A stretch of 64,000 nt of DNA from Curvibacter sp. PD_MW3 (lineage in GTDB: Bacteria; Pseudomonadota; Gammaproteobacteria; Burkholderiales; Burkholderiaceae_C), in the NCBI GenBank assembly GCA_002633085.1, contig NSIV01000001.1, forward strand, positions 682,001-746,000, given 5' to 3'. The notes below the pieces were generated by a model, which searched no databases, was not told the DNA's origin, and worked only from the letters and a program-made list of their open reading frames with translations. Within the stretch, counting starts at the first letter, position 1, and the number at the start of each line of letters is the position of its first letter. A program made the translations under genes and the position numbers. This document shows positions 1 through 64,000 of the stretch, piece after piece.

Positions 1-62
1 TTCGCGAGTTCATGCACCCAGTCCTGCGCCTCGCGCTGCGGACGGGTCACGATGACGCGCAT
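1..62 (-). CDS. hemD: Uroporphyrinogen-III synthase, N-terminal fragment
   Basis: Only about 20 codons lie in the window; the gene runs off the left edge. The reading begins MRVIVTRP, the usual N-terminal strand of HemD, which closes and isomerises hydroxymethylbilane to uroporphyrinogen III in heme synthesis. The ATG is two bases after the hemC stop on the same strand, so hemC and hemD are almost certainly one transcript. The identification rests on the short motif plus this position. Confidence 0.8.
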   Translation of the reverse strand, partial: MRVIVTRPQREAQDWVHELA

Positions 63-64
63 GG

Positions 65-1006
65 TCAGTCGGCGTCCGGAGCGCTATCAACCACCAGCGA
101 GCCGCCGACACGCAGCACACCGGCCTTGAGATCGGCCGCCACCTGTTCGCCCAGGGACGCAGCAGCGACCAGGTCGGCTACGGCGGCGGTGGCATTGGCG
201 TGCACCAAGGCCACACGGCCTTCCGGGTCACCCCAGGCGGCTTCAATCTGCAACTGCTCGCCCTGCAGGCGGGCATAAGCGGCCAGCGGCATGGAGCAGC
301 TGCCGCCCATGGCGCGGCTCACGGCACGCTCGGCTGCCACGCGCAGCCAGGAGGCCTGGTGCACCAACGGTGCCAACGCCTGCTGCACATCCAGGCGGTC
401 GCTGCGGATTTCGATCCCGAGCGCGCCTTGGCCGGCGGCCGGCAGCATCTCGCCCGGTGCGAACACGGCGCGGATGCGGCTCTCCAGCCCCAAGCGCTTC
501 AGCCCAGCCGCTGCCAGCACGATGGCGTCGTACTGGCCGTCGTCGAGCTTGCGCAAGCGGGTGTCGAGGTTGCCGCGCAAGGGCTCGATCTTCAGGTCCG
601 GGCGCAGCGCGCGCAGCAGCGCCACGCGACGCAGGCTGGAGGTGCCCACCACCGCGCCCTGCGGCAGCGCCGCCAGGCTGGCGTACTGGGGAGAGACAAA
701 AGCGTCATGCGGGTCTTCGCGTTCCATGACGCAAGCCAGGGCAAAGCCTTCGGGCAGCTCCATCGGCACGTCTTTGAGCGAATGCACCGCCAAGTCGGCG
801 CGGCCTTCTTCCAGCGCGACTTCCAGTTCCTTGACGAACAGGCCCTTGCCGCCGACCTTGCTCAGGGAACGGTCGAGGATCTGGTCGCCCTTGGTCGTCA
901 TACCCAGCAGGGCAACCTGGTGGCCGTGCTGTTCGAGCAGGGCTTTGACATGCTCGGCCTGCCACAGGGCAAGTCGGCTTTCTCGGGTGGCTATGGTCAG
1001 CTTCAT
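65..1006 (-). CDS. hemC: Porphobilinogen deaminase (hydroxymethylbilane synthase)
   Basis: Polymerises four porphobilinogen molecules into hydroxymethylbilane in the cytoplasm. The protein is 313 residues, the same as in E. coli. It starts [16 protein letters not shown], a HemC signature; an upstream in-frame ATG would add 18 unrelated residues and was not used. The dipyrromethane cofactor Cys is in the [12 protein letters not shown] segment near residue 240. The VGTSSLRR and RGNLDTRL motifs are intact. It is followed at once by hemD. Divergent ppc lies 123 bp upstream. Confidence 0.97.
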
Positions 1007-1129
1007 CGGCTTGCTCAGGTTCGTAACCTGTCGGTAATTCATCAGGCCCTGGAAGGCCATCCATCAGTGAGCCGAGGATGCTAGCATGGCTTCGCATTCC
1101 TGCCCTCAACCCGACTGCCACCCCGTCAG

Positions 1130-3946
<2,817 letters not shown>

Positions 3947-4156
3947 TTGCTTGGGTCGGCGTCTGCTTGCGACCCGTTGCGGACCGTCCCAGTCCAAGGC
4001 AGGCGACGGCTTTGCAGCGGAAGCAGTCGTTCGCAGAATCACCCAAATAGGGGATGTTCAGGCTTCAGCATTCACGTGAAAATCGTCCCATCGAAGGCTT
4101 AAGTCACTTGCTAGAACCTGCAGGCTCATCGGAATTTTTGTACCAGTAAAACGCTA

Positions 4157-4447
4157 ATGAAATTAAACCGCGGAGAACCTGACCATCCTCACTGGAGGAC
4201 GCCTTTCACACCCCAAGAGAAAGCTATGGCGTCGTTGGGTCTTGGCTGCTGCTCCCTGCTTCTTGCCATGGTGGATTGGGTAGACCCATCGAAACCACCT
4301 TTTACTGGCCGTTGGGGTTGGCTGAAGTCAGCAGCATACGAGGCGTTCGGTTTGCACGGAACGGCTGTCCTCTACTGCGTGACTGGGACCGTTTTTATTA
4401 TTGCTGGTTGCATGAAGTGGCTTCAAGGCCGTGCGCCGCGTAGTTAA
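4157..4447 (+). CDS. Small orphan protein with two possible membrane segments
   Basis: A 96-residue reading frame I do not recognise. It has hydrophobic stretches near residues 24-40 (LGLGCCSLLLAMVDWV) and 70-88 (TAVLYCVTGTVFIIAGCM), so it may be a small inner-membrane protein. Base composition is clearly more AT-rich than its neighbours. Both flanks (3947-4156 and 4448-4553) are non-coding and look decayed. No convincing ribosome-binding site precedes the ATG. It may be a late arrival or a cassette-like gene; whether it is translated is uncertain. Confidence 0.5.
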   Translation: MKLNRGEPDHPHWRTPFTPQEKAMASLGLGCCSLLLAMVDWVDPSKPPFTGRWGWLKSAAYEAFGLHGTAVLYCVTGTVFIIAGCMKWLQGRAPRS

Positions 4448-4553
4448 CGACAGCTTTTGAACACAGCGAAAGTCCGCAATCAGCCTAGACCGGAACGTCG
4501 CTTCCGTGGGATGACCGGCTGCTCTTGGCCGAAAACTGCCCTAACTCAAGCTC

Positions 4554-4916
4554 TCAAGGCCGATACACGCACTTATCCCCAATCGCGTGCCGCTCCACCA
4601 TCACCGCCGACAGGCCGGGAATCTTCGGCTTGAGCGCCTTCCAGATGTAGGTGCAGAGGTTCTCCAGCGTGGCCGGGCCCAGGCCTTGCACTTCGTCGAG
4701 GAAGTGGTGGTCGAGCTGCTCACGCAGGGCATTCACTTCGCGCCGGATGTAGCCCAGATCCATCACCATGCCGTTCTCGGCCGCCGGCTCGCCGCGCACG
4801 AAAACTTCGGCGTAGTAGGTATGGCCGTGCACGCGCTTGCTGCCCTCGGCCTCGATCTCGCGGCGCAGGGTGTGGGCGGCATCAAAGAAGAAACGCTGGC
4901 TGATCTCGTACATCAT
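4554..4916 (-). CDS. queD: 6-carboxytetrahydropterin synthase-like protein (QueD family)
   Basis: Family role: converts dihydroneopterin triphosphate to 6-carboxytetrahydropterin, early in queuosine synthesis. The 120-residue protein has the zinc-ligand histidines (H15, and H30/H32 in VHGHTYY), the DHHFLD motif and a C-terminal KCVYRP like E. coli. In E. coli QueD the catalytic Cys lies in CGRLHGH; the aligned segment here is SKRVHGH, so that Cys is Ser26. The start overlaps the queE stop as ATGA, which fixes the operon and start; a longer frame from 4976 would run into queE. Function in queuosine synthesis is supported by the partner gene but the missing nucleophile is notable. Confidence 0.85.
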   Translation of the reverse strand: MMYEISQRFFFDAAHTLRREIEAEGSKRVHGHTYYAEVFVRGEPAAENGMVMDLGYIRREVNALREQLDHHFLDEVQGLGPATLENLCTYIWKALKPKIPGLSAVMVERHAIGDKCVYRP

Positions 4917-5548
4917 CGAATTCCGATCATCTTGTGCGACTGGATGCCCAGTCGCCACTGAGGGTGCTGCTGGCAATAGGCAATCGCCTGCGCCGTGTTT
5001 TGTTCGCGCTGCGGCCCGTCCATGGGCTGCAGGAAAAAATGCTCGAAGGCCAGGCCTTCAAACTTGGCCGGGTCCACGCCCGGCTGCGGGTAGACCAGCT
5101 TGAGTTCGCTGCCGGTCTTTTGCACCACCTCGGCCTGGTCCTTGGGGCTGACGCAGATCCAGTCAAGCCCCGGTGGCGCCGGCAGGGTGCCATTGGTTTC
5201 CACCGCAATGGTGAAGCCGCGCGCATGCAGGGCGCGGGTGAGCGCTTCGTCCACCTGCAGCAGCGGCTCGCCGCCGGTCAGCACCACGTAGCGGCCGGCC
5301 TGGCCCGCAGGTTCCCAGGCGCGTTCAATCGCATCGGCCAACCCATCGGCGGTGCTGAACTTGCCGCCGCCGGTACCGTCGGTGCCCACGAAGTCGGTGT
5401 CGCAGAACCGGCAGACCGCTGTGGCCCGGTCTTCCTCGCGCCCGCTCCAGAGATTGCAGCCAGCAAAGCGGCAGAACACCGCCGCCCGGCCGGACTGCGC
5501 GCCCTCGCCTTGCAGGGTGTAGAAGATCTCCTTGACCGCGTAAGTCAT
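4913..5548 (-). CDS. queE: 7-carboxy-7-deazaguanine synthase (radical SAM)
   Basis: Radical SAM enzyme contracting 6-carboxytetrahydropterin to 7-carboxy-7-deazaguanine. The 211-residue protein has cluster cysteines C31, C46 and C49 in a CX14CX2C arrangement instead of the canonical CX3CX2C; this expanded loop is known from Burkholderia QueE. The N-terminal EIFYTLQGEG and the GGEPLLQ motif are typical. The start at MTYAVKEIF is chosen over an ATG seven codons upstream because family proteins begin here. It is co-transcribed with queD (4-bp overlap); queF lies about 13 kb away in this window. Confidence 0.93.
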   Translation of the reverse strand: MTYAVKEIFYTLQGEGAQSGRAAVFCRFAGCNLWSGREEDRATAVCRFCDTDFVGTDGTGGGKFSTADGLADAIERAWEPAGQAGRYVVLTGGEPLLQVDEALTRALHARGFTIAVETNGTLPAPPGLDWICVSPKDQAEVVQKTGSELKLVYPQPGVDPAKFEGLAFEHFFLQPMDGPQREQNTAQAIAYCQQHPQWRLGIQSHKMIGIR

Positions 5549-5666
5549 GCCTGGCCTTGAAACATGCAAAGCGGTGATTTTCGCAGGTTGGACTCCGGCC
5601 GGTTTGCGCTGAGACAGAAGACCCGATCGGCAATACCCCGCCGATTGGGTAGGGATTAGCTCTTGT

Positions 5667-5687
5667 TATTGAGAATAATTCTCATTA
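5667..5687. promoter_or_regulatory. Fur box
   Basis: Core GAGAAT-A-ATTCTC is a perfect 6-1-6 palindrome, extended to TATTGAGAATAATTCTCATTA with one mismatch. It matches the classical Fur consensus closely. It ends 40 bp before the ATG of the downstream gene, where it would cover the promoter, so iron-dependent repression of the 5728-7323 pair is expected. Confidence 0.85.
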
Positions 5688-5727
5688 CACTTCAATTCAA
5701 CGTCACACATCCAGCCCGGAGACCTCC

Positions 5728-6057
5728 ATGCCCCTGACCGATGATGAACTCACTGTGCCTTGTCTTGAAGCCCTGGTGGCAGGCACCTTCGCCCTCATGA
5801 CCTGCTGGGCCGCGCCGGCCACCCAGGCTGCCAGCAGCCCTGCGCGGCAGCGCCTGCTGATGGCGCGCAAGATCGTCTCCAACCTGTTCTTCCTCAAGAC
5901 CCATCCGCATGCCAGCCCGGCCTTGCGCCAGGTCATGGCCAATGCGCATGAGCGCTGGGTCGCCGTCTGCAATGCAGCCGGCCATGACCGGACGCCCGTC
6001 ATGGCCGCCGAGCTGTGCGCCGCCATGCCGCTTGAGGCGGCCAGCCTGCTGCACTGA
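5728..6057 (+). CDS. Unknown 109-residue protein, first gene of a Fur-controlled pair
   Basis: I do not recognise a family. The protein looks helical and soluble apart from one modest hydrophobic stretch (residues 14-28). It has three cysteines in the first and last thirds and a His-containing centre (KTHPHASPALRQ, NAHERW). The Fur box at 5667-5687 lies immediately upstream. The DUF2325 gene follows after 15 bp behind a good AGGAGGCAAG ribosome site, so both are likely produced under iron limitation. A role in iron acquisition or iron sparing is inference from regulation only. Confidence 0.75.
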   Translation: MPLTDDELTVPCLEALVAGTFALMTCWAAPATQAASSPARQRLLMARKIVSNLFFLKTHPHASPALRQVMANAHERWVAVCNAAGHDRTPVMAAELCAAMPLEAASLLH

Positions 6058-6072
6058 CCGAGGAGGCAAGCC

Positions 6073-7323
6073 ATGTGCCAAGCCAAGCCCGACCCGCTGC
6101 AATCCGCCCTGGAGGCTGCGCTGCCCTATGCACAGCCACAACGCGCACCGTCATCCCCAGCGCCACAAGGCTCGCGCCGGCGGCGGCTGTGGGAACTCGA
6201 TGGCCACGCCTTCTGCCCGGTGGTCGGTGTCTGCCTGCCGATCCCGCTGCTCAGGCGCCTGGCCGAGCGCACGCTGGGCGACATGGCGGCCAGCAGCGAC
6301 TACGAAGTGCACTGCACCGTGGTCACCGAATGCAAGCACCGCACGCCCATGGCCGAAGCGGTGCAGAAGGAACTGGAACGCCGCTACAGCCTGGTGGTGA
6401 GCGCTGCTGCCCAGCTCAAACACAGCGAGGCCCTGGCGGCCTGGTGGCGCAGTGCCTGCGCCAACGCCGACTGGGCTGGCGCCCTGTGGGCCACACTGAC
6501 GCACCCGCGCTGCACGCCCGCACTGGAACACCGCGTGCTGGGCGAGGCGCACATGCTGCAGCACCAGGTGGGCGCTGCCACGCGCGCCGACCTGACGCGC
6601 CTGGATGCGCTGGCGCATGAAAACGGTGTGCTGACGCGCGAACTGGCTGCCGCCCAGCACCGCAGCCGCAACCAGGCCGCCGAATTCTCGTTGCGCCTGG
6701 AACAGCAGCAGGGCGAGCTGATGCGTGTGCGCGCCGAACTGCTGCGCACGGCCACCGAGTTGCAACTGCAACGCGAACAACTGGCCGCGCAGGAACAGGC
6801 TGCGCCCGGCTTGCGCGAACGCATGGCGCTCGCACAAGAGAACCGGCAACAGAACGAACAGATCCAGCAGCTGCAACGCGCGCTGCAGCAGGCACAGCAG
6901 GACGCCGAGCGTCAGCGCCAGCGTGCCGAGGAAGCCGAGGCGCAAATCGTCCAACTGCGCAGCCGCGCATGGGCCGAAGCGGCCCCTCCGGCCTGCGGCG
7001 CAGCGCCGCAACTGTGCAAGCGTTCTGTCCTGTGTGTGGGCGGCCGCACGGCCAGCGTGCCGATCTACCGCCAGGTGATTGAGCACACCGGCGCGCGTTT
7101 CCTGCACCACGACGGCGGCGAAGAAGACAACGCCAGCCAGCTCGACGCCACCCTGGCCGCGGCCGACCTGGTGATCTGCCAGAGCGGCTGCATCAGCCAC
7201 AACGCCTACTGGCGCGTGAAGGACCACTGCAAGCGGACCGGCAAGCAATGCGTGTTTGTAGAGACGCCAAGTCGGGCGGCGCTGGAGCGGGCGTTGGCGG
7301 ATGTCGCGTTGCCAGCGGCCTGA
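6073..7323 (+). CDS. DUF2325 domain protein with central coiled coil
   Basis: A 416-residue protein in three parts: an N-terminal region of about 180 residues with scattered Cys/His, a Gln/Glu/Arg-rich coiled coil (about residues 190-305), and a C-terminal DUF2325 domain from about residue 317. The domain shows the typical VLCVGGR, LHHDGG and DLVICQSGCISHNAYW stretches and a closing VFVETPS. The fold suggests a small-molecule or nucleotide-binding sandwich, but no activity is established. It is the second gene behind the Fur box. Its stop codon sits in the loop of a perfect 8-bp hairpin (7312-7333). Confidence 0.85.
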   Translation: MCQAKPDPLQSALEAALPYAQPQRAPSSPAPQGSRRRRLWELDGHAFCPVVGVCLPIPLLRRLAERTLGDMAASSDYEVHCTVVTECKHRTPMAEAVQKELERRYSLVVSAAAQLKHSEALAAWWRSACANADWAGALWATLTHPRCTPALEHRVLGEAHMLQHQVGAATRADLTRLDALAHENGVLTRELAAAQHRSRNQAAEFSLRLEQQQGELMRVRAELLRTATELQLQREQLAAQEQAAPGLRERMALAQENRQQNEQIQQLQRALQQAQQDAERQRQRAEEAEAQIVQLRSRAWAEAAPPACGAAPQLCKRSVLCVGGRTASVPIYRQVIEHTGARFLHHDGGEEDNASQLDATLAAADLVICQSGCISHNAYWRVKDHCKRTGKQCVFVETPSRAALERALADVALPAA

Positions 7324-7333
7324 GCGCCGCTGG
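7312..7333. terminator. Hairpin enclosing the stop codon of the DUF2325 gene
   Basis: CCAGCGGC and GCCGCTGG pair perfectly over 8 bp around the six-base loop CTGAGC, which holds the TGA stop. There is no T-tract, so it is not a classical intrinsic terminator; it may protect the 3' end or assist termination between the convergent DUF2325 and terC genes. Confidence 0.6.
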
Positions 7334-7378
7334 TGGACGCTGCCGCCTCAACCTCCGCCTCAAGCCCGCCCTGCGAAC

Positions 7379-8140
7379 TCAGTGCGGGTCTTGCGTGTCG
7401 CGCGCGTACGGCTCGTTCAGGTGCACGGGATTGGCGGCCCGCTTGCGCATGCGGATGTTGAGCATCTCCACGCCCACCGAGAAGGCCATGGCAAAGTAGA
7501 CGTAGCCCTTGGGCACATGATGCCCAAAACCCTCGGCGATCAGCACCACACCGACCACGACGAGGAAGGACAGCGCCAGCATCTTGATCGTGGGATGCGC
7601 CGACACGAAACGTCCGATGGCACCGGCAAACACCATCATCAGCGCCACCGAGGCGATGACGGCGGCAATCATCACCGCAACCTCGTCCACCATGCCCACG
7701 GCGGTGATGATGGAATCGAGCGAGAACACCAGGTCCACCACCATGATCTGCACGATCACGGCGCCAAACGTGGCCTTGACGGTGCTGGACACATGGCCCT
7801 CCACCCCTTCGAGCGACTGGTGGATTTCGCCCACGCTTTTCCAAAGCAGGAACAGCCCTCCGCAGATCAGGATCAGGTCGCGACCTGAGATCTCCTGTCC
7901 GAACGCCGTGAACAGCGGCGTCACGAGGCCAATGATCCAGGACAACACCAGCAGCAGGCCGATGCGCATGAACATCGCCATGAACAGGCCCAGGCGGCGC
8001 GCCAGCGCCTGTTTCTCCGGCGGCAGTTTGTCCACCAGGATGGAGATAAAGATGATGTTGTCGATGCCGAGCACCAGCTCCAGCGCGGTCAGCGTGGCCA
8101 GCGCAATCCAGGCCTGCGGGTCGGTCAGTAGCTCCAGCAT
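7379..8140 (-). CDS. TerC family integral membrane protein
   Basis: A 253-residue polytopic protein of the TerC/Alx/YkoY group, linked in other bacteria to manganese export and metal loading of exported proteins. The two repeated acidic membrane motifs are present: ELVLGIDNIIF near residue 20 and DLVFSLDSIITAVG near 125. About seven membrane helices are predicted by eye. It begins 29 bp after the algR-like gene on the same strand, leaving no room for the yybP-ykoY manganese riboswitch that often precedes such genes; read-through from the regulator operon is likely. Confidence 0.9.
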   Translation of the reverse strand: MLELLTDPQAWIALATLTALELVLGIDNIIFISILVDKLPPEKQALARRLGLFMAMFMRIGLLLVLSWIIGLVTPLFTAFGQEISGRDLILICGGLFLLWKSVGEIHQSLEGVEGHVSSTVKATFGAVIVQIMVVDLVFSLDSIITAVGMVDEVAVMIAAVIASVALMMVFAGAIGRFVSAHPTIKMLALSFLVVVGVVLIAEGFGHHVPKGYVYFAMAFSVGVEMLNIRMRKRAANPVHLNEPYARDTQDPH

Positions 8141-8169
8141 GGCATCTCCTCGGTCAGAGTAGAAAAAAA

Positions 8170-8913
8170 TCAGAGAGAGGCAATGGCCTCGCGCACCGCT
8201 GACAGTTGCCGCCGCGAGACGGAGAGCAATTCATCAATGCCATTGAGCCGCACCGCCCAGCCTTCACCCTCTTCCGGGTCGTAGTGCTTCTCCAGCGCAC
8301 GCACAGCGCGCCGGGCTACCAGGGCGTTGCGGTGGATGCGCATGAACTGCGTCGGGTATTTCTCTTCCAGCTCGCTCAGGGAGCCGTCGAGGATGTAGCT
8401 CTTGGCCGCCGTGCGCACCGTGATGTATTTCAGCTCGGCCTTGAAGTACAGCACCTCGGTCAGCGGCACACGTTCGGTACGGCCGCGCTCCTGGATCACC
8501 AGGCATTCTTCAGGAAAATCAGCCCCCAGCCCTTTTCCTGATTGCGCCAGACGCTCCACTTTTTGTAGCGCCTGTTGCAAGCGCTCCAGCCGCACCGGCT
8601 TGGTCAGGTAGTCCACCGCCTCGATCTCGAAGGCCTGCACCGCATGTTCGGCATGCGCGGTGACGAAAACGATGGCCGGCGGCTGGGGCAGGGTTTGCAG
8701 GGTGCGCGCCAGTGTCAGGCCATCGGCGCCCGGCATGTGGATGTCGAGCAGCGCCACGTCGAACGCTTGCCGCCGCAGCAGCTCGATCGCCTGCGTGGCA
8801 TTGGCGGCCTCGCCAGCCACGTTCACCGCCGGGCTGGTGCAATCGCCCAGCAGGGTGCGCAGCCGGGCGCGCGCCAGGGATTCGTCATCGACGATCAGGA
8901 CTTGAAGTGTCAT
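8170..8913 (-). CDS. LytTR response regulator (AlgR-like)
   Basis: A 247-residue two-domain regulator. The receiver domain (about residues 1-120) carries the acidic pair D9/D10, phospho-acceptor D57 in LLDIHMPG, T85 and K106 in LTKP. A LytTR DNA-binding domain follows (about 140-245) with FKAELKYITV and FMRIHRNALV. Its ATG overlaps the stop of the sensor kinase gene (ATGA), fixing the start; a longer open frame upstream is the kinase gene in another phase. The cognate sensor is the neighbour at 8910-9947. Targets are not evident. Confidence 0.93.
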   Translation of the reverse strand: MTLQVLIVDDESLARARLRTLLGDCTSPAVNVAGEAANATQAIELLRRQAFDVALLDIHMPGADGLTLARTLQTLPQPPAIVFVTAHAEHAVQAFEIEAVDYLTKPVRLERLQQALQKVERLAQSGKGLGADFPEECLVIQERGRTERVPLTEVLYFKAELKYITVRTAAKSYILDGSLSELEEKYPTQFMRIHRNALVARRAVRALEKHYDPEEGEGWAVRLNGIDELLSVSRRQLSAVREAIASL

Positions 8914-9947
8914 GCAGGCACCTCGATGCGGACTTGGAACACACCGTCTTTCAGCACATGGCGGAACTGGCCTTCCACGTCGTGCAGCAGGCGCAGGCGG
9001 TCGCGCACATTGTTGAGCGCCACGCCATGGCCTTGTGCACCGGGGCCGGCGGGTACGGTGTTGGTGACCTTGATCACCACGTTCGAGCCACGACGCTGGG
9101 TGGAAATGCGGATCTGCGCCCCCTCGGCGCTGGGTTCGACGCCGTGGCGCACCGCGTTCTCCAGCAGGGGCTGCAGCAGCAGCGGCGGCAGGCGGGCCGC
9201 GTCGGCCGCCGGGTCCAGCGCCCACTCCAGTCGCAGGCGTTCGCCAAAGCGCACCTGCTCGATTTCCAGGTAATGCCGCGCCAGCGCAATCTCCTCGGCC
9301 AGCGTGACGGACTCGCCCTGGTCGGCCAAGGCGTGGCGGAACAGGTCACTCAGGTCTTCCAGCAGCGCCTCGGCGCGCGCCGGCTCGGCCCGCACCAGGG
9401 CGATGGCACTGTTGAGGGTGTTGAAGAGGAAATGCGGCCGGATGCGCGACTGCAGCTCGGCCAGCCGCGCCGTGGTGGCCGCTGGCGTCTTGCCGCGTTC
9501 ACGCAGCGCCAGCGCCCCCACCCCGCTGCCCGCCAGCAAGGCGCCGCTGGCAGCACTGGCCAGCCAGGGCGGTGCCTCCAGCAGGCCGGACATGACCAGC
9601 AGGCCGCAGCCGTACAGACCGGACAAGGCCCCCAGCACGATGGCGGCCACGTACTGGCCCTGTGGTGGCAAGCGCAGCAGCGGACGCCGGGCGGCGCACG
9701 CCACCACCAGCCAGATCACCGTGGCCGGCAAGGCGCCGCCGGTGTAGAGCGAGAGCCGGATCAGCCAGTCGAAGAAATTGGCCGTCCCAAACAGGGCGGC
9801 CACCGCCACCACCAGCTCGACAAAAAGCACCGCGCGCAGGGCCACCCCCACCTGACAGGCATTGAACAACGGCGCCGGCGGCGCAGCGGACGCCACCGGC
9901 TCGGGGGGCCACTCCTGGAAGGTCGATAAAATCTGGGTATCTTTCAT
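8910..9947 (-). CDS. LytS/AlgZ-type sensor histidine kinase
   Basis: A 345-residue membrane kinase of the His_kinase (LytS/YehU/AlgZ) family. Four membrane segments are likely between residues 35 and 147. The phospho-accepting His is H172 in [13 protein letters not shown], and the ATPase part has [15 protein letters not shown] and [12 protein letters not shown]. It is translationally coupled to the LytTR regulator downstream. It is divergent from argH across 146 bp, an arrangement also known in Pseudomonas (argH-fimS/algZ-algR-hemCD). Confidence 0.93.
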
Positions 9948-10093
9948 GTCGCGGATGGCAAGACCAGCCCAAGGGATCAGGCCACAAGGGCCAAGACCCG
10001 ATTATTGGTGAAGTCCGGACCTCCGCACAATCTGTATTCATCCGACGTATTCACACGACAATGGGGTCCCCGCCCCATCCACCGCACGGCCCC

Positions 10094-11554
<1,461 letters not shown>

Positions 11555-11565
11555 AGGAGCACCCC

Positions 11566-12033
11566 ATGACCACCGCCACCACACTCGTCTGGTCCCCCGA
11601 ACTGGCGCTGGGCGACGCCCGCACCGACACCACGCACGAGGAATTCGTCGAGCTGGTCAACGCCACCTCGGCGGCCGCCCCCGAAGCCAAACTCGCCCTG
11701 TACCAGAAACTGCTGGCGCACACCGTGGAGCACTTCGCACAGGAAGAGCGCTGGATGACGGCCTGCGGCATCCCGGCCGACTTCTGCCACTTCGGCCAAC
11801 ACAACAGCGTGCTGGAGGTGATGCGCGAGGTGGAACGCCGCGCCCTGCTGGGTGAGATGGCCCTGGTCGAGAACATGCTCGAAGCCCTGGTGGAATGGTT
11901 TCCTCAGCATGCCCAGAGCATGGACGCCGGCCTGGTGGGTTATCTGGCGGAAAAAGGCTTCGACACCGTGAGCGAAACTTTCAAGAACAACACCCCCAAC
12001 ACGACTGAAGGAGTTCCCTCGTGCCATCCGTGA
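11566..12033 (+). CDS. Bacteriohemerythrin-like protein
   Basis: A 155-residue single-domain hemerythrin, a di-iron oxygen-binding four-helix bundle. Metal ligand motifs appear in order: THEEF, HTVEHFAQEE, HFGQH (HxxxH) and HAQSMD (HxxxxD). A GAAGGAG ribosome site precedes the ATG at 11566. The 3' end overlaps the lldD GTG start by 13 bp, so translation of the two is probably coupled. An oxygen-handling partner for a flavin oxidase or dehydrogenase is plausible but inferred from position. Confidence 0.87.
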   Translation: MTTATTLVWSPELALGDARTDTTHEEFVELVNATSAAAPEAKLALYQKLLAHTVEHFAQEERWMTACGIPADFCHFGQHNSVLEVMREVERRALLGEMALVENMLEALVEWFPQHAQSMDAGLVGYLAEKGFDTVSETFKNNTPNTTEGVPSCHP

Positions 12034-13178
12034 TCACTAACATCGAAGACCTGCGCGTGCTGGCGCAAAAGCGCGTGCCGCGCATGTTCTACGACTACGC
12101 CGACAGCGGCTCCTGGACCGAAGGCACCTACCGCGCCAATGAAGCCGACTTCCAGAAGATCAAGCTGCGCCAGCGCGTGGCGGTGAACATGGACAACCGC
12201 AGCACGGCCGTCAAGATGATCGGCATCGACGTCAAGATGCCGGTGGCCATCGCCCCCGTGGGCCTGACCGGCATGCAGCATGCCGACGGTGAGATCCATG
12301 CCGCCCGTGCGGCCGAGAAGTTCGGCATTCCGTTCACGCTCTCGACCATGAGCATCTGCTCGATCGAGGACATCGCCGAGAACACCAGTGCGCCGTTCTG
12401 GTTTCAGCTCTACATGATGCGCGACCGCGACGCCATGGCCCGCATGATCCAGCGCGCCAAGGCGGCCAACTGCTCGGCCCTGGTCCTCACGCTGGACCTG
12501 CAGGTGATCGGCCAGCGCCACAAGGACCTGAAGAACGGCCTGACCGCGCCCCCGAAGCCCACGCTGGCCAACATCATCAACCTGATGACCAAGCCGCGCT
12601 GGTGCTTAGGCATGGCGGGCACGCGCCGCCATACCTTCCGCAACCTGGTCGGCCATGTGAAGGGCGTGAGCGACATGACCTCGCTGGCTGCCTGGACCAA
12701 CGAGCAGTTCGACCCGCGTCTATCCTGGCCCGACATTGCCTGGGTGAAGGAACAGTGGGGCGGCAAGCTCATCCTCAAGGGCATCATGGACGCGGAGGAC
12801 GCGAAGCTGGCCGTGGCCAGCGGGGCCGATGCCATTGTGGTCAGCAACCACGGCGGCCGTCAGTTGGACGGCGCGCCGTCCAGCATCGAAGCCCTGCCGG
12901 CCATCGTGGCCGAGGTCGGCTCCAAGATCGAGGTCTGGATGGATGGCGGCATCCGCTCCGGGCAGGACGTGCTCAAGGCCTGGGCGCTGGGCGCACGCGG
13001 CACCATGATTGGCCGCGCCATGGCCTACGGCCTGGGTGCCATGGGCGAGGCCGGCGTGACCAAGGCGCTGCAGATGATCCACAAGGAACTCGACACCACC
13101 ATGGCCTTCTGCGGCCACACCCAACTCTCCAACGTGGACCGCAGCATCCTGCTGCCGGGCACCTACCCGACCGCCTGA
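12021..13178 (+). CDS. lldD: L-lactate dehydrogenase (FMN, quinone-linked)
   Basis: A 385-residue member of the alpha-hydroxy-acid oxidase/dehydrogenase family, oxidising L-lactate to pyruvate at the membrane. Its start is GTG, in good distance from GAAGGAG. It has the N-terminal FYDYADSGSWTE, LTLDLQVIGQRHKD, the catalytic-base motif SNHGGRQLDG (H277) and the FMN-binding WMDGGIRSGQDVLKA. Overall pattern is that of Burkholderiales LldD. Other 2-hydroxy acids are possible substrates. Confidence 0.92.
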   Translation: MPSVITNIEDLRVLAQKRVPRMFYDYADSGSWTEGTYRANEADFQKIKLRQRVAVNMDNRSTAVKMIGIDVKMPVAIAPVGLTGMQHADGEIHAARAAEKFGIPFTLSTMSICSIEDIAENTSAPFWFQLYMMRDRDAMARMIQRAKAANCSALVLTLDLQVIGQRHKDLKNGLTAPPKPTLANIINLMTKPRWCLGMAGTRRHTFRNLVGHVKGVSDMTSLAAWTNEQFDPRLSWPDIAWVKEQWGGKLILKGIMDAEDAKLAVASGADAIVVSNHGGRQLDGAPSSIEALPAIVAEVGSKIEVWMDGGIRSGQDVLKAWALGARGTMIGRAMAYGLGAMGEAGVTKALQMIHKELDTTMAFCGHTQLSNVDRSILLPGTYPTA

Positions 13179-13200
13179 TCCCGCGGCTGGTGCAGCCGGC

Positions 13201-13788
13201 TCAGGCCGGTTGCACCTCCAGGTGGTACAGGCCCCAGGGGCACTGGGCAAAGCGCTCCGGCAACGGCTTGGCGGCCATGTCGGGGTAGCGGTCGGCATCG
13301 AACACGGCCCACAAGGGCCCCAGCCCGCCCAGCGCCATCGGCTGGCCGTCCAGATGGGTGGCGACGATGAAACGCTGCTGGCGCGCCCGCGCCAGGCTCA
13401 GGTTGACGGTATAGCCATCGACCGCACGCAGCACCAGCTTGGCCGGGCTGTTCACATCCACGCCGGCAGACTGCAACACCTCGGTCAGCAGCGGACCCTT
13501 GAGCGTGTGGACCTTGGCGTCGTATTCCACCGTCGGATGGATGGTCACAGCCGGCAGACGGGTCAAGGCGGCGAAATCGAACACATGCGCCTTGTCAAAG
13601 GCGATCTGCTGCTTGGCCATCATCTGGTCCAGCGCCTTGTCCAGCGGCCCGCGGTTGCCGCGGCCGATGGCGCCGGTGACGGTCAGCAGACCGGGACCGA
13701 CCGGGCGCTGACGTGCTGGCGCGGCCAAAGCGGCCGAGGTGAGCGTGGCACCGGTGGCGGCCACCGCCAGGAAATGGCGTTTTTTCAT
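13201..13788 (-). CDS. Exported molybdopterin-oxidoreductase-fold protein
   Basis: A 195-residue protein with a signal peptide (MKKRHFLAVAATGATLTSAALA, cleavage expected after ALA). The mature part resembles the small SUOX/MOSC-neighbour 'oxidoreductase molybdopterin-binding' domain: FDFAALTRLPAVTI, LKGPLLTEVLQSAGV, DGYTVNLSL, WAVFDADRYPDM. The Cys that ligates molybdenum in sulfite-oxidase-type enzymes is not evident, so cofactor binding is doubtful and a sensory or scaffold role is possible. It is divergent from the sensor kinase at 13898 across 109 bp. Confidence 0.7.
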   Translation of the reverse strand: MKKRHFLAVAATGATLTSAALAAPARQRPVGPGLLTVTGAIGRGNRGPLDKALDQMMAKQQIAFDKAHVFDFAALTRLPAVTIHPTVEYDAKVHTLKGPLLTEVLQSAGVDVNSPAKLVLRAVDGYTVNLSLARARQQRFIVATHLDGQPMALGGLGPLWAVFDADRYPDMAAKPLPERFAQCPWGLYHLEVQPA

Positions 13789-13897
13789 CGACTTCCTCCT
13801 TCAATCAGGTTCAACGGCAGGGACGTATCATGGTGCCAAGCACTGGCAACACACAATACACCCATGCGGACTCCCGACTGATTGAGACAACAGCCCT

Positions 13898-15487
13898 ATG
13901 CGAGCACTCAAGAAGCACCTGACCACCAGCCAATGGATCGTCACCGCCCTGAGCGCACTGGCCATCCTGCTGCTGATCCTGGGCTACTTCGACCGCGTGA
14001 GCCGCTTCGAGACCTCGCACCACGACCTGGCACGCACCACCAGCGCGGAAGTTGCCAACCAGGTAACTTTCATCCTGAGCGAACGGCAGCGCCAGGTGCA
14101 GTTGTACGCCGAAGACCATCTGCCGCTACTGCGCCAGTTGCAAGCGGCCCCGGATGACACGGCCATCCACAAACAGCTGGAGCGCAGCCTGAAGCGGGTC
14201 TTTCCCGACGTCTTCGGCTTCACCATCACCAACGACCAGGGCGTGCCCCTCACCCCCGACTTCGATGGTTATGTGGGCGATGTCTGCGTGCAGGACATCC
14301 AGACCTATGTCCTGCGTGGCTTCTATGCAGCCCGCATCCACCCGAACAACCTGGCCTATCACTACGACGTCATGGCCAACTGGCGCGGCACGGGCGACCG
14401 GCCCTTTGTGCTGATGGTCAGCTTCGCGCCCACGGAGCTGGCCCAGATGATCCACAGCATCCAGCCGCCCGGCCATCAGTTGATGCTGGTCTCGAAAGAG
14501 GTGCGGCCGATGATCGAGGTCACCGCCGAAGGCGCGCGCAACCGGACGCCGCGCGAGGACTACCACCTGACAGCGGACGAGCTGGACCGCCTGTTGGCCC
14601 GCCACCCGGTGGCGCACAGCCAGTGGCAAGTGGCCGACCTGGCGCAGCCGGACTTCTTTGCCGCCTACCAGCGGCGCACGCTGTGGGGCACCTTGCTTCT
14701 GCTGCTGGCCTTCGGACTGGTGGTCGGCACCGCGCTCTTCCTGCTGCGTCGTGAAGACCGGCGCCGCCAGGCGGCCGAACGCTCGCGCGAAGAGCTGCTC
14801 TCGGTCATCACGCACGAGATGCGCACGCCGATCTCCACCATTTCCAGCACGCTGTCGTTCCTCGACCAGGGCCAGCTGGGCGAGCTGCCGCCGCGGCTGC
14901 AGACCGGTCTGACCATGATCGGGCGCAATGCCGAGCGGCTGCTGCGCCTGATCGACGACCTGCTGGAGAGCCGGCGCATCGAGTCGGGCCGGCTCTCGCT
15001 GCAAAAATGTCCGGTTGACCTGACCCTGAATGTGCGCGACACCCTGACACAGCTGCGCGATTACGCGCAGCAAAGCGAAGTCCAGCTCGACTTCACGCCG
15101 CCGGAGCAACCGCTCTGGGTCCACGCCGATCCGGTGCGTCTGCAGCAGATTGGCAGCAACCTGGTCTCCAACGCCGCCAAGTTTTCGCCGCGCGGCGGCA
15201 CCGTGCGCGTGGGCATCATGAAGACCGGCCAAGGCAAGGCACGCGTCTGCATCAGCGACGATGGGCCGGGCATTCCGGCCGACTTCGGGCCGCACGTGTT
15301 CGAAAAATTCGCCCGTGGTCCCGCCCGCCCCAACCGCCCCATTGCCAGCACCGGGCTGGGCCTGAGCATCGTCAAGGCGCTGGTCGAAGCACACGGCGGC
15401 AGCGTGGGTTTCGAGTCGGTTGAAGGCCACGGCGTCACTTTCTATTTCGAGCTGCCGGCAGTGCCGCCGCCGGCTGCAGAGACCTGA
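13898..15487 (+). CDS. Membrane sensor histidine kinase, orphan
   Basis: A 529-residue kinase. A membrane segment at about 15-30 is followed by a roughly 230-residue periplasmic domain and a second segment (about 265-285). Then come HisKA with the H-box VITHEMRTP (H306), and a HATPase domain with NLVSNAAKF, DDGPGIP and STGLGLSIVKA. No response regulator gene adjoins it. The divergent gene encodes an exported molybdopterin-fold protein; a sensory pair is an inference from head-to-head position only. Confidence 0.9.
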   Translation: MRALKKHLTTSQWIVTALSALAILLLILGYFDRVSRFETSHHDLARTTSAEVANQVTFILSERQRQVQLYAEDHLPLLRQLQAAPDDTAIHKQLERSLKRVFPDVFGFTITNDQGVPLTPDFDGYVGDVCVQDIQTYVLRGFYAARIHPNNLAYHYDVMANWRGTGDRPFVLMVSFAPTELAQMIHSIQPPGHQLMLVSKEVRPMIEVTAEGARNRTPREDYHLTADELDRLLARHPVAHSQWQVADLAQPDFFAAYQRRTLWGTLLLLLAFGLVVGTALFLLRREDRRRQAAERSREELLSVITHEMRTPISTISSTLSFLDQGQLGELPPRLQTGLTMIGRNAERLLRLIDDLLESRRIESGRLSLQKCPVDLTLNVRDTLTQLRDYAQQSEVQLDFTPPEQPLWVHADPVRLQQIGSNLVSNAAKFSPRGGTVRVGIMKTGQGKARVCISDDGPGIPADFGPHVFEKFARGPARPNRPIASTGLGLSIVKALVEAHGGSVGFESVEGHGVTFYFELPAVPPPAAET

Positions 15488-15536
15488 CGCACCGGCCGCG
15501 TCACCTTCGGGCCACTGCGGCCCCGCCCCAACCGCC

Positions 15537-16781
15537 ATGAGTACCTCCTCGCCCAACCGGCGCATCGCCCACCTCGACATGGACGCGTTCTACGCCTCGG
15601 TCGAGCTGCTGCGCTACCCGCAGCTCAAGGGCCTGCCGGTGGTCATCGGCGGCAGCCGGCGCCGGCCTGACGACGCACTCCTGCAACAGTACGCCGAGGT
15701 GCCGCTGTCCGAGATTCCCGTCGAAGCCTTTGCGCTGTTGAAGGACTACACCGGCCGTGGCGTCATCACCACCGCCACCTACCCGGCGCGCCAGTTCGGC
15801 GTCGGTTCGGCCATGGGTCTGATGAAGGCCGCCAAGCTGTGCCCGCAGGCCATCCTGCTGCCGGTGGACTTCGATGAATACCGCAAGTACTCGCGCCTGT
15901 TCAAGAACGTCATCACCGAGATCGCGCCGCTGATGGAAGACCGCGGCGTGGACGAGGTCTACATCGACTTCACCGAGGTGCCGGGCGGCCAGCGCGAGGG
16001 CGGGCGCACGCTGGCACGGTTGATCCAGAAAAGCATCCTGGAGGCCACCGGCCTGACCTGCTCCATCGGCGTGGCACCCAACAAGCTGCTGGCCAAGATG
16101 GCAAGCGAGTTCAACAAGCCGAATGGCATTTCCATCGTCCTGCCGGACGACCTGCAGACGCAAATCTGGCCACTGCCCTGCCGCAAGATCAACGGTGTCG
16201 GCCCCAAGACCGACGCCAAGCTGCAGGCGCACGGCATCCACACCATCGGCGAGCTGGCGGCCCGTGAACCAACCTGGCTGGTGGAACACTTCGGCAAGAG
16301 CTACGGCACCTGGTTGTTTGAGGCGGCCTGGGGCCGCGACGAGCGGCCGGTGGTGACCGAGAGCGAGCCGGTGTCGGTGAGCCGCGAAACAACGTTCGAG
16401 CGCGACCTGCACGCCGTGCGCGACAAGACCGAGCTGGGCGCCGTCTTCACCTGGCTGTGCGAGCGCGTGGCGGCCGACCTGCAACGCAAGGGTTATGTGG
16501 GCAAGACCATCGGCATCAAGTTGCGCTACGACGACTTCAAGAGCGTGACGCGTGACCAGACCATCGAGCTCTACACCAGTGATGCCAAGGCCATCCGCCA
16601 GGCCGCCGGCCAGTGCCTCAAGCGCGTGGACCTGTCGCGCCGGCTGCGCCTGCTGGGGGTGCGGGTGGGCTCGCTGCTGCGCGCGGACGAGGCGGATGCC
16701 ATGCAAAAACAGGTCGAAGCCCTTGTCGGGCATGCGCCAAACGCTATGAATTCAGGAGCAAAAACCGGTTCACTGTTCTGA
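15537..16781 (+). CDS. dinB: DNA polymerase IV (Y family)
   Basis: Error-prone translesion polymerase, 414 residues against 351 in E. coli. The metal-binding HLDMDAF (D14) and GVDEVYID (D139/E140) motifs, TCSIGVAPNKLLAKMAS and the KINGVGPKT hairpin-helix-hairpin are present. An insert of about 25 residues splits the VVIGG and RGVITTATYPAR segments in the fingers region, where E. coli is contiguous. The C-terminal codons 403-408 coincide with a degenerate copy of the 17-bp GCTAT element (16743-16759). No clamp-binding motif is obvious at the very end (TGSLF may serve). Confidence 0.94.
   Translation: MSTSSPNRRIAHLDMDAFYASVELLRYPQLKGLPVVIGGSRRRPDDALLQQYAEVPLSEIPVEAFALLKDYTGRGVITTATYPARQFGVGSAMGLMKAAKLCPQAILLPVDFDEYRKYSRLFKNVITEIAPLMEDRGVDEVYIDFTEVPGGQREGGRTLARLIQKSILEATGLTCSIGVAPNKLLAKMASEFNKPNGISIVLPDDLQTQIWPLPCRKINGVGPKTDAKLQAHGIHTIGELAAREPTWLVEHFGKSYGTWLFEAAWGRDERPVVTESEPVSVSRETTFERDLHAVRDKTELGAVFTWLCERVAADLQRKGYVGKTIGIKLRYDDFKSVTRDQTIELYTSDAKAIRQAAGQCLKRVDLSRRLRLLGVRVGSLLRADEADAMQKQVEALVGHAPNAMNSGAKTGSLF
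16743..16759. repeat. Degenerate copy of the dispersed 17-bp palindromic element
   Basis: GCTATGAATTCAGGAGC shares the GCTAT arm and length of the element seen at 18666, 45063, 50701 and 53665, but the second arm is GGAGC instead of ATAGC. It lies in frame at the end of dinB, encoding AMNSGA. Confidence 0.4.
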
Positions 16782-16793
16782 CCCACCGGACCC

Positions 16794-16829
16794 TTGAAAA
16801 ATCTGACATGAAACTTACAATTAAGTTTC
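16794..16829 (+). promoter_or_regulatory. Sigma-70 promoter with an operator over the -10 box
   Basis: TTGAAA (16794-16799), a 16-base spacer and TACAAT (16816-16821) form a strong promoter. The -10 lies inside the perfect inverted repeat GAAACTTA-N4-TAAGTTTC (16810-16829). A repressor bound there would block RNA polymerase. An AGGAGGT ribosome site and the ATG at 16845 follow, so the transcript has a leader of about 15-20 bases. Confidence 0.7.
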
Positions 16830-16844
16830 GTGCAGGAGGTTCCC

Positions 16845-17123
16845 ATGAAACACGCCCTCACACTGGTGGAAATCCATCGCATCAAGCGCTGGCATGTGGC
16901 ACACCGAGACGAGCACCCGCTGGAGTACGAGATGTGGGACGCCATGCTCTGCCTGTGGCTGATGGGCTGGGTCGGCTGGCTGCCCGCCTTTGCGCTCGAT
17001 GCCCTCTGGGCTTGGCCGCTGTGCCTGCTGGCCATGAGCGCACCGCAGATGTATGTGGCGTGGCGCCGGTACGCACACCAGACGCAACGCCTGCGATGCG
17101 ACTGGCTCGGCAACGTCGGTTAA
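16845..17123 (+). CDS. Small membrane protein of unknown function
   Basis: A 92-residue protein with a charged, His-rich N-terminus (EIHRIKRWHVAHRDEH) and two Trp-rich membrane helices (about residues 33-53 and 55-74), ending in a basic tail. I do not recognise a family. The ATG has an AGGAGGT ribosome site 7 bases upstream and a strong promoter with a palindromic operator, so it is a real and probably switchable gene. It is flanked by unrelated genes and seems to be transcribed alone. Confidence 0.75.
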   Translation: MKHALTLVEIHRIKRWHVAHRDEHPLEYEMWDAMLCLWLMGWVGWLPAFALDALWAWPLCLLAMSAPQMYVAWRRYAHQTQRLRCDWLGNVG

Positions 17124-17209
17124 GCGGCTATTTCGCTACCTCGCCGCCCCCGGGGCGAAACGCGTCCCCTGCCTGCTGCCAGCAGAGGACGAGTGGGGAA
17201 GCTAACGGC

Positions 17210-17719
17210 TCACGCCACCTCGATTTCATCCTGATGGTTGGCCACGTGAAACGCGTGGGCCAGGGCGAAATCAGCCCGGCTCAGTGCCCCATAGGCAAAG
17301 TGCGGTTGAAGCGCACCGGTGTGGCTCTGGAAGCGTGTGACCGCCGCGCGCAGGCGAGCCGCACCGGGCTGCCAATCCGGCAGCTGCGCCAGTTGCGGCG
17401 CGCCGGGAATCGGTTCGGTCAGGCCGTGGCTCATGCGGCCGCGCCACTTGAAAAAGGCAAAGGCCGCGGAACCGGCGGTGGCCTGGAACAGCGCGCTCTT
17501 CGGTGCGGGAAAACCGTCCAGGCTCATCTCGATGCTTTGCGCCAGGTGGTCGAGCACGGCACGCATCGTCCACGTGTTGGTGCTGCGCACCCGGGTGGCG
17601 CGCTCAAGCCGGTCGAGCCAGCGCAGCACATCGTCCAGTGACTGGACTTTAGGAATATCGGCCATGGCACCTCCGGCGAGCAAGCTCGTTTGTAGAACAA
17701 GGTAATGTCTGCGGTTCAT
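17210..17719 (-). CDS. DUF1569 domain protein
   Basis: A 169-residue protein of the DUF1569 family, related in fold to DinB/YfiT-type metal-dependent four-helix bundles. It contains RSTNTWTMRAVLDHLAQSIEMSLDG and a C-terminal AHAFHVANHQDE, which supply three His suitable for a metal site (H58-region, H158, H162). The N-terminus (MNRRHYLVLQTSLLAGGAMA) could be an export signal; alternatively translation starts at 17665 (MADIPKVQSLD). Function is unknown. Confidence 0.75.
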   Translation of the reverse strand: MNRRHYLVLQTSLLAGGAMADIPKVQSLDDVLRWLDRLERATRVRSTNTWTMRAVLDHLAQSIEMSLDGFPAPKSALFQATAGSAAFAFFKWRGRMSHGLTEPIPGAPQLAQLPDWQPGAARLRAAVTRFQSHTGALQPHFAYGALSRADFALAHAFHVANHQDEIEVA

Positions 17720-17805
17720 CTTTGGGGGACCCTGTTTCGCACAGGTGACTGTTGAAGACGGGTTCGTTCGATTACAGTTTATCCACTCTTACCCACACCG
17801 CCACC

Positions 17806-18642
17806 ATGAACTGCTTCACGCTCACCATCACCGACCATATCGCCCACCTGGTGCTCAACCGCCCGGAAGCGATGAACACCATGCACCCGCAGTTCTGGCG
17901 CGAACTCGACGCCGTGCTGACACAGCTGCATGCCGGCAACGAGGCACGTGCGCTGGTGATCAGCAGCACCGGCCGGCACTTCAGCGCCGGCATGGCGCTG
18001 GAGACCTTCGGCGGCGCGGTGCAGCTGGACGACCGCAGCCCCGAAGGCCGCGCTGCCATCTTCGACCTGCTGACCGACATGCAGGCCACCTTCACCAAGC
18101 TGGAAACGCTGCGCATTCCGGTGATCGCGGCCATCCAGGGCGGCTGCATCGGCGGCGCGGTGGACATGGTCAGCGCCTGCTGCCTGCGCTACGCCACGAG
18201 TGATGCCTTCTTCTGCATCCAGGAGATCAACATCGGCATGGTGGCCGACGTTGGCACATTGCAGCGGCTGCCCAAGCTCATGCCACTGGGCGTGGTGAAG
18301 GAACTGGCCTACACCGGCCGCCGCCTGCCGGCCGCGCAGGCGCTCGGCTACGGCCTGGTGAACCAGGTGTTCGACACCCCCGAAGCGTTGCTGGCCGCTG
18401 CACTGCAGACGGCCAAGGAGATTGCGAGCAAACCGCCGGTGGCGATCTGGGGCACCAAACAGGCCTTGCACTATGCGCGCGACCACGGCGTGGACGACGC
18501 GCTCAAGCAGATGGGTTGGCTCCAAGGCGCGATCTGGAGCAACAAGCATGTGCTGGAGGCCGTGACGGCCATGAAAGAAAAACGCGGCGGCAACTTCCCG
18601 CCGCTGGCACCGCTGCAATCCTTCAAAGAAATCGGCCAGTAG
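17806..18642 (+). CDS. Crotonase-family enzyme, dienoyl-CoA isomerase-like
   Basis: A 278-residue enoyl-CoA hydratase/isomerase superfamily protein. The oxyanion-hole segments are GRHFSAGMAL and GGCIGGAVD. Acidic residues D120, E140 and D148 have the same spacing (20 and 8) as the catalytic triad of mammalian delta3,5-delta2,4-dienoyl-CoA isomerase, and the motif ADVGTLQRLPK is typical of that branch. It probably isomerises dienoyl-CoA intermediates of unsaturated fatty acid oxidation. The start is at MNCFTLT; the frame continues 18 codons upstream but lacks family similarity. Confidence 0.88.
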   Translation: MNCFTLTITDHIAHLVLNRPEAMNTMHPQFWRELDAVLTQLHAGNEARALVISSTGRHFSAGMALETFGGAVQLDDRSPEGRAAIFDLLTDMQATFTKLETLRIPVIAAIQGGCIGGAVDMVSACCLRYATSDAFFCIQEINIGMVADVGTLQRLPKLMPLGVVKELAYTGRRLPAAQALGYGLVNQVFDTPEALLAAALQTAKEIASKPPVAIWGTKQALHYARDHGVDDALKQMGWLQGAIWSNKHVLEAVTAMKEKRGGNFPPLAPLQSFKEIGQ

Positions 18643-18665
18643 CCCTTGCTGAATAAGCGCAAACA

Positions 18666-18682
18666 GCTACTTTTTTGATAGC
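18666..18682. repeat. 17-bp palindromic element GCTAC-N7-ATAGC
   Basis: GCTACTTTTTTGATAGC lies between the convergent crotonase and queF genes. With copies at 45063-45079 and 50701-50717 it defines a 5-7-5 element of form GCTAY-N7-RTAGC (one of five arm pairs wobbles). Its T-run could also help termination here. Confidence 0.65.
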
Positions 18683-18685
18683 GAA

Positions 18686-19531
18686 TTACTGGCGCGCCGT
18701 GCGCACATTGGCCGGCAGTGCCTGCGGGTGGCTGGTGCGCCAGGGGTTGATGTCCAGCCCGCCACGCCGCGTGTAGCGCGCATAAACCGTCAGCCTGGCC
18801 GGTTTGCAGCGCGTCCACACGTCCATGAAGATGCGCTCCACGCACTGCTCGTGGAACTCGTTGTGGTTGCGAAAGCTCACGATGTACTGCAACAGACCTT
18901 CCTGGTCGATCTGCGGCCCGCTGTAGCTGATCTGCACGCTGGCCCAGTCGGGCTGACCGGTTACCAGGCAGTTGCTCTTGAGCAGGTTGCTGGTCAGCAC
19001 CTCGCTCACCGGCTGCTCGTCGAAAGCGGCCGTCAGCAACTCGGGCGCCGGCGTGTACTGCGAGCACTCCACCTCCAGCCGGTCCAGGTTCAGGCCGTCG
19101 AGTTCGTGGATCGGTTCGCGGTCGAACAACTCAGGGCCGATCAGCTTGACGCCCACCGTGCCCTTGGCCTCGGAGCCGCGCCACACCGCCTCGCTGATGT
19201 CGGCACGGATGCGCGCGAGCACTTCGGCCGCATCATTGAACCGGGTGTTGTTGAAACTGTTGAGGTAGAGCTTGAAGGACTTGCTCTCCACGATATTGGG
19301 TGTCTCGCACGGCACCGTGATGTGCGCCAGCGCCACCTGCGGCTTGCCACGCGCATTGAGCCAGCTCAGCTCATAGGCCGTCCACAAGTCGGCGCCGAGG
19401 AAAGGCAGCGTGGCCGGCACACCGATTTCCTCGCGTTTGGCGATGCGGGCAATCGGGTACAGCAGCGCAGCGTCGTACTGGTCGACGTACGGGACGGCCT
19501 TGCCGAGCGCGGAGTTTTCGGGTGTCGTCAT
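18686..19531 (-). CDS. queF: NADPH-dependent 7-cyano-7-deazaguanine reductase
   Basis: Reduces preQ0 to preQ1 in queuosine synthesis, a nitrile-to-amine reduction. The 281-residue two-module form matches E. coli QueF (282). Catalytic C188 and D195 lie in [11 protein letters not shown], and the N-terminal module has the [17 protein letters not shown] motif. Its start overlaps the yaaA stop (ATGA), so the two are co-transcribed. queD and queE are elsewhere in the window. Confidence 0.96.
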
Positions 19532-20304
19532 TCCTGCACCTTACGACGGAAGACGAGACGATCCGGCTCCGAAGTCGCGGCATCGAAGGCATAACCCTCG
19601 AGGTTGAACTTCTCCAACTGCTTCGGCGTGCTGACGTGGTGGGTGGCGGCGTAGCGCGCCATCAGGCCGCGCGCACGCTTGGCCAGGAAGCTGATGATCT
19701 TGTACTTGCCGCCCTTCCAGTCTTCGAACACGCATTCGATCACGCGCGCCTTCAAGGCCTTCTGGTCCACCGCCTTGAAGTACTCCTGTGACGCCAGATT
19801 CACCACTACCGGCGTCTTGTCGGCCTGCAAGCGCTCATTGAGGTAATCAGCAATCTGCGTGCCCCAGAACTTGTAGAGGTTGTTGCCTTTCGCGTTGGCC
19901 AGTTGGGTGCCCATCTCCAGCCGGTAAGGCTGCATCCAGTCCAGCGGCCGCAGCACGCCGTACAGGCCACTCAGGATGCAGACATGCGCCTGCGCCCAGG
20001 CCAGGTCGTCGGCCTTGAGCGTCTTGGCATCCAGGCCTTCGTAGACATCACCGTTGAAGGCCAGCACTGCCTGCTTGGAATTTTTCGCTGTGAACTTCGG
20101 GCTCCAGGCCTGATAGCGCGCCACGTTCAGGCCCGACAGCGCATCACTGAGGCTCATCAGCTCGGCAATGTCCTGCGGCGACTTCTCGCGCAGGATCTCG
20201 ATCAGCTCGGCCGACTGTTTGACAAACAGCGGCTGCGTGTGCGGCACGTCACCGGCGGGTGTGTCGTAGTCGAGGGACTTGGCGGGGGATAATAAAAACA
20301 ACAT
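19528..20304 (-). CDS. yaaA: Peroxide-stress protein YaaA (UPF0246/DUF328)
   Basis: A 258-residue homologue of E. coli YaaA, a DNA-binding protein that limits free iron and damage under peroxide stress. It starts [14 protein letters not shown] and has [23 protein letters not shown] and the C-terminal RFEF-like FNLEGYAFD. It is coupled to queF. Its start codon overlaps that of truC on the other strand (the four bases CATG at 20302-20305), so each promoter must lie within the other gene. Confidence 0.93.
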
Positions 20305-21007
20305 GCTGGAAATCCTGTATCACGACGATTATCTAGTAGCCGTGAACAAACCGCCGGGGCTGCTGGTGCACCGCACCGGGCTGGACGCAGGAGAAACGCA
20401 GTTCGCGCTGCAGCTGCTGCGCGACCAGCTTGGCCGCCCGGTCTGGCCGGCGCACCGGCTCGACAAGGGCACCAGCGGCGTGCTGCTGTTTGCGCTCGAT
20501 GCAGCCACCGCCAGCCTAGTAGGCCAGACCTTCGACGTCGGCAATACCGTGAAGAAAACCTACCGCGCCGTGGTACGCGGCTGGCCAGAGGCGCAAGGCC
20601 TGATCGACCACCCACTCAAGCGCATGCCCGACGACGCCCGGGCTGGCCGAGAGGAGGTACAGGACGCGCAAACGCGCTACCGCACGCTCGAACACTACGA
20701 GTTGCCGTTGCCCTACGGCAGCTTTGCAACCATGCGCTGCGCGTTGGTGGAGCTGCAACCCCTGACCGGCCGGCGCCACCAATTGCGCCGCCACATGAAG
20801 CACCTGGCCCACCCCATCATCGGCGATGCCACGCATGGCAAGGGCCCCTTGAACCGGGCGGTGGCGGAGTTCCTGGGCCGGCAGCGTTTGTGGCTGCATG
20901 CACTGCGCCTGGCGTTGCCGCATCCGGTCAGCGGATCGATGCTCATCCTTGAAGCGGAACCCGGTGCTGAGTGGCAGTTCTGGGCGAAGCATGTTGCCAC
21001 CACATAG
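20303..21007 (+). CDS. truC: tRNA pseudouridine(65) synthase
   Basis: A 234-residue RluA-family pseudouridine synthase. It starts [19 protein letters not shown], nearly identical in layout to E. coli TruC, and has the catalytic [13 protein letters not shown] with D54. [21 protein letters not shown] completes the family pattern. An ATG eight codons upstream is possible but would overlap yaaA and lacks similarity. It is head-to-head with yaaA with no spacer at all. Confidence 0.93.
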
Positions 21008-21164
21008 CAACCGATTCCGCCACGAGCCGGCGTTCGCCCCGGAGCCCCCCATTCATCGGCCTTTCTTCTGCCTCTGTTTTTGCCGGCGCTGAAATGTGCG
21101 ACCATTCTGGCCTCCGAAGGGAGTCCGCACACCCTGCGCCTTATCCAGAAGAAAGCTCTATCCC

Positions 21165-21770
21165 ATGCCCCGTCTCTTGAACTTCTTGTACAACGCCCGT
21201 CGCGCACGCAACGTCACGCTGGGCATGGCGGCCATCGTGTCCGCAACCCTCCTGACGGGTTGCTCTTTGTGGCCCAAAGCCGGGACCTCCGAGCCCACGC
21301 CGGTGGCCGTGCCGGCCGAACCCGCGAAAGCGGCCGCGCTGACTGCCGCCGACGGCGAAAAACCGGCGACTGTCGCGATCCCGCAGAGTGCAGCGGCTCC
21401 CCAGCCCTTGCCCGCCAAGCCGGAAGCCACCAGCACCGCGCTGGCCGAGCCTGCCAAGGCAGAAACGCCACCGGCAAGCGCAACCCAAGCGCCGGTCAAG
21501 GCCGCGGCACCGCTGCCCACCTTGGCTGCAGCCGACCTGGCACACGGGTACTACATCAATGTGGGTTTGTTTGCCGTTCCCGGCAACGGCACAAACGCGC
21601 ACCAGACGCTGGAAGGCGCGGGGTTGCCGGTGTTTTCCGACCGCTTGATGAGCAAAAAGGGGCCGCTGACCCGCGTCCGGGTGGGTCCGTTTTCCACGCG
21701 CGCCCAAGCCGACAGCGCTGCCAAAAAAATCCAGACCCTCAAGCTCGATGCCATTGTTTTCCGGCACTGA
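21165..21770 (+). CDS. SPOR-domain lipoprotein
   Basis: A 201-residue protein. A basic N-terminus and a hydrophobic stretch end in the lipobox LLTGC (Cys33), so it is probably a lipoprotein. An Ala/Pro/Lys-rich linker (about 38-120) leads to a SPOR domain (about 125-201) with YYINVGLF and TRVRVGPFSTRAQADSAAKKI. SPOR domains bind denuded septal glycan, so a cell-division or envelope role is likely. The start at MPRLLNF follows AGAAAG; a longer frame from 21096 lacks the signal at its N-terminus. Confidence 0.87.
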   Translation: MPRLLNFLYNARRARNVTLGMAAIVSATLLTGCSLWPKAGTSEPTPVAVPAEPAKAAALTAADGEKPATVAIPQSAAAPQPLPAKPEATSTALAEPAKAETPPASATQAPVKAAAPLPTLAAADLAHGYYINVGLFAVPGNGTNAHQTLEGAGLPVFSDRLMSKKGPLTRVRVGPFSTRAQADSAAKKIQTLKLDAIVFRH

Positions 21771-21844
21771 ACGGCTAACGGGCTGACGCGCCACGCCCGC
21801 TGAGGCAGCGGGCCATCGGCGATTCAATCGGCCATTGAAACGAG

Positions 21845-22450
21845 CTACTTCAGATCCCCCGCCAGCGACGCCAGCGTTTCGGCGCAGATGGTCACATGGG
21901 CCGGGTAGTGGGTGTGGTCGCAGCCCAGCTTGACACTGGCACCGGCCTTGATGGCAGCGCGCATGGACGGCGTAAATTCGAAGCGCACGAAATGCACGGC
22001 CGAGGTCTTCTCGTCGTTCTCGCGGTCCAGGTCCTCGTCAGCAATGGCATAGACGCGCTCGTCACCTTCAACCTCAACAAACATGCGGTCTTCCACGCCG
22101 ATCAGGCGCGCCAGTTCGCGCTTGCGCTCGTTGATGTCGGGGTACTCGATCAGCATCGTGGCTTTCCAGTTGCTGCCGTCCGGCACCAGCGGGGCGTAGG
22201 CCTCGATCTCCTGCAGGATGCCCTCTTCCTCGAAGATCTTCTCGATGCGCAGCATCTCCTGGATCTGGTAGCGGATGGTGATCTCGGACTCGAACTGCAG
22301 GTGGATGTGCTCGCCCAGGTGCACGCTGCGCAACTGGCGGTGCGCCATGACCTCGGCCTTGTGTTCCTTGCGCCACTTGCTGTAGGCCTCCAGCGACATC
22401 AGACTGTCGGGGGTGATCTTGCCGGTGAGTTGCATGTTCATCTTCCTCAT
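21845..22450 (-). CDS. DUF3501 family protein
   Basis: A 201-residue cytoplasmic protein of the DUF3501 family, with ITPDSLMSLEAYSKWRKEHKAEV, RSVHLGEHIHLQFES and a C-terminal VKLGCDHTHYPAH. The His/Cys group near the C-terminus could bind metal. Its start overlaps the stop of the Fe-S gene (ATGA), which supports 22450 over an ATG 9 bases later. It completes a rubrerythrin / Fe-S / DUF3501 operon that I know as a recurring set; the biochemical role is not established. Confidence 0.9.
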   Translation of the reverse strand: MRKMNMQLTGKITPDSLMSLEAYSKWRKEHKAEVMAHRQLRSVHLGEHIHLQFESEITIRYQIQEMLRIEKIFEEEGILQEIEAYAPLVPDGSNWKATMLIEYPDINERKRELARLIGVEDRMFVEVEGDERVYAIADEDLDRENDEKTSAVHFVRFEFTPSMRAAIKAGASVKLGCDHTHYPAHVTICAETLASLAGDLK

Positions 22451-23796
22451 TTCAATCCATACGCCTTGCGCACCAGGCTCAGCGGATGTTGTAGTTCCGG
22501 CGCACCCAGGCCGTTGACCTCGAAACCCTGCGCAATGTGGTGGCCGCCGAGCGGGCAGTCCGAGCTGATGTAGTCGGGTTTGGCGCCGTCCTTCATGGTG
22601 GCCATGGCCTTGAACACCGGCTTGCCGATCTTCATGGCCTGCTGGTGGTAGGCCTTCTTCACGCCGAAGGTGCCGGCATGGCCCGAACAGCGCTCAATGG
22701 TGTTGATCGTGGTGTCGGGAATCATCTTGAGCATCTCTTCGGTCTTCTTGCCGATGTTCTGCACCCGGCCATGGCAGGGAATCTGGTAGCTCACGTTGCC
22801 CAGCGGCGTACTGAACTCCGTCTTGAGCAGGCCGTCGCGCTTGCGGGCCATCAGGTACTCGAACGGGTCCCACATGGCGTCCTTGACCAATTGCACGTCC
22901 GCCTCGTCCGGGTACATCAACGGGATTTCCTGCTTGAACATCAGGGCACAGCTCGGCACCGCGGCCAGGATGGCAAAACCATCCTTGGCATAGCGGGCCA
23001 GCACCGGGATGTTGGCCTCCTTGCTGGCGTTCACGGCATCGAGGTCGCCAAGTTCCAGTTTGGGCATGCCACAGCATTTTTCCTTCTCGACGATCACGTA
23101 GGGAATGTCGTTGTGGTCCAGGATCTTCAGCAGGTCGTGGCCGATGCCGGGTTCGTTGTAGTTGATGTAGCAGGTGGCAAAAATCGCCACCTTACCCGGT
23201 GTCTTCTCGCCATCCTTCACCACGGTGGCCTGCGCTTCGGGCGGGCCGGAGCGGAACTTCCGGGTGGCCAGCGCGGGCAGCCAGGCCTCCTTGTCCACAC
23301 CGGCCACGCTTTCCATCACGCTGCGCATGACCCGGGTCTTGTTCACCGCATTGGCCACCTGCACCACCACCGGAATGCCGGCGAACTGGCCATGCACGTC
23401 GGTGGAGGCGAGGAATTGCTCGGCGATGCCGACCTCCCCCTTCTTGAATTTGATGGCCTTGGCACGCAGCATGGTGTGCGGAAAATCCAGGTTCCATTCA
23501 TGCGGCGGGGTGTACGGGCACTTGGTCATGTAGCACAGGTCGCACATGTAGCACTGGTTCACCACCTGCCAGTAGTCGGACTTGGCTACACCATCAACTT
23601 CCATCGTTGAACTCTCGTCCACCAGATCGAACAACGTGGGGAAGGCGCCGCACAGGCTGACGCAGCGGCGGCAGCCGTGGCAGATGTCGAAGATGCGCTC
23701 CAGCTCCTTGAAACAGGAGGCTTCGTCATAGAAGTCGGGGTTTTTCCAGTCCAGCGGATGTCGGGTCGGGGCTTCCAGGTTGCCTTCGCTTGCCAT
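22447..23796 (-). CDS. Heterodisulfide-reductase-like Fe-S protein (CCG domain)
   Basis: A 449-residue protein with two N-terminal [4Fe-4S] motifs (C39/C42/C45/C49 and C82/C85/C88/C93) and two CCG-type cysteine-rich regions (KCCGMPKLELGD, RCSGHAGTFG, then SDCPLGGHH). This is the GlpC/HdrD electron-transfer architecture without a flavin domain. Set between rubrerythrin and DUF3501, it may pass electrons to rubrerythrin for peroxide reduction; that is inference. The start at MASEGNLEAP is chosen over an ATG 27 codons upstream that precedes a sequence with no family similarity. Confidence 0.9.
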   Translation of the reverse strand: MASEGNLEAPTRHPLDWKNPDFYDEASCFKELERIFDICHGCRRCVSLCGAFPTLFDLVDESSTMEVDGVAKSDYWQVVNQCYMCDLCYMTKCPYTPPHEWNLDFPHTMLRAKAIKFKKGEVGIAEQFLASTDVHGQFAGIPVVVQVANAVNKTRVMRSVMESVAGVDKEAWLPALATRKFRSGPPEAQATVVKDGEKTPGKVAIFATCYINYNEPGIGHDLLKILDHNDIPYVIVEKEKCCGMPKLELGDLDAVNASKEANIPVLARYAKDGFAILAAVPSCALMFKQEIPLMYPDEADVQLVKDAMWDPFEYLMARKRDGLLKTEFSTPLGNVSYQIPCHGRVQNIGKKTEEMLKMIPDTTINTIERCSGHAGTFGVKKAYHQQAMKIGKPVFKAMATMKDGAKPDYISSDCPLGGHHIAQGFEVNGLGAPELQHPLSLVRKAYGLK

Positions 23797-23908
23797 GGCC
23801 AGTCCTTTGTCTCGTTCGTTTTGGTTTGTGGATTCACAAAGAAGCCTCTGCGCAAAGCTTCTTTGCAAACCCGCCACGCCTTGCGACGTAGCGAGCGGCG
23901 GTCAAAAA

Positions 23909-24331
23909 TCAATCGACGAGTTCTGCCAACGCCTTGGCATAGCGGTTCGCATGCGAACGCTCGGCCTTGGCCAGAGTCTCAAACCAGTCGGCGATTTCGT
24001 CAAAGCCTTCCGCGCGGGCGGTCTTGGCCATGCCGGGGTACATGTCGGTGTACTCGTGGGTCTCGCCCGCCACCGCGGACTTCAGGTTGTCGCGGGTCGG
24101 GCCGATCGGCAGGCCGGTGGCCGGGTCGCCGGATTGCTCCAGAAACTCTAGGTGGCCGTGCGCATGGCCGGTTTCGCCTTCGGCGGTGGAGCGGAACAGC
24201 GCGGCCACATCGTTCTGGCCTTCAACGTCGGCCTTGTTCGCGAAATACAGGTAACGGCGGTTCGCCTGGGATTCGCCGGCGAATGCTTCTTTGAGGCACC
24301 CTTCCGTCTTGGAACCTTTGAGTGTCGGCAT
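23909..24331 (-). CDS. Rubrerythrin, di-iron domain only
   Basis: A 140-residue ferritin-like di-iron protein. Ligands are visible as E20, E53-x-x-H56, E90/E93 and E124-x-x-H127. The C-terminal rubredoxin domain of classical rubrerythrin is absent, as in sulerythrin-type forms, so an external electron donor is needed; the downstream Fe-S protein is the obvious candidate. The start at MPTLKGSK follows AAGGAGATATT. A Fur-like palindrome lies about 150 bp upstream. The presumed role is peroxide reduction. Confidence 0.92.
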
Positions 24332-24476
24332 GAATATCTCCTTGAAAAGTTGAAGATTTGTCTCGCTTGCCTTGAACAGTTGTGTCAAAGACCAGCACAG
24401 ACTATTCCGATTCGAGCCCTCGGTCTAATAGGCTCTTTCAATTCAAAGAATTACCGCTCCCTATGAATTGTCGCTA

Positions 24477-24493
24477 TTGAGATTCATTCTCAA
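24477..24493. promoter_or_regulatory. Fur-like inverted repeat
   Basis: TTGAGATTCATTCTCAA has perfect 6-bp arms (TTGAGA/TCTCAA) with five spacer bases. Read on the minus strand it closely resembles the Fur box at 5667-5687. It sits in the 267-bp divergent region between the rubrerythrin operon and the VOC operon and could serve either. Confidence 0.45.
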
Positions 24494-24566
24494 AGACCAT
24501 CGCCAGACCTGCTGGTCTTCCTGGATGGGCACTCTCAAAAATTACGATAAAGTAAACGAATTACGT

Positions 24567-24587
24567 CATGGTGAATTGATCACCATG
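24567..24587. promoter_or_regulatory. Inverted repeat abutting the ribosome-binding site of the VOC operon
   Basis: CATGGTGA and TCACCATG pair perfectly around ATTGA. The right arm ends at the first base of the GGAGGAG ribosome site (24587-24593), six bases before the ATG at 24599. It may be an operator or an RNA hairpin limiting ribosome access. Confidence 0.55.
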
Positions 24588-24598
24588 GAGGAGACTGC

Positions 24599-25243
24599 AT
24601 GACAAGCACTCAGAAAATAGGCCGAACGGCGCCGCCACCGGCCCCTATCCAGCAATTGCACCACTACGCCTACCGCGCCCGCGATGCCGAGGAAACGCGG
24701 CACTTCTACGAAGACATCCTGGGCCTGCCGCTGTACCACATCATCCAGAGCGACTACGTGCCCAGCACCGGCGAGTACTGCCCTTACACGCACTTTTTCT
24801 TCCGCCTGCAAGACGGCTCTTTCATCGCCTTCTTCGACCTCGGCGACGACCAGGCCGCCGCGCCCAGCCCCAACACGCCCCAGTGGGTGAACCACGTCGC
24901 CTTTCGCCTCAACTCACTGGAAGAGCTGGAAGCCATGAAAGCCCGCCTGCAAGCGCACGGCATTGAGGTAATCGGCGTGACCGACCACCACATCTTCAAG
25001 AGCATCTATTTCTTCGACCCCAACGGCGTGCGGCTCGAACTCTCGGCCCAGGTGGCCGACGAGTTCCAGATGCTCAAGGAAAGCACCACCGCCCACGCGC
25101 GCCTGGATGAGTGGAGCGCGCGCAAGGCACAGTGGCGCCGCGACCGCGCCTCCGGCAAGGTGGCCACACCTCTCAAGCCGCAGCAGAACGACCGCCCCGA
25201 AGTAGCCGCCCGCATCCAAGGGCAGAAAGGCCATGCAGCATGA
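24599..25243 (+). CDS. VOC-superfamily (glyoxalase/dioxygenase fold) protein
   Basis: A 214-residue protein with one clear VOC module: LHHYAYRARDAEETRHFYEDILGLPL near residue 20, VNHVAFRL near 100, and YFFDPNGVRLELS near 142. His and Glu in these motifs fit the metal triad of the superfamily. The C-terminal 60 residues are polar. It is coupled (ATGA) to a flavin monooxygenase and followed by DUF2783, suggesting a ring-hydroxylation or cleavage pathway; the substrate is not known. Confidence 0.88.
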   Translation: MTSTQKIGRTAPPPAPIQQLHHYAYRARDAEETRHFYEDILGLPLYHIIQSDYVPSTGEYCPYTHFFFRLQDGSFIAFFDLGDDQAAAPSPNTPQWVNHVAFRLNSLEELEAMKARLQAHGIEVIGVTDHHIFKSIYFFDPNGVRLELSAQVADEFQMLKESTTAHARLDEWSARKAQWRRDRASGKVATPLKPQQNDRPEVAARIQGQKGHAA

Positions 25244-26946
25244 ACACAACTTACCGCGAAACCGCCTACACCAATGGCTACGAATTCACGCAAGGGTCGG
25301 GCTACGAACTGCCCGAATACCCTTTCGTCGCGCCGCCTGAACTCAAGAGCGGCAAGGCCCAACGCCACCCGGTGGTGATCGTCGGCGCCGGCATCACCGG
25401 CCTGACCATGGCCTGTTGCCTGGCCAAGCTGGGCATTGCGGCGGTACTGCTCGACGAAGACAACACAGTGGGTGTGAAGGGCGCTGCCTCCCGCGGCATC
25501 TGCTACACGCAAAAATCACTGGAGATCTTCCAGCGCCTGGGCGTGTACGAGCGCATCGCCGCCAAGGGCATCCAGTGGAGCGTGGGGCGCACCTTCGCCG
25601 GCAAGGACGAGGTCTATTCCTTCGACCTGCGCCAGCAGAGCAACTTCGGCCTGTCGGCCCAGCCGCCCTTCATCAACATCCAGCAGTTCTACATCGAGGG
25701 TTATCTGGTCGAGCGTATCTACGGCCTGGGCCATGTGGACATGCGCTGGAAGTCGCGCGTGACCGGATTCAAGCAGCACGATGGCTATGCCACCCTCACC
25801 GTGGAAACCCCGTCAGGCAGCTATCAACTGGAAGCCGAGCATGTGATCGACGCCAGCGGTTCGCACACCCCGTTCCATGGCTGGTGCGGCGCCACCATGA
25901 CCTCGCGCCGCGGTGACGACCGCTGGTGCATTGCCGACGTGCGCTTCAAGAACCACCCGCCCAAGGAACGCCACACCTGGATCGAGGCGCCCTTCAACGG
26001 CAACCGCGCCGTCTGGCAGCACCTGATGGCCGACGATGTCTGGCGTATCGACTACCAGATGGAACCCAATGCCGACCCCGAAGTCGTGAGCCGCGAAGAC
26101 GTGGTGCGTGAGCGCCTGCGCCAGCAGTTCGGACCCGATGTCGAATTTGAGATCGTCTGGGTCGGCCCCTACGCCTACCGCAGCCAGTGCCTGGACCAGT
26201 TGCGCATCGGCAGCGTGTTCTTCATGGGCGACACGGCCAAGATCGTCAGCCCCTTCGGTGCGCGCGGTGGCAACACCGGCGTGGCCGATGCCGACAACCT
26301 GGCCTGGAAACTCGCCGCCGTGCTCAAGAGCCGCGCCCCGGCCAGCCTGCTCGACAGCTACCACGACGAACGGCACGAAGCCGCAGCGCAGAACGTGCAG
26401 GTGACCAACCGCACGGCGCGTTTCCTGCGCCCGGCCGACGGCATGGAGCGCACCTTCCGCAATGCGGCCATCAGCCTGGCGCGCCAGCTCCCGTTTGCAC
26501 GGCCGCTCATCAACACCGGCCGCATGGCGGTGGCCAACAGCTACACCCACTCCCGCATTTGCGACCGTACCGGCGGCCTGTCGGTACAGAACGTCACCTT
26601 CCACTGGGCGGACAACAGCCGCGGCACGGTGAACGACCTGCTTGAATGGGCCGACGGCGATCTGCTGGTGCTGGTGTTCGGCGACATCTCAGCCGCCGCC
26701 GGCCAGCGCCTGCGCCAACTGGCCAGCCAGGCCCCCATACGTTGCGTGCAGGTGATGGGCGCGGACGGCCGCGCTCAGGCACGCGAGCATGTGCGCGACC
26801 CGCAAGGTCATCTGCAGGGCGCCTGCCACGTGTTCGGCCATGCCTGGGCGCTGGTACGGCCCGACGGCTATCTGGCCGCCACCGGCGAGAGCGTGGACGC
26901 CGACCTGATCCAGGCCATTGAGCAGGCCCTTGGCCTGCAGTCTTGA
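25240..26946 (+). CDS. FAD-dependent aromatic-ring monooxygenase (PheA/TfdB/MhpA family)
   Basis: A 568-residue flavoprotein hydroxylase. FAD-binding GAGITG is at 49-54, the DG-like segment follows near residue 210, and the GDTAKIVSPFGARGGNTG motif (D331) binds the flavin ribityl. A C-terminal thioredoxin-like region (about 440-565) is typical of the phenol-hydroxylase group. The start overlaps the VOC stop; a longer open frame is the VOC gene in another phase. A phenolic or hydroxyaromatic acid substrate is likely, identity unknown. Confidence 0.9.
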   Translation: MNTTYRETAYTNGYEFTQGSGYELPEYPFVAPPELKSGKAQRHPVVIVGAGITGLTMACCLAKLGIAAVLLDEDNTVGVKGAASRGICYTQKSLEIFQRLGVYERIAAKGIQWSVGRTFAGKDEVYSFDLRQQSNFGLSAQPPFINIQQFYIEGYLVERIYGLGHVDMRWKSRVTGFKQHDGYATLTVETPSGSYQLEAEHVIDASGSHTPFHGWCGATMTSRRGDDRWCIADVRFKNHPPKERHTWIEAPFNGNRAVWQHLMADDVWRIDYQMEPNADPEVVSREDVVRERLRQQFGPDVEFEIVWVGPYAYRSQCLDQLRIGSVFFMGDTAKIVSPFGARGGNTGVADADNLAWKLAAVLKSRAPASLLDSYHDERHEAAAQNVQVTNRTARFLRPADGMERTFRNAAISLARQLPFARPLINTGRMAVANSYTHSRICDRTGGLSVQNVTFHWADNSRGTVNDLLEWADGDLLVLVFGDISAAAGQRLRQLASQAPIRCVQVMGADGRAQAREHVRDPQGHLQGACHVFGHAWALVRPDGYLAATGESVDADLIQAIEQALGLQS

Positions 26947-26956
26947 GGAGCATCCC

Positions 26957-27145
26957 ATGAAGACCACCCTGCATTTCCAGGATGCCGACACTTTCTACGA
27001 GCAACTGCTCGACGTCCACACCGGCCTGGACCGCGAACAATCGGAATTGCTGAACGCCCGGCTGATCCTGCTGCTGGCCAACCAGATCGGTAACCGCGAG
27101 GTGCTGGCGGACTGCATCCAGGCCGCGCGGCAGTTGCCGGCCTGA
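26957..27145 (+). CDS. DUF2783 small protein
   Basis: A 62-residue protein of the DUF2783 family, which recurs beside FAD monooxygenases of this type. It starts MKTTLHFQDADTFYEQL with a GAGGAGC ribosome site 10 bp after the monooxygenase stop; a frame 13 codons longer overlaps the monooxygenase and is not used. It may be an accessory subunit, but no function is established. Its TGA abuts the stop of the convergent AraC-type gene with no spacer. Confidence 0.85.
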   Translation: MKTTLHFQDADTFYEQLLDVHTGLDREQSELLNARLILLLANQIGNREVLADCIQAARQLPA

Positions 27146-28144
27146 TCAGCGGCCCGCGCTGGCCGGATCTGCCGCTGCGGCACTGGCGCGTGCGAACTGC
27201 GCCGGTGTCTGGCCACGCCAACGCCGGAAGGCCCGGACAAAGGCGTTCTCATCAGAAAAGCCCAGCTTCTCGCTCACGGCCGCGGCAGACTGGCCGCCGC
27301 GTAGCGCCTGCACCGCCATCTCATGCAGGAGCGCCTCGCGCAAGCCCTTGAATGAAATGGCTTCGGCGGCCAGCTTGCGGTTGAGATGCCGGCCACTCAT
27401 GCCCAGTTGCTCGCCAATGCGCTCCTTGCCCCAGCGCGGATGTTCACGGATCAACTGCTGCACGCGCGCCGAGACGCTGCCCTGCTGCAGTGAGGCCAGC
27501 ATGTCATCAGCCAGCGCCCGCAGATGGGCATGCAACTGCATGCCCGCCTGGATCAAACCGCAGTCCAGCGCGCTGGCATCCATGCCCACGCCATTGGCCG
27601 TTTGGTCAAAACGGACCGGGCAGCCCAGCAAGGTTTCGTAGGCGGCCACATCGCCACGCGGGGCATGCATGAAGAGAACCTCGCGGGGTTGGAAGCGGCC
27701 ATTGGTCATCCAGCGCGCCAGGCTGATCACGCAAGCCAGTACCGCCTCCACCCGCTGCTCGCGGCAGACCGTGTAATCCGGCGTGTAACGCAGCACCACA
27801 CCCTGAGCCTCTGTCACGATGTCGAAACGGGCGTTGTCGCCGATGATCGGCGCGTACTCCGTCAGCACCTCCAGGCCATCGCCCAGCGTGTCGCAGCTCA
27901 GCAGCAACATGCCCACGATGTCCAGATGGCCCGCCTGCAGGTCGCTTCCCAGGCGCAAGGCGGCCAGCGGATCGGTGGCAGCATCGGCGAACAGCGTCCA
28001 CAAGGCATCTTGCTGGGCCATCGGCACGCGGCTGTGCTGCGACAGGGACGCGCGCAAGGTCTCGGGCAGGCTGACGCCCTGGCGCTGTGCGGCCTCGACG
28101 ATGGCCTGGGTGAACCTGGCCGTAACACTGTGTGAGTCTTGCAT
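27146..28144 (-). CDS. AraC-family transcriptional regulator (OruR/ArgR-like)
   Basis: A 332-residue regulator. An N-terminal ligand-binding domain of the Arabinose_bd type (about 15-200) is followed by a C-terminal double helix-turn-helix (about 225-325) with GMSGRHLNRKLAAEAISFKGL and VSEKLGFSDENAFVRAFRRW. It is divergent from the BASS-transporter operon. The shared 163-bp region contains two TGTCCCGAAT repeats 21 bp apart, the geometry expected of AraC-type sites, so it most likely controls the 28308-34046 operon. Confidence 0.92.
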   Translation of the reverse strand: MQDSHSVTARFTQAIVEAAQRQGVSLPETLRASLSQHSRVPMAQQDALWTLFADAATDPLAALRLGSDLQAGHLDIVGMLLLSCDTLGDGLEVLTEYAPIIGDNARFDIVTEAQGVVLRYTPDYTVCREQRVEAVLACVISLARWMTNGRFQPREVLFMHAPRGDVAAYETLLGCPVRFDQTANGVGMDASALDCGLIQAGMQLHAHLRALADDMLASLQQGSVSARVQQLIREHPRWGKERIGEQLGMSGRHLNRKLAAEAISFKGLREALLHEMAVQALRGGQSAAAVSEKLGFSDENAFVRAFRRWRGQTPAQFARASAAAADPASAGR

Positions 28145-28168
28145 GGCGGTTGATGCCGATGGGCTGCC

Positions 28169-28209
28169 TGTCCCGAATTGATGTCCACGTGTCCCGAATG
28201 GTGCGGGAC
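28169..28209. promoter_or_regulatory. Direct repeats, probable AraC-type operator
   Basis: TGTCCCGAAT occurs at 28169-28178 and 28190-28199, exactly two helical turns (21 bp) apart on one face. An inverted third half-site CGGGAC (28204-28209) pairs with GTCCCG of the second copy. The sites lie about 100-140 bp before the BASS gene and just upstream of the regulator gene, so both activation and autoregulation are possible. Confidence 0.65.
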
Positions 28210-28307
28210 GGCAGCGCGAGTTTGCCCTAAAGTTTCGACAAGTAAAAAAAGATCGGGGCAGCCATCACGGATGGGCCCGCGAGCCTAACAAAACGAGGAG
28301 ACACATC

Positions 28308-29219
28308 ATGGCGCCCATAGACCAGGTGCAACTGAGCTTCAACCCGCAGACCCTGACCCTGCTTAACACCGTGCTGGGACTGGTGATGTTCGGCGTGGCG
28401 CTGGAGCTGAAAGTCGACGATTTCAGGTCCGCACTGAAAACCCCCAAGGCACTGGCACTGGGCCTGTTCGGCCACCACATCCTGTTTCCGGCCATGACCT
28501 ATGTGCTGGTCTGGCTCCTGAACCCCATCCCCAGCATCGCGCTGGGCATGATCCTGGTCTCGTCCTGTCCGGCCGGCCACATCTCCAACTTCCTGGTGCA
28601 TTACTCGAAGGGCAACACCGCGCTGTCGGTCAGTGTGAGCGCCTTGTCCACGGCGGTGGCCCTGGTCATGACGCCGCTGAACTTTGCGTTCTGGGGCAAT
28701 CTGAGCCCGGTCACCAGCGGCCTGATGAAGCAGGTGGCCATGAGCCCATGGGAGATGCTGGAAGTCATCGTGCTGCTGCTGGGTGTGCCGCTGGTGCTGG
28801 GCATGTGGGTCGCGCGCCGCTACCCGGCCTTCGCGCAGCGCATCCAGAAGCCGATGAAGGTGCTGTCCCTGCTGGTGCTGGTGGGCTTCATCGTCGGCGC
28901 GCTGGCGGCCAATTTCAAGCACTTCCTGGCCTACATCCAGTTCGTGCTGCTGGTGGTGTTCATCCACAACCTGCTGGCGCTGGTCACGGGCTACAGCCTG
29001 GCAACAGCCGTGGGGCTGCCGGAACGCGATCGCCGCGCCATCACCTTCGAGATGGGCATCCAGAATTCCGGGCTCGGCCTGATCCTGATCTTCAACTTCT
29101 TCAACGGCCTGGGCGGCATGGCCATCGTCACGGCCTGGTGGGGCATCTGGCACATCGTGGCCGGCATGACGCTGGCCACCTACTGGAAAAACCGCACACC
29201 TGACGGAGCCAAGTCATGA
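28308..29219 (+). CDS. Bile acid:sodium symporter (BASS) family transporter
   Basis: A 303-residue polytopic protein with about nine or ten membrane segments. It has the family stretches SSCPAGHISNFLVHYSKGN (residues 84-102) and ITFEMGIQNSGLGL (about 244-257), which form the crossed helices around the sodium/substrate site. It is first in a five-gene operon and overlaps the next gene by 4 bp. BASS transporters import organic acids with sodium; here a steroid-like or other carboxylate is possible but not shown. Confidence 0.9.
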   Translation: MAPIDQVQLSFNPQTLTLLNTVLGLVMFGVALELKVDDFRSALKTPKALALGLFGHHILFPAMTYVLVWLLNPIPSIALGMILVSSCPAGHISNFLVHYSKGNTALSVSVSALSTAVALVMTPLNFAFWGNLSPVTSGLMKQVAMSPWEMLEVIVLLLGVPLVLGMWVARRYPAFAQRIQKPMKVLSLLVLVGFIVGALAANFKHFLAYIQFVLLVVFIHNLLALVTGYSLATAVGLPERDRRAITFEMGIQNSGLGLILIFNFFNGLGGMAIVTAWWGIWHIVAGMTLATYWKNRTPDGAKS

Positions 29220-30199
29220 GCGGTCACCGTGTCCTGGTCACCGGGGCCGGCGGCTACCTGGGTCGCCAGGTGCTTGCGCGGCTGGCGCAGTTGCCCGCCT
29301 CGCAGCGGCCTGCGGTCCTGGTGGCCCACGACCTGCGCGCGCCGGCGCAAGCGCTGCCCGGCGTCGCGTACGAGGTGGGTGACATCCGTGCCCCGGCGTT
29401 GAGCGAGTTGATCAGTCGCCACCGCATCGATACGGTGGTGCACCTGGCCGCCATCGTCACGCCTGGGCGCAATAGCAACCGTGAACTCGAATACGACGTG
29501 GATGTGAACGGCACCCGCAATGTGCTGCAAGCCTGCGTGCAGCACGGCGTGCGACGCATCATCGTCTCCTCCAGCGGTGCCGCCTATGGCTATCATGCCG
29601 ACAACCCGGCCTGGCTGACCGAGGAGATGCCCCTGCGCGGCAACGAGGTCTTCGCCTACTCGCACCACAAACGGCTGGTGGAGGAGATGCTGGCCGACTA
29701 CCGCGCCCGCCATCCGGCGCTGGAGCAGGTGGTGCTGCGCATCGGCACCATCCTGGGAGCCACCGTTCACAACCAGATCACCGACCTGTTCGAGAAGCCC
29801 CGCCTGCTGGCGATTGCCGGCTCGGAGAGCCCCTTCGTGTTCATCTGGGACCAGGACGTGGTGGCCATCATCGTGCGCGCCATCACGGAGGGGCCGGCCG
29901 GCATCTACAACGTGGCGGGCGATGGTGCCCTGACCCTGCGCGAAATAGCAGCACGTCTGGGCAAGCGCCGGCTGGTGCTGCCAGCCTGGCTGCTGCAGGG
30001 TGCGCTGGCCGTGCTCAAGCCGCTGGGCCTGACCCAGTACGGACCGGAGCAACTGGACTTCTTGCGCTACCGGCCGGTATTGCTCAACACGCGCCTGAAG
30101 ACCGTGTTCGGCTACACGCCGCGCTACACCTCGGCCGAGGTGTTCGAGCTTTACCGCCAAGCCCGGGCTGCCCAAAACCGCACAACCCCGCAACCATGA
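29216..30199 (+). CDS. NAD-dependent epimerase/dehydratase (extended SDR)
   Basis: A 327-residue Rossmann protein. NAD-binding GAGGYLG is at residues 10-16, VHLAA near 78, and the catalytic Ser and Tyr-x3-Lys are in SSSGAAYGY and FAYSHHK; note YSHHK fits YxxxK. It starts within the BASS stop (ATGA) and overlaps the next dehydrogenase by 4 bp. It could be a 3-beta-hydroxysteroid-dehydrogenase-like or sugar-type SDR; the substrate cannot be read from the sequence. Confidence 0.87.
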   Translation: MSGHRVLVTGAGGYLGRQVLARLAQLPASQRPAVLVAHDLRAPAQALPGVAYEVGDIRAPALSELISRHRIDTVVHLAAIVTPGRNSNRELEYDVDVNGTRNVLQACVQHGVRRIIVSSSGAAYGYHADNPAWLTEEMPLRGNEVFAYSHHKRLVEEMLADYRARHPALEQVVLRIGTILGATVHNQITDLFEKPRLLAIAGSESPFVFIWDQDVVAIIVRAITEGPAGIYNVAGDGALTLREIAARLGKRRLVLPAWLLQGALAVLKPLGLTQYGPEQLDFLRYRPVLLNTRLKTVFGYTPRYTSAEVFELYRQARAAQNRTTPQP

Positions 30200-31026
30200 C
30201 GCAGCGCAACTTCAAGGACAAGACGGTGGTCGTCACCGGCGCTGCGGGCGGACTCGGCCGCAGCCTGTGTCTGCACTTCGGCGCGGCGGGCGCCCGCATC
30301 GCCGCCCTGGACCGCGACGCGCAAGGCCTGCAGGCCCTGGCGCACGACCTGGCCGCGCAAGGCTGCGAAGTTGACACGCAACTCTGCGACGTCACCGACG
30401 CCGCCGCCTGCGCACAGGCGATGCAGGCCGTCCATGCGCGCTGGGGTGGCATCGACATCCTCGTCAACAACGCTGGCATCGCCCACCGCAGTGCCTTGGT
30501 TGCCACACGCCTCGAAGTGATCCGCCGCGTCATGGATGTGAACTTCTTCGGCGCTGTGCATTGCACACACGCCGCCCTGACCGACCTGCGCGCCGCGCGC
30601 GGTTTGGTCATCACCATCTCCAGCGTCGCCGGTTTTTCCCCGCTGATCGGCCGCACCGGCTACGCAGCGAGCAAGCATGCACTGCACGGTTTCTTCGACA
30701 GCCTGCGCGCCGAGCTGGCCGACGACGGTGTCGGCGTCCTGCTGGTCTGCCCCTCGTTCATCGACACCGGCATCGACCGGGCCGCGCTGGGTGGCGATGG
30801 GCGACCCGCTAGCCACAGCCGCCTGACAACCGGCCGCCAGGCGACGCCGGACGAGGTGGCCGAGGCCATTCTCCAGGCCGCCGCACATGGAAAAACACTG
30901 CTGCTTTTCAGCCCGACGGCACGCCTGGCCTGGTGGCTGTCGCGCTGCTGGCCGACCCTGTATGCCGCGCTCATGCGGCGGCGCCTGCAGGGCGAAATGA
31001 CAGCGCAACAACAAGGAGGAGACTGA
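30196..31026 (+). CDS. Short-chain dehydrogenase/reductase (classical SDR)
   Basis: A 276-residue SDR with GAAGGLG cofactor motif (15-21), NNAGIAH (about 93-99), the catalytic Ser in TISSVAGFS and YAASK (Tyr about 156). The C-terminal part has a hydrophobic, Trp-rich stretch that may touch the membrane. It is coupled to both neighbours. Together with the extended SDR it points to a two-step alcohol or ketone oxidation. Confidence 0.9.
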   Translation: MTQRNFKDKTVVVTGAAGGLGRSLCLHFGAAGARIAALDRDAQGLQALAHDLAAQGCEVDTQLCDVTDAAACAQAMQAVHARWGGIDILVNNAGIAHRSALVATRLEVIRRVMDVNFFGAVHCTHAALTDLRAARGLVITISSVAGFSPLIGRTGYAASKHALHGFFDSLRAELADDGVGVLLVCPSFIDTGIDRAALGGDGRPASHSRLTTGRQATPDEVAEAILQAAAHGKTLLLFSPTARLAWWLSRCWPTLYAALMRRRLQGEMTAQQQGGD

Positions 31027-31027
31027 C

Positions 31028-32851
31028 ATGAAAAAATGCTTCACACACCACACAGCGAGGTCTGCCCTGGTCGCCGCCTTGACGGGCCTGCTGGCACTGG
31101 CCGGCTTGAATGCCCAGGCCCTGACGCTCAAGGTTCAGACCGAAGAGGGCCGGGCCGCCAGCCTGGTCATGGTGACGCAATCGCCGCAGCCCCCCGCGCG
31201 CATCGACGACTCGGACAATGGCTACCCGGCCTCCGGCAAACTGCAGCAGGGCGCGTTCGAGCGCACCCGCTTCACCGATGCGCAGGGTCAGGCAACGCTA
31301 CCTGACATGCGCGGCGCCTTTGAGTTGCGCCTACGCAAGCCGGGTTACCAGGACTTGAAACTGTCGTCGAAAGACCTGCACGCCAATCCGGTGCTGACGC
31401 TGAAGGCTGAGAAGGATATCGCGGCACTGGCTCAGCAGCGCCCCTCCAATGCCTGGACGGCGACGCTGGAAAAAGCCGTGCCGGACGCGTCGATCCGCAA
31501 GGAGTTCCTGCTGCACTGTGGTTTCTGCCACCAGCAGGGGTCGGCCTTCCTGCACCGCGAACGCAGCGCCGAAGAATGGGAGACGACGATCAAGCGCATG
31601 GTGCGTTATGGCTCGCGCTTGTCGAGCGAAGCGCAGAAGGAATTGCCCGGGCTGCTGGAGAAGCACTGGAAATACATCGCAGCCCATCCGGAACTGGTAC
31701 CGGCATCCACGCCGTGGGGTGAGCACCTGGCGCAGGCGCAGATCACCGAGTTGCCGCTGGGCGACCGCTTTTCGCAAATGCACGACTTCCTGATGCACAG
31801 CAACGGCAAGGTCTACATCGGCGACAACCTGCAGGACCGGCTGTACGAGGTGAACCCCGACACCGGCGCCTACACGGTCTACAAAATTCCGCCCGTGGCG
31901 GGCGACAAGCTGGGCGGCCTGCTGGCCGGCCGGCTGCGCGACTTTCCCAAACACGAGACCTACCAGGGCATCCACTCGTTGGCCGAGTCGCGCAAGGACG
32001 GCCATGTCTTCATCACGCCGTCCTACCAGCGCCGGCTGATCGAGTTCGACCCCGTGAACAAAACCTTCACGGCGCACGAAATGGACAGCGGCTTTTACCC
32101 GCACACCGTGCGCATCGATGCCAAGGACCACGTCTGGTTCACGCTGGCGCTGTCCAACCAGGTTGCCATGTTCGACCGCAGCACGGCGAAGTTCACGCTC
32201 TACGATCTGCCGTTTCGCAGCTTCATGGAGAAGCTCACGGTCAAGCTGACGCCCTTCTTCTTCAAGCTCATCGCCTGGGGGCTGCCCATCACCAACTGGG
32301 TCAAGGTCGACCACGTCTCCACCGGCGTGCCGCTGCCCTACGGCATCGACATCACCCCCGACGGTACCGTCTGGATCGCACGCCTGCACACTGACGAGAT
32401 TGCCTCCATCGATCCGGCCAGCGGTAAGGTCACCATGATTCCCACGCCGCTGCACGGGCCGCGCCGGCTGCGCAGCGACCGCGACGGCAACCTCTGGATC
32501 GCCATGTTCAACGAATCGGCCATCCTGCGCTACGAGCCGGCCAGCGGCAAATTCACCACCTTCGACCTGCCGGTGGTGCCCAAGGGCAGCGACACCCCCT
32601 ATGCGCTGAACGTGGACCGCGAGCGCCATCAGGTCTGGGTCACGGGGACCAACTCCGACTCGGCGCAGTGCCTGGACATAAGCAGCGGCACCTGGCGCTT
32701 CTACCCGCTGCCGCGCAAGGCCACCTTCACGCGCGATGTCGAGTTCGGCCGCGACGGTCGCGTCTTCCTCTCCAGCGCCAGCTTCCCGTCCTGGCACATC
32801 GAGGATGCGCAGCCGACCTTGATCCAGCTGCAGCCCGGCAATGCGAAGTGA
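31028..32851 (+). CDS. Exported cytochrome c / Vgb-like beta-propeller fusion
   Basis: A 607-residue secreted protein. After a signal peptide (cleavage near AQA-31) come a carboxypeptidase-regulatory-like beta domain (about 32-125), a small heme c module with the motif CGFCH (C164-H168), and a long C-terminal propeller (about 230-600) of virginiamycin-B-lyase-like repeats (IGDNLQDRLYEVNPDTG, GIDITPDGTVWIARL, RSDRDGNLWIAMF). A periplasmic electron-accepting dehydrogenase is plausible, because propellers with heme c often oxidise alcohols, but the true lyase residues and any quinone cofactor site are not identified. Confidence 0.83.
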   Translation: MKKCFTHHTARSALVAALTGLLALAGLNAQALTLKVQTEEGRAASLVMVTQSPQPPARIDDSDNGYPASGKLQQGAFERTRFTDAQGQATLPDMRGAFELRLRKPGYQDLKLSSKDLHANPVLTLKAEKDIAALAQQRPSNAWTATLEKAVPDASIRKEFLLHCGFCHQQGSAFLHRERSAEEWETTIKRMVRYGSRLSSEAQKELPGLLEKHWKYIAAHPELVPASTPWGEHLAQAQITELPLGDRFSQMHDFLMHSNGKVYIGDNLQDRLYEVNPDTGAYTVYKIPPVAGDKLGGLLAGRLRDFPKHETYQGIHSLAESRKDGHVFITPSYQRRLIEFDPVNKTFTAHEMDSGFYPHTVRIDAKDHVWFTLALSNQVAMFDRSTAKFTLYDLPFRSFMEKLTVKLTPFFFKLIAWGLPITNWVKVDHVSTGVPLPYGIDITPDGTVWIARLHTDEIASIDPASGKVTMIPTPLHGPRRLRSDRDGNLWIAMFNESAILRYEPASGKFTTFDLPVVPKGSDTPYALNVDRERHQVWVTGTNSDSAQCLDISSGTWRFYPLPRKATFTRDVEFGRDGRVFLSSASFPSWHIEDAQPTLIQLQPGNAK

Positions 32852-32855
32852 GCTG

Positions 32856-34046
32856 ATGCGCCGGCACATTCCATTCCTGCTGTCTTGCCTGCTGGCGTTC
32901 ACCGCCGGGCACATGTTCAACTACACCGTCATCCTCTACCTGCAGGAGGCGGTGGGGTCGGACCTGCTGTCCGGGCTCGGCTTTGGCTTGGCCTTCGGCA
33001 GTTCGATCGTCTTCGGCTGGTTCGGCGGCGTGCTGTGCGACCGCATGGCACCGGGACGCGTCATCCACGGAGCCCAGGCCCTGTTCCTGCTGGGCCTGGC
33101 CTGCCTCTGGTGGGCCGACACCGGTGCTGCCGCCGACCAGCGGGCGGCCTGGGCGCTCTTGGGCGCCTTCGCCGGGGGCCTGGCCTGGTCCTTCGTCGGG
33201 CCGGCGCGCCTGACGGCGCTCGGCCAGATCGCCTCGGCCACCGAGCTGCGGCCGCTGACCATCGTCTTCAACCTGCAGGTGCTGCTGGGCTTCGGCCTCG
33301 CCCCGCTGTTGATCGGCCTGATCCGCAGCGCCCATGCCTGGCCGGCCGTGCTGGCCACTGCGGCGCTGGGTTTCGTGCTGTCGTCGGCGCTACTGCTGCG
33401 CCTGCACACCCACGCCAATCCCGTGCCGTCGTCGCAATCGGTCTGGGCCGACATCGCCGAGGGTTTCCGCACCGTCGGGTCCGCACCGCTGCTGCGCCAG
33501 TTGATGCTGGCGGCAGTGATCGGCTACGCCATGACGGGACCGCTGCAGATCCTGTTGCCGAAGCTGGCGCGCCAGCAGCTCGGCCTGACGGAAGCGCAAC
33601 GCGGCGCCTACCTGGGGCTGCTGGCCATCAGCCTGATCATCGGCGGCGTGCTGGCCCTGCTACTGGCCCGGCGCCTGCACCACGGCCGCGCCATCCTGGG
33701 CGGCGTGGCGCTTGGCGGTCTTGTCTTTGCCTTGCTGGGCGCTATTTCGTCACCACTGCTCTCGGCACTGGCACTTGCCTGCGTCGGCATGCTGGGCGGC
33801 ATGGTCATCAGCCTAGTGGTGGCCGGCATCCAGACGCAGGCCCCCGAGGCCCTGCGCGGGCGGGTCATGTCGATGTACGCCATCACCTCGCAGGTTCTAC
33901 CGGCCGTGTCAGGGGTGGCCGCCGGGGCGCTGGTCACCCAGGTGGGCGTGGTGCCGGCCATTGCCGGGGCCGGTCTGGCGCTGGCGGGCATCGCGGCAGG
34001 GGCCGCGCTGGCCATGCCGGTCCTGCGGCGCTACGCCGGTCGGTGA
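32856..34046 (+). CDS. Major facilitator superfamily transporter
   Basis: A 396-residue protein with twelve hydrophobic segments. The MFS loop 2-3 signature is present as GGVLCDRMAPGRVIHG. It resembles the enterobactin-exporter/EntS-like MFS_3 group. The start at MRRHIPFLL is preferred because AAGTGAG precedes it; an in-frame ATG 15 bases upstream overlaps the propeller gene and has no ribosome site. It is last in the operon and probably exports a product or intermediate. Confidence 0.85.
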   Translation: MRRHIPFLLSCLLAFTAGHMFNYTVILYLQEAVGSDLLSGLGFGLAFGSSIVFGWFGGVLCDRMAPGRVIHGAQALFLLGLACLWWADTGAAADQRAAWALLGAFAGGLAWSFVGPARLTALGQIASATELRPLTIVFNLQVLLGFGLAPLLIGLIRSAHAWPAVLATAALGFVLSSALLLRLHTHANPVPSSQSVWADIAEGFRTVGSAPLLRQLMLAAVIGYAMTGPLQILLPKLARQQLGLTEAQRGAYLGLLAISLIIGGVLALLLARRLHHGRAILGGVALGGLVFALLGAISSPLLSALALACVGMLGGMVISLVVAGIQTQAPEALRGRVMSMYAITSQVLPAVSGVAAGALVTQVGVVPAIAGAGLALAGIAAGAALAMPVLRRYAGR

Positions 34047-34181
34047 ACAGACCGCGGGTAGCGGCGGGCCAGGCCGGTCAATCGCATAAAATTGGCCATC
34101 TTCTCGCCCTGCCACACCAGGGGCGCCAGGCATCCTGAACCACCCGGACGGATGCCGCTTTTTCCGATCCGAGCCATCTCC

Positions 34182-37049
34182 ATGAGCGACACCGTCCAGC
34201 AACCCGGCCTCAACAGCCTGTCCAAATCCTTCGAACCGGCCGCCCTCGAGGCGCACTGGGGTCCCGAATGGGAGCGCCGCGGCTATGCCACGGCCGGTTT
34301 CCGCGGCACCGGCGCACCAAAGGATGGCGCCCCCTCCTTCGCCATCCAGCTGCCACCGCCCAATGTGACGGGCACGCTGCACATGGGCCACGCATTCAAT
34401 CAGACCATCATGGACTCGTTGACGCGCTACCACCGCATGGCGGGTGCCAACACGGTCTGGGTTCCGGGCACCGACCACGCGGGCATTGCCACCCAGATCG
34501 TGGTGGAGCGCCAGCTGCAGGAACAGAAGATCAGCCGCCACGACCTGGGCCGCAAGAACTTTGTGGCCCGCGTCTGGGAGTGGAAGGAGCAGTCCGGCAA
34601 CACCATCACCACCCAGATGCGCCGTATGGGTGACAGCGTGGACTGGAGCCGCGAGTACTTCACCATGGACGACAAACTCTCGGGCGTGGTGACCGAGACC
34701 TTCGTTCGCCTGTACGAGCAGGGCCTGATCTACCGCGGCAAGCGCCTCGTGAACTGGGACCCGGTGCTGCAGTCGGCCGTGTCCGACCTGGAAGTGGAAA
34801 GCGAGGAGAAGGACGGCTCGCTCTGGCACATTGCCTACCCGCTGACTGACGGATCCGGTTCGCTGACCGTGGCCACCACCCGCCCCGAGACCATGCTGGG
34901 CGACGTGGCCGTCATGGTGCACCCGGAAGATGAGCGCTACAAGCATCTGATCGGCAAGATGGTCACCCTGCCGCTGGTGGGACGCCAGATCCCGGTGATT
35001 GCCGATGAGTACGTTGACAAGGAATTCGGCACCGGTGTGGTCAAGGTCACACCGGCGCACGATCCCAACGACTACCAGGTCGGCCAACGCCACAAGCTGG
35101 AGATGATCTGCGTGCTGACCTTGCAGGCCACTGTCAACGACAACGCGCCTGAGAAGTACCGTGGTCTGGACCGCTTCGTGGCGCGCAAGGCCATCGTGAA
35201 GGACCTGGAAGCCATCGGCGCGCTGGTGGAGACCAAGAAGCACAAGCTCATGGTGCCCATCTGCACCCGCACCGGCCAGATCGTCGAACCCATGCTCACC
35301 GACCAGTGGTTCGTCGCCATGAGCCAGGTCGGCAAGGGCGACCCGACCGGCAAGAGCATTGCGCAGAAGGCCATCGATGCGGTGGACAGCGGCGCGGTGA
35401 AGTTCGTACCCGAGAACTGGGTCAACACCTACAACCAGTGGATGAACAACATCCAGGACTGGTGCATTTCACGCCAGCTCTGGTGGGGCCACCAGATCCC
35501 GGCCTGGTACGACGAAGATGGCAACGTGATCGTGGCCCGCAACGAAGCCGAAGCCCAGGCCAAAGCGCCTGGCAAGAAACTCACGCGAGACGAGGACGTG
35601 CTCGACACCTGGTACTCCTCGGCCCTGGTGCCCTTCTCCACCATGGGCTGGCCGGAGAAGACGCAGAATTTCGACCTCTACCTGCCCTCCAGCGTACTGG
35701 TGACCGGCTACGACATCATCTTCTTCTGGGTCGCGCGCATGATCATGATGACGACCCACTTCACCGGCAAGGTGCCCTTCAAACATGTCTACATCCACGG
35801 CCTGGTGCGCGACGCGCAGGGCCAGAAGATGAGCAAGTCCGAGGGCAATGTGCTGGATCCGGTAGACCTGATCGACGGCATTGCACTGGCGCCCCTGCTG
35901 GACAAGCGCGTGGTCGGTCTGCGCAAGCCCGAGACGGCGCCGCAGGTGCGCAAGAACACCGAGAAGGAATTCCCCAACGGCATTCCGGCCTTCGGTGCTG
36001 ACGCGCTGCGCTTCACTTTCGCCTCGCTGGCAACGCTCGGACGCAACATCAATTTCGACAGCAAGCGCTGCGAGGGCTACCGCAACTTCTGCAACAAGCT
36101 GTGGAATGCCACCCGCTTCGTGCTGATGAATTGCGAAGGCCACGACTGCGGCCTGAACGAGCACGGTGCCGGTGAATGTCTGCCCGGCGGCTACCTGGAG
36201 TTCAGCGCCGCCGACCGCTGGATCGTCTCGCTGTTACAGCAAGTCGAAGCCGACGTGGCCCAGGGTTTTGCCGATTACCGCTTGGACAACGTCGCCAACA
36301 GCATCTACGACTTCGTCTGGAACGAGTTCTGCGACTGGTACCTGGAAATCGCCAAAGTCCAAATCAACACCGGTGACGAGGCGCAACAACGCGCCACCCG
36401 CCGCACCCTGATCCGCACGCTGGAAACCATCCAGCGCCTGGCCCACCCGCTGATTCCTTTCATCACCGAAGAGCTGTGGCAGAAAGTGGCGCCAGTCGCC
36501 GGTCGCGCTGGTGAGTCGGTCAGCATTGCCGCCTACCCGGTGAGCCAGCCCGAGCGCATTGACACGGCAGCCATCGCACAAATCGCCAAGCTCAAGCAAT
36601 TGGTGGATGCCTGCCGCAACCTGCGCGGTGAAATGAAGGTGTCCCCCGCCACCCGCCTGCCGCTGTACGCCGTCGCCGGCAATGCCGCGGAAGCCGCCTT
36701 CATCCAGCAGTCCGCACCGGTGCTGCAGGCACTGGCCAAGCTGAGCGAAGTGAAGGTGTTCGATGACGAGGCCGCCTGGGCCGCTGCAGCGCAAGCGTCA
36801 CCCGTGGCGGTGGTGGGCGAAGCCCGCGTCTGCCTGCACATGGAAGTGGATGTCGCGGCCGAGAAGGTGCGACTGGGCAAGGAAGCCGAGCGTCTGCAAA
36901 CTGAAATCACCAAGGCCAATGGCAAGCTTGGCAACGAGGCCTTCGTCGCCAAGGCGCCGCCGGCCGTGATCGAGCAGGAAAAGAAACGTGTCGCCGATTT
37001 CACGGCCACACTGGAAAAAGTCAAAGAGCAGCTGGCAAGGTTAAAGTAG
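34182..37049 (+). CDS. valS: Valyl-tRNA synthetase
   Basis: A 955-residue class I synthetase charging tRNA-Val. The HIGH-type motif is [14 protein letters not shown] is [13 protein letters not shown], and the CP1 editing domain has [10 protein letters not shown] and a [15 protein letters not shown]. The C-terminal coiled-coil tRNA-binding arm (last 65 residues) is intact. The start at MSDTVQQPG is chosen; a frame 30 codons longer reads through non-coding leader. Confidence 0.97.
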
Positions 37050-37058
37050 CACCCCCGT

Positions 37059-37115
37059 GGCGGCTATCGCCGCCTCCCCCTCAAGGGGGCAACGCCAGTG
37101 GCCCGGCAAAGCCGG
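37059..37115. repeat. Three-hairpin intergenic element between valS and galU
   Basis: Three perfect hairpins follow each other: GGCGGC-TATC-GCCGCC (37059-37074), CCCCC-TCAA-GGGGG (37076-37089) and CCGGC-AAA-GCCGG (37103-37115). There is no T-tract. I recall similar G/C-block elements between genes in other Comamonadaceae; copy number needs a genome search. It may end the valS transcript. Confidence 0.5.
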
Positions 37116-37170
37116 TTCCACGGCGTTTCCCGCATGAGCCACGCCGCACGCTGAAGGGAACGTTGAGAGC

Positions 37171-38055
37171 ATGAGCCAGAACAAGGTCAAAACCGCCGTC
37201 TTCCCCGTGGCCGGTCTGGGCACCCGCTTCCTGCCGGCCACCAAGGCGGCGCCGAAGGAGATGCTGCCGGTGGTGGACAAGCCGCTGATCCAGTACGCGG
37301 TGGAAGAAGCCTATGCCGCCGGCATTCGCCACATGGTGTTCGTGACCGGACGCAACAAGCGCGCCATTGAAGACCATTTCGACACCGCCTACGAGCTGGA
37401 AAACGAACTGGAACAAAGCGGCAAGCAGGCCCTGCTCGACCTGGTGCGCTCAGTCCAGCCAGAGGACATGCTGTGCTCCTATGTGCGTCAGCCGCGCGCA
37501 CTCGGCCTGGGCCATGCGGTGCTGTGTGCCGAGCACCTGACGGAAGGCGCCCCCTTTGCCGTGCTGCTGGCTGACGACCTGATGATCGGACCGCCCAGCG
37601 GCCAGCCGGTGCTGGCGCAGATGGTCGATGCCTTTGAACGATTGGGCAATTCGGTGATTGCCGTGCAGGAGGTACCGCAGGAACACGTGCGACGCTACGG
37701 CATCGTGGCCGGCACCGCCGACGGTGAACACCTGCTCAAAGTCCGCCAGATCGTCGAAAAGCCGGCACCCGAACAGGCGCCGTCACGCATGGCGGTGGCT
37801 GGCCGTTACGTTCTCACCCCCGCGGTGTTCGAGCAGATCCGTTGTCAGCCACGCGGCGCGGGTGGCGAAATCCAGTTAACGGACGGCATTGCCGGCCTGC
37901 TGGCCAGCGAAGTCGTACACGCCTACCAGTACCTGGGCAAGCGCTACGACTGTGGCAGCAAAGAAGGCTTTCTGGAGGCGACCGTCGAACTGGCCTTGGC
38001 ACACCCGGAAGTCGGCCAGAACTTCCGCGACTACCTGCGGGCGCTGAAGGTCTGA
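37171..38055 (+). CDS. galU: UTP-glucose-1-phosphate uridylyltransferase
   Basis: A 294-residue nucleotidyltransferase making UDP-glucose for polysaccharides and trehalose or lipopolysaccharide precursors. It has the nucleotide motif [20 protein letters not shown], with [10 protein letters not shown], and the catalytic DDLMIGP acidic site. Its length fits the family. It appears to be monocistronic and is convergent with tusA across 15 bp. Confidence 0.96.
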
Positions 38056-38070
38056 GTCAGCACGCCGGCT

Positions 38071-38298
38071 TCAGCGGCGGCGCAGAACGTGGATGTAGTC
38101 CTGGCCTTCGGTGGCCTGCTCGACCAGATCGTTGCCGGTTTGCTTGGCAAATGCCACGAAATCACGCACCGACCCCGCGTCGGTGGCAACCACCTTGAGG
38201 ATCTGGCCGCTCTGCATTTCGGCCAGTGCCTTCTTGGCCTTGAGGATGGGCAGGGGGCAGTTCAGGCCGCGGGTATCGAGTTCTCTGTCAAAGTTCAT
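38071..38298 (-). CDS. tusA: TusA/SirA sulfur-carrier protein
   Basis: A 75-residue carrier. The active Cys is in the family motif RGLNCPLPILKAKKAL (C14 from the chosen start), which receives persulfide sulfur for tRNA thiolation and other uses. The start at MNFDRELDT matches relatives; the open frame extends 15 codons upstream without similarity. Its last codons form a weak hairpin (CGCCG/CGGCG) around the stop. Confidence 0.93.
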   Translation of the reverse strand: MNFDRELDTRGLNCPLPILKAKKALAEMQSGQILKVVATDAGSVRDFVAFAKQTGNDLVEQATEGQDYIHVLRRR

Positions 38299-38345
38299 CA
38301 CAATTCCTTCAATTGCTTCAATTTTAAGCAATTTCTGACCCAAGT

Positions 38346-39950
38346 TCAGTGCACCACGACAGGCTCGGAACCTTTGCCGGTAAAGACGATGTGGCCGGCT
38401 TCGTCTACCGAAAACACCCCGGCATCAAAGTTGCGCTGCAGGCGCCGCGCGTGCTTGCCGAACATCAGGTCAACCGTCCCCGCCACGCCCAGACCAATCT
38501 CGACCCGTGCATCGCGCACCAGCGCCAACTGCTGCTCCAGTTCGTCCTTCTCCTTGATGGAGTGAGCCCACAGCTGGACGGCATGCTGCCAGGACGCCTT
38601 GGCGCGCGGCAACATCCCTTTCGGGTCGCCATGCTGCATCAGGTGCTTGACCACCTTTTTCAGATTCTCCTGATCGGCGCTCTGTTTCTCGATGACCTGC
38701 TCCAACTCTTGGTAGCGCGCTTCCAACACAGGATTGACACCCACCTGCACACTGGTGACGCCACTGGACTCCGCACCGAGCAAAGGCGTTTGAATCAACA
38801 TCATGCTGCGGGCCGAACCACCCACCAGCCGCCCGCGTTGCGGCGACTTCACACCGACCAGGATCTGGTTGAGCGCCTGCAGTTCGCTTTGCAAGACCAT
38901 GTCGTCGATGGCGATCACCGTGCCGGCATGGATCTGTGAGTTTTCGACAAAACGCGCTGACACCGAACCGGAAGCCCGCACCTTGGCATGCGCGATGATG
39001 CCGGCGCCCACCAGAACGTTACCGCCGGCCTCCAGCTCACCACCTTCGACCGTGCCCGTCACCGTGATATCGCCGGTGACATGGACCTTCATGCCCGACA
39101 GGACGTCACCCTCGATCCGCGCTGAACCGTCGTAAGTGATGTTGCCGCAGTCCATGTCGACGTTGCCGAGCGCCAGCACCTGCTCCACCATCACACCGTG
39201 GTCGACATACACCGGCTGACCCTTGATCGCGGCGACCAGCACATTGGGGTCATCGCCTGCCTGGGAAACGCCACCGAGCTTGTCGGCAAAGGGATGGTCG
39301 TGGCCAGGCGTGGCTGGCAGCGTCGTGCCGCGCACATCGCGGCCCTCGACACCGGCTGTGGCCGGGACGCGCTGCATCAGGGCCGTGCCGGGCTCCACGG
39401 ACGGGATGTCGCCGTGCTCACGAAAATCAATCAGGCCCTGCGCATTGACTTTGGGCGCACGATCGCGGGCCAAGTCGATCAGCTTCTTGAACTGGGCGTC
39501 TTCACCGTGCACCGGCGCCATACCCGTCGCAACCAGCACACGGGCCGGTTCAGTCGCATTGCACACCAACTGGAACGCAGCCTCGTCAATGCCGAAGATC
39601 ACCCCCGCGTCCGCCAAGGCCCGTGCAATGTCATCGCGCGCCAAGGCTTTGCCGCCATGGGCAGGTACCACATTCACCCAAGCACAGGAGGCATCCTGGG
39701 CGATATCCAGCATGAAACTGCCATCGCGCCGTTCGGCCACCGTCACCTCGAATTCGGTCGGCACCGTGTTGTAACGCGCCACCAGCGTTGCCAAGGCGGC
39801 CTCCAGCACAAACCAATGACCGTAACCGGCTTGGCTCAGCAAGGCCCGCAGCGTCTGCTCATCCAGTGGTGGCCGGTCCGCCGCAGCCTGGACTTGCGCC
39901 ACCAGCTTGTCGTCTTGCTCGACGAACACCAATCCTTGAAAGCCCGTCAT
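38346..39950 (-). CDS. FapA family protein (DUF342)
   Basis: A 534-residue cytoplasmic protein. An N-terminal globular part (about 1-190) precedes the FapA/DUF342 beta-helix (about 200-410) with repeated GNVDMDCGNITYDGSARIEGDVLSG-type turns, followed by a coiled coil (about 425-500). It resembles polymer-forming or bactofilin-like scaffolds; FapA of Vibrio modulates glucose PTS enzyme, but no such link is visible here. It is monocistronic. Confidence 0.85.
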   Translation of the reverse strand: MTGFQGLVFVEQDDKLVAQVQAAADRPPLDEQTLRALLSQAGYGHWFVLEAALATLVARYNTVPTEFEVTVAERRDGSFMLDIAQDASCAWVNVVPAHGGKALARDDIARALADAGVIFGIDEAAFQLVCNATEPARVLVATGMAPVHGEDAQFKKLIDLARDRAPKVNAQGLIDFREHGDIPSVEPGTALMQRVPATAGVEGRDVRGTTLPATPGHDHPFADKLGGVSQAGDDPNVLVAAIKGQPVYVDHGVMVEQVLALGNVDMDCGNITYDGSARIEGDVLSGMKVHVTGDITVTGTVEGGELEAGGNVLVGAGIIAHAKVRASGSVSARFVENSQIHAGTVIAIDDMVLQSELQALNQILVGVKSPQRGRLVGGSARSMMLIQTPLLGAESSGVTSVQVGVNPVLEARYQELEQVIEKQSADQENLKKVVKHLMQHGDPKGMLPRAKASWQHAVQLWAHSIKEKDELEQQLALVRDARVEIGLGVAGTVDLMFGKHARRLQRNFDAGVFSVDEAGHIVFTGKGSEPVVVH

Positions 39951-40061
39951 CAGAAAATCCTTTTCCGCTAGCTTCCGGCATCTCCCTATGCCGACATCGA
40001 ATCAACCCGAAAGCCATCTGCCGCGAGTGTACGAGCATCGGGCGACCACCCGACCTGTGGC

Positions 40062-40589
40062 TTACCCGTGGGACCAGTCGAAAAATTGCGGCGTATGGCC
40101 GCGCGACGTCAACCAGTCGGCCAGGGCCGAACCGGTGCCGCCGGGCCAGCATTTGACGGCCTCAGGCGTGAACAGCCGGTAATCCACCAGCTCTGGGGAC
40201 AGGCTGACCTCGCCTTCGCAGCGGGCGTAGTAGGCGACGATGACCTGGTTCATGCGCTGAAAGTCGTAGACCCCAATCAGGTTGAGCTCCAGCGGCTCCA
40301 GGCTGGTCTCCTCGCGGATTTCGCGCGTTATGCCCTCCTGCGGCGTTTCGCCAGCCTCCATGAAGCCGGTGATGAGCGCGTACATCTTGCCGCTCCAGGC
40401 CGCATTGCGTGCCAACAGGATCTGGCCGCGGTACTCGATCACCGCCGCCAGCACCGGCGTCGGGTTGTTCCAGTGCGTGAAGCCGCAGGCAGCGCAACGC
40501 AGCCGCGCCTTCTCGCCGCCGTCTTCCAACTGCACCATTGACGCCAGCGGCGTGGCGCAGTTCGGGCAGAAACGGAATTCATGCGTCAT
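40062..40589 (-). CDS. NUDIX hydrolase with zinc ribbon
   Basis: A 175-residue NUDIX protein. A zinc ribbon (CPNCATPL and CAACGF, residues 8-36) comes first, then the NUDIX box GFMEAGETPQEGITREIREETS, in which the final Gly of the consensus is Ser. The ribbon plus box resembles the NudC-type NADH pyrophosphatases but lacks the SQPWPFPQS motif, so the substrate is uncertain. It lies 15 bp after cysM on the same strand. Confidence 0.87.
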   Translation of the reverse strand: MTHEFRFCPNCATPLASMVQLEDGGEKARLRCAACGFTHWNNPTPVLAAVIEYRGQILLARNAAWSGKMYALITGFMEAGETPQEGITREIREETSLEPLELNLIGVYDFQRMNQVIVAYYARCEGEVSLSPELVDYRLFTPEAVKCWPGGTGSALADWLTSRGHTPQFFDWSHG

Positions 40590-40604
40590 GACGCAGCGTG
40601 GCGA

Positions 40605-41507
40605 TCAGGCGGGAAAGACCCCGGTGGACAGGTAGCGGTCGCCGCGGTCGCAGACGACAAACACGATGGTTGCATTCTCTTCACGTTTGGCAATTTCCTG
40701 CGCCACCCAGCAGGCGCCCGCCGCAGAGATGCCGGCAAAGATGCCTTCCTCGCGCGCCAGGCGGCGGCACATCTCCTCGGCATCGGACTGGCTCACATAA
40801 ACCAGTTCATCCACCAGGCTGGCGTCGTAGATCTTGGGCAGGTATTCCTGCGGCCACTTGCGGATACCTGGAATGCGCGAGCCTTCGCTTGGTTGGGCGC
40901 CGATGATCTGGATCTTGGGGTTCTTTTCCTTCAGGAAGCGCGCTACGCCGGTGATGGTGCCGGTGGTGCCCATGGCGCTGACGAAATGCGTGATGCGCCC
41001 GCCGGTCTGCGCCCACAACTCGGGGCCGGTGGTCTCGTAATGGATGCGCGGGTTGTCGGCGTTGGCAAACTGGTCCAGCACCCGGCCCTTGCCGCTTTGC
41101 TCCATCTGCGTGGCCAGGTCGCGCGCGTACTCCATGCCGCCGGACTTGGGCGTCAGGATCAGCTCGGCACCAAAGGCCTTCATGGTCTGGGCGCGTTCGA
41201 CCGACAGGTCTTCCGGCATGATCAGCACCATGCGGTAGCCCTTGATGGCCGCGGCCATCGCCAGGGCAATGCCTGTGTTGCCGGAGGTCGCCTCGATCAG
41301 GGTGTCGCCCGGCTTGATGTCGCCGCGCTCCTCGGCGCGCTTGATCATGGACACGGCCGGCCGATCCTTGACCGAGCCCGCCGGGTTGTTGCCTTCGAGC
41401 TTGCCCAGAATCACGTTGCCGCGGGCGGCGTTCTCGGCGGCGCCGATGCGCTGCAGTGCCACCAGGGGGGTGTTGCCGATGGCGTCTTCAATGGTCGGAT
41501 ACTTCAT
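40605..41507 (-). CDS. cysM: Cysteine synthase B
   Basis: A 300-residue PLP enzyme making cysteine from O-acetylserine and sulfide or thiosulfate. The Schiff-base lysine is K47 in NPAGSVKDRP, and ATSGNTGIALA and the SAMGTTGTITGVARFL phosphate loop are present. Length and the RKWPQEYLPKIYD stretch favour CysM over CysK. The start at MKYPTIEDAI is clear; the upstream open frame is antisense to the tRNA gene. Confidence 0.94.
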   Translation of the reverse strand: MKYPTIEDAIGNTPLVALQRIGAAENAARGNVILGKLEGNNPAGSVKDRPAVSMIKRAEERGDIKPGDTLIEATSGNTGIALAMAAAIKGYRMVLIMPEDLSVERAQTMKAFGAELILTPKSGGMEYARDLATQMEQSGKGRVLDQFANADNPRIHYETTGPELWAQTGGRITHFVSAMGTTGTITGVARFLKEKNPKIQIIGAQPSEGSRIPGIRKWPQEYLPKIYDASLVDELVYVSQSDAEEMCRRLAREEGIFAGISAAGACWVAQEIAKREENATIVFVVCDRGDRYLSTGVFPA

Positions 41508-41547
41508 GCCCACACTGTGCCATAATTTCGGTCTTGCCTTCCTCCCT

Positions 41548-41632
41548 GCCCGGGTGGTGAAATTGGTAGACGCAGGGGACTCAAAATCCCCCGCCGCAAG
41601 GCGTGCCGGTTCGATTCCGGCCCCGGGCACCA
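41548..41632 (+). tRNA. tRNA-Leu (anticodon CAA)
   Basis: An 85-nt class II tRNA. The acceptor arms GCCCGGG and CCCGGGC pair fully, the anticodon loop CTCAAAA is closed by GGGGA/TCCCC (anticodon CAA, reads UUG), the extra arm is CGCCGCAAGGCG-like, and the T-arm is GCCGG-TTCGATT-CCGGC. CCA is encoded. A CATAAT -10 box (41521-41526) lies just upstream in the divergent cysM leader. The 3' end is followed by degenerate tandem copies of itself. Confidence 0.96.
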
Positions 41633-41890
41633 TCTCTTTGAATACACGACCGGTTTGATCTCACGAACCGGCACGCCCAAGGCGGCATGTGAAGCGCACT
41701 TCGTGCGCGGGTTTCGATTCCGACCCCGGACACCACCTCCTTGAATAGCCCGTTCGTTGACGCTCGCGAACCGGCACGCCCCAAGGCGGTATGGTTGAAG
41801 CGCACTTCGTGCGCGGGTTCGACTCCAACTCCGGACACCACTTCTTGATTTTCCAATGCCTGTTCCCTTCGCGAACCGGCACGTTTCCTT
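41629..41890 (+). repeat. Tandem 103-105-bp repeats carrying tRNA-Leu-like 3' ends
   Basis: The phrase GAACCGGCACG recurs at 41665, 41768 and 41873 (periods 103 and 105). Units one and two each contain a GCGCACTTCGTGCGC hairpin, then a T-arm-like GGTTTCGATTCCGACCC or GGTTCGACTCCAACTCC, then CCGGACACCA, ending at 41735 and 41840. These ends are in register with the true tRNA end at 41632. The third unit is cut off just before the stop of the convergent SDR gene. The layout recalls E. coli tyrT, whose repeats carry tRNA 3' ends. Confidence 0.8.
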
Positions 41891-41891
41891 T

Positions 41892-42812
41892 TCACTCGGC
41901 TGCCAGCAAACCCTCACGTACCGTCGGGTAATGCAGTACCACCCGCAGTTCGTTCTTGAGCCGCGTGTTGTCCATGCGGCGCGACTCACTCATGAAACTC
42001 AGCAGCATCAGCGGCAGCTTGTCCTGTGCCGTGCTGCGCGGCACGCGCGGCGGGCGCGGCAGGCCGTAGAGATCGGCCGCCAGGTCGAAGTAGTCGCCCA
42101 TCTTCAGCACCGTGTCGTCGTTGACGTTGTAGACGCGCTGTGGCGCACCGCGCCACAGCGCCGCCACGCAGGCGCGCGCCAGATCGTCGGCATGGATGTG
42201 GTTGGTGTAGACGTCGTCCTCGGCCTTCAGCACCGGCGTGCCTTTGAGCAGGCGCTCGCGCGGCGTGCCGCCTTCGCGGTCCGGCGCATAGATGCCGGGA
42301 ATGCGCAGCAGGCTGGTGCGGCTGCCGGCACTGCGGCCAAAGAACCGCACCGCCAGCTCAGCTGCAACACGCCGCTGGCCGCGCGGCGTGCGGGCCTGGG
42401 GCAAGCGGGTTTCCGTCACCCAATCGCCCGCGCAATCGCCATACACGCCGCTGGTGGAGCCGTAGACCAGCGCGCCGGGCAGCGAGCGGCGGCGCAAGGC
42501 TTGCAGCAAGGCCTGGGTGCGCGGATCACCCCAGCCCTCGGACGGCGGCGGTGCCAGATGCAGCACGCGCGTGGCCAGGCCAGCCAGGCGCTGCAACGTG
42601 GCCGGCTGGTCGAGGTTGCCGGCCAATGGCGTGATGCCGCGTTCGCGCAACTCAGTGTGGCGCAACACTGAAGACGTCAAGGCCAGCAGGCGCACCCGGC
42701 CCTGGAGAGCGCGGGCTGCACGCAGGCCGACATCGCCACAGCCGACGATCAACACACGCTCGCGGCGAAAGCGCGCCGGCAGCGCGCCGAGGGGGCTTTG
42801 GTTTGAGGGCAA
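41892..42812 (-). CDS. SDR family oxidoreductase (NAD-dependent epimerase type)
   Basis: A 306-residue Rossmann protein with a short motif VLIVGCGDVGLRAA (about 20-33), YGSTSGVYGD and DDVYTNHIHADDLA. It lacks the YxxxK of catalytically active SDRs at the usual place, as in the YeeZ-like group of atypical SDRs, so activity is uncertain. The stop codon is directly next to the last tRNA-derived repeat unit. It is divergent from the flavin reductase gene across 44 bp. Confidence 0.83.
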   Translation of the reverse strand: MPSNQSPLGALPARFRRERVLIVGCGDVGLRAARALQGRVRLLALTSSVLRHTELRERGITPLAGNLDQPATLQRLAGLATRVLHLAPPPSEGWGDPRTQALLQALRRRSLPGALVYGSTSGVYGDCAGDWVTETRLPQARTPRGQRRVAAELAVRFFGRSAGSRTSLLRIPGIYAPDREGGTPRERLLKGTPVLKAEDDVYTNHIHADDLARACVAALWRGAPQRVYNVNDDTVLKMGDYFDLAADLYGLPRPPRVPRSTAQDKLPLMLLSFMSESRRMDNTRLKNELRVVLHYPTVREGLLAAE

Positions 42813-42856
42813 AATTCCAACCTTTGCAGTCTGATGGATTGAAGGATAACGAAAAG

Positions 42857-43936
42857 ATGTCGAGCAGTGATCACGCCAGCTTTCAGGTGACCGTGCAGCC
42901 CAGCGGCCGGGCCTTCAGTGCCAGCGCCGGCGAAGCCATCCTGGCCGCCGCCATCCGCTCCGGGGTCGGCCTGCCCTATGGCTGCAAGGACGGCGCCTGC
43001 GGCTCCTGCAAGTGCAAGAAACTCTCCGGCAGCGTGGTCCATGGCCCGCATCAGGACAAGGCGCTCAGCGCGGCGGAAGAAGCCGCCGGCCTGGTGCTGA
43101 CCTGCTGTGCCGTGCCGCAAAGCGACGTGGTGCTGGAGTCGCGCCAGGTGACCGAAGAAGGCGCCTACCCGGTGCGCAAGATGCCGGTGCGCGTGAACCA
43201 GCTGGAAAAGAAATCCGCCGACGTGATGCTGGTCAAGCTGCAACTGCCTGCCAACGACAGCTTTGCCTTCCACGCCGGCCAGTACGTGGAGTTCCTGTTG
43301 CGCGACGGCGCCCGGCGCAGCTACTCGATGGCGAGTGCACCGCACACCCTGGCCGCGGCCAAGGAAGCCACGCCGCCGGTCGGCCCGACCATCGAACTGC
43401 ACATCCGCCACATGCCAGGCGGCAAGTTCACCGACCACGTGTTCGGCACCATGAAGGAAAAGGAAATCCTGCGCGTTGAAGGGCCCTATGGCAGCTTCTT
43501 CCTGCGCGAAGACTCGGCCAAGCCCATCGTGCTGCTGGCCTCGGGCACCGGCTTCGCACCGATCAAGGCCATCCTGGAGCACATGCAGCACCAGGGCATC
43601 ACGCGCCCGGTCACGCTGTACTGGGGCGGCCGCCGCCCGGCTGACCTCTACATGCACGACTGGGTGGTGCAGAAGGCCAAAGAGATGCCCAACCTGAACT
43701 ATGTGCCGGTGGTGTCCGACGCACTGCCGGAAGACCACTGGCACGGCCGGACCGGCTTCGTGCACCAAGCCGTGCTGCAGGACTTGCCCGACCTCTCAGG
43801 CCACCAGGTCTATGCCTGCGGTGCCCCGATCGTGGTGGACTCGGCCCGGCGCGACTTCACGGCACAAGCCGGCCTGCCGGAAGACGAGTTTTTTGCCGAC
43901 TCTTTCACCAGCGAAGCGGACAAGCACGGCGCGTAA
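42857..43936 (+). CDS. Ferredoxin-reductase of the AscD (CDP-6-deoxy-delta-3,4-glucoseen reductase) type
   Basis: A 359-residue fusion. A plant-type [2Fe-2S] domain (C43, C48, C51, C83) is followed by FAD-binding (RRSYSMAS, about 155-162) and NAD-binding (LASGTGFAPIKA, CGAP) domains of the ferredoxin-NADP reductase family. It is annotated in this group as AscD-like, but no deoxysugar genes are near, so it more likely feeds electrons to an oxygenase or radical SAM partner. A GAAGGA ribosome site precedes the ATG. The stop lies in the loop of a 12-bp perfect hairpin. Confidence 0.88.
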   Translation: MSSSDHASFQVTVQPSGRAFSASAGEAILAAAIRSGVGLPYGCKDGACGSCKCKKLSGSVVHGPHQDKALSAAEEAAGLVLTCCAVPQSDVVLESRQVTEEGAYPVRKMPVRVNQLEKKSADVMLVKLQLPANDSFAFHAGQYVEFLLRDGARRSYSMASAPHTLAAAKEATPPVGPTIELHIRHMPGGKFTDHVFGTMKEKEILRVEGPYGSFFLREDSAKPIVLLASGTGFAPIKAILEHMQHQGITRPVTLYWGGRRPADLYMHDWVVQKAKEMPNLNYVPVVSDALPEDHWHGRTGFVHQAVLQDLPDLSGHQVYACGAPIVVDSARRDFTAQAGLPEDEFFADSFTSEADKHGA

Positions 43937-43948
43937 GCGCCGTGCTTG
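43921..43948. terminator. 12-bp hairpin with the stop codon in its loop
   Basis: CAAGCACGGCGC and GCGCCGTGCTTG pair perfectly around GTAA, whose TAA is the stop of the reductase gene. The sequence after the stop is thus an exact inverted copy of the last four codons. No T-tract follows. Confidence 0.7.
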
Positions 43949-43958
43949 CGGCGTAGGC

Positions 43959-43979
43959 TAACTTGGCGCAGCCAAGTTA
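43959..43979. terminator. Second hairpin downstream of the reductase gene
   Basis: TAACTTGGC and GCCAAGTTA pair perfectly over 9 bp around GCA, 10 bp after the stop-codon hairpin. The two together probably end or protect the transcript before the Bug gene at 44053. Confidence 0.55.
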
Positions 43980-44052
43980 AGCTGCACGGGCGGCCGTAGC
44001 CACAACTCATCGTTTGATTGGCGCGTAGCGCCACCCACCCAGGAGCACACCC

Positions 44053-45015
44053 ATGAAACGCAGACCCCTACTTCTTGGCGCCGCACTGGCCCCGTTCGCT
44101 GGCGCCAGCTTGGCACAGACCAAGCCGATCCGTCTGATCGTGCCGTATGCCGCCGGCGGGCCGATCGACGTCACGGCGCGAGCCCTGGCCGAACGCGTGA
44201 AGGACACGCTGGGGCCAGTCATCATCGAAAACCGGCCCGGCGCTGGCGGCAACATCGGCGCCGATGCGGTGGCCAAGGCCGCGCCGGACGGCCTGACCAT
44301 CGGCATCGCCGCCACCGCCACCCACGCGGTGAACCCCTGGCTCTACAGCCGCATGCCGTACAACGCCGCCACCGACTTCGCGCCCATCACGCAGATGCTG
44401 CGCGTGCCGAACGTGCTGGTGATGAATGCCGACACCGCCAAACGGCTGCACATCAACAACCTGCGCGACCTGATCGCCTACGCCAAGGCCAACCCGGGCA
44501 AGCTCAACTACGGCTCCGGTGGCAACGGCAGCGCCGGCCACCTGGCAGGCGAGATGTTCAAGGCGCAGGCCGCCATCTTTGCCGTGCACATCCCCTACAA
44601 CGGCGCCAACCCGGCGCAGCTGGCGCTGCTCAGCGGCCAGGTGGACTTCAACATCGACAACCTGGCCAGTGCCGCGCCCAACATCCGTAGCGGCAAGCTC
44701 AAGGCGATTGCCGTCACCACGCTGCAACGCTCGCCCGCCCTGCCCGAGGTACCGCCGATGGCCGACACGCTCAAGGGTTTTGCCATCGACACCTGGTGGG
44801 GTCTGGTGGCACCGGCAGCCACACCGAAGGACGTGATCTCCAAACTCAACCAGGCCTTCGTCGCGGCACTCAAGGCGCCGGAGACGCACACCCGTTTCGC
44901 CGCCCTGATGGCCGAACCGGTGCCCAGCACACCCGAGGCCTTTGCTGCCTTCATGAAGGGCGAACTGGCGCGTTACGAGCGGGTGGTCAAGGCCTCGGGC
45001 GCCAAGGTCGATTGA
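44053..45015 (+). CDS. Bug/TctC-family tripartite tricarboxylate transporter binding protein
   Basis: A 320-residue periplasmic binding protein. A signal peptide (MKRRPLLLGAALAPFAGASLA) precedes KPIRLIVPYAAGGPIDVTAR, VIIENRPGAGGNIGADAVAKA and LNYGSGGNGSAGHLAGE, the ligand carboxylate-binding features of Bug proteins. No TctA/TctB membrane subunits are near, which is normal for the many orphan Bug proteins of Burkholderiales. The ligand is unknown. Confidence 0.92.
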   Translation: MKRRPLLLGAALAPFAGASLAQTKPIRLIVPYAAGGPIDVTARALAERVKDTLGPVIIENRPGAGGNIGADAVAKAAPDGLTIGIAATATHAVNPWLYSRMPYNAATDFAPITQMLRVPNVLVMNADTAKRLHINNLRDLIAYAKANPGKLNYGSGGNGSAGHLAGEMFKAQAAIFAVHIPYNGANPAQLALLSGQVDFNIDNLASAAPNIRSGKLKAIAVTTLQRSPALPEVPPMADTLKGFAIDTWWGLVAPAATPKDVISKLNQAFVAALKAPETHTRFAALMAEPVPSTPEAFAAFMKGELARYERVVKASGAKVD

Positions 45016-45036
45016 AGCTTCAAGCTTTTTAGGCCC

Positions 45037-45060
45037 CTCGCGCCGTGGTGACGGCGCGAG
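45037..45060. terminator. Hairpin between Bug gene and convergent DUF3147 gene
   Basis: CTCGCGCCGT and ACGGCGCGAG pair perfectly over 10 bp around GGTG. It follows a TTTTT run on the plus strand instead of preceding one. It is placed to separate the two convergent genes. Confidence 0.5.
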
Positions 45061-45062
45061 CA

Positions 45063-45079
45063 GCTATCAAATTCATAGC
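45063..45079. repeat. 17-bp palindromic element GCTAT-N7-ATAGC
   Basis: GCTATCAAATTCATAGC has perfect 5-bp arms, extended to CAGCTAT/ATAGCTG. On the minus strand it supplies the last codons and the TGA stop of the DUF3147 gene. Same family as 18666 and 50701. Confidence 0.7.
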
Positions 45080-45423
45080 TGAACGCCGAACTTGCGCAGC
45101 AGCGGCAACATGGCCAGGTAGCAGACGACGGTAGCGGCACTGGCCAGCCCCAGGCTGAGCCAGAAGCCCAGGCCTTGCCGCAACAACAGCGGCAGCAGCA
45201 CGAACAGCGCCAGTGACGGCAGCACCAGCCAGAAGATCTGGCTCGACAGGCCGGCAATCTCGCTCGCCGGCGTGCCCTCCACATGCAGCCAGATGAAGGC
45301 CAGCAAGGACGTGAGCGGCAGCGAGGCCACCAGTGCCGCAAAACCCGAGCTGCGTTTGGCGATCTCGGTGATGGCCACAATGAGCAGGGCCGACAGCAAG
45401 ACCTTGAGGGTGTAGTACAGCAT
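45073..45423 (-). CDS. DUF3147 family membrane protein
   Basis: A 116-residue protein with four membrane segments (about 5-22, 28-46, 58-78, 84-105), as in the DUF3147 family. It starts MLYYTLKVLLSALL two bases after the VOC gene stop; a much longer open frame upstream is the VOC gene in another phase. Its stop codon is provided by a 17-bp palindromic repeat. Function unknown; it is the last gene of a likely five-to-seven-gene operon. Confidence 0.82.
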   Translation of the reverse strand: MLYYTLKVLLSALLIVAITEIAKRSSGFAALVASLPLTSLLAFIWLHVEGTPASEIAGLSSQIFWLVLPSLALFVLLPLLLRQGLGFWLSLGLASAATVVCYLAMLPLLRKFGVQL

Positions 45424-45425
45424 GC

Positions 45426-46308
<883 letters not shown>

Positions 46309-46392
46309 GAGGACTCCTTCAGTCGGTGAGACAGAGGCACATCGTAGACCTCTCGCCCGGCGGTCGGCAGCAAACCTGAGTGCGCCGCTGCG

Positions 46393-47112
46393 CTATTCGC
46401 CCAGATAAGCCGCGCGCACCGCCGGGTCGTGCAGCAGCGTCTGCGCCGGACCGCTGAGGGTGATCAGGCCCGACTCCATGACGTAACCGCGGTCGGCCAA
46501 CGCGAGGGCCCGGCTGGCGTTCTGCTCCACCAGCAGGATGGTCACGCCCTGCGCCGCCACGTCGCGGATCACCTCGAAGATCTTGTCCACCATCACCGGC
46601 GCCAAACCCATGGACGGTTCGTCCAGCAGCAACAGGCGCGGCCGGCTCATGAGGGCGCGCGCCATGGCCAGCATCTGCTGCTCGCCGCCACTGAGCGTGC
46701 CGGCCAGCTGGCCGTGGCGCTCCTTCAGGCGCGGGAACAGCGCGTACATCCGCTCGGTGTCAGCGGCGATCTGCGCCTTGTCGTCGCAGCAGTAGGCGCC
46801 CATCTGCAGGTTCTCGGCAATGCTCATGCGCGTGAACACGCCGCGCCCTTCGGGCACCATGGCCAGGCCCTGGCGCACCAGGTCCCAGGCGCCCTGGCCG
46901 GCGATCGGTCGGCCGAGGTAGCGCAGCTCGCCAGCGCTGGCCGGCAGGGTGCCGGTGATCGCTTTCATGGTGCTGGTCTTGCCGGCACCGTTGGAGCCGA
47001 TCAGGCACACCAGCTCGCCGGCGCGCACGTCGAAGTCGATGCCCTTGACGGCCTGGATGCCGCCGTAGGCAACCTGCAGACCGCGGACCTGCAGCAAGGC
47101 CTCGTTGCTCAT
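46393..47112 (-). CDS. livF: Branched-chain amino acid ABC transporter ATP-binding protein LivF
   Basis: A 239-residue ATPase with Walker A GSNGAGKTS, signature LSGGEQQMLAMARAL, Walker B LLLLDEPSMGL and the LivF-type C-terminus. It overlaps livG by 4 bp. With livG, livM and livH it forms a high-affinity uptake system for branched-chain amino acids or related amides. No binding protein gene (livJ/K) is in the window. Confidence 0.94.
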   Translation of the reverse strand: MSNEALLQVRGLQVAYGGIQAVKGIDFDVRAGELVCLIGSNGAGKTSTMKAITGTLPASAGELRYLGRPIAGQGAWDLVRQGLAMVPEGRGVFTRMSIAENLQMGAYCCDDKAQIAADTERMYALFPRLKERHGQLAGTLSGGEQQMLAMARALMSRPRLLLLDEPSMGLAPVMVDKIFEVIRDVAAQGVTILLVEQNASRALALADRGYVMESGLITLSGPAQTLLHDPAVRAAYLGE

Positions 47113-47906
47113 GCGGGCTTCTCCTGTGGGGTGGTGCTGGCGTTGCGACCGAGGTAGGCCTCAATCACTTGGGCATTGCGTTGCACCTCGGCCGGCGTGC
47201 CTTCGGCAATCCGCTTGCCGTAATCGAGCACGGTGACGCGGTCGCACAGACCCATCACCAGCTTGACGTCATGCTCGATCAGCAGCACGGTGCGACCATC
47301 GTTCCGGATCTGGTCGATCAGGGCCCGCAGCTGCACTTTCTCGGTGGCGTTCATGCCGGCAGCCGGCTCGTCCAGCGCCAGCAGCTGCGGCTCGGTGGCC
47401 AGGGCACGCGCGATTTCCAGCCGGCGCTGGTCGCCGTAGCTCAGCGTGCGCGCCTTGTAATCGGCCAGCTGGCCGATGCCGACGTAGGCCAGCAGTTCGT
47501 GCGCGCGCGCAGCGATGGCGGCTTCCTCGGCCTTGAAGGCGGGTGTGCGAAAAATGGCGCCCAGCAAGCCGGTGCGGGAACGGATGTGGCGCCCCACCAT
47601 CACGTTTTCCAACGCCGTCATGTCGGCAAACAGGCGGATGTTCTGGAAGGTGCGCGCAATGCCGGCTTGGGCCACCTCGTGCACGGCGCTCGGCCGGTAG
47701 GGCCGACCGGCCAGCTCGAACGTGCCGCTGTCGGGCGTGTACAGGCCGGTGATGACGTTGAAGAAGGTGGTCTTGCCGGCACCGTTGGGGCCGATCAGGC
47801 CGTAGACCTGGCCACGCTCGATGCGCAGGCCAACATCATTCAAGGCTTGCAGACCGCCGAAGCGTTTACTCACACCGCTGACTTGCAACAGCACATCGCC
47901 GCTCAT
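47109..47906 (-). CDS. livG: Branched-chain amino acid ABC transporter ATP-binding protein LivG
   Basis: A 265-residue ATPase with Walker A GPNGAGKTTFF, the LivG-specific GIARTFQNIRLF, signature LSYGDQRRLEIARAL and LLALDEPAAGMN. Start at MSGDVLLQV overlaps the livM stop (ATGA). A far longer open frame reading upstream is antisense-phase to livM and is not coding. Confidence 0.94.
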   Translation of the reverse strand: MSGDVLLQVSGVSKRFGGLQALNDVGLRIERGQVYGLIGPNGAGKTTFFNVITGLYTPDSGTFELAGRPYRPSAVHEVAQAGIARTFQNIRLFADMTALENVMVGRHIRSRTGLLGAIFRTPAFKAEEAAIAARAHELLAYVGIGQLADYKARTLSYGDQRRLEIARALATEPQLLALDEPAAGMNATEKVQLRALIDQIRNDGRTVLLIEHDVKLVMGLCDRVTVLDYGKRIAEGTPAEVQRNAQVIEAYLGRNASTTPQEKPA

Positions 47907-48994
47907 GCGCGCTCTCCCCTGTCCTGCAGCGACTTGCCATGCTCGGGCGCCGGCCACAGGCCGCGCGGGCGCAGCAGCATGACGCCGATCATGGCCAGCG
48001 CAATCAGCAACTGGCGCAGGATGGCGGCGTCGAGCCGGCCGCCGGTCATGGCCTGCAGGGGGCTGGCCACGTAGCGCAGCACCTCGGGCAGCGCGGCCAG
48101 CAGCACGGCACCGAGGATGACACCCGGCAGATGGCCGAGGCCACCCAGCACCACCATGGCGACGATCATCACCGACTCCATCAGGCTGAACGACTCGGGC
48201 GAGATGAAACCCTGGAAAGCGGCAAACATGGCACCCGACACGCCGCCGAAGGTGGCGCCCATGCCGAAGGCCAGCAGCTTCATGTTGCGGGTGTTGATGC
48301 CCATGGCCTTGGCAGCCACTTCGTCTTCGCGGATAGCCATCCAGGCGCGGCCGATACGCGACAGTTCCAGCCGGTGGCAGATGACGACGCTGACCACCAC
48401 CAGCACCAGGAACAGGTAGTAGTAGAGCGTGACGGACGACAGGTCGAAACCGAAAACGTGGAGCTTCTTGCCGAGGTCGAAACCGAAGAACTTGATCGAG
48501 TCGATCTGGCCGATGCCCTTGGGGCCGTTGGTCAGGTTGAAGGGCTGATCCAGGTTGTTGAGGAAAACGCGGATGATCTCGCCAAACCCGAGCGTGACGA
48601 TGGCCAGGTAGTCGCCGCGCAAGCGCAAGGTGGGCGCACCCAGCAGGATGCCGAACGTGCCGGCCAGCAGCGCCGCCAGCGGAATCACCAGCCACAGCGG
48701 CGTGTGCAGGCCGTTGGGGAACATGGCAGCAAACAGCGGAAAGGTATCGCTCAGGTGCGGCGAGGCCAGCAGGCCGAACATGTAGGCGCCGATGGCGAAG
48801 AAGGCGACGAAACCGAGGTCCAGCAGGCCGGCATAACCGACCACGATGTTCAGGCCCAGCGCCAGCAGCACGAACAGCAGCGCCATGTCGGCAATGCGCA
48901 CCCAGGCATTGCCGAAACCCTGCAGGACGAGCGGCAGCACCAGCAGGCCGAGTGCGGCGAGCAGGATGGCGAAAAGACGGGAGGAGGATTTCAT
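47903..48994 (-). CDS. livM: Branched-chain amino acid ABC permease LivM
   Basis: A 363-residue permease with about ten membrane helices and the family loop MAIREDEVAAKAMGINTRNMKLLAFGMGA, followed by GGLGHLPGVILGA. It overlaps both livG and livH by 4 bp, indicating tight translational coupling. Confidence 0.93.
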   Translation of the reverse strand: MKSSSRLFAILLAALGLLVLPLVLQGFGNAWVRIADMALLFVLLALGLNIVVGYAGLLDLGFVAFFAIGAYMFGLLASPHLSDTFPLFAAMFPNGLHTPLWLVIPLAALLAGTFGILLGAPTLRLRGDYLAIVTLGFGEIIRVFLNNLDQPFNLTNGPKGIGQIDSIKFFGFDLGKKLHVFGFDLSSVTLYYYLFLVLVVVSVVICHRLELSRIGRAWMAIREDEVAAKAMGINTRNMKLLAFGMGATFGGVSGAMFAAFQGFISPESFSLMESVMIVAMVVLGGLGHLPGVILGAVLLAALPEVLRYVASPLQAMTGGRLDAAILRQLLIALAMIGVMLLRPRGLWPAPEHGKSLQDRGERA

Positions 48995-49920
48995 GCTCTG
49001 TCCGCTACCCGCTCACCGAGTAGCCCCGAGGGCCGCAACGTCAGCACCACGATCAGCACGATGAAGGCGAAGATGTCGGCGTAGTGGCTGCCCAGCACGC
49101 CACCGGTGAGGTCGCCGATATAACCGGCACCGATCGATTCGATCAGCCCGAGCAGGATGCCGCCGACCACAGCGCCGGCCAGGTTGCCGATGCCGCCGAA
49201 CACCGCCGCCGTGAAGGCCTTGAGCCCGGGCAGGAAACCCATGCTGTGCTGCACCGTGCCGTAGTTGGCGGCCCACATCACGCCGGCCACCGCCGCCAGC
49301 ACGGCGCCGATGATGAAGGTGGCCGAAATCACGCGGTCCGGTCGCACGCCCATGAGCGCCGCCACGCGCGGGTTCTCGGCGGTGGCGCGCATGGCACGGC
49401 CCAGTTTGGTCGCATGCACCAGCCACATCAGCCCGGCCAGGCAGACGGCCGTCAACGCCAGGATCAGCACCTGCGTCGGCGTGATGGTGGCCCCACCGAT
49501 CGGGATGGGCTCGCTCGGCAGCAGCGCGGGGAAGGACTTGTAGTTGGGCTTCCAGATGATCATGGCCAGCGTCTGCAGCAGGATGGACATGCCGATGGCG
49601 GTGATCAGCGGCGCCAACCGGGGCGCGTTGCGCAGCGGCCGGTAGGCAATTTTCTCGATGCTGTAGTTGAGCGTGGCGGCCACCACGCAGGCGATCAGCA
49701 TGGCCAGCAGCAGGACGAGCCAGCCCGGCGCACCCGGCATGGCGCCCTGCATCAGGCCGATGACGCTCCAGCTGGTCAGCGCGCCCACCATCAGCACCTC
49801 GCCGTGGGCGAAGTTGATCAGGCCGATGATGCCGTACACCATGGTGTAGCCCAGCGCCACCAGCGCGTACATGCTGCCCAGCACCAGGCCGTTGATGATT
49901 TGCTGCAGGAGGATGTCCAT
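48991..49920 (-). CDS. livH: Branched-chain amino acid ABC permease LivH
   Basis: A 309-residue permease starting MDILLQQIINGLVLGSMYALVALGYTM, with the LINFAHGE motif and the cytoplasmic loop ATAENPRVAALMGVRPDRVI. It is first of livHMGF and follows rarA by 44 bp on the same strand without a visible terminator, so some read-through from rarA is possible. Confidence 0.93.
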   Translation of the reverse strand: MDILLQQIINGLVLGSMYALVALGYTMVYGIIGLINFAHGEVLMVGALTSWSVIGLMQGAMPGAPGWLVLLLAMLIACVVAATLNYSIEKIAYRPLRNAPRLAPLITAIGMSILLQTLAMIIWKPNYKSFPALLPSEPIPIGGATITPTQVLILALTAVCLAGLMWLVHATKLGRAMRATAENPRVAALMGVRPDRVISATFIIGAVLAAVAGVMWAANYGTVQHSMGFLPGLKAFTAAVFGGIGNLAGAVVGGILLGLIESIGAGYIGDLTGGVLGSHYADIFAFIVLIVVLTLRPSGLLGERVADRA

Positions 49921-49964
49921 TTAATGCCAATCGCAAGGTCTGTGCCACCTGCGACGGGTCCCAA

Positions 49965-51257
49965 TCATTTTTTGTTGTCGTTCAGCGCGCGCAGTGTACG
50001 CATCTTCTCGGCAATTTTGATCTCCAGACCGCGTTCCACGGGTCGGTAGAAACCCGGCTCGGCCATGCCGTCGGGCAGGTAACGCTCACCGGCAGCAAAA
50101 CCGCCCTCCTCGTCATGGGCGTAGCGGTAACCCTTGCCGTAGTCGAGCTCCTTCATCAGCTTGGTCGGCGCATTGCGCAGGTGCATGGGCACCGGGCGCG
50201 TGCCGTCTTTCTTGATGAAGGCCTTGGCCTCGTTGAAGGCCTTGTAGACGGCGTTGCTCTTCGGGGCAATGGCCAGGTAGACCACGCACTCGGCCAGCGC
50301 CAGCTCGCCCTCGGGCGAGCCCAGCCGTTCGTAGACCTCGGCCGCATCGAGCGCCAGGCGCAGCGCGCGCGGGTCAGCCAGGCCGATGTCCTCGCTCGCC
50401 ATGCGGACCAGGCGGCGCGCCATGTAGCGCGGGTCGGCGCCGCCGTCGAGCATACGCAGGAACCAGTAGAGCGAAGCGTCGGGGTCGGAGCCGCGCACCG
50501 ACTTGTGCAGCGCGCTGATGGTGTCGTAGAACTGCTCGCCGCCCTTGTCGTAGCGGCGCATGCGCTCGCCTAAAGCTTTGAGCAGCCAGGCCTCGGTGAT
50601 GGTTTCCTGCTTCTGCTGCTGGGCCGCCACGGCCAGCGTCTCCAACGTGTTGAGCAGGCGGCGTGCATCGCCGTCGGCATAGGCGATGAGCTTGTCGATT
50701 GCTACAGTTTCGATAGCTGGTACCGCATTGATTTCAAGGGCCCGAGCCACAATTTGCTTCAAATCCTCTTCCGTCAGCGACTGCAGCACATAGACTGCCG
50801 CGCGCGACAGCAAAGCGGAGTTGACCTCGAACGAGGGATTCTCGGTAGTGGCGCCGATGAAGGTGAACAGACCGCTCTCGACGTGCGGCAGGAAGGCGTC
50901 CTGCTGGCTCTTGTTGAAGCGGTGCACCTCGTCGACGAACACGATGGTGCGTTTGCCCTGGCCCAGCGCCACCTGCGCCTGCTCCACCGCCTCGCGGATG
51001 TCCTTGACGCCACCCAGCACGGCGCTGATGGTGATGAACTGCGCGTCAAAGGCATCGGCCATCAGCCGCGCGATCGTGGTCTTGCCCGTGCCTGGTGGGC
51101 CCCAGAGGATGCAGCTGTGCGGCTGGCCCGATTCAAACGCGATGCGCAACGGCATGCCTTCGCCCAGCAGATGCTGCTGACCGATCACTTCACCCAGTGT
51201 TCTCGGGCGCAGGCGCTCGGCCAGGGGCTGATGGGGCGAGGCGATAGCGCTGTTCAT
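49965..51257 (-). CDS. rarA: Replication-associated recombination protein RarA
   Basis: A 430-residue AAA+ ATPase of the RarA/MgsA/WRNIP1 family acting at stalled forks. Walker A is GPPGTGKT (53-60), Walker B FVDEVHRF, sensor 1 GATTENPSFEVN, and the C-terminal tetramerisation part has LDYGKGYRYAHDEEGGFA. Codons 181-186 (AIETVA) are formed by a copy of the 17-bp palindromic element, in frame and using codons rare for this genome (ACT, GTA). Confidence 0.95.
   Translation of the reverse strand: MNSAIASPHQPLAERLRPRTLGEVIGQQHLLGEGMPLRIAFESGQPHSCILWGPPGTGKTTIARLMADAFDAQFITISAVLGGVKDIREAVEQAQVALGQGKRTIVFVDEVHRFNKSQQDAFLPHVESGLFTFIGATTENPSFEVNSALLSRAAVYVLQSLTEEDLKQIVARALEINAVPAIETVAIDKLIAYADGDARRLLNTLETLAVAAQQQKQETITEAWLLKALGERMRRYDKGGEQFYDTISALHKSVRGSDPDASLYWFLRMLDGGADPRYMARRLVRMASEDIGLADPRALRLALDAAEVYERLGSPEGELALAECVVYLAIAPKSNAVYKAFNEAKAFIKKDGTRPVPMHLRNAPTKLMKELDYGKGYRYAHDEEGGFAAGERYLPDGMAEPGFYRPVERGLEIKIAEKMRTLRALNDNKK
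50701..50717. repeat. 17-bp palindromic element inside rarA
   Basis: GCTACAGTTTCGATAGC matches the 5-7-5 pattern GCTAY-N7-RTAGC of the intergenic copies at 18666 and 45063. It lies in the coding sequence between the AAA core and the lid/C-terminal part of RarA and is read in frame. Confidence 0.6.
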
Positions 51258-51347
51258 GCCGGGAATTCTAGGGGGAATGGCCCACTACCGGCCTGCTTGC
51301 ATTGGCACTATTTAGGGCTAGGATGGGGCAACACCAATTCGCGGGAC

Positions 51348-52040
51348 ATGATGAGACACATTGAAAGACACCGAACACACCGCATCGGCTGGCTTCGGGC
51401 CGCTGTTCTGGGGGCCAATGACGGGATCGTTTCGACGGCGAGTCTGGTCCTGGGGGTTGCTGCGGCCGGTGCCGAAGCGAAAAGTATCCTGGTCGCAGGC
51501 GTCGCCGGTCTCGTGGCGGGCGCCATGTCCATGGCCGCAGGCGAGTATGTTTCCGTCAGCTCCCAAGCCGACACCGAACGCGCCGATCTGGACCGGGAAC
51601 GCAAGGAACTACAGACTGATCCCGAGCACGAACTCGCGGAGTTGACGGCCATCTACGTGGCGCGTGGGCTTGACCCGACACTCGCTGCCAGCGTTGCGAC
51701 GCAATTGACGGAGCACGATGCGCTGGGTGCGCACGGGCGTGACGAACTGGGGATCTCCGAGGTTCTTAACGCTCGGCCGGTTCAAGCAGCCTTGGCGTCG
51801 GCCGCCACGTTTGCCGTCGGCGCTGTGTTGCCGCTCCTGATCGTTTTCTTGGTGCCGACCTCGGCTCTTCTCTGGGCAGTTTCCGGCAGCTCACTTTTCT
51901 TCCTTGCTTTTCTGGGGGCTGTGGCGGCACGTGCCGGCGGTGCCTCCATGCTGCAAGCTGCGGCGCGGGTCGCCTTTTGGGGTGCCCTGGCCATGGCGCT
52001 GACGGCGGGTGTGGGCGCTATCTTTGGAGTCGCCGTATAA
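51348..52040 (+). CDS. VIT1/CCC1 family iron/manganese transporter
   Basis: A 230-residue membrane protein with five helices: LGANDGIVSTASLVLGVAAAG near the N-terminus, AGAMSMAAGEYVSVSSQADTE, a cytoplasmic acidic loop with ELAELTAIYVARGLDP (metal-binding domain of the family), and three C-terminal helices. It probably removes or stores Fe2+/Mn2+. Two consecutive ATGs start it. A longer frame upstream is antisense to rarA and is not used. Codon and base usage looks less GC-rich than the neighbours. Confidence 0.88.
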   Translation: MMRHIERHRTHRIGWLRAAVLGANDGIVSTASLVLGVAAAGAEAKSILVAGVAGLVAGAMSMAAGEYVSVSSQADTERADLDRERKELQTDPEHELAELTAIYVARGLDPTLAASVATQLTEHDALGAHGRDELGISEVLNARPVQAALASAATFAVGAVLPLLIVFLVPTSALLWAVSGSSLFFLAFLGAVAARAGGASMLQAAARVAFWGALAMALTAGVGAIFGVAV

Positions 52041-52158
52041 GCCCTCCGCCGCATCCGGCTGGACATCCGGCATCCCGCGGCCGTACGATGCTTCTCCGAA
52101 CGACTCATCAAAGCATCGTCTATTCATCGCCTGTTGAAAGGCAAAGGGAGGAAATCAC

Positions 52159-52380
52159 ATGAACGCAAGCAGAATGGCAGCCCTCGTGCTGATCGTCGCC
52201 GGTGTACTGGGCCTGGTGTATGGCAGCTTCAGCTACACCAAGGAAACCCACGAAACCAAAATCGGACCGATTGAACTGTCGGTCAAGGAAAAGGAAACCG
52301 TCAACATCCCCGTCTGGGCCGGCATCGGCGCGATCGTGGTTGGCGGCGTACTGCTGGTTCTGGGAAGCAAAAAAGGCTAG
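52159..52380 (+). CDS. Small two-helix membrane protein
   Basis: A 73-residue protein with two membrane segments (about 6-24 and 50-68) joined by a charged, Glu/Lys-rich loop. The second helix contains GIGAIVVGGVLLVLGSK. A strong GGGAGGAA ribosome site precedes the ATG. I know similar unnamed proteins in Burkholderiales but no function. It lies 118 bp after the VIT1-type gene on the same strand. Confidence 0.75.
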   Translation: MNASRMAALVLIVAGVLGLVYGSFSYTKETHETKIGPIELSVKEKETVNIPVWAGIGAIVVGGVLLVLGSKKG

Positions 52381-52576
52381 GGCCGGCACCGGATGCCTGA
52401 CAAGGCGACTCGGCGTTAGACATGGTGTGGAATGCAAGCTTGCCCCCCCCTCCGCGCCAAGCCATTCGCGGCCTGGCTTGGTGTGTCACGCTGGTGTTGG
52501 CACAGCTTCCCGTACGATAAACGCGACCTGGATCTGACGATCCGTCTGAATTACTGACATCTTGAGCAGAGACGAC

Positions 52577-53065
52577 ATGGAAAACTCCCGCGATGCCCGC
52601 TTCAAAACAATGGCTGCACAGTTGGGCCACAGTTTTGACGGTGAAACCAGCGTCGGTGGCCACTACGCACCAGTCGTGCAGCATGGCGCCGAGGTGTACA
52701 TCAGTGGTCAGGTGCCGCGCGTGGGCCAGACGGTGGTCGTCACCGGCCGCGTCGGCGCGGACGTGACGCTGCCGCAGGCACAGACGGCCGCCAAGATCTG
52801 CGTCATGCGGGGTCTGGCTCTGCTGCGCCAAACCTTGGGCAGCCTGGATCAGATCGAGCGCATGCTGCGCATGACGGTCTACGTGCAGTGCAGCCCCGAT
52901 TTCACCGAACTCAGTGAAGTGGCAGACGGCGCCTCCGACGTGCTGCACGCTATCCTGGGCGATGCCGGCATTCACACGCGCACCTCGGTCGGCGTGTTTC
53001 AGCTGCCGAAGAATGCGTCTGTTGAGCTGGACCTGGTGGCAGCGGCAAAAACTACTGCCGGATGA
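52577..53065 (+). CDS. RidA family (YjgF/YER057c/UK114) protein
   Basis: A 162-residue protein; the RidA fold includes VYISGQVPR, TVYVQCSPDFTELSEVADGASDVLHAI and the C-terminal LPKNASVELDLVAAA. In true RidA a conserved Arg (in CRVQV or similar) binds the 2-imine substrate; here the equivalent position reads MTVYVQ, so deaminase activity is doubtful. An in-frame TTG 15 bases upstream is an alternative start. The 3' end overlaps that of lolA by 14 bp, tail to tail. Confidence 0.85.
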   Translation: MENSRDARFKTMAAQLGHSFDGETSVGGHYAPVVQHGAEVYISGQVPRVGQTVVVTGRVGADVTLPQAQTAAKICVMRGLALLRQTLGSLDQIERMLRMTVYVQCSPDFTELSEVADGASDVLHAILGDAGIHTRTSVGVFQLPKNASVELDLVAAAKTTAG

Positions 53066-53705
53066 CATCCACCCCTTTGGGCGGCTGAAAACGGAAGGCG
53101 TCGGCCGCCATGCGCGGGTTGACCTCGACCTTGCTGAAGGTCAGCACCGAACGCTGGCCAAAGCTGTCGAGGATGTCGAGCGCCGCCAGCTCGGGCACCT
53201 TGTCTGCCGCGCGAAAACCGACACGGATGGCTTGCAGCTGACCCTCTTTCGCTTTCGGCTTCGCCTCCACCCACTGCAGGCCGTCCTTGTCGGGCATGGC
53301 CGCCAGTGTGAAGTCGGCCTGCAGTGCACGCAGGTCGGGGGCGGCGGCAATCAGCGCCGCCGGCGTGCTGCCCAGCACCTGCGCCTGCTTGCGTGCCGTC
53401 ACCTGGTTGAGGTCCACGTCGTAGAGCCAGAGCGTCTGGCCATCGGCCACGATGCTTTGCTCGAACGGTTTCCTGTAGATGAACTTGAAACGGTTGGGCC
53501 GCACGAACTCGAAGCTGCCGCTGGAGGTTTTATTGCGTGCGCTCTGCCCTTCACGCGCCGGCATGGTCACCACCTGGGTGAAGTCGGCGCGGCCGCTGCT
53601 GGCGGATTTCATGAAAACCTCCAGACTTTCCAGGCCATCCGCCCTTGCGGATATTGCGCCAGCCGCTATCAATAACAGAGCAAAAATATGTTTCAAGGTT
53701 TTCAC
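53052..53705 (-). CDS. lolA: Outer-membrane lipoprotein carrier protein LolA
   Basis: A 217-residue periplasmic chaperone moving lipoproteins from LolCDE to LolB. The start is GTG, overlapping the ftsK stop (GTGA). After a signal peptide (cleavage near SARA) come [31 protein letters not shown] and [19 protein letters not shown], the standard lipid-cavity strands. Signal-peptide codons 9-14 (ALLLIA) use TTA and ATA, very rare here, and coincide with a copy of the 17-bp element. Confidence 0.93.
53665..53681. repeat. Imperfect 17-bp element inside the lolA signal sequence
   Basis: GCTATCAATAACAGAGC matches the GCTAT arm and length of the element; the second arm has one mismatch (AGAGC). It supplies part of the hydrophobic core of the LolA signal peptide. 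Confidence 0.45.
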
Positions 53706-56056
53706 TCCGTGCGCGATGGCACCAGGATTTCACGCTGACCGTTGCTGCTCATGGCGCTGACCAGGCCGGCCTTTTCCATGTCTTCCACCAGACGGGCGGC
53801 GCGGTTGTAGCCGATCTTGAGGTGGCGTTGCACCAGCGAGATGCTGGCCTTGCGGTTCTTCAGCACGATTTCGACCGCCTGGTCGTACATCGGGTCCTTC
53901 TCGCCGCTGCCTCCGCCCTCGCCGTTCAATCCGTCCTCGCCCTCCACCGTGCCACCTTCGAGCACGCCTTCGATGTAGTCCGGCTCACCCTGGGATTTCA
54001 GGTAGCTCACCACGCGGTGCACCTCGTCGTCGCTGACAAAGGCGCCGTGCACGCGCACTGGCAGGCCGGTGCCGCTGGCCATGTAGAGCATGTCACCCAT
54101 GCCCAAGAGCGCCTCGGCGCCCATCTGGTCGAGGATGGTGCGGCTGTCGATCTTGCTGGACACCTGGAAGGCGATGCGGGTCGGGATGTTGGCCTTGATC
54201 AGGCCGGTGATCACGTCCACGCTCGGGCGCTGGGTGGCCAGGATCAGGTGGATGCCGGCAGCGCGCGCCTTCTGTGCCAAGCGGGCGATCAGCTCCTCGA
54301 TCTTCTTGCCTACCACCATCATCAGATCGGCCAGCTCGTCGATGACGACCACGATGTGCGGCAAGCGCTGCAACGGCTCCGGACTCTCGGGCGTGAGGCT
54401 GAACGGGTTGTAGATGAACTCCTCGCGCGCCTTGGCTTCGTCAATCTTGTGGTTGTAGCCGGCCAGGTTGCGCACGCCCAGCTTGCTCATGAGCTTGTAG
54501 CGGCGCTCCATCTCGGCCACGCACCAGTTCAGGCCGTGGGCGGCCTGCTTCATGTCGGTCACCACCGGCGCCAGCAGGTGCGGGATGCCTTCGTAGACCG
54601 ACATCTCCAGCATCTTGGGGTCGATCATCAGCAGCCGCACGTCGCGCGCCTCGGCCTTGTACAGCAGCGAGAGGATCATGGCGTTGATGCCGACCGACTT
54701 GCCGGAGCCAGTGGTACCGGCCACCAGCACGTGCGGCATCTTGGCCAGGTCGGCCACCACCGGGTTGCCCACGATGTCTTTGCCCAGGCCCATGGTCAGC
54801 ATGGACTTGGCTTCGTTGTAGACCTGCGAGCCGAGGATCTCGGACAGGCGGATCGACTGGCGCTTGGCATTGGGCAGCTCCAGCGCCATGTAGTTCTTGC
54901 CGGGAATGGTCTCGACCACGCGGATTGACACCAGGCTCAAGGAGCGCGCCAGGTCCTTGGCCAGGCCAACGATCTGCGAGCCCTTCACGCCGGTGGCGGG
55001 CTCGATCTCGTAGCGCGTGACCACCGGGCCGGGCTGCGCCAGCACCACACGCACCTCGACGCCGAAGTCCTTCAACTTCTTCTCGATCATGCGGCTGGTC
55101 ATCTCCAGCGTCTCGGGCGCCACGCTCTCCTGGCGCGTCGGCGCGCCGTCGAGCAGGTCGACCTGCGGCAGCTTGGAGTCCGGCAGCTCGCTGAACAGCG
55201 GCTTTTGCCGTTCCTTGGCCACGCGCTCGCTCTGCGGCACCTCCACCAGCACGGGTTCGATCAGCACCGGGGCGTGATGCTGCTCGATGATTTCCTCGCG
55301 CTCCTCCATCACCACTTCTTCGCGTTCGCGGGCCGCCTGCTGGCCCAGCGCCAGGTCTTCGGCGATCTCGCGTTTCTCGCGGCGGGACTCGATGAAGCCG
55401 TCGATCCAGCCGCCCAGGCGTTCGGCCACATGGCCCCAGGAAAAGCGGAACACCAGCGCCGAACCGATCACGCCCAGGCTGATGGCCATCAGCGCCGAGC
55501 CGGCAAAACCCAGCCAGCGCACGCTGAACGGACCGACGAAATACCCCAGCACGCCGCCGCCATGGCCTGGCAGGCGGGCTTCCAGGCTGTAGAAACGGGC
55601 CCACTCGATGGCCGCGCTGGCACACAGCAGCATGACCAAGCCCAGCCAGAACGCCGCGCGGCTGGCGGCCCAGCGGCTCAGGCGCGACGACTCATGCACG
55701 GCCGGCGCCTCTCCGTCCAGCAGCTCATGGCCGCGCAGCCAACGCGCCAGCGAGGCCAGCCAAGCCCGCACGCCGGCGGCAAAAGCCCACCAAACCGAAA
55801 AGCCGAGCAGGTAATAACTCGCATCGGCCAGCCAGGCGCCCAGGCGGCCGCCGCGGTTGTGGATGGCACCGCTCTCACCGGAGGTGGACCAGGCCGCGTC
55901 CTGCAGGGAATGGCTGGTCAGCGCCATCAGCCAGAAGGCCAACCCCACCAGACCGGCCACCAGGGCCAGTTCGTGGGCAAAACGGCTCCAGCCCGCACGG
56001 ACCGGTGCCTCGCCCTGGCGGGCGCTGTTGTTCAGGGTATTGAGAGAGTAAGTCAT
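53702..56056 (-). CDS. ftsK: DNA translocase FtsK
   Basis: A 784-residue division protein. Four or five N-terminal membrane helices (about 30-205), a short linker, then the alpha and beta motor domains with Walker A GTTGSGKS (from residue 447) and Walker [12 protein letters not shown], and a C-terminal gamma winged helix (from about 715) recognising [29 protein letters not shown]. It pumps DNA at the septum and activates XerCD. It is translationally coupled to lolA and divergent from trxB. Confidence 0.96.
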
Positions 56057-56075
56057 AGGCAGGAATGGGGCCTAG

Positions 56076-57186
<1,111 letters not shown>

Positions 57187-57328
57187 CCTCCCCCAGGCTG
57201 CGCTCCCTTCGTTCGCTGCGCCACCCCCCTCCTGCTGCGCGGAGGGGGCGCACCCGGCGGACTGGCCAAGCCAGATCCGCGGGTGCCTGCGAACGGGCCA
57301 GCGCTGCGCGCGGCCCTGATCAAGCGAT

Positions 57329-57358
57329 TTGCACAGCTCACCCAAAATCCTTTATAAT
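57329..57358 (+). promoter_or_regulatory. Sigma-70 promoter of rpmB-rpmG
   Basis: TTGCAC (57329-57334), an 18-base spacer and a perfect TATAAT (57353-57358). The transcript has a leader of about 100 bases with possible hairpins (GGG-TTCG-CCC near 57372; GTGA-GGCGC-TCAC near 57417), unusually long for a ribosomal protein pair. Confidence 0.8.
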
Positions 57359-57466
57359 TCAAGGCTTTGCTGGGTTCGCCCGGCGATCATGGGTTACCGC
57401 CACCCTACTGGCGAGGTGAGGCGCTCACGTCTGTGACCGCCGTTTTGAAGAAAGCGAAGTGTCCTC

Positions 57467-57700
57467 ATGGCACGCGTATGCGAAGTTACGGGCAAAGGCC
57501 CGATGGTCGGAAACAATGTTTCCCATGCCAACAACAAAACCAAGCGCCGGTTCCTGCCGAACCTGCAATACCGCCGTTTCTGGGTCGAGTCTGAAAACCG
57601 TTGGGTTCGCCTGCGGATTTCCAACGCTGGCCTGCGTCTGATCGACAAGAATGGCATCGACTCTGTGCTCGCCGATCTGCGCGCACGTGGCCAGGCATAA
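57467..57700 (+). CDS. rpmB: 50S ribosomal protein L28
   Basis: A 77-residue ribosomal protein starting [25 protein letters not shown]; the family's conserved [18 protein letters not shown] is complete. It is first of the rpmB-rpmG operon, with 11 bp to rpmG, and is preceded by a strong promoter and a structured leader. Confidence 0.97.
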
Positions 57701-57711
57701 GGAGCTGAATC

Positions 57712-57882
57712 ATGGCAACCAAAGGCGGACGCGAAAAAATCAAGCTGGAATCCACGGCCGGTACCGGTCATTTCTACACCACCAGCAAGAACAAGAAAAC
57801 CATGCCCGAGAAAATGGCGATCATGAAGTTTGATCCCAAGGCTCGCAAGCACGTGGAATACAAGGAAATGAAGCTGAAGTAA
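57712..57882 (+). CDS. rpmG: 50S ribosomal protein L33
   Basis: A 56-residue ribosomal protein, starting [20 protein letters not shown], with FYTTSKNKK and [18 protein letters not shown] at the end. The usual CxxC zinc pairs of some L33 proteins are absent, so this is the zinc-independent (C-minus) form. AAGGAG precedes the ATG. A strong terminator follows at 57901-57929. Confidence 0.97.
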
Positions 57883-57900
57883 TTCAGTCGTTCCTCTCGC

Positions 57901-57929
57901 AAAAAAGCCCGCTTCATGCGGGCTTTTTT
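57901..57929. terminator. Bidirectional intrinsic terminator
   Basis: AGCCCGC-TTCAT-GCGGGCT flanked by A6 on the left and T6 on the right. It ends rpmB-rpmG on the plus strand and metQ-metN-metI on the minus strand. Confidence 0.93.
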
Positions 57930-58016
57930 GTGGCCGGTGTCGACCCGTCGAGCTTGCACGTCCGATGGCCTGGTCCCGGAAGACGGCCCAGATGGGCCGT
58001 TTTGTCTATTCCAGGG

Positions 58017-58685
58017 TCAGATGTTTTGCTTGTCCGACCACCGGGCCAGCCAGTCGCCCAGCATCTGCACCAGTTGCACCAGCACGACCAGGATCACCAC
58101 CGTGACCACCATCACATCGGTCTGGTAACGGTAGTAGCCAAAGCGGATCGCCAGATCGCCCACCCCACCGCCCCCCACGATACCGGCCATGGCCGAGAAG
58201 CCGATCAAACTGATCAGCGTGACGGTGAAGCCACGCAAGAAACCCGGCAAGGCCTCGGGAAACAGGACGGTAGCAATGATTCGCAACGGACTGGCGCCAA
58301 ACGCCTGGGAGGCCTCGATGATGCCGGGGTCCACCTCGCACAGTGAGGCCTCGACCAGCCGGGCGTAGAACACAATCGCCGCCACCGACAGCGGCACTGC
58401 GGCGGCCGTTGGACCGATGGTGGTGCCCAGCACCCACTGCGTCAGCGGCAACAGCAGCACCAGCAGGATGACGAAGGGCACCGAGCGCACCAGATTGACC
58501 AGGAAATTACCGGCAATGTGGGCAAAACGGTTGGCCCAGAACAGCTTGCGGCTGGTGACATGCAGCAAAAAACCCAAGGGCAGGCCGATGACGATGGCCA
58601 GCGCGCTGGCGATGCCGACCATCAACAGCGTCTCGCCAAAGGCGGTGACCAGATCGGTACCCAGGGATGACCAATCAATGAGCAT
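58017..58685 (-). CDS. metI: Methionine ABC transporter permease MetI
   Basis: A 222-residue permease with about five membrane helices and the inner-membrane permease loop EASQAFGASPLRIIATVLFPEALPG (ATPase docking). It overlaps the metN end by 11 bp. The start is at MLIDWSSLG; a longer frame upstream is metN in another phase. It works with MetN and MetQ in methionine uptake. Confidence 0.93.
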   Translation of the reverse strand: MLIDWSSLGTDLVTAFGETLLMVGIASALAIVIGLPLGFLLHVTSRKLFWANRFAHIAGNFLVNLVRSVPFVILLVLLLPLTQWVLGTTIGPTAAAVPLSVAAIVFYARLVEASLCEVDPGIIEASQAFGASPLRIIATVLFPEALPGFLRGFTVTLISLIGFSAMAGIVGGGGVGDLAIRFGYYRYQTDVMVVTVVILVVLVQLVQMLGDWLARWSDKQNI

Positions 58686-59748
58686 GGAGTACCTCGACTT
58701 GGGTTGCGTTCTCGCGGATGAATTGCACGGCGGCATCGACACGTGCGGTTGGTGATGTGGCGTAAACGGAGGTGACGAGTTCCGGCGGCACCGAGCCGAT
58801 TGGCAAATCGGCCAGCCGCACCACCAGCAAACCCATTGCGCGGTCACCGATGTATTCGATCTTGCCGTGCAGGATATCGACCGAGACGCCAAAACGGATG
58901 GCCGCGGCGGAGAGCACCGAGTCCTCGGCCTTGTCGCCCAGGAACAGCACCTTCAAGACCGTGCCCGGGATGTTGTCGACCAAGTGCTCCGGAATGTCCA
59001 GGTTGAGCGTGTGGGCGACCAGCTGGCGCGTGAAATCGGCTTGTGGCGTGGCAAAGATGTCGAACGCCGAACCCTCCTCGATCACCTTGCCGCCGTCCAT
59101 GACGGCAACGCGCCCGCAGATCTTCTTGATGACATTCATTTCGTGCGAGATCAGCACGATGGTGATGCCCAGACGCTCATTGATCTCTTTCAGCAGTTCC
59201 AGAATGGCGGCGGAGGTTTCCAGATCCAGCGCCGAGGTCGGCTCGTCGCACAGCAGCACGGCCGGCCGGTTGGCCACGGCACGCGCGATGCCCACGCGCT
59301 GCTTCTGGCCGCCGGAGAGCTGCGAGGGATAGGCCAGGGCCTTGTCCTCCAGCCCCACCAGTTTCAGGATCTCCGGCACGCGCTGCTGGATTTCCGCCTC
59401 ACTCTTGCCAGCCACGCGCAAGGCAAAGGCGGCGTTGTCGAACACCGTGCGGTTATGCATCAGGTTGAAGTGCTGGAAGATCATGCCGATCTTGTGGCGC
59501 TCCAGTCGCAGTGCGCTGCCGGTCAGGTCGGTGATGTCCTCGCCATCCACCAGCACCCGGCCCGCGCTCGGACGCTCCAACAAATTGATGGTACGCAGCA
59601 GCGTGCTTTTGCCAGCGCCGCTGGTGCCGACAATGCCGAACACTTCGCCGCGACGGATGTGCAGCGACACCCGGTCGACCGCCTTGAACCGCGTCGCCTG
59701 TTTGCCACGCAGTTCAAATTCAACGGAAATATTTTCTAGCTTGATCAT
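58675..59748 (-). CDS. metN: Methionine ABC transporter ATP-binding protein MetN
   Basis: A 357-residue ATPase. Walker A GTSGAGKSTLLR, signature LSGGQKQRVGIARA, Walker B VLLCDEPTSALD. A C-terminal NIL (ACT-like) domain (about 275-350) senses methionine and gives feedback inhibition in homologues. The start at MIKLENISVEFE is used; nine upstream codons are probably leader. A hairpin terminator lies between metQ and this gene. Confidence 0.94.
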   Translation of the reverse strand: MIKLENISVEFELRGKQATRFKAVDRVSLHIRRGEVFGIVGTSGAGKSTLLRTINLLERPSAGRVLVDGEDITDLTGSALRLERHKIGMIFQHFNLMHNRTVFDNAAFALRVAGKSEAEIQQRVPEILKLVGLEDKALAYPSQLSGGQKQRVGIARAVANRPAVLLCDEPTSALDLETSAAILELLKEINERLGITIVLISHEMNVIKKICGRVAVMDGGKVIEEGSAFDIFATPQADFTRQLVAHTLNLDIPEHLVDNIPGTVLKVLFLGDKAEDSVLSAAAIRFGVSVDILHGKIEYIGDRAMGLLVVRLADLPIGSVPPELVTSVYATSPTARVDAAVQFIRENATQVEVLHAH

Positions 59749-59776
59749 CTTGCCTGGGTCATCGGTAGAAAGCAAA

Positions 59777-59803
59777 ACGGACCGGGCTTCAGGCTCGGTC
59801 CGT
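59777..59803 (-). terminator. Hairpin terminator between metQ and metN
   Basis: ACGGACCG and CGGTCCGT pair perfectly with a partly paired GC-rich centre; on the minus strand TTTTGCTTTC follows. It lies after metQ and before metN, so partial termination would yield more binding protein than transporter. Confidence 0.75.
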
Positions 59804-59822
59804 CAGACTCAACCTGTGTGGT

Positions 59823-60692
59823 TTATTTCTTGGCGGCCTTGGCAGGCGCGCCTGCCTTGGCGGCTTTGGCAGCCAGCCATTCCGGCTTCTGGAAGTCCTT
59901 GAAGATGTGCTTGGGGTCATCGACCGTGGCCAGGAACTCCGGCGATTCGATCACTTGCTTGATGTCTTGCACGAAAGGCTTGTCCAGATCGGCGGTTTTC
60001 ACGGCCACAAGGTTCTTGATGTTCTCGTCCAGCTGCTCCAGCTTGATGGCATTCGACAGGCTCAGACCGGCGGCAATGGCGAAGTTGCCGTTGACGACCG
60101 AGGCCGTGGCGCTGTCCAACGTGCGCGGCAGCTGGGCGGCCTCCAGCGGCTTGAACACCAGGCCGCGCGGGTTCTGTTCGATATCCTTCTCCGAGGCCTT
60201 CACCGGATCAATGTCCTTCTTGAAGGTCAGCAGACCTTCCTTGGCCAGGAAGCGCAAGGCGCGCGCCAGGTTGGTCGGGTCATTGGCCAGGGTGATGACG
60301 TCACCCTTCTTCAACTGGTCCAGCGACTTGATCTTGTTCGAGTAGATACCCAGACCGGCCGTCGGCACATTGATCACCGGCGACAGTTTGAGCCCCTTGT
60401 CGGCGGAAAATTTTTCCAGATACAGACGGTGCTGGAACAGGTTGGCATCAATGCTGTTGTTGGCCAACGCCAGATTGGGTTGCACGTAGTCGCTGAACTC
60501 CTTGAGCACCACCTTGTAGCCCTTTTTTTCCAGGCCGGGCTGGATGGCAGTCTTGATCAGGTCGCCATACGGGCCGGGCGCAACGCCAAACACAATGGTC
60601 TTCGGCGTGATCTGGGCTGAGGCCGCGCCGACGCCCAGAGCCAGGACGGCCAGCACACGGGTGGCGGTGGTAAGAAGAGATTTGAAACGCAT
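59823..60692 (-). CDS. metQ: Methionine-binding protein MetQ (NlpA family)
   Basis: A 289-residue periplasmic binding protein. A signal peptide (cleavage after ASA near residue 26) precedes IVFGVAPGPYGDLIKTAI, DANLFQHRLYLEKF and NDPTNLARALRFL. Most NlpA/MetQ proteins are lipoproteins; no lipobox Cys is visible, so this one should be soluble. The last 20 residues are Ala/Lys-rich. The start is at MRFKSLLTT; seven codons upstream are weaker. Confidence 0.93.
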   Translation of the reverse strand: MRFKSLLTTATRVLAVLALGVGAASAQITPKTIVFGVAPGPYGDLIKTAIQPGLEKKGYKVVLKEFSDYVQPNLALANNSIDANLFQHRLYLEKFSADKGLKLSPVINVPTAGLGIYSNKIKSLDQLKKGDVITLANDPTNLARALRFLAKEGLLTFKKDIDPVKASEKDIEQNPRGLVFKPLEAAQLPRTLDSATASVVNGNFAIAAGLSLSNAIKLEQLDENIKNLVAVKTADLDKPFVQDIKQVIESPEFLATVDDPKHIFKDFQKPEWLAAKAAKAGAPAKAAKK

Positions 60693-60781
60693 GACGGGTT
60701 TTCTCCAGTGCACAAATTAAGGCTTGATGGTAGGGCGCGGCGTGCTGAAGACCAACTACTGAATCGCTATTTGCTTATGCC

Positions 60782-62137
60782 TCAGCCCCACACACCGCTA
60801 CGCCGGTCTTCGACCCGTTTGGCCTTGTGCGTGGCGCGCGGCAAGGTATCGGGCGCCAGGATGCGCACGTTGGCGGCCACGCCCGTGATCGATTTCAGAT
60901 GGCCGTTGAAACGGGCGGCCAGTTCCGCATCGCTGCCGGTGTAGCTGGCGGCGCGCTCGACTTCGACCGTGAGCACATCCAGGTGGTTGACGCGCTCGAC
61001 GATCAGCCGGTACTCGCCGCCCAGATCGTGATCCTTGCGTGCAATCGCTTCCACGTCGCTGGGAAAGAGATTGACGCCCTTGATGATGAGCATGTCGTCC
61101 AGCCGCCCATGGACACCCTGCAGGCGTATCGAGGTGCGCCCGCAACGGCAGGGCTCGGAGGTGAACGAAACGATGTCGCCGGTACGGAAGCGGATCATCG
61201 GCCGTGCCGTCTTCTTCAGCGTGGTCAACACCATTTCACCGCGCTCGCCCTCGGGCACCGGCTCACCGGTGTTCGGGCCCAGGACCTCCACCAGAATGTG
61301 GTCTTCGGCCCAGTGCAGGCCGTTTTTCTCCTCGCACATGCCGGCACAGGAGCCGAAGATGTCGGACAGGCCGTAGTAGTCGTACACCTCGGCGCCCCAA
61401 AGCGCCTCAATGCGCTGACGGGTTTCCGGGATAGAGCCGCCGGGCTCGCCCGCGACAAAAATGCGCTTGATGCTGAGATCCTTCTTCGGGTCGATGCCCT
61501 GCTTGAGCGCGGTTTCACCCAGGTACCAAGCATAAGACGGCGTGGTCCACATGGCCGTGGCCTGGAACTGGCTGATGATGGAGAGCAGGCGTTCGGACGG
61601 CACCGTGCCAGCGTGGATCGACAACGCCCCCAGCTTCTGCGCCCCCAGCACGCACGGCCCGCCCACGAACAGGGAGAAATTCAGGGAGTGGCAGTAACGG
61701 TCTTCCGGACGCAGGCCGGAGGACCAGAACTGGCGCGCCTCGTAGTCCATCCAATCTTCGAAATCCTGCGCTGTGAACGGCGACGCCGTGGGCACACCGG
61801 TGGAGCCGCTCGACGCCGAGATGTACACGATGTCGCGCTCCGGCACCGCCACCAGATCCCCCCAGGGCAAGGCCGCCAATTGCCGCTCGCGCAGGGTCTG
61901 CTTGTTGATGAAGGGAAAGCGCCGGATGTCATCCAGACTCTTGAGCTGATCAGGGTGAACACCCGCTGCATCGAAACTGGCGCGGTAATAAGGCGAGTTC
62001 TGATAGGCATGCGCCAGATGTTCTTGCAGCAGACGCAGCTTCAATGCATCCCATTCGGCGCGGGATTGGGTTTCGAGCGGCTCGTCCCAGTAGGTCTGAT
62101 CGCTGGGGGGAGAAGGAAGATGCTGGACGTATGACAT
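60782..62137 (-). CDS. Phenylacetate-CoA ligase-type AMP-forming enzyme (PaaK-like)
   Basis: A 451-residue adenylating enzyme. Motifs: ISASSGSTGVPT (AMP/phosphate loop, about 101-112), YDYYGLSDIFGS, RFRTGDIVSF and GRLDDMLIIKGVNLFPSD. The organisation is PaaK/COG1541 type; no phenylacetate genes (paaA-E, paaG) are nearby, so an aryl-acid substrate other than phenylacetate is possible. A perfect inverted repeat lies about 95 bp upstream. Start at MSYVQHLP; a longer open frame lacks similarity. Confidence 0.88.
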   Translation of the reverse strand: MSYVQHLPSPPSDQTYWDEPLETQSRAEWDALKLRLLQEHLAHAYQNSPYYRASFDAAGVHPDQLKSLDDIRRFPFINKQTLRERQLAALPWGDLVAVPERDIVYISASSGSTGVPTASPFTAQDFEDWMDYEARQFWSSGLRPEDRYCHSLNFSLFVGGPCVLGAQKLGALSIHAGTVPSERLLSIISQFQATAMWTTPSYAWYLGETALKQGIDPKKDLSIKRIFVAGEPGGSIPETRQRIEALWGAEVYDYYGLSDIFGSCAGMCEEKNGLHWAEDHILVEVLGPNTGEPVPEGERGEMVLTTLKKTARPMIRFRTGDIVSFTSEPCRCGRTSIRLQGVHGRLDDMLIIKGVNLFPSDVEAIARKDHDLGGEYRLIVERVNHLDVLTVEVERAASYTGSDAELAARFNGHLKSITGVAANVRILAPDTLPRATHKAKRVEDRRSGVWG

Positions 62138-62231
62138 GGCGATGCGCGCGATTCCGGTGGTGGGAGCAACGGCTTGAACGTGGGCCGTTGAAAGAAAGAC
62201 AGGCAGTCTATCGAGTCGGACTCGCATCGCA

Positions 62232-62250
62232 AAAGAACAAATCGTTCTTT
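62232..62250. promoter_or_regulatory. Inverted repeat upstream of the CoA-ligase gene
   Basis: AAAGAAC and GTTCTTT pair perfectly around AAATC. AT-rich and 95-113 bp before the start codon, it fits an operator for a small-molecule-responsive repressor. Confidence 0.45.
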
Positions 62251-62265
62251 GCTTATTCCAGCCGT

Positions 62266-62289
62266 AAAAAAGCCCGCTCGAAGCGGGCT
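62266..62289 (-). terminator. Intrinsic terminator of the desaturase gene
   Basis: AGCCCGC-TCGAA-GCGGGCT, with five A on the plus strand at its left that become a T-run on the minus strand. It follows the desaturase stop (62316) and precedes the CoA-ligase leader. Confidence 0.88.
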
Positions 62290-62315
62290 TTTCAGATGCA
62301 GGGACAGCGCGGCTA

Positions 62316-63530
62316 TCAGGCGCGTGCCGCGCGCAGCTTGCGCGAAAACTCCTGCAGCGCGGCAATGCCGCTTTCCTCGGCATGATGACACCAGGCCTGC
62401 AGATTGACCAACAACTGCTCACGCGTGAGCGAGGTGTTGAGCCAGAGCTGGCGCAGTTCTTCGCGCATGGTCACCATCTTGTCGAGCACCGGCGAAGCGG
62501 CGCGGGCCTTGGCCAACTCGGGCATGAGGGCCGCGGGTACCTTGTCGGCGTCGCGGTGCAGCCAACGGTTGGCGGCCTTGATGGCAGCGCTGTCGGCGCT
62601 GCGGGCCTTCAGGGCGGTCACTTCCTGCTGGAAGGCGCGCTGCATGCCATGGGCGTAACCAGCCATGATTTCGTAGCGGTTGGCGATCAGGGCTTCGAGC
62701 GTCTTCTCGTCTGCCACCGGCTTGATGTCGCCGAAAGCAAGTTTCGGCGGCGTCTTCTTGACCTTGGCCAGGCCGACCTTTTGCATCAGGCTGATGTAGA
62801 CCCAACCGATGTCGAACTCATAGGGCTTGACCGAGAACTTGGCCGAGGTCGGGTAGGTGTGGTGGTTGTTGTGCAGTTCTTCACCGCCAATGATGATGCC
62901 CCAGGGCGTCAGATTGGTGCTGGCGTCCGGCGCTTCGAAGTTGCGGTAACCCCAGTAGTGGCCCACGCCATTGACGACGCCCGCAGCCCAGAACGGAATC
63001 CACGCCATCTGGACAGCCCACACGGCCAGGCCGGCAGCACCGAACAGGGTCAGGTCGAGGATCATCATCAAGCCGACGCCCTGCCACGAATAACGGGTGT
63101 AGAGGTTCTTCTCGATCCAGTCGTTCGGCGTGCCATGGCCATAACGGTCCATGGTTTCCTTGTTCTTGGCTTCGGCGCGATAAAGCTCGGCACCTTCCAG
63201 GAACACCTTCTTGATGCCATACACATGCGGGCTGTGCGGGTCTTCGGCCTGCTCGCACTTGGCGTGGTGCTTGCGGTGGATGGAGGCCCACTCCTTGGTC
63301 ACCTGGCCGGTGGTCATCCAGAGCCAGAAGCGGAAGAAGTGCGATGCAATCGGGTGCAGGTCCAGCGCGCGGTGCGCCTGGTTGCGGTGCAGGAAGATGG
63401 TGACGCTGGCAATGGTCACGTGCGTCATGGCCAAGGTGAACAGAACGATCTGCCACCAAGCGAAATCCAACAGGCCATGGGCGAGCCACTCAATGGCCGC
63501 ATTCAGCACAGCCCAGTCAGGTAACAACAT
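62316..63530 (-). CDS. Delta-9-type acyl-lipid/acyl-CoA desaturase
   Basis: A 404-residue membrane di-iron desaturase introducing a double bond into fatty acyl chains. Histidine boxes are HRNQAH (HX4H, about 48-53), HRKHH (about 85-89) and HNNHH (about 222-226). Four membrane segments surround them. The C-terminal 130 residues form an extra, Ala/Lys-rich helical domain not needed by minimal desaturases. An imperfect palindrome is centred about 45 bp upstream of the start codon. Confidence 0.92.
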   Translation of the reverse strand: MLLPDWAVLNAAIEWLAHGLLDFAWWQIVLFTLAMTHVTIASVTIFLHRNQAHRALDLHPIASHFFRFWLWMTTGQVTKEWASIHRKHHAKCEQAEDPHSPHVYGIKKVFLEGAELYRAEAKNKETMDRYGHGTPNDWIEKNLYTRYSWQGVGLMMILDLTLFGAAGLAVWAVQMAWIPFWAAGVVNGVGHYWGYRNFEAPDASTNLTPWGIIIGGEELHNNHHTYPTSAKFSVKPYEFDIGWVYISLMQKVGLAKVKKTPPKLAFGDIKPVADEKTLEALIANRYEIMAGYAHGMQRAFQQEVTALKARSADSAAIKAANRWLHRDADKVPAALMPELAKARAASPVLDKMVTMREELRQLWLNTSLTREQLLVNLQAWCHHAEESGIAALQEFSRKLRAARA

Positions 63531-63564
63531 AGTCAGAGACTCTCAACGAAATGAATAGTAATAA

Positions 63565-63584
63565 GGGCAAGCGATTGCTTACCC
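63565..63584. promoter_or_regulatory. Inverted repeat upstream of the desaturase gene
   Basis: GGGCAAGC-GATT-GCTTACCC, seven of eight positions paired, about 35-55 bp before the start codon. Position and symmetry fit an operator for a fatty-acid regulator of the DesT/FabR type; no such regulator gene is in the window. Confidence 0.5.
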
Positions 63585-63670
63585 CCGTAGGCATGAATTT
63601 TAAAGGTTTCGCCCCGTTTTGACCATCCCTGGGCAGTTGCAGGTGAAAAACCTTAATTCAAGTCAGATGA

Positions 63671-64000
63671 TCACTTCTTTTGCCAAATTGCGGCAAAAAA
63701 GCCGTCCGTTTGATGCTTATGCGGCCACAGGCGCAGGTATTTCTGGCCGCTGTCGCCGCCACTGCACAGGCTGGCTGCATCGGCCACCTTCAGCTGGGCC
63801 AGCACCTCCCCGGCCTCCAGCGGCATGAACTCACTGTTGGCGGCCGAGAAGGCCTCGGCAATGGCCTCGTTTTCCTGCGGCAACACGCTGCAGGTCGCAT
63901 AGACCAGCCGGCCGCCGGACTTCAGCAAGCGCGCTGCGCTTTGCAGAATGGCTGCCTGCTTGACGGTCATCTCCTGCACCGCCTGCATGTTCTGGCGCCA
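63671..64000 (-). CDS. RsmB/NOP2-type RNA (cytosine-5) methyltransferase, C-terminal part
   Basis: At least 109 residues; the gene continues beyond the right edge, so the true start is outside. The visible part has RLVYATCSVLPQENEAIAEAF, in which the Cys of TCSVLPQEN is the catalytic nucleophile (motif VI), and a C-terminal YLRLWPHKHQTDGFFAAIWQKK, the end typical of RsmB-like enzymes. It methylates cytosine in rRNA or tRNA; the exact paralogue cannot be decided from this fragment. Confidence 0.88.
   Translation of the reverse strand, partial: WRQNMQAVQEMTVKQAAILQSAARLLKSGGRLVYATCSVLPQENEAIAEAFSAANSEFMPLEAGEVLAQLKVADAASLCSGGDSGQKYLRLWPHKHQTDGFFAAIWQKK

Follow-up and report, generated by a model that had tools for sequence, protein, structure and literature searches.

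Why a leucine tRNA gene should be followed by tandem partial copies of its own 3′ end is the question raised by a locus of Curvibacter sp. PD_MW3. The gene lies in a stretch of 64,000 nucleotides (the window; contig NSIV01000001.1, positions 682,001 to 746,000) and encodes tRNA-Leu(CAA), including its CCA end, at positions 41548 to 41632 of the + strand; it is the sole tRNA called in the window by ARAGORN. With moderate confidence, the array behind it can be read as a tRNA-tail element, a non-coding structured repeat fixed behind a tRNA with a layout like that of RtT from the E. coli tyrT operon; on this reading the array is probably transcribed as the tRNA trailer and may then be cut. The evidence for this reading, and for its rivals, is set out below.

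Organization of the array

The array 3′ of tRNA-Leu(CAA) comprises two full units and a stub, spaced at 103 and 105 bases, and is returned by Tandem Repeats Finder with a period of 105, 2.2 copies and a score of 279. Each full unit consists, in this order, of a linker, an inverted piece of the tRNA, a hairpin and a tail that directly repeats the tRNA from its T-loop to its CCA end. In unit 1 (all features on the + strand), a linker of 31 nt (41633–41663) precedes a piece copied in inverted orientation from the variable arm and the 5′ half of the T-arm (41664–41685), the hairpin P3 with the sequence GCGCAC-TTC-GTGCGC (41694–41708), and a tail copy identical to the tRNA at 21 of 23 positions (41713–41735). 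Unit 2 again has a 31-nt linker (41736–41766), followed by its inverted tRNA piece (41767–41789), a P3 hairpin of the same sequence, GCGCAC-TTC-GTGCGC (41800–41814), and a tail copy with 18 of 23 positions identical (41818–41840). Unit 3 is truncated 12 bases into the inverted piece that follows its linker (41841–41883), and the same stub is found in the relative G002.

An initial annotation of this DNA had placed the motif GAACCGGCACG at 41665, 41768 and 41873, and tail copies ending in CACCA at 41735 and 41840, which keep register with the genuine tRNA end at 41632 at spacings of 103 and 105 bases; all of these positions are confirmed. Far from being unrelated to the tRNA, the motif starts the inverted copy, a reverse complement of the tRNA's own variable arm and the 5′ half of its T-arm. 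Positions 41600–41613 match 41664–41677 in inverted orientation at 14 of 14 bases, 41591–41613 match 41767–41789 at 83% over 23 bases, and positions 1–23 of the core model used below also match the strand opposite the tRNA. The hairpin ascribed to every unit is present in the two full units and missing from the third, a stub without hairpin. The annotation was right about the repeats and tails, and had overlooked that part of each full unit is an inverted tRNA copy, that the third unit is cut short and that a second tRNA serves as host.

Searching the genome for the repeat, as had been proposed, returns a single array; the next match is a stretch of 38 bases (E 0.009) at a locus without a tRNA. 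When 32 tRNA genes of this genome (loci L086–L115 from a listing of 40 tRNA matches, plus L009 and L053) were compared with their downstream sequence, tRNA-Leu(CAA) had a copy of its own 3′ end at 22 of 26 letters and the next best gene had 16. The array is flanked upstream by a divergent gene for a cysM-like PALP enzyme and downstream by a convergent gene of the epimerase family, and no mobility gene (integrase or transposase) occurs among the six flanking proteins (FapA, NUDIX, PALP, epimerase, oxidoreductase, and TctC). On the opposite (−) strand, frames at 41504–41989 and 41581–41895 remain open across the tRNA and array for 161 and 104 codons; as both run through the antisense of the tRNA, they are probably spurious.

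Distribution in relatives

Sixty relatives were searched with the locus, and the loci obtained were then read. Units lie behind tRNA-Leu(CAA) in 10 of 25 same-genus relatives (G002, G003, G007–G010, G014, G016, G018, in which ARAGORN leaves this tRNA uncalled, and G019) and behind a second gene, tRNA-Leu(UAA), in eight (G006, G009, G010, G014, G016, G018, G019, and G024, the last degenerate), counts that cover the loci read, several genomes having an unread locus, so that the true shares may be higher. Absence of repeats from close relatives had been named in the initial annotation as the sign of a neutral local duplication, and repeats are present there. The UAA locus of the genome under study (L053) carries no unit. 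Arrays vary between close species, as G004 has similar downstream text without a unit and G002 has one unit plus the stub of the window. The UAA loci L039–L041 share the tRNA order Gly, Cys, Gly, Leu, and a small conserved protein with a start like MASYNAPFEIHVHGQ is encoded shortly behind the tRNA or unit at ten UAA loci (L039–L043 and L051–L055).

A scan of a collection of 84,980 species with an exact pattern returned 36 loci, of which 17 lie behind tRNA-Leu(CAA), 9 behind tRNA-Leu(UAA), 2 behind a tRNA 3′ end uncalled by ARAGORN, and 8 lack a tRNA. Where genera are named, the 28 tRNA-linked loci belong to Hylemonella, Curvibacter, Polaromonas, Ramlibacter, Xenophilus, and Variovorax sp. PCZ-1, all genera named so far being Comamonadaceae; the remaining titles read Comamonadaceae, Burkholderiaceae, Burkholderiales, Gammaproteobacteria, Proteobacteria or Pseudomonadota. 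The eight tRNA-less loci come mostly from other phyla and by eye resemble coding matches. Since the pattern contains the Leu arms, units behind other tRNAs could not be found by it. A census with R1, a sequence-only model of the core, matched 34 of 399 family genomes at E ≤ 1e-3, consisting of 13 with a unit beside tRNA-Leu, 17 without a tRNA, and 4 left out (G170, G348, G086, and G369). In a sample of the order (399 genomes, some of the same family), R1 matched at E ≤ 1e-4, besides G000, only G1128, at a locus without a tRNA. Absences in these large searches are soft owing to strict filters. The Leu element has a patchy distribution which, on present observations, does not extend beyond the family, and its only hosts known so far are the tRNA-Leu(CAA) and tRNA-Leu(UAA) genes of Comamonadaceae.

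Such patchiness (13 of 399 family genomes confirmed) counts in favor of a DNA element, non-coding and mobile or recombinational, for which tRNA 3′ ends are the target; it would insert behind a tRNA gene or at its end and duplicate the tail so that the tRNA stays whole. Its hairpins would act as single-stranded DNA, like other folded recombination sites, and its transcription would be incidental. Presence is, however, clustered on a tree of the neighboring cysM-like gene (32 of 39 loci, seven having no usable gene), with 6 changes against a shuffled mean of 9.3 (3 of 500 shuffles as low), which fits inheritance with loss. Well-supported branches force only two of the presence changes, and the sample is biased because the scan loci were picked for carrying units. 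Neither an integrase nor a transposase is found among the six flanking proteins, and because the eight tRNA-less scan loci look coding, no tRNA-free unit is known here. A mobile DNA element is rated a possible source of the array, though a less probable one than a structured trailer element.

Two relatives show other rearrangements at tRNA-Leu(CAA). In G029 (L046 and L047), foreign DNA splits the gene at the anticodon loop and one insert looks intron-like, and in G025 (L018 and L048) about 2.8 kb separates the tRNA from a second copy of its 3′ half. As tRNA 3′ ends are common att sites, the array might itself be the scar, by att duplication, of a genomic island integrated in the tRNA, and the splitting of this very tRNA by foreign DNA in both relatives would agree with that origin. 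The copies in G025 and G029 are, however, simple halves of the tRNA that have neither an inverted piece nor a hairpin, and the G029 cut falls at the anticodon loop. No integrase lies beside the array, and the distance from tRNA to unit, 28–34 nt in 26 of 37 loci, is unlike a scar. An island scar is very improbable.

The tail follows the host tRNA

A search with a model of the core produced 100 matches, 72 of them at ≥22 bits, from which 13 duplicate sequences under other locus ids and 2 partial units were set aside, leaving 57 for the analyses of tail and hairpin; the 28 matches below 22 bits are the strand opposite the tRNA itself in 27 cases and a partial unit in one. For 36 distinct first units, compared under shuffle controls that overstate independence because the sequences are related, the acceptor and CCA part of the tail agrees with its own tRNA at 315 of 432 letters (reassigned mean 251.2, maximum 280; 0/5000), and the T-loop part at 383 of 396 (reassigned mean 372.7, maximum 379; 0/5000). 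The 14 UAA units alone give P values of 0.0002 for the T-loop part and 0.0004 for the acceptor, while for the 22 CAA units alone the acceptor part agrees at 205 of 264 letters (permuted mean 186.3, maximum 201) and the T-loop part lies at the permuted mean and is uninformative. At L040, L042 and L052 the less common T-loop letters of the tRNA recur in the unit, and T-loop letters mismatch their own tRNA in L051 and in both L043 units. The inverted piece follows its own tRNA as a weak tendency (227 of 252 letters vs. 223.9, P 0.018). Tail identity is complete (23/23) in some relatives, for example L140 and L063, as against 21/23 and 18/23 for the units of the window.

The tail matches the host tRNA at CAA and UAA loci, and the cores are common to both. 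Cores shared between the two loci, each with the tail of its own host, would also suit a DNA element that moves between tRNA genes; insertion alone, however, leaves the fit of the inverted arm to a new host unexplained.

Hairpin, fold and constraint

A perfect stem of at least five pairs occurs in 41 of 53 distinct cores (one off-position stem, L135, included), compared with a mean of 11.4 and a maximum of 20 in 200 rounds of interior shuffling. The hairpin is usually placed one base 5′ of GGTTCG, and its stem varies among GCGCAC/GTGCGC, GCGCGC/GCGCGC, GGCGCG/CGCGCC, AGCACG/CGTGCT and ACGCC/GGCGT, with two versions of a ten-pair stem in the Xenophilus group. No perfect stem is present in 12 of the 53 cores, among them the Polaromonas cores L121, L140 and L141. 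In alignment A4 (36 rows), which visibly misplaces the hairpin in several rows, three helices have 92.7% of cells paired vs. 90.4 in shuffles, and two-sided changes number 18 cells vs. 5.5 (0/500), all of them in P3. Two of the five measures on A4 are weaker, namely the number of pairs with two-sided change (3 vs. 1.4, reached by 32/500 shuffles) and the number of pair types (12 vs. 10.9, reached by 100/500).

Neither P1 nor P2 has a two-sided change in A4. P1 (CGAACC/GGTTCG) is paired in 99.1% of cells and is the only complementarity between 5′ arm and tail in most species; by eye, this complementarity is longer in Xenophilus. RNAalifold on alignment A2 (23 rows) finds no two-sided change in any pair, and the fold of a single unit has no clear advantage over that of shuffled sequence (z −1.29 and −0.44). 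A linker hairpin, GGTTNG/CGAACC, was considered as a general feature and rejected, being visible by eye in the same genus and Polaromonas and absent in Variovorax PCZ-1.

Conservation was compared across 11 CAA loci (55 pairs), in which the core middle, the portion not derived from the tRNA, has a mean identity of 0.75, four-fold sites of the cysM-like gene 0.68 (a rough yardstick because of codon bias), and the linkers 0.53, with shuffled-letter values of 0.50 for core and 0.46 for linker. These values bear on the proposal that the array arose by neutral local duplication, with a first unit generated by slippage or fold-back copying at the palindromic T-arm and later units by tandem duplication. 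The T-arm is indeed itself a near palindrome, copy number differs between the window and G002, and tails tend to decay with distance, similarity to the tRNA being lower in the last unit than in the first for 7 of 12 arrays, equal for 4 (L012, L140, L025, and L117) and higher for 1 (L141). Neutral copying does not, however, account for a core middle more conserved than linker and four-fold sites, for compensating hairpins, or for a core that recurs in several genera at two distinct tRNA-Leu genes, and it is considered improbable. The strand-slippage scar suggested in the initial annotation is likewise unlikely in its pure form, as the core is conserved and the hairpin compensates.

A further idea, in which the inverted piece sequesters the tRNA 3′ half and the unit supplies a replacement, was dropped as the main explanation. 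The minimum-energy fold of 41540–41900 does hold a duplex between inverted piece and tRNA 3′ half (z −2.28); the idea was demoted because the tails of the window break acceptor pairing and several last units are without an acceptor copy.

Proposed mechanism

At the locus of the window a structured trailer element is favored, with a tRNA-targeting DNA element as a strong rival. The array of the window is probably transcribed as a tRNA trailer. No terminator-like site is found between the tRNA and the units on the + strand of 41400–42100, which makes transcription and release of the trailer plausible. By analogy with RtT, the trailer may then be cut into small CCA-ended RNAs, the least certain step of the model. 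The putative roles named in the initial annotation were small RNAs released by processing and decoys for RNase P or RNase E. The direct repeats of 23 bases would let units duplicate or drop out through unequal recombination, changes that would be harmless because each exchange leaves a complete tRNA 3′ end, and selection may retain the folded core, namely P3 and perhaps P1 (CGAACC/GGTTCG) and P2.

Under a simple, author-made rule, the first unit is separated from the tRNA by a terminator-like hairpin at 9 of 37 Leu loci (in the H. gracilis and Xenophilus groups); the same holds for 21 of 50 RtT first units within 100 bases of their tRNA, for which the rule also scans the first 40 bases of the unit as delimited by the model. 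Trailer transcription is therefore not general among Leu loci, and these hairpins in both families are a point for the DNA element. Units behind terminators imply either other promoters, read-through, or that the DNA is the conserved thing.

Comparison with known systems

Several known arrangements resemble the Leu array in part. The leuZ 3′ETS of E. coli is a tRNA-Leu trailer that sponges small RNAs (PMC5222698) and, like the Leu loci, is a tRNA-Leu trailer ending a tRNA operon; the accessible part of that report mentions neither a repeat nor a tail copy. Genomic islands integrated in tRNA genes share with the Leu array direct repeats of the tRNA 3′ end, but the array has no cargo, no integrase among its six neighbors, units of ~105 bases, and a structured core. 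The gene order of the E. coli leuZ tRNA operon can be likened to the Gly, Cys, Gly, Leu order of UAA loci. Integron attC arrays also consist of tandem units, in which folded, sequence-variable sites lie between conserved inverted boxes, as they do here. The attC consensus is RYYYAAC/GTTRRRY, whereas the Leu boxes are CGAACC/GGTTCG (GTTCGAT read directly) and no gene cargo is seen; an integron-like cassette was rejected on the misfit of the boxes and the position of every first unit within 56 bases of a tRNA.

RtT (rttR, RF00391) is the closest parallel, and the likeness to E. coli tyrT proposed in the initial annotation is correct in layout; RtT too sits behind several tRNAs and carries their tails. 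It is released as small CCA-ended RNAs. Both RtT and the Leu units are tandem units directly behind a same-strand tRNA gene, and both end in the 3′ end of the host tRNA, a criterion that for RtT comes from the present unit analysis and not from Rfam. At E. coli tyrT, the RtT unit opens with a 5′ arm in inverted orientation to the tRNA end, continues with hairpins, and closes with a 3′ tail identical to that end, an order similar to that of the Leu units. The RtT core, however, has several hairpins and a CCCGAAGGG-type block and the Leu core one main hairpin, and the RtT 5′ arm complements the T-stem 3′ strand and acceptor, whereas the Leu arm complements mainly the T-loop and T-stem 5′ strand. 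The RF00391 covariance model has no match in 41500–41950 at E up to 10 or in G000 at E ≤ 1, and R1 in turn finds nothing in RtT, so that kinship is in layout only and the Leu units, not being RF00391 members, are not filed as RtT. They are a new family of RtT-like tRNA-tail elements, separate from RtT.

As far as the accessible parts of the sources go, RtT is described near Asn and Lys tRNAs, with Northern signals in Actinobacillus pleuropneumoniae and mention of many tRNA operons (PMC4986893), as a 175-bp variable repeat in Salmonella (PMC2658671), as an RNA, printed as RtR and vTR, whose helices are supported by covariation (PMC8250186), and as a tRNA operon by-product that may act in the stringent response (PMC4986893, PMC2965389). 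In the class, RF00391 matches 65 of 369 genomes at E ≤ 1e-3, 23 of them above the Rfam cut-off. The 86 RtT units examined are part of those listed, with a second batch from multi-match genomes, and units of one array are not independent. ARAGORN places a tRNA ≤700 bases upstream of 65 of the 86 (Ser 29, Gln 22, Tyr 9, Arg 3, Lys 1, and Glu 1, a few calls being doubtful) and finds none for the other 21. The unit ends in the exact last 18 bases of its host tRNA in 47 of 65 cases. The longest complementary run between 5′ arm and own tail averages 6.89 in 38 units vs. 4.83 with tails swapped (0/500), and a cruder arm/tail score separates less well from its control. In the same genus as the window, G012 (L153) has a strong RF00391 match (E 4.5e-11) behind tRNA-Lys(UUU), with the tail of that tRNA, and G013 (L158) and G010 (L159) have an RtT-like unit behind tRNA-Ser(GGA) and a terminator-like hairpin, with weak RF00391 matches (E 0.2–0.7). 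The text of L156 (G021) is similar to these two Ser loci.

RtT also informs the mobile DNA element as an alternative. Its core similarity is nearly independent of the host tRNA (0.617 over 145 pairs with the same host, 0.607 over 1005 with different hosts) and somewhat higher among units at different tRNAs of one genome (0.666, 26 pairs; shuffled 0.519), values that carry no significance test, and the available text of one study reports that interspersed BIME elements located before other genes resemble rtT (PMC2965389).

The placement of RtT near several tRNAs was already known in part; in the parts of the literature covered, mainly titles and the beginnings of abstracts, no description of the Leu units and no statement of the tail rule was found. 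The tail rule in RtT (47/65), together with a second family under the same rule, suggests that tRNA ends and folded repeats are related in a general way. More tentatively, tRNA-tail elements may be a broad class, with RtT and the Leu family as unrelated members, that colonize tRNA 3′ ends, form both arms of the closing stem anew from whichever tRNA hosts them, and are tolerated since the tRNA end stays intact. The parallel between the two families raises the question of how an element acquires the end, and the complement of that end, of each new host tRNA.
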